Positions 1 to 12,582 of a DNA stretch of 12,582 nt are shown here, one piece after another. The notes beneath the pieces are model-generated. The model saw only the letters and a list, made by a program, of their open reading frames with translations, was not told where the DNA came from and did no database searches. The stretch is from the NCBI GenBank assembly GCA_946481065.1, contig CAMLMA010000049.1, forward strand, positions 1 through 12,582, read 5' to 3'. Source of the stretch: an uncultured Nitrosomonadales bacterium (GTDB lineage: Bacteria; Pseudomonadota; Gammaproteobacteria; Burkholderiales; Methylophilaceae). Position numbers and translations under genes: made by a program. Positions within the stretch are counted from its first letter, which is position 1. Each line of letters starts with the position of its first letter.

Positions 1-252
1 GCGTTACTGACCGGCTTCGCGCTGGCCTTCGCCCGCGCGGTCGGTGAATACGGCTCGGTCATCTTCATCGCCGGCAATATGCCCATGGTGTCGGAGATCA
101 CCCCGCTCATCATCATCACCAAGCTTGAGCAGTACGACTACACCGGCGCCACCGCTGTCGCCGTCGTCATGCTGATCCTCTCGTTCCTGTTGTTGCTGGC
201 GATCAACGGCCTGCAATGGTGGAACGCACAACGCCAGACCGCATCGAGGTAA
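1..252 (+). CDS. cysT: Sulfate/thiosulfate ABC transporter permease CysT, 3' end only
   Basis: This is the last 83 codons of an inner-membrane permease that, paired with CysW, forms the channel of the sulfate/thiosulfate importer. The frame is open from base 1 to the TAA at 250-252, so the gene is cut by the window edge. It starts inside the EAA-type loop that docks on the ATPase: the segment reading FARAVGEYGSVIFIAGN is typical of CysT. A strongly hydrophobic final membrane helix follows near the carboxyl end, then a short polar tail. The next gene, cysW, begins 3 bases after the stop, and its Shine-Dalgarno (GAGGT, 246-250) overlaps this stop region, so the two are probably translationally coupled. 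CysT and CysW are homologous, but the downstream full-length CysW settles which one this is. Confidence 0.93.
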   Translation, partial: ALLTGFALAFARAVGEYGSVIFIAGNMPMVSEITPLIIITKLEQYDYTGATAVAVVMLILSFLLLLAINGLQWWNAQRQTASR

Positions 253-255
253 CCC

Positions 256-1158
256 ATGTCCGCCGCTACCACCATCTCGCAGTATTCCCGCTACAACAAC
301 CGGGTCGCCCGCAGCCGCGCGACCTCCGAACCGGCCTGGATCCGCTGGGCGCTGATCGGGGTCTCGCTCGCCTTCCTGACCCTGTTCCTGTTCATCCCGC
401 TGGCCGCGGTGTTCACGGAAGCCCTGCGCAAAGGGTTCGAGACCTACATCGCCGCGCTGGTGGAACCGGACGCGTTGTCCGCCATCCAGCTGACCCTGGT
501 CGCTGCCGCTATCGCGGTGCCGCTCAACCTGGTGTTCGGGGTCGCGGCGGCCTGGGCCATTGCAAAGTTCGAATTCAAGGGCAAGAGCGTGCTCATCACC
601 CTGATCGACCTGCCGTTCGCGGTCTCGCCGGTGATCGCCGGCCTCATCTACGTGCTGATCTTCGGCCTGCAGGGCTGGTTCGGCGAATGGCTCTCCGCGC
701 ATAATTTCAAGGTGATCTTCGCCATCCCGGGGATCGTGCTCGCCACCGTCTTCGTCACCTTCCCCTTCATCGCCCGCGAACTGATCCCCTTGATGCAGGC
801 GCAGGGCAAGGAAGAGGAAGAGGCCGGCCTGGTCCTGGGCGCTTCCGGCTGGCAGATCTTCTGGAAGGTGACCCTGCCTAACATCAAGTGGGGCCTGCTT
901 TACGGCGTGATCCTGACCAATGCCCGCGCCATGGGCGAGTTCGGCGCCGTCTCGGTGGTCTCGGGGCATATCCGCGGACTCACCAACACCATGCCGCTCC
1001 ACGTGGAGATCCTCTACAACGAATACAACTATGCAGCCGCCTTCGCCGTCGCTTCGCTGCTGGCTTTCCTGGCACTGGTCACGCTCGCCCTCAAGCGTTT
1101 CATCGAGTGGCAGACCGCACGCAGTGCACAGCGTAACGAAGCGTCGGCTGACGAATAA
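256..1158 (+). CDS. cysW: Sulfate/thiosulfate ABC transporter permease CysW
   Basis: Inner-membrane permease subunit (300 aa; the family is usually about 280-295) that with CysT forms the translocation path for sulfate and thiosulfate, supplying sulfur for assimilation. Hydrophobic helices are visible near residues 31-52, 78-102, 115-137, 153-175, 212-222 and 260-280. The EAA loop that contacts the ATPase lies near 188-208, with the core [14 protein letters not shown], followed by the family-typical [17 protein letters not shown] at about 223-239. The amino terminus carries a polar extension of about 30 residues before the first helix. The start at 256 is supported by the GAGGT just upstream and the 3-base gap to cysT. 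cysA follows after 14 bases, giving a cysTWA operon; any periplasmic binding protein gene must lie outside the window. Confidence 0.95.
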
Positions 1159-1172
1159 CAAAGGACCACACC

Positions 1173-2246
1173 ATGAGTATCGAGATCAGAAACGTCACCA
1201 AGAACTTCGGCAGCTTCAGTGCGCTGAACAATGTCAGCCTGGATGTGCCCAGCGGCGAGCTGGTCGCCCTGCTGGGCCCCTCCGGGTGCGGCAAGACCAC
1301 CCTGCTGCGCATCATCGCCGGCCTCGAGTCGCCGGACAGCGGCAACATCCTGTTCCACGGCAACGACGCCACCGAGCGCGACGTGCGCGAGCGCCAGGTC
1401 GGCTTCGTGTTCCAGCACTACGCCTTGTTCCGCCACATGACGGTATTCGAGAACGTGGCTTTCGGCCTGCGCGTGCGACCACGCGCCACCCGGCCGAGCA
1501 ACGACGAGATCAAGCGCCGCGTGCATGAACTGCTGGAACTGGTGCAGCTCGACTGGCTCGCGGACCGTTACCCGCCGCAGCTTTCCGGCGGGCAGCGTCA
1601 GCGCATCGCGCTGGCCCGCGCGCTGGCCGTCGAGCCCCGTGTGCTCCTGCTGGATGAACCGTTCGGCGCACTGGATGCGAAAGTGCGCAAGGACTTGCGT
1701 CGCTGGCTGCGTCGCCTGCATGACGAACTGCATATCACCAGCGTGTTCGTCACGCACGATCAGGAAGAGGCCCTGGAAGTCGCGGACCGGATCGTCGTCA
1801 TGAACCACGGCAACGTCGAACAGATCGGCAGCCCGCAGGCTGTCTATGACGATCCGGCGTCACCTTTCGTCTACAAGTTCCTCGGCAACGTCAACCTGTT
1901 CCACAGCCGCGTCACCGCGGGCCGTGCCAACATCGGCGAGATCGAGCTGCAACTCGACGACCATCATGAAGCCGAGGACAGCCCAGCCTTTGCCTACGTC
2001 CGGCCGCATGACATCGAGATCCTCAAGGAACGCAGCAGCGAACCTGCCTTCGAGGCCGTGGTGAGCTATGTCCATGCCATCGGGCCACTGGTCCGGCTTG
2101 AGCTCGAACGCGCCGACCAGACGGAATTGATCGAGGCAGAACTCACGCGGGAACGTTTCAAGGCGCTCGATATCGCCGAGGGTGCGCGCGTCTTCGTGCA
2201 GCCACGCAATGTGCGCGTGTTCCTCGACACCTCGAGCAAGCGCTGA
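1173..2246 (+). CDS. cysA: Sulfate/thiosulfate import ATP-binding protein CysA
   Basis: Cytoplasmic ATPase that drives sulfate/thiosulfate uptake through CysT-CysW. The 357-residue protein has all nucleotide-binding elements intact: Walker A GPSGCGKT at 35-42, Q-loop glutamine at 81, signature LSGGQ at 137-141, Walker B VLLLDE at 157-162 and the H-loop histidine in [10 protein letters not shown] at 195. Residues from about 235 onward form the regulatory TOBE-like domain seen in CysA and MalK-type ATPases, with the familiar FLGNVNLF and [10 protein letters not shown] segments. The start at 1173 has a good Shine-Dalgarno (AAAGGA, 1160-1165). It is the last gene of the cys operon here; a 107-bp gap with a hairpin and a new -10 element separates it from pcnB. 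The CysA assignment rests on the cysT-cysW partners as well as the sequence. Confidence 0.95.
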
Positions 2247-2251
2247 GGGCA

Positions 2252-2276
2252 TAGGGCCGGGCTCGCGCAGGCCCTA
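2252..2276 (+). terminator. Hairpin after cysA, possible weak or Rho-assisted terminator
   Basis: TAGGGCC (2252-2258) and GGCCCTA (2270-2276) can pair as a perfect 7-bp GC-rich stem around an 11-base loop, 5 bases after the cysA stop. No T-run follows, so it does not meet the usual intrinsic-terminator pattern. Its place at the end of the cys operon is the main reason to list it. Confidence 0.3.
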
Positions 2277-2301
2277 GTGGGGTTCAGTCATGCGGATGGG
2301 T

Positions 2302-2307
2302 TATAAT
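2302..2307 (+). promoter_or_regulatory. Candidate -10 element for the pcnB operon
   Basis: A perfect TATAAT lies at 2302-2307, 46 bases before the pcnB start. No convincing -35 hexamer is present 16-18 bases upstream (the region is G-rich, GTGGGGTT) and there is no TGn extended -10. The matching position in the only gap between the cys operon and pcnB makes it a plausible start for the pcnB-folK-kinase-panB-panC unit, with transcription beginning near 2313-2315. Confidence 0.45.
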
Positions 2308-2353
2308 GCGGGCACATGCAAACATGGCCTGACATCCTTCTGCTGGACCCCCA

Positions 2354-3724
2354 ATGATACGCAAACTGCTGCAGCGCGTTTTTAAGTCTTCCAAACAGCC
2401 TGGCCATAAGGTTGCCCGATCCGGCCATGGCGCGAAGACCATCCCGGCCAGCGTCCACCGCATCGACCGCAAACTGTTGAGCAACGGCGCGCTGAAGACC
2501 ACCCAGCAACTGCAGAAAGCCGGTTACGACGCCTATGTCGTCGGCGGTGCAGTGCGCGACCTGTTATTGAAGAAGCGTCCCAAGGATTTCGACATCGCGA
2601 CCAGCGCCACGCCAGAACAGGTCAACCGCGTGTTCCGCCGCTCGCGCATCATCGGCCGACGTTTCCGCCTGGTGCATGTCATGTTCGGCGACGAGACCGT
2701 CGAGGTCTCCACCTTCCGCGGCAGTCATCTGAGCGACGACGAGGACAAGGCACGGGTCGCCGACAGTGGCCGCATCCTGCGCGACAACGTCTTCGGCAAC
2801 CAGGAAGAAGATGCGGTACGGCGCGATTTCACGGCCAACGCTCTCTACTACGACCCCGCTACCGAAGAGATCATCGACTTCCACAATGGCGTCGCCGATA
2901 TCAAGGCTGGCGTTCTGCGCATGATCGGCGATGCCGAGACCCGTTATCGTGAAGACCCGGTCCGCATGCTGCGCGCCGTGCGTCTGTCGGCTAAGCTCGG
3001 CCTCAAGCTCGACCAGGCGACGGAAGCGCCGATCTCGAAGCTGGCCGATCTATTGCACGATGTGCCGCCATCCCGCCTGTTCGACGAGATGCTCAAGCTC
3101 TTCCTCTCCGGGCATGCCATGGAGAGCGCCACCGAACTGCGCAAGCACGGCCTGCATCATGGCTTGCTGCCCCTGCTGGATGTGGTGCTGGAACAGCCCC
3201 TGGGCGCACGCTTCGTCAATCTGGCGCTGAAGAACACCGACGACCGTGTGCTGGCCGAGAAGCCAGTCTCGCCCGGATTCCTGTTCGCCACGCTGCTGTG
3301 GCATGAAGTGCTGGCCGCCTGGCAGAAATACCAGAAAGCCGGCCACCGACCCATGCCTGCATTGCACATGGCCATGAGCGAGGTCGCCGATATCCAGGCC
3401 GAGAAGCTCGCGATCCATAAACGCTACAGCAGCACCATGAAAGAGATCTGGGGACTGCAGCCGCGCTTCGAGATGCGCGCCGGCAAGCGCCCTTACGGCC
3501 TGCTCGAGCATCCGCGTTATCGCGCGGCCTACGACTTCCTGCTGCTGCGCTGTGAATCCGGTGAGTTGCCGGCCGAACTCGGCCAGTGGTGGACCGACTT
3601 TGCCGAGGCCGACAGCCAGCAGCGCCAGACGATGCTGCTGCCGGATCACCAGCCGAAGAAACGTCGCCGGCGCCGTTCACGCCACTCTCCCGCCGGCACC
3701 GAGGCCGATACCGCCGAATCATGA
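2354..3724 (+). CDS. pcnB: Poly(A) polymerase I
   Basis: Adds 3' poly(A) tails to RNA, marking transcripts and small RNAs for decay in the cytoplasm. The 456-residue protein belongs to the class II nucleotidyltransferases: the nucleotide-binding motif GGAVRDLL is at 64-71 and the catalytic DFD pair at 78-80, followed by RRFRLVHVMFG at 102-112 and EVSTFRG at 117-123, all characteristic of PcnB. The next region (EDPVRMLRAVRLSAKLGL) is the RNA-binding neck that in CCA-adding enzymes would be accompanied by other signatures; the long basic carboxyl tail, with a run of lysine and arginine around 433-443, supports poly(A) polymerase rather than a CCA enzyme. The ribosome binding site before 2354 is weak. 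The stop overlaps the folK start (ATGA at 3721-3724). Confidence 0.93.
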   Translation: MIRKLLQRVFKSSKQPGHKVARSGHGAKTIPASVHRIDRKLLSNGALKTTQQLQKAGYDAYVVGGAVRDLLLKKRPKDFDIATSATPEQVNRVFRRSRIIGRRFRLVHVMFGDETVEVSTFRGSHLSDDEDKARVADSGRILRDNVFGNQEEDAVRRDFTANALYYDPATEEIIDFHNGVADIKAGVLRMIGDAETRYREDPVRMLRAVRLSAKLGLKLDQATEAPISKLADLLHDVPPSRLFDEMLKLFLSGHAMESATELRKHGLHHGLLPLLDVVLEQPLGARFVNLALKNTDDRVLAEKPVSPGFLFATLLWHEVLAAWQKYQKAGHRPMPALHMAMSEVADIQAEKLAIHKRYSSTMKEIWGLQPRFEMRAGKRPYGLLEHPRYRAAYDFLLLRCESGELPAELGQWWTDFAEADSQQRQTMLLPDHQPKKRRRRRSRHSPAGTEADTAES

Positions 3725-4212
3725 GCGTGGCGTACGTCGCACTCGGCAGCAACCTGCAGCAACCCCAAGCACAAGTGACGCAAGCCCTGCGTGAGCTGTC
3801 GGGATTACCGCAGACGCAGGTCACTGCCAGTTCATCCCTATACCGCACGGCGCCACTGGGCTATGACGACCAGCCCGATTTCATCAACGCCGTGGCGCGG
3901 CTGGAGACCTCCCTCGCCCCATTGGCACTCCTGCGCGCACTGCTGGCGCTGGAAGACACGCACGGACGCGAACGGCCTTTCCCAAATGCGCCGCGGGTAC
4001 TGGATTTGGATCTGCTGCTATATGATGATATCGCCATGCAGACGCCGGAACTGACTCTGCCTCACCCGCGCATGCAAACACGCGGTTTCGTCATGTTGCC
4101 GCTGGCGGAGATCGCGCCCGGCCTGAAAGTCGGCGCCTATGGCGAGGCAGCGCAGCTCGCCGCCGCCTGTATTGACCAGGGTGTGCAAAGGATGCCCAGT
4201 GATGAATGCTGA
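3721..4212 (+). CDS. folK: 6-hydroxymethyl-7,8-dihydropterin pyrophosphokinase (HPPK)
   Basis: Transfers pyrophosphate from ATP to 6-hydroxymethyl-dihydropterin in folate synthesis, in the cytoplasm. The 163-residue length is normal for HPPK. Visible features are the amino-terminal YVALGSNL (residues 5-12), the pterin-side segment SSLYRTAPLGY (39-48) with FINAVARLET (54-63), and the metal-binding DLD at 95-97 in PRVLDLDLLLY, matching the catalytic aspartates of the E. coli enzyme even in numbering. The loop before it reads PNAPR where E. coli has RWGPR; as I recall the NAPR form is common in this family, so I do not treat it as a defect. The frame is also open upstream inside pcnB, but the ATG at 3721 overlaps the pcnB stop and gives the family-length protein. 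Coupled translation with pcnB is likely. Confidence 0.93.
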   Translation: MSVAYVALGSNLQQPQAQVTQALRELSGLPQTQVTASSSLYRTAPLGYDDQPDFINAVARLETSLAPLALLRALLALEDTHGRERPFPNAPRVLDLDLLLYDDIAMQTPELTLPHPRMQTRGFVMLPLAEIAPGLKVGAYGEAAQLAAACIDQGVQRMPSDEC

Positions 4213-4230
4213 CAAGGAAGCGCAAGCCGC

Positions 4231-4896
4231 ATGAGTATCATCGATAACGCGCTCATCGAGCGTTACCCCTATATCGTCATCGAAGGCCCGATCGGCAGCG
4301 GCAAGACGACCCTCGCCCGCAAGCTGGCTGAACGCTATCCGCTCAACCTGCTGCTGGAGCACGCGGAAGCGAACCCATTCCTGCCGCGCTTCTATCAGGA
4401 CGCGCCACGTTATGCGCTACCCACGCAGCTGTTCTTCCTGTTCCAGCGTTCGGAGCAGATCCGCGACCTGAGCCAGCGCGACATGTTCGCCCAGGCGACC
4501 ATCGCCGACTTTTTCCTCGACAAGGATCCGCTGTTCGCCCGCTTGAACCTGGACGACGAAGAGTTCGCCCTCTATCGGCAGATCTACCAGCACCTGCAGG
4601 TCAAAGCCTCGCCCCCGGACCTGGTGATCTACCTGCAGACCCCCGTCGATGCGCTGGCAGAACGCGTCAACCAGCGCAACATCAGTTACGAGCAGGAGAT
4701 CCCGCGCGAATACCTGGCGCGGCTGGCAGACGCTTACCGCGATTTCTTCCACAGCTATGACGCCTCGCCGCTACTGATCGTGAACAACGAGAAGCTCGAT
4801 ATCACCGCCAGCGACGCCGCGCTCGATCTGCTGGTGCAACGCATCATGCAGATACGTGGGCGGCGCGAGTTCTTCAATCCCAATCTGGACGACTGA
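4231..4896 (+). CDS. Deoxynucleoside kinase family protein
   Basis: A 221-residue P-loop kinase of the deoxynucleoside kinase family (deoxyadenosine/deoxyguanosine kinase type), expected to phosphorylate a deoxynucleoside for salvage. Walker A GPIGSGKT sits at 19-26. The substrate-side glutamate is in LLEHAEANPFL, and FFLFQRSEQI (about 68-77) resembles the family's helix next to the sugar pocket. The segment LVIYLQTPVDALAERVNQRN (about 132-151) is the typical beta strand plus LID lead-in, followed by the LID-like RNISYEQEIPREYL. A Shine-Dalgarno AAGGA is at 4214-4218, with somewhat long spacing to the ATG. Substrate specificity cannot be read from the sequence. It sits between folK and panB, an arrangement I recall from many beta- and gammaproteobacteria; why it travels with folate and pantothenate genes is not known to me. 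Confidence 0.85.
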   Translation: MSIIDNALIERYPYIVIEGPIGSGKTTLARKLAERYPLNLLLEHAEANPFLPRFYQDAPRYALPTQLFFLFQRSEQIRDLSQRDMFAQATIADFFLDKDPLFARLNLDDEEFALYRQIYQHLQVKASPPDLVIYLQTPVDALAERVNQRNISYEQEIPREYLARLADAYRDFFHSYDASPLLIVNNEKLDITASDAALDLLVQRIMQIRGRREFFNPNLDD

Positions 4897-4902
4897 GCCG
4901 TC

Positions 4903-5688
4903 ATGAACCTGACCACCCTGCAGCAGATGGCCGCCAGCGGCGACAAGATCGCCGTACTCACCGCCTATGACGCCAGTTTCGCCACCCTCTGCGCCCGCGC
5001 CGGCGTCGATGTACTGCTGGTGGGTGACTCACTGGGCATGGTGTTGCAAGGCGCCGACAGTACGCTAGCCGTGACCCTGCACGACATGCAATACCATACG
5101 CGCTGTGTCGCCAGGGGGGCTGCTGGCGCCTACATCGTCACCGACCTGCCCTTCGGCAGTTATCAGCAGAGTCCGGAACAGGCCTTTCGCAATGCCGCAC
5201 GCCTGATGGCCTCTGGCGCACAGATGGTCAAGCTCGAAGGCGGTGCGGTCATGACCGAGACCGTGCGTTTCCTGGTCGAGCGCGGCATCCCGGTGTGTGG
5301 CCACCTGGGCCTGACACCCCAATCCGTGCACCAGCTCGGCGGATACCGCGTGCAAGGCAAGGATCAAGCAGAGGCGCAGCGATTGGTCGCCGATGCGCAG
5401 GCGCTGGCTGATGCCGGTGCTGGCATGCTGGTGCTGGAGATGGTGCCCGCCTCGCTCGCCAAGACCATCACCGAAAGTGTGCGGATACCAACCATCGGCA
5501 TCGGCGCCGGCGTCGATTGCAGCGGTCAGGTGCTGGTCCTGCATGACATGCTCGGCATCTATCCCGGCAAGTCGCCGCGCTTCGTGCGCAATTTCATGCA
5601 AGGCGCGCCCTCCATCGCGCAAGCGCTCGAGGATTACGTCAAGGCGGTGAAGAGCAAGACCTTCCCCACGGCGGAGCACAGCTTCTGA
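4903..5688 (+). CDS. panB: 3-methyl-2-oxobutanoate hydroxymethyltransferase (ketopantoate hydroxymethyltransferase)
   Basis: Makes ketopantoate from alpha-ketoisovalerate and 5,10-methylene-tetrahydrofolate, the first committed step to pantothenate. The 261-residue protein has the expected TIM-barrel motifs: LTAYDASFA at 19-27, [11 protein letters not shown] at 40-50 with metal-binding D42, DLPFG at 81-85 with D81, VKLEGG at 109-114 with K110, the GHLGLTPQS segment at 133-141, and the general-base glutamate E179 in LVLEMVP. These line up with D45, D84, K114 and E181 of the E. coli enzyme. The gene begins 6 bases after the kinase stop without a clear Shine-Dalgarno, suggesting coupling, and overlaps panC by one base (TGATG). 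Its dependence on folate makes the nearby folK a sensible partner. Confidence 0.96.
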
Positions 5689-6521
5689 TGCACGTGGTGA
5701 GTACGGTCGCAGAACTGCGTCAGCGTCTTGGCAGCGAAACCTCCGTCGCTTTCGTGCCCACCATGGGCAACCTGCATGCAGGCCATCTCCATCTCGTTGA
5801 ACTGGCGAAGCAACACGCCAGGACCGTGGTGGTCAGCATCTTCGTCAATCCGCTGCAATTCGGCGCCAACGAAGATCTGGCCAATTACCCTCGCACCCCG
5901 GAAGCGGATTACGAAAAGCTCAAGCAGGCCGGCGCCGATATCGTCTTTACGCCGACCGTGGAAGAGATGTACCCGACCCCGCAGACGCTGCTGGTTGAGC
6001 CGCCGCCGATCGCCAACGAGCTCTGTGGCGCGGCCCGCCCAGGCCATTTCAAAGGTGTCGCGACGGTCGTGCTCAAGCTCTTCAATATGGTACAGCCGCA
6101 GGTGGCGGTGTTCGGCAAGAAGGATTTCCAGCAGCTCTTCGTCATCCGTGAGATGGTGCGCCAGTTGAACCTGCCGATCACTATCGTCGCCGGCGAGACC
6201 ATGCGCGAGCCTGACGGCCTGGCCATGAGTTCGCGCAACGGCTATCTGCAGCCGGCGCAGCGGGTTGAGGCACCGCGGCTGCATCGCGCCCTGCAGCAAG
6301 TGGTCACGGCCATGCAAGCGGGCGAGCAGGATCCCGTGACGATCGAAGCCCAGACGACGCAATACCTCACGCAACTGGGTTGGATCGTCGACTACATCTC
6401 GGTACGCGCGGCGAATACCCTGCAACCGGCGCAAGCGGATGACCGTGAGCTGATCGTGCTCGGGGCGGCCCGCCAGGGGCGCACTCGCCTCATCGACAAC
6501 CTCGAGTTCACACGTGACTGA
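5688..6521 (+). CDS. panC: Pantothenate synthetase (pantoate--beta-alanine ligase)
   Basis: Joins pantoate and beta-alanine with ATP through a pantoyl-adenylate. The 277-residue length is close to the E. coli enzyme (283). The nucleotidyl-transferase motif PTMGNLHAGHL occupies residues 24-34, with the HxxH pair at 30 and 33. FVNPLQFG follows near 52-59, then FGKKDFQQL (about 142-150) and the KMSKS-like adenylate-binding REPDGLAMSSRNGYL (about 174-188). The ATG shares its A with the panB stop, so the pair is translationally coupled. The ketopantoate reductase step between PanB and PanC is not encoded in this window and must come from elsewhere in the genome. Confidence 0.96.
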   Translation: MHVVSTVAELRQRLGSETSVAFVPTMGNLHAGHLHLVELAKQHARTVVVSIFVNPLQFGANEDLANYPRTPEADYEKLKQAGADIVFTPTVEEMYPTPQTLLVEPPPIANELCGAARPGHFKGVATVVLKLFNMVQPQVAVFGKKDFQQLFVIREMVRQLNLPITIVAGETMREPDGLAMSSRNGYLQPAQRVEAPRLHRALQQVVTAMQAGEQDPVTIEAQTTQYLTQLGWIVDYISVRAANTLQPAQADDRELIVLGAARQGRTRLIDNLEFTRD

Positions 6522-6528
6522 AGGTGTT

Positions 6529-6558
6529 TTTGCACCCCGGACCCGAACTGACTATAAT
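6529..6558 (+). promoter_or_regulatory. Sigma70-type promoter for panD
   Basis: A perfect -10 TATAAT at 6553-6558 is preceded by TTTGCA at 6529-6534 (18-base spacer, 4 of 6 matches to TTGACA) or TTGCAC at 6530-6535 (17-base spacer). It lies wholly in the 68-bp gap between panC and panD, so panD can be transcribed independently of panBC. The predicted start near 6565 gives a leader of about 25 bases. Confidence 0.7.
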
Positions 6559-6589
6559 AGCCATCCTTTTAGAATCAATTAGGTAGCCG

Positions 6590-6970
6590 ATGCAAAGAAC
6601 CATGCTCAAATCCAAGCTGCACCGCGTGCGCGTGACGCATTCGGAGCTGGACTATGAGGGCTCCTGCGCCATCGACGAGGCCCTGCTGGACGCCGCCGAT
6701 ATCCGCGAGTATCAGCAGATCGATATCTACAACATCAACAACGGCGAACGCTTCACCACGTACGCCATCCGTGCCCAACGCGGCTCGGGCACCATCTCGG
6801 TCAACGGTGCCGCAGCTCGCAAGGCCAGCCCCGGCGATCTGCTGATCATCGCCAGCTATGCCAGCTATAACGAGATCGAGCTGGAAAAATTCAAACCACA
6901 GCTGGTCTATGTCGATGCAGAGAACCGCATCAAGGACCAGCGACACGCCATCCCCGTGCAAGCCGCCTGA
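6590..6970 (+). CDS. panD: Aspartate 1-decarboxylase proenzyme
   Basis: Decarboxylates aspartate to beta-alanine, the second substrate of PanC. The 126-residue proenzyme is full length (E. coli 126). The self-cleavage site Gly24-Ser25 is present in YEGSCAID; Ser25 becomes the pyruvoyl cofactor. The substrate-binding arginine and the processing tyrosine are in [10 protein letters not shown] (R54, Y58), and the conserved [10 protein letters not shown] and [10 protein letters not shown] segments follow. The start ATG at 6590 has AGG at 6581-6583 as a Shine-Dalgarno; a second ATG at codon 5 would remove the conserved first residues. It has its own promoter, separating it from panBC, so beta-alanine supply may be set independently of the pantoate branch. 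Confidence 0.96.
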
Positions 6971-6984
6971 AAGCAGACCCTCTT

Positions 6985-7071
6985 TTGCTAGACCTGGAAC
7001 AAACCAAACTGGCCGTCATCGACGCGCTGGAAGACATCAAGGCTTTTGACATCACCGTCATGGACGGCTAG
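6985..7071 (+). pseudogene. rsfS: Truncated remnant of ribosome silencing factor rsfS (amino-terminal stub)
   Basis: The stretch reads from a TTG at 6985 as a 28-residue peptide ending in TAG at 7069-7071. Its core, TKLAVIDALEDIKAFDITVM, matches the start of RsfS (YbeB/Iojap family), which blocks 50S-30S joining in slow growth. A Leu codon (CTA, 6988) stands where the initiator methionine would be expected, so the start may be lost. Full-length RsfS proteins are about 105-130 aa. After the stop, a different frame (from 7073) reads SKSSTSLAVD, which resembles the next conserved RsfS segment (SKLTSLFD), so the remnant may continue with a frameshift to about 7103. The usual neighbours nadD and rlmH are absent. 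Identification is from pattern memory only. A short unrelated leader peptide is the main alternative. Confidence 0.5.
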
Positions 7072-7097
7072 GTCAAAATCGTCCACCTCGCTTGCAG

Positions 7098-7127
7098 TTG
7101 ACACCGGCACTTTAACTTTTATATCTT
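7098..7127 (+). promoter_or_regulatory. Candidate sigma70 promoter for acs, -10 overlapped by operator
   Basis: A perfect -35 TTGACA lies at 7098-7103. Possible -10 hexamers are TATATC at 7120-7125 (16-base spacer) or TATCTT at 7122-7127 (18-base spacer); neither is a strong match. Both fall inside the palindromic element 7117-7142, so a protein bound there would exclude RNA polymerase. Predicted transcription start is near 7132-7134, leaving a leader of about 85 bases before acs. Confidence 0.55.
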
Positions 7128-7142
7128 ATATAAGACATATAA
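7117..7142 (+). promoter_or_regulatory. Palindromic operator upstream of acs
   Basis: An AT-rich imperfect inverted repeat of 26 bp, with 11 of 13 pairs matching, is centred on the perfect 12-bp palindrome TCTTATATAAGA (7124-7135). Its first 23 bases are identical to 9279-9301 in front of the lyase operon. A perfect core in two promoters of one gene cluster, within a GC-rich genome, indicates a binding site for a dimeric helix-turn-helix regulator. The regulator gene is not in the window and I cannot name its family; GntR-type is a reasonable guess. Confidence 0.75.
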
Positions 7143-7216
7143 CAATCAGATGACGATGTGCGCGGTCAAAAACCTACGCCGCTCCATCCACATTTCAACG
7201 CCTTTGGAGGAAGCAC

Positions 7217-9184
7217 ATGGCAAACGAACCCATCGAGAACAGCATCTTTGCGCCGAGCGCGGCGACGCTTGCCAACGCCACCGTGGCCGACATGGCCGCC
7301 TACCGCAAGCTATGCGAGGAAGCTGAGACCGACTACGAAGGCTTCTGGGGAAACCTCGCCACGACACTGCTCGACTGGCGCAAGCCGTTCACCCAAGTGC
7401 TGGACGAATCGGACGCGCCCTTCTATCGCTGGTTCGCCGACGGCCAGCTCAACGTCTCCTACAACTGCCTCGATCGCCATTTGCCGGACAAGGGCGACAA
7501 GACCGCCATCCTCTTCGAAGCCGATGATGGCGATGTCCGCAACGTGACCTACCGCACCCTGTTCCATGAAGTGTGCCGCTTCGCCAATGGGCTGAAGTCG
7601 CTCGATCTCAAGACCGGTGACCGTGTCATCCTTTACATGCCGATGGGCGTGGAGGCCATCGTCGCCATGCAGGCCTGCGCAAGACTGGGGCTCATCCACT
7701 CTGTCGTCTTTGGCGGCTTTTCGTCGAAGAGCCTGATCGAACGCATCCATGATGCCGGCGCACGCGTCGTCATCACCTGCGACGGCCAATACCGCGGCGG
7801 CAAGGAGATCCCGCTCAAGCCCGCCGTGGACGAAGCCCTGCAGGACCAAGGCTGCGCATGCGTAGAAAAGGTGGTGGTATTCAATCGCACTGGCGGCGAC
7901 GTCAACTGGGCGACCGGCCGAGACCTCTGGTGGCACGATCTCATCGCCGACCAGCCCGACACCTGCGAGCCGGTATGGGTCGATGCCGAGCATCCGCTCT
8001 TCCTGCTCTATACCTCGGGCTCCACCGGTAAACCAAAAGGCGTGCAGCACGCATCCGCGGGCTACCTGCTGCACGCGCTGAACACCATGCGCTGGACCTT
8101 CGACATCAAGGACAGCGACATCTTCTGGTGCACTGCCGATGTCGGCTGGATCACCGGCCACAGCTATGTCGCTTACGGCCCGCTCGCTGCCGGCTGCACC
8201 CAAGTCGTATTCGAAGGCGTGCCGACCTACCCCGACGCAGCGCGCTTCTGGCGCATGATCGAAAAACATCGCGTGACCGTCTTCTACACCGCGCCGACCG
8301 CCATCCGTTCGCTGATCAAGGCTTCGGAAGCGAACCCGGACGCCCATCCCGAGCGCTTCGACCTCAGCTCGCTGCGCTTGCTGGGCTCCGTCGGCGAACC
8401 GATCAACCCGGCCGCCTGGCGCTGGTACTACGAGCACGTCGGCGGCTCGCGCTGCCCTATCCTCGACACCTTCTGGCAGACCGAAACCGGCGGCCACGTG
8501 ATCACCCCATTACCCGTCACACCGCTGGTGCCCGGCTCCTGCACCCTGCCATTCCCTGGCATCCAGGCTGCCGTCGTTGACGAATCGGGCCAGGAAGTCG
8601 AATGGGGTACGGGCGGGTTCCTGGTCATCAAACGCCCATGGCCTTCGATGATCCGCACCATCTGGCATGACGACGAACGCTACAAGGCATCGTATTTCCC
8701 CGAGGACCTCGGCGGCAAACTGTATCTCGCCGGCGATGGCGCCATCCGTGACAAGACCACGGGTTACTTCACCATCATGGGCCGCATCGACGACGTATTG
8801 AACGTCTCCGGTCACCGCATGGGCACCATGGAGATCGAATCGGCCCTGGTCGCCAACCCGCTGGTGGCAGAGGCTGCCGTGGTCGGCAAGCCGCACGACA
8901 TCAAGGGTGAAGCCATCGTCGCCTATGTCGTGCTCAAGGGCATACGGCCACAGGGCGAGGACGCGAAAAAGATAGTCGCCAACCTGCGCGAATGGGTGGG
9001 CAAGGAGATCGGCCCGATCGCAAAACCTGACGACATCCGCTTCGGCGACAACCTGCCCAAGACCCGCTCAGGCAAGATCATGCGGCGCCTGTTGCGCACG
9101 CTGGCCAAGGGCGAAACGATCACGGCCGATGTATCGACATTGGAGAACCCGGCGATCCTCGATCAGTTCAAGCAACCACTTTGA
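7217..9184 (+). CDS. acs: Acetyl-CoA synthetase (AMP-forming)
   Basis: Activates acetate, and possibly propionate, to the acyl-CoA with ATP. The 655-residue length fits ACS. The AMP-binding P-loop [11 protein letters not shown] is at 265-275, GSVGEPINP at 390-398, [10 protein letters not shown] at 417-426, the hinge region [13 protein letters not shown] at 522-534, and the catalytic lysine K620 in TRSGKIMRR, the site acetylated in many ACS enzymes. The acyl pocket residues I312, T313, V392 and W420 match those of acetate-specific ACS; propionyl-CoA synthetase PrpE usually has Ala in the GEP motif where V392 sits. So acetate is the predicted substrate even though the genes downstream handle C3 compounds. 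A strong Shine-Dalgarno GGAGGA (7206-7211) precedes the ATG. It is a single-gene unit with a promoter and operator upstream and a hairpin and new promoter downstream. Confidence 0.9.
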
Positions 9185-9205
9185 ACGGACACGCGATGCG
9201 ATGTT

Positions 9206-9234
9206 GTATCGGCGCAACGTCTGCGCGCCGGTAT
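9206..9234 (+). terminator. Hairpin after acs, possible terminator without T-run
   Basis: CGGCGC (9210-9215) and GCGCCG (9225-9230) form a 6-bp GC stem around a 9-base loop, extendable outward to about 10 pairs with G-T wobbles through 9206-9209 and 9231-9234. It begins 22 bases after the acs stop. No T-run follows, so it may end acs transcription weakly, through Rho, or protect the 3' end. Confidence 0.35.
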
Positions 9235-9278
9235 GGCATTGAATCCAAAAGGATCACGTCGAATAGCGGCCATCTTAG

Positions 9279-9307
9279 TTTTATATCTTATATAAGACAT
9301 AAGATAT
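9279..9307 (+). promoter_or_regulatory. Palindromic operator upstream of the lyase-mch-prpB operon
   Basis: Contains the same 23-base sequence found before acs (7117-7139), with the perfect palindrome TCTTATATAAGA at 9286-9297. Directly after it, ATAAGATAT (9299-9307) is the exact inverted copy of ATATCTTAT (9283-9291), so three alternating half-sites overlap here and two different dimer registers are possible. The core is centred about 55 bases before the predicted transcription start and ends only 3 bases before the -35, a placement that suits activation better than simple blocking. The cognate regulator is not in the window. Confidence 0.75.
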
Positions 9308-9310
9308 TTA

Positions 9311-9340
9311 TTGACACTTCGAAAGCGCAGCCGATAGAAT
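9311..9340 (+). promoter_or_regulatory. Strong sigma70 promoter for the lyase-mch-prpB operon
   Basis: Perfect -35 TTGACA at 9311-9316 and -10 TAGAAT at 9335-9340 (5 of 6), with an 18-base spacer. Predicted start near 9347, giving a leader of about 80 bases before the ATG at 9430. Besides the operator and this promoter, the 245-bp gap after acs holds only the hairpin; I see no gene in it. Confidence 0.75.
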
Positions 9341-9429
9341 CAGTGCAACGCATCAATAAAAATGACAAAACCAACGCCATATCAGCTATATATGCAGATT
9401 CAAACGGCTGATCAACACAGGGTTTACGT

Positions 9430-10311
9430 ATGAACAATCATCTAAGGCCACGCCGCTCCATGCTGTACGTGCCAGGCTGCAACACACGCTACCTGAACAA
9501 GGCGCGCTCATTGCGCGTGGATTCCGTCATTCTCGATCTTGGCGACCCCATCCTGGTCGAAGCCAAGGAGCAGTCGCGCCTGAACGTCGTCGAAGCCGTC
9601 AGGCAAGGCGGTTACGGCAAGCGTGAAGTGGTCGTCCGCGTCAACGATTTCGATTCGCCATGGGGTCGCGACGACATCAAGGCGGTCGCCAATATCGGCG
9701 CCGACGCCATCCTCTTCCCCAACATCGAGTCACGCGAGGATGTGCTGGTCGCGCTCGAAGCGCTCGACGCTGCGGGTGGCAAGCAGGTGCCTATCATGGT
9801 CATGATCGAGAGCCCCATCGCGGTGCTCAATGCCAAGGAGATCGCGGCCGCGTCGGATCGCATCATCTGCATGGTGGTCGCCACCTCTGACCTCATGTCG
9901 CAACTGCGGGCGCGCAAGACGCATGAACGTATCGCCCTCATCACCAGCCTGTCGATGGTGATCCTGGCGGCGCGCGCCTATGGTCGTGCGGTGATCGACG
10001 GTATCACCAACGATCTTAACGACATGCAGACCTTCGAATACTCCTGCCGCTTGGGCCGCGACCTCGGGTTCGACGGCAAGTCGCTGGTGCATCCGTCGCA
10101 GCTGGATTACAGCAACGACGCTTACACGCCACGCCCGACCGAGATCAAGCACGCGCAGGCCATCATCGAGGCACTGGCTGCCGCCAACGCCGCCGGGCGC
10201 GGTACCGTGGTGGTCGACGGCAAACTGGTGGAGCATCACCATGTCGCCGCCGCGCAGCAGCTGCTGGACATGAGCGCGATGATCGCCAAGCTGGAAGAAG
10301 GGTTCGAATGA
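9430..10311 (+). CDS. CitE-like CoA-ester lyase (HpcH/HpaI aldolase family), first paralogue
   Basis: A 293-residue protein of the CitE branch of the HpcH/HpaI aldolases, Mg-dependent TIM barrels that cleave or form CoA-esters such as malyl-CoA, beta-methylmalyl-CoA and citramalyl-CoA. Family landmarks: RSMLYVPG at 9-16, VRVND at 69-73, the metal-ligand glutamate E127 in MIESPIAVLNA, the second acidic ligand D154, and GFDGKSLVHPSQ at 213-224. Three usually conserved positions differ: DLGDP (36-40) for DLEDA, FPNIES (96-101) with Asn where PKVE has Lys, and VATSDL (150-155) for GTEDL. The metal ligands appear intact, so altered substrate range is more likely than loss of activity. The start has AGGG 7 bases upstream. 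It overlaps mch by 4 bases, implying a related reaction. Citramalyl-CoA or beta-methylmalyl-CoA lyase are the best candidates. Confidence 0.85.
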   Translation: MNNHLRPRRSMLYVPGCNTRYLNKARSLRVDSVILDLGDPILVEAKEQSRLNVVEAVRQGGYGKREVVVRVNDFDSPWGRDDIKAVANIGADAILFPNIESREDVLVALEALDAAGGKQVPIMVMIESPIAVLNAKEIAAASDRIICMVVATSDLMSQLRARKTHERIALITSLSMVILAARAYGRAVIDGITNDLNDMQTFEYSCRLGRDLGFDGKSLVHPSQLDYSNDAYTPRPTEIKHAQAIIEALAAANAAGRGTVVVDGKLVEHHHVAAAQQLLDMSAMIAKLEEGFE

Positions 10312-11369
10312 TGACGACCGCCAGCGGCAATTTCTTCGAACACTTCCGGCTCGGGCAGGAGATCCATCACGCCACGCCACGCACCATCACCGAAGGCGAG
10401 TGCGCGCTCTATATCGCCCTCACCGGCGCGCGCCAGCCCCTGCATTGCGCGACGCCCGTGGCCCAGGCGCTCGGCTATCGCGACAAGCCAGTGGATGATC
10501 TGCTGGCGTTCCATATCGCCTTCGCCAAGACCGTGCCCGACATCTCGGTCAACGCCGTGGCCAATCTCGGCTATGCCGATGTGCGCTTCCTGCGGCCGGT
10601 CTATGTCGGCGACACCCTGTTCACGACCTCGACCGTCATCGGCCTCAAGCAGAATTCCAACGGCAAGTCCGGGGTCGTCTATGTGCGATCCGAAAGCCGC
10701 AACCAGCACAGTGAAGTGGTATTGAGCTGGGTGCGCTGGGTCATGGTGCATAAGCGCGACCAGGATGCGCCAGCACCGGAAACCGTGATCCCGGAACTGC
10801 CGGCCGTGGTCGGCGTGAAGCAGCTCGCCATCCCGCGCTTCCTGCAGCCGACGCAACTGGCGTCGCACGCCACCGGCAGCACGCGCCTGTGGGACGATTA
10901 CCAGGCAGGCGAGCGCATCGACCACCCGGCTGGCATGACCGTGGACGACAGCGACCACACGCTGGCGACCAGGCTCTACCAGAACAACGCGCGCCTGCAC
11001 TTCGACGCCTTGATGATGCAGGATTCAGCGTTCGGCCAGCGCCTCATGTACGGCGGCCACGTGATCTCGGTTTGCCGTGCGCTGAGTTACGAAGGGCTGG
11101 AGAACGGCCTCAACATCGTCGCCATCAACGCCGGCACGCACTGCAATCCAAGCTTCGGGGGCGATACCTTCTATGCCGTGACCGAAGTGCTGGAGAAGTG
11201 GGAGCTACCGCAAGCGCACCTTGGTGCATTGCGCCTGCGCCTGCTCGGCCTGAAGAACCTGCACGGCTCCGCCCTGCCTGCGGCCAAAGTCGACGGCGGC
11301 GGCAAGAGCGACTATCACCCGAATGTCGTGCTCGATCTCGACTACACCATTTTGATGCCTCGCAGATAG
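10308..11369 (+). CDS. mch: Mesaconyl-CoA hydratase-type protein (beta-methylmalyl-CoA dehydratase), double hot-dog MaoC fold
   Basis: A 353-residue double hot-dog protein closely resembling, from memory, the mesaconyl-C1-CoA hydratase (Mch) of the 3-hydroxypropionate bi-cycle and ethylmalonyl-CoA pathway, which interconverts beta-methylmalyl-CoA and mesaconyl-C1-CoA. Strong landmarks are GNFFEHFRLGQ at 7-17, HATPRTITEG at 21-30, FAKTVPDISVNAVANLGYA at 72-90, VVLSWVRWVMVHKRD at 137-151, and LWDDYQAGERIDH at 194-206. The catalytic hydratase-like motif, with the histidine in RLHFD (H231), is followed by YGGHVIS at 248-254, and the carboxyl end is YTILMPRR. A Met-Met start makes 10308 or 10311 possible; 10308 gives the 4-base ATGA overlap with the lyase stop. 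The next lyase begins 11 bases downstream. Itaconyl-CoA hydratase is a less likely alternative. Confidence 0.85.
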   Translation: MMTTASGNFFEHFRLGQEIHHATPRTITEGECALYIALTGARQPLHCATPVAQALGYRDKPVDDLLAFHIAFAKTVPDISVNAVANLGYADVRFLRPVYVGDTLFTTSTVIGLKQNSNGKSGVVYVRSESRNQHSEVVLSWVRWVMVHKRDQDAPAPETVIPELPAVVGVKQLAIPRFLQPTQLASHATGSTRLWDDYQAGERIDHPAGMTVDDSDHTLATRLYQNNARLHFDALMMQDSAFGQRLMYGGHVISVCRALSYEGLENGLNIVAINAGTHCNPSFGGDTFYAVTEVLEKWELPQAHLGALRLRLLGLKNLHGSALPAAKVDGGGKSDYHPNVVLDLDYTILMPRR

Positions 11370-11380
11370 GAATAACGCGC

Positions 11381-12367
11381 ATGTCAGTCCATCCCAACGA
11401 AGCCTTGTTCGCCGGCGAGAAGCCGTTCCCGGTGATCCCCTCGTGCGAACATTTCGCCGGTAGCGAAAAGCTCATCCTCAAGGCGCTGTCGCTGCAGGAT
11501 AGCCTGGGGCCGATCTTCGACATCACCTGCGATTGCGAAGACGGCGCCGCCTCGGGCCAGGAACGCGAACACGCCGAGATGATCGTGCGCGTGCTCAATT
11601 CAGACGCCAACAAGCACCGCATGGCCGGCGCACGCATCCACGACTACACCCACCCTGCGTGGAAGCAGGATATCGATATCCTCGTTGGTGGCGCAGGCCA
11701 GGTGCTGAGCTACATCACCATCCCCAAGTGCACGCGCGCCGCCCAGGCTGCCGAGATGATCGCCTACCTGCAGAAGGTCGCCACTTCCCACGGCATCCAG
11801 CGCGAGATCCCGGTGCATGTGCTGATCGAGACCCACGGCGCGCTGCATGAAGTTTATGAGATCGCCGCCCTGCCCTGGTTGCAGGTGCTGGATTTCGGCC
11901 TCATGGATTTCGTCAGCGGCCATCACGGCGCCATCCCCGCGAGCGCGATGCGCAGTCCCGGACAGTTCGAGCATCGTCTGCTGGCCCGCGCCAAGGCTGA
12001 TGTCGTCGCCGCTGCACTGGCGCACGGCGTGGTGCCTGCGCATAACGTCACGCTGGACCTGAAGAACACGGAGACCACCTACAGCGACGCCAGCCGCGCG
12101 CGCAACGAGTTCGGTTTCATGCGCATGTGGAGCATCTACCCGACGCAGATCCAGGCCATCGTCGACGCCATGAAGCCCGACTACAGCGAGGTCGAGGATG
12201 CCGCCAATATCCTGCTGGCTGCCCAGCAGGCCGAATGGGGGCCGATCCAATACGCCGGAGAACTGCACGACCGTGCGACCTACCGCTACTTCTGGGAAGT
12301 GCTGCAAAAGGCCCGCATCACCGGGGTGGGTATCCCGCAGAACGCGACCCACGCTTTTTTCGCTTAA
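11381..12367 (+). CDS. Divergent CitE-like/malyl-CoA lyase-like protein (HpcH/HpaI aldolase family), second paralogue
   Basis: A 328-residue member of the same aldolase superfamily as the first lyase but only distantly similar to it. The layout is recognisable: DCEDGA at 51-56 (family DLEDA), ARIHDYTHPAW at 84-94, IPKCTRA at 114-120 with the Lys kept, E150 in LIETHGAL, D176 in FGLMDFVSG, and WSIYPTQI at 250-257 for the family HPxQ motif. A carboxyl extension of roughly 60 residues beyond that is longer than in the first lyase and reminiscent of Chloroflexus malyl-CoA lyase. AGGA (11368-11371) serves as Shine-Dalgarno; the frame is open upstream inside mch, but this ATG gives the proper amino terminus. 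Likely substrates are beta-methylmalyl-CoA, malyl-CoA or citramalyl-CoA. prpB starts 22 bases after the stop. Confidence 0.8.
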   Translation: MSVHPNEALFAGEKPFPVIPSCEHFAGSEKLILKALSLQDSLGPIFDITCDCEDGAASGQEREHAEMIVRVLNSDANKHRMAGARIHDYTHPAWKQDIDILVGGAGQVLSYITIPKCTRAAQAAEMIAYLQKVATSHGIQREIPVHVLIETHGALHEVYEIAALPWLQVLDFGLMDFVSGHHGAIPASAMRSPGQFEHRLLARAKADVVAAALAHGVVPAHNVTLDLKNTETTYSDASRARNEFGFMRMWSIYPTQIQAIVDAMKPDYSEVEDAANILLAAQQAEWGPIQYAGELHDRATYRYFWEVLQKARITGVGIPQNATHAFFA

Positions 12368-12389
12368 CGGCCAAGCTTAAAGGATCACC

Positions 12390-12582
12390 ATGAGTCAGCT
12401 CCATTCCGCCGGTGCCCGTTTCCGCGCCGCGCTCGCCGCCGAGAAGCCGCTACAGATCATCGGCGCCATCAACGCCTACCATGCGCGCCTGGCGACGCAG
12501 ACCGGCTACAAGGCCATCTACCTTTCTGGCGGCGGTGTCGCAGCCGGTTCGCTCGGCTTGCCGGATCTCGGCATCTCGACGC
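12390..12582 (+). CDS. prpB: 2-methylisocitrate lyase, 5' end only
   Basis: The last step of the methylcitrate cycle, cleaving 2-methylisocitrate to pyruvate and succinate. Only the first 64 codons are present before the window ends. They read through [16 protein letters not shown] and [19 protein letters not shown], nearly the same as the start of E. coli PrpB (PLQIVGTINANHALLA, then [19 protein letters not shown]), which separates it from isocitrate lyase and phosphonomutase relatives. The active-site KKCGH-type motif lies beyond the end. The Shine-Dalgarno is AAAGGA (12379-12384). It is in the same operon as the two lyases and mch; prpC and prpD would be expected next, outside the window. 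Confidence 0.93.

Follow-up and report, generated by a model that had tools for sequence, protein, structure and literature searches.

The window, by which we mean the whole stretch of 12,582 nucleotides analyzed, ends in four open reading frames (cyl1, mch, cyl2 and the start of prpB), all on the forward strand, behind one promoter and spaced by -4, 11 and 22 bases. The same order, spacings and single promoter were described in an earlier note on this DNA, and are confirmed. The features of the region are:

7117..7142, no strand assigned: second operator-like site, between panD and acs (core with 2 mismatches, either strand allowed)
7217..9184, + strand: acs, acetate--CoA ligase (TIGR02188, 959 bits, cut-off 725)
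9282..9308, no strand assigned: predicted GntR operator TATATCTTATATAAGACATAAGATATT, core conserved upstream of cyl1
9311..9340, + strand: sigma-70 promoter TTGACA-18-TAGAAT (11 of 12 consensus positions)
9430..10311, + strand: cyl1, Mcl2-like CitE-superfamily protein, a predicted malyl-CoA-type thioesterase with an altered active site (lid Glu268, Gly38 for Glu44)
10308..11369, + strand: mch (published name maoC), predicted mesaconyl-C1-CoA hydratase (profile and solved-chain matches, N226/H231)
11381..12367, + strand: cyl2, CoA-ester C-C lyase, predicted to act on beta-methylmalyl-CoA/malyl-CoA (70% identity with solved chain 3qqw; all six catalytic residues kept)
12390..12582, + strand: prpB, 2-methylisocitrate lyase (NF008455 match), cut by the window end

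The 64 visible residues of PrpB score 100.5 bits to NF008455 (a partial protein, and hence under the 353-bit cut-off), both cyl1 and cyl2 match PF03328, and all scores of acs against propionate--CoA ligase models are under cut-off. Scanned against Rfam and for tRNA genes, the window gives no matches. The grouping of cyl1, mch, cyl2 and prpB exceeds chance, because 59 of the 80 retrieved loci that contain mch hold cyl1, cyl2 and prpB too. The window shows the prpB start only; prpB, prpC and prpD are found in 61, 59 and 55 of the 80 loci, which bears out the earlier assignment to a prp operon. Seven of the 19 loci without prpB are interrupted by a contig end or gap, and L029, at first counted as a five-gene set lacking prp, stops 255 bases past the cyl2 match, so that prp may follow there.

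The 353-residue product of mch matches the PF19315 Mesaconyl-CoA hydratase profile with 68.3 bits (cut-off 26.5). Compared with solved chains it scores 411.7 bits to 4e3e, which we take to be the Chloroflexus Mch, and 358 bits to 8hgn, while the next MaoC type reaches 60 bits; identity is 55% to 4e3e and 51% to the Ruegeria Mch. N226 and H231, presumably the conserved Asn/His motif of Mch in the second hot-dog half, are kept in 80 of 80 Mch rows and also in 4e3e and 8hgn. The Mch tree contains 17 rows and has no outgroup. Identity with the haloarchaeal 2-methylfumaryl-CoA hydratase or with RipB was considered and rejected, the scores being 69.4 versus 560 and 107.1 versus 340 against the NCBIfam equivalog cut-offs. 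The "maoC" of the published cluster is thus an Mch-like predicted hydratase, in agreement with the Mch-type enzyme named previously.

The two PF03328 proteins had both been called CoA-ester lyases, a name that stands for cyl2, in which all six lyase catalytic residues are present in 72 of 72 rows. cyl2 is 25–26% identical to Mcl1 and forms a separate branch with 3qqw and 3r4i, not joining Mcl1. In contrast, cyl1 is probably not a C-C lyase and has the hallmarks of a thioesterase instead. A lid Glu replaces Asp in 71 of 71 cyl1 rows, a substitution described as specific to malyl-CoA thioesterases as a cluster (PMC3832036), and Glu44 is replaced by Gly in 66 of the 71 (Asp45 is kept in 64). Glu44 and Asp45 are the water-binding pair, and Glu44 has been called absolutely conserved across the CitE superfamily; because it is missing we name cyl1 Mcl2-like and not Mcl2, and the protein may catalyze a different reaction or none. 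In the tree, which does not contain the R. sphaeroides enzyme, cyl1 groups with a Ruegeria protein (Mcl2 by synteny) and five more with support of 91/89, below the tree tool's star. The gene of this Ruegeria relative is two genes away from mch, with sdh further on; the spacing is the same as reported for mcl-2 and mch at Pden_0563/0566. A third paralogue, cyl3, lies outside the window and retains the six catalytic residues in 54 of 54 rows except for one X; if there is any citramalyl-CoA lyase, cyl3 is the more likely candidate.

At 67 of 71 loci the operator core is found ahead of cyl1, 59 of the 67 having the exact 19-base core, and the reversed pattern used as a control for the search gives 7 matches versus 45 for the real one. 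A promoter search in the window returns 1 match compared with a mean of 0.7 in shuffles, and is thus weak alone; among the relatives, TTGACA lies 6 bases past the operator core in 65 of the 67 loci and 13 bases past it in the remaining 2, and the promoters of 46 score 12 of 12 consensus positions. The operator-like site ahead of acs is found in this window only. Three Methylophilus genomes have sites with 3 mismatches close to acs, which were withdrawn as likely coding-sequence conservation: the one in L123 coincides with codons 48–54 of a divergent frame recognized by eye as GlnE-like, and the other two are likely coding too because their layout matches. Matches with 2–3 mismatches at L105, L115, L116, L118 and L120, where the genes that they adjoin or fall in have no evident link (by eye), are taken as chance. 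The operator of Sulfuricella T08 has prpBCD on one side and gntR-malic enzyme-sdh on the other; in Sulfuricella a TRAP dctP frame also directly follows an operator-like site with 2 mismatches.

Next to the cluster, relatives carry genes for malic enzyme, class I fumarase and an acyl-CoA ligase as well as sdh and cyl3; no transporter is recognized inside the cluster. Of the 25 NCBIfam models listed for the ligase beside cyl3 (a partial protein), none reaches its cut-off. In Sulfuricella T08, cyl3-ligase-cyl1-mch-cyl2 is on a different contig from the operator-associated prpBCD, and this separation suggests that Methylophilaceae have combined two modules.

Pathway genes were searched for in 13 relatives (10 Methylophilaceae, two Methylophaga and one Sulfuricella). 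The earlier note supposed that Mct might be encoded elsewhere, and suggested a search for ccr and glyoxylate-cycle genes. A class III CoA-transferase (the class of Mct) is found in none of the 13, and a 3-hydroxypropionate branch with Mct is rejected on this ground. Ccr is over cut-off in 0 of 13 (sub-threshold matches in all 13, the best with 92 bits versus 378.6), which leads us to reject the ethylmalonyl-CoA pathway proper. Malate synthase is likewise found in 0 of 13, and the isocitrate-lyase family gives one PrpB-like match in each relative and nothing else. A methylaspartate route is rejected because methylaspartate ammonia-lyase is over cut-off in 0 of 13 (weak sub-threshold matches in seven). 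Two of the 13 have methylmalonyl-CoA mutase, which is therefore not the general exit for propionyl-CoA. FumC is over cut-off in one relative; the two Methylophaga score 610 and 656 versus 664.75, and the best matches of the 10 Methylophilaceae have 42–51 bits. Since these 10 show no clear FumC, class I fumarase was dropped as specific proof of a mesaconase, and it may be present for that reason alone.

On balance we think it rather probable, a little better than an even bet, that the operon couples the methylcitrate cycle to the mesaconyl-CoA steps that end the ethylmalonyl-CoA pathway. We infer every substrate, every reaction direction and the binding of GntR from what is observed, namely gene content, order, residues, operator, promoter and the absences in relatives. 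Mch and cyl2 would interconvert mesaconyl-C1-CoA, beta-methylmalyl-CoA and propionyl-CoA plus glyoxylate, and PrpC, PrpD and PrpB would convert propionyl-CoA to pyruvate and succinate; the gene content of the cluster agrees with the proposal that mesaconate-derived propionyl-CoA feeds the methylcitrate cycle. cyl2 could also condense glyoxylate with acetyl-CoA to malyl-CoA, which cyl1 would hydrolyze to malate, so that the two would form an apparent malate synthase where malate synthase is missing, as described for a lyase and a thioesterase in M. extorquens. Because Ccr and CoA-transferase were not found, we propose a ligase-type supply, in which the neighboring ligase, cyl3 and class I fumarase of relatives probably provide mesaconyl-CoA (mesaconate + ATP + CoA). 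A GntR regulator at the conserved operator would switch cyl1-mch-cyl2-prpBCD. The cyl3, ligase, fumarase and GntR of this model lie outside the window and are known from relatives. The counterpoints are the lack of Glu44 in cyl1, the position of cyl2 outside the Mcl1 clade and the sub-star fork joining cyl1 to Mcl2; the description of the host group as obligate methylotrophs also counts against it.

The same genes can be read as a catabolic route, in which external C5 dicarboxylates (mesaconate, or citramalate or methylmalate) would be imported, converted to CoA esters by the ligase and then cleaved by way of Mch and cyl2, the downstream genes serving for disposal. We regard this as possible, tentatively. 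The ligase and cyl3 remain with cyl1-mch-cyl2 at three loci that have no adjacent prp (L006, L054 and L065), the lack of methylaspartate ammonia-lyase over cut-off in the 13 relatives speaks against that internal source of mesaconate, and adjacent HpcH/HpaI aldolase and fatty acid-CoA ligase genes of OM43, presumably cyl3 and the ligase (by name, not sequence), are reported to rise with dissolved organic matter. The dctP site in Sulfuricella also suggests uptake, but it is limited to one genome, and the cluster itself has no recognized transporter. Those three loci, together with Cupriavidus, which has mch-cyl2 alone, argue against an ordinary propionate operon with CoA-ester enzymes co-opted for unrelated acyl-CoAs, in which Mch similarity would say nothing of substrate. 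Such an operon, which we consider unlikely, agrees with the published reading (methylcitric acid cycle genes, metabolite unknown) and with the Sulfuricella operator adjoining prp without lyases. Co-assimilation of glyoxylate and propionyl-CoA to pyruvate and acetyl-CoA, on the pattern of the 3-hydroxypropionate bi-cycle's second part but with Mct and Meh replaced by thioesterase, fumarase and ligase, appears distinctly improbable: Mch, lyases, class I fumarase and ligase do adjoin in Methylophilaceae, and class I fumarases can hydrate mesaconate (PMC4682846), but prpBCD of the same operon would compete for propionyl-CoA, and of 30 loci that extend far enough, 7 lack fum beside the ligase.

The gene cluster itself is known. 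The methylcitric acid cycle cluster published for Methylophilaceae, with its substrate unknown, has the same prpCBD, cyl1, maoC, cyl2, gntR, mdh, sdh, cyl3, prpE and fum (PMC4109929, PMC3728764); their prpE is apparently this ligase next to cyl3. In the window acs adjoins cyl1. In Methylotenera the cluster is reported to be transcribed in situ generally above the main C1 assimilation pathway, the metabolite being called unknown (2013 paper). What appears to be new here is the enzyme reading (Mch, Mcl2-like cyl1) and the operator. A C5 role is missing from the account in the retrieved text of these papers, and none of the matches listed from the open-licence literature gives a C5 reading for Methylophilaceae. 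The lower part of the ethylmalonyl-CoA pathway (Mch, Mcl1 and Mcl2 in Rhodobacter, Paracoccus and Methylobacterium) is alike in its Mch-type hydratase, CitE-superfamily lyase and Mcl2-like protein, and Ruegeria likewise groups an mcl2-like gene, mch and sdh; it differs in Ccr, in the Mcl1 clade of its lyase and in Glu44, and here propionyl-CoA would enter the methylcitrate cycle. The Chloroflexus bi-cycle shares the Mch and lyase chemistry but uses the class III CoA-transferase. With maoC read as an Mch and cyl1 as a thioesterase of Mcl2-like type, there are specific CoA esters to seek.

The preferred link between mesaconyl-CoA and the methylcitrate cycle could be extended, with low confidence, to an acetyl-CoA assimilation cycle that would dispense with isocitrate lyase, malate synthase, Ccr, B12 mutase and CoA-transferase and yield one succinate net from two acetyl-CoA; we lowered its likelihood because the Methylophilus acs sites fall in a coding frame. 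Acetyl-CoA and pyruvate would form citramalate (cyl3 and thioesterase), then mesaconate (class I fumarase), mesaconyl-CoA (ligase) and propionyl-CoA plus glyoxylate (Mch, cyl2); glyoxylate and a second acetyl-CoA would give malate (cyl2, cyl1), and propionyl-CoA with oxaloacetate would give succinate and the starting pyruvate (PrpCDB). The citramalate cycle proposed for Rhodospirillum rubrum, whose operation is disputed, has the same order of citramalate, mesaconate, mesaconyl-CoA, methylmalyl-CoA and propionyl-CoA plus glyoxylate, with return through succinyl-CoA and activation by CoA-transferase (PMC8307300), whereas here methylcitrate-cycle return and ligase activation would apply. If the cycle is true, the disputed one gains a candidate gene set, and widespread methylotrophs and some iron/sulfur oxidizers gain an unrecognized use of C2 or C5 acids. 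The presence of acs in the window, with a similar operator, touches on this acetyl-CoA cycle.

Four open frames end the window on the forward strand, and their coordinates confirm the spacings of -4, 11 and 22 bases that the earlier note had given for the series cyl1, mch, cyl2 and prpB.

7217-9184, upstream of cyl1: acs, acetate--CoA ligase (TIGR02188, 959 bits, cut-off 725)
9430-10311, + strand: cyl1, open frame
10308-11369, + strand: mch, open frame
11381-12367, + strand: cyl2, open frame
12390 on, + strand: prpB, first 64 codons, open frame running off the window end

The acs product scores below the cut-offs of the propionate--CoA ligase models. Before it, panB, panC and panD are consecutive (4903-6970; PanD by Pfam, PanB and PanC by eye from translation), and this adjacency of CoA precursor genes to CoA-ester genes is probably coincidental; in three loci from relatives (L001-L003) gntR lies upstream of acs. 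At the window start (256-2246), genes for ABC permease and ATPase proteins of the sulfate/thiosulfate type are recognised by eye.

Mch has its best genome matches in Methylophilaceae, at 89% in L001, a Methylotenera MAG, and at 80% in both Pseudomethylobacillus and Methylobacillus flagellatus L1B; of 300 genomes sampled from the order, 19 contain relatives at E 1e-60 or better. Among the loci of the best 80 of 116 relatives, 59 have cyl1, cyl2 and prpB together with mch. Most Methylophilaceae loci of sufficient reach also contain prpC and prpD behind prpB, and fum, the AMP-binding ligase gene, cyl3, the sdh genes, malic enzyme and gntR on the opposite strand. This arrangement is not new, since a table in PMC4109929 assigns these same genes to the methylcitric acid cycle, and PMC3728764 describes the cluster as strongly expressed in situ in Methylotenera and absent in Methylovorus, with the metabolite given as unknown; what is added here to a known cluster is the enzyme assignments, the operator and a comparison of two modules. 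A MAG contig titled Bordetella parapertussis (L055, 1-5907) has gntR, cyl1, mch and cyl2 genes resembling those of the methylotrophs and Sulfuricella, and its title is probably a mis-assignment.

The top solved relatives of Mch are 4e3e (411.7 bits, 55% identity) and 8hgn, a 'Beta-methylmalyl-CoA dehydratase' (358 bits), and the next MaoC protein scores 60 bits. Membership of the Mch clade is based on this gap, because the 17-row tree had no outgroup. Mch is 51% identical to a Ruegeria MaoC protein encoded with sdh, and it falls below both NCBIfam equivalogs tried, those for haloarchaeal 2-methylfumaryl-CoA hydratase and for RipB.

The earlier note counted two CoA-ester lyases, which agrees with the lid aspartate of cyl2 but not with cyl1, which has a lid glutamate and, judged from its sequence, is probably no lyase. 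PMC3832036 describes the lid aspartate as shared by malate synthases and the whole CitE-like superfamily, with one exception: proteins that cluster with the malyl-CoA thioesterase of R. sphaeroides have glutamate instead. Counted over the window sequence and those matches that exceeded 45% identity and 85% coverage (the remaining ones were dropped), the lid residue is Glu in 71 of 71 cyl1 rows, 70 of which have the Mg-binding Asp, and Asp in all 72 cyl2 and all 54 cyl3 rows. A 32-row tree (11 of the 71 cyl1, 5 of the 72 cyl2 and 4 of the 54 cyl3 rows, with 12 references) drew a tool warning that human CLYBL, 9nzb and some further rows have long branches; in it cyl1 groups with Ruegeria, Tritonibacter, Rhodococcus, Methylobacterium, Sphingomonas and Sinorhizobium proteins, all lid Glu, at 91/89 (below the tool's star), apart from Mcl1 (98/99), cyl2 and cyl3, all lid Asp. 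The Ruegeria gene of this group is separated from the MaoC gene by NnrU and DUF1737 genes, with sdh genes beyond, the same spacing as that reported for Paracoccus mcl-2 (malyl-CoA thioesterase, Pden_0563) and mch (Pden_0566). However, Glu44, which with Asp45 is termed absolutely conserved in PMC3832036, is replaced by Gly in 66 of the 71 cyl1 rows, and this counts against simple membership of the thioesterase cluster. These Gly rows have Cys17 (66/66), Asn98 (64/66), Asp or Asn73 (65/66) and His270 (66/66), positions at which the 13 Glu rows hold mostly Ser, Lys, Gly/Ala and Leu, respectively. Because the active site is remodelled, we name cyl1 Mcl2-like. A Sulfuricella MAG (L065, 2781-9851) has two cyl1 paralogues, one adjoining gntR and the other within cyl3-ligase-cyl1-mch-cyl2.

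The cyl2 product shares 70% identity with 3qqw ('Putative citrate lyase') and 52% with 3r4i ('Citrate Lyase'). Three Cupriavidus loci (L073, L074 and L076) pair mch with cyl2 and have no cyl1 or prpBCD match, an arrangement suggesting that cyl2 encodes the lyase that acts on the Mch product. In L073 (2642-12541) the pair lies near an MmgE/PrpD protein, a thiolase-like protein and an SDR, in another uncharacterised cluster. In Caballeronia (L077, 15036-17217) and Herbaspirillum (L078, 708-3087) mch is near a CitE-like lyase and a class III CoA-transferase (by Pfam and by eye, respectively), a Mct-type layout not found in Methylophilaceae. HpcH/HpaI proteins over cut-off number three in 12 of 13 isolate genomes and four in the other.

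In the pathway we propose, mesaconyl-C1-CoA would be hydrated by Mch and cleaved by the cyl2 product to propionyl-CoA and glyoxylate; propionyl-CoA and oxaloacetate would yield pyruvate and succinate via PrpC, PrpD and PrpB, and the succinate would be processed by sdh, fumarase and malic enzyme, encoded in the same cluster of relatives. Acetyl-CoA and glyoxylate could form malyl-CoA through the lyase, and the thioesterase would release malate. Such a pair is reported to account for the apparent malate synthase of M. extorquens. For Paracoccus, where the prp operon is up 300-fold on acetate, exit of ethylmalonyl-pathway propionyl-CoA via prp genes has been proposed. Entry is the weakest step, with cyl3, the ligase and a class I fumarase pointing to mesaconate or citramalate. 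One direction would be catabolism of C5 acids; in the opposite one, with pyruvate regenerated by PrpB, a cycle would close that has the same net outcome as the glyoxylate cycle and would be a gene-encoded version of the citramalate cycle, which PMC8307300 describes with open questions.

The 13 genomes of relatives contain no class III CoA-transferase, which does not support completion of the route by an Mct encoded elsewhere, no malate synthase, and neither Ccr nor methylaspartate ammonia-lyase over cut-off. Each has one weak ICL family match (the cluster prpB in 12, a separate prpB in Sulfuricella); SucA is present in one (Sulfuricella) and methylmalonyl-CoA mutase in two. The earlier interpretation is partly supported, in that the predicted Mch-type hydratase and the prp genes fit.

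The prp and cyl-mch sets seem to be two modules joined in Methylophilaceae, where cyl1-mch-cyl2 sits between the operator and prpB. In Sulfuricella sp. T08 (L119) the operator separates prpB, prpC and prpD from gntR, malic enzyme and sdh, and cyl3-ligase-cyl1-mch-cyl2 is on a separate contig (L054). The same five genes recur in a second Sulfuricella (L065), with a split version in Sideroxydans (L006), and no prp gene follows cyl2 in the 4-9 kb examined there; L029 has all five and ends 255 bases past cyl2, and contig ends or gaps interrupt L070 and L072. Thirty loci extend 300 bases or more past the ligase: fum directly follows it in 22, is beside cyl3 in one (L029) and is absent in seven, namely four from Methylophaga, two from Sulfuricella, and L047, where 543 bases are available.

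The predicted operator is a 27-base element, consensus TATATCTTATATAAGACATAAGATATA, found before cyl1 in 67 of 71 loci and missed in L010 (likely a contig edge), L029, L054 and L055. Of these 67, 59 have its 19-base core without a mismatch, 65 have TTGACA 6 bases behind the core, and 46 have a promoter that matches 12 of 12 consensus positions. From the divergence of gntR and its co-occurrence with this element, we infer that GntR binds it. Elsewhere in 1.39 Mb (up to 4 mismatches) it occurs only by gntR (L001-L003, L055) and, in the window, 75 bases before acs, in the stretch that separates this gene from panD (7117-7142); the latter site is a hint, confined to this window, that acetate activation belongs to the same regulon. 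Operator-like sites near acs in three Methylophilus were withdrawn; the one examined (L123) lies within a divergent GlnE-like coding frame. In whole genomes the operator recurs with 2 mismatches between prpB and gntR in Sulfuricella, in one Methylophaga ahead of an operon resembling sdh/frd, and, in the same Sulfuricella genome (L117, 5021-6117), between the frame of dctP, a TRAP substrate-binding protein, and the gene preceding it, possibly a dicarboxylate uptake system of the regulon.
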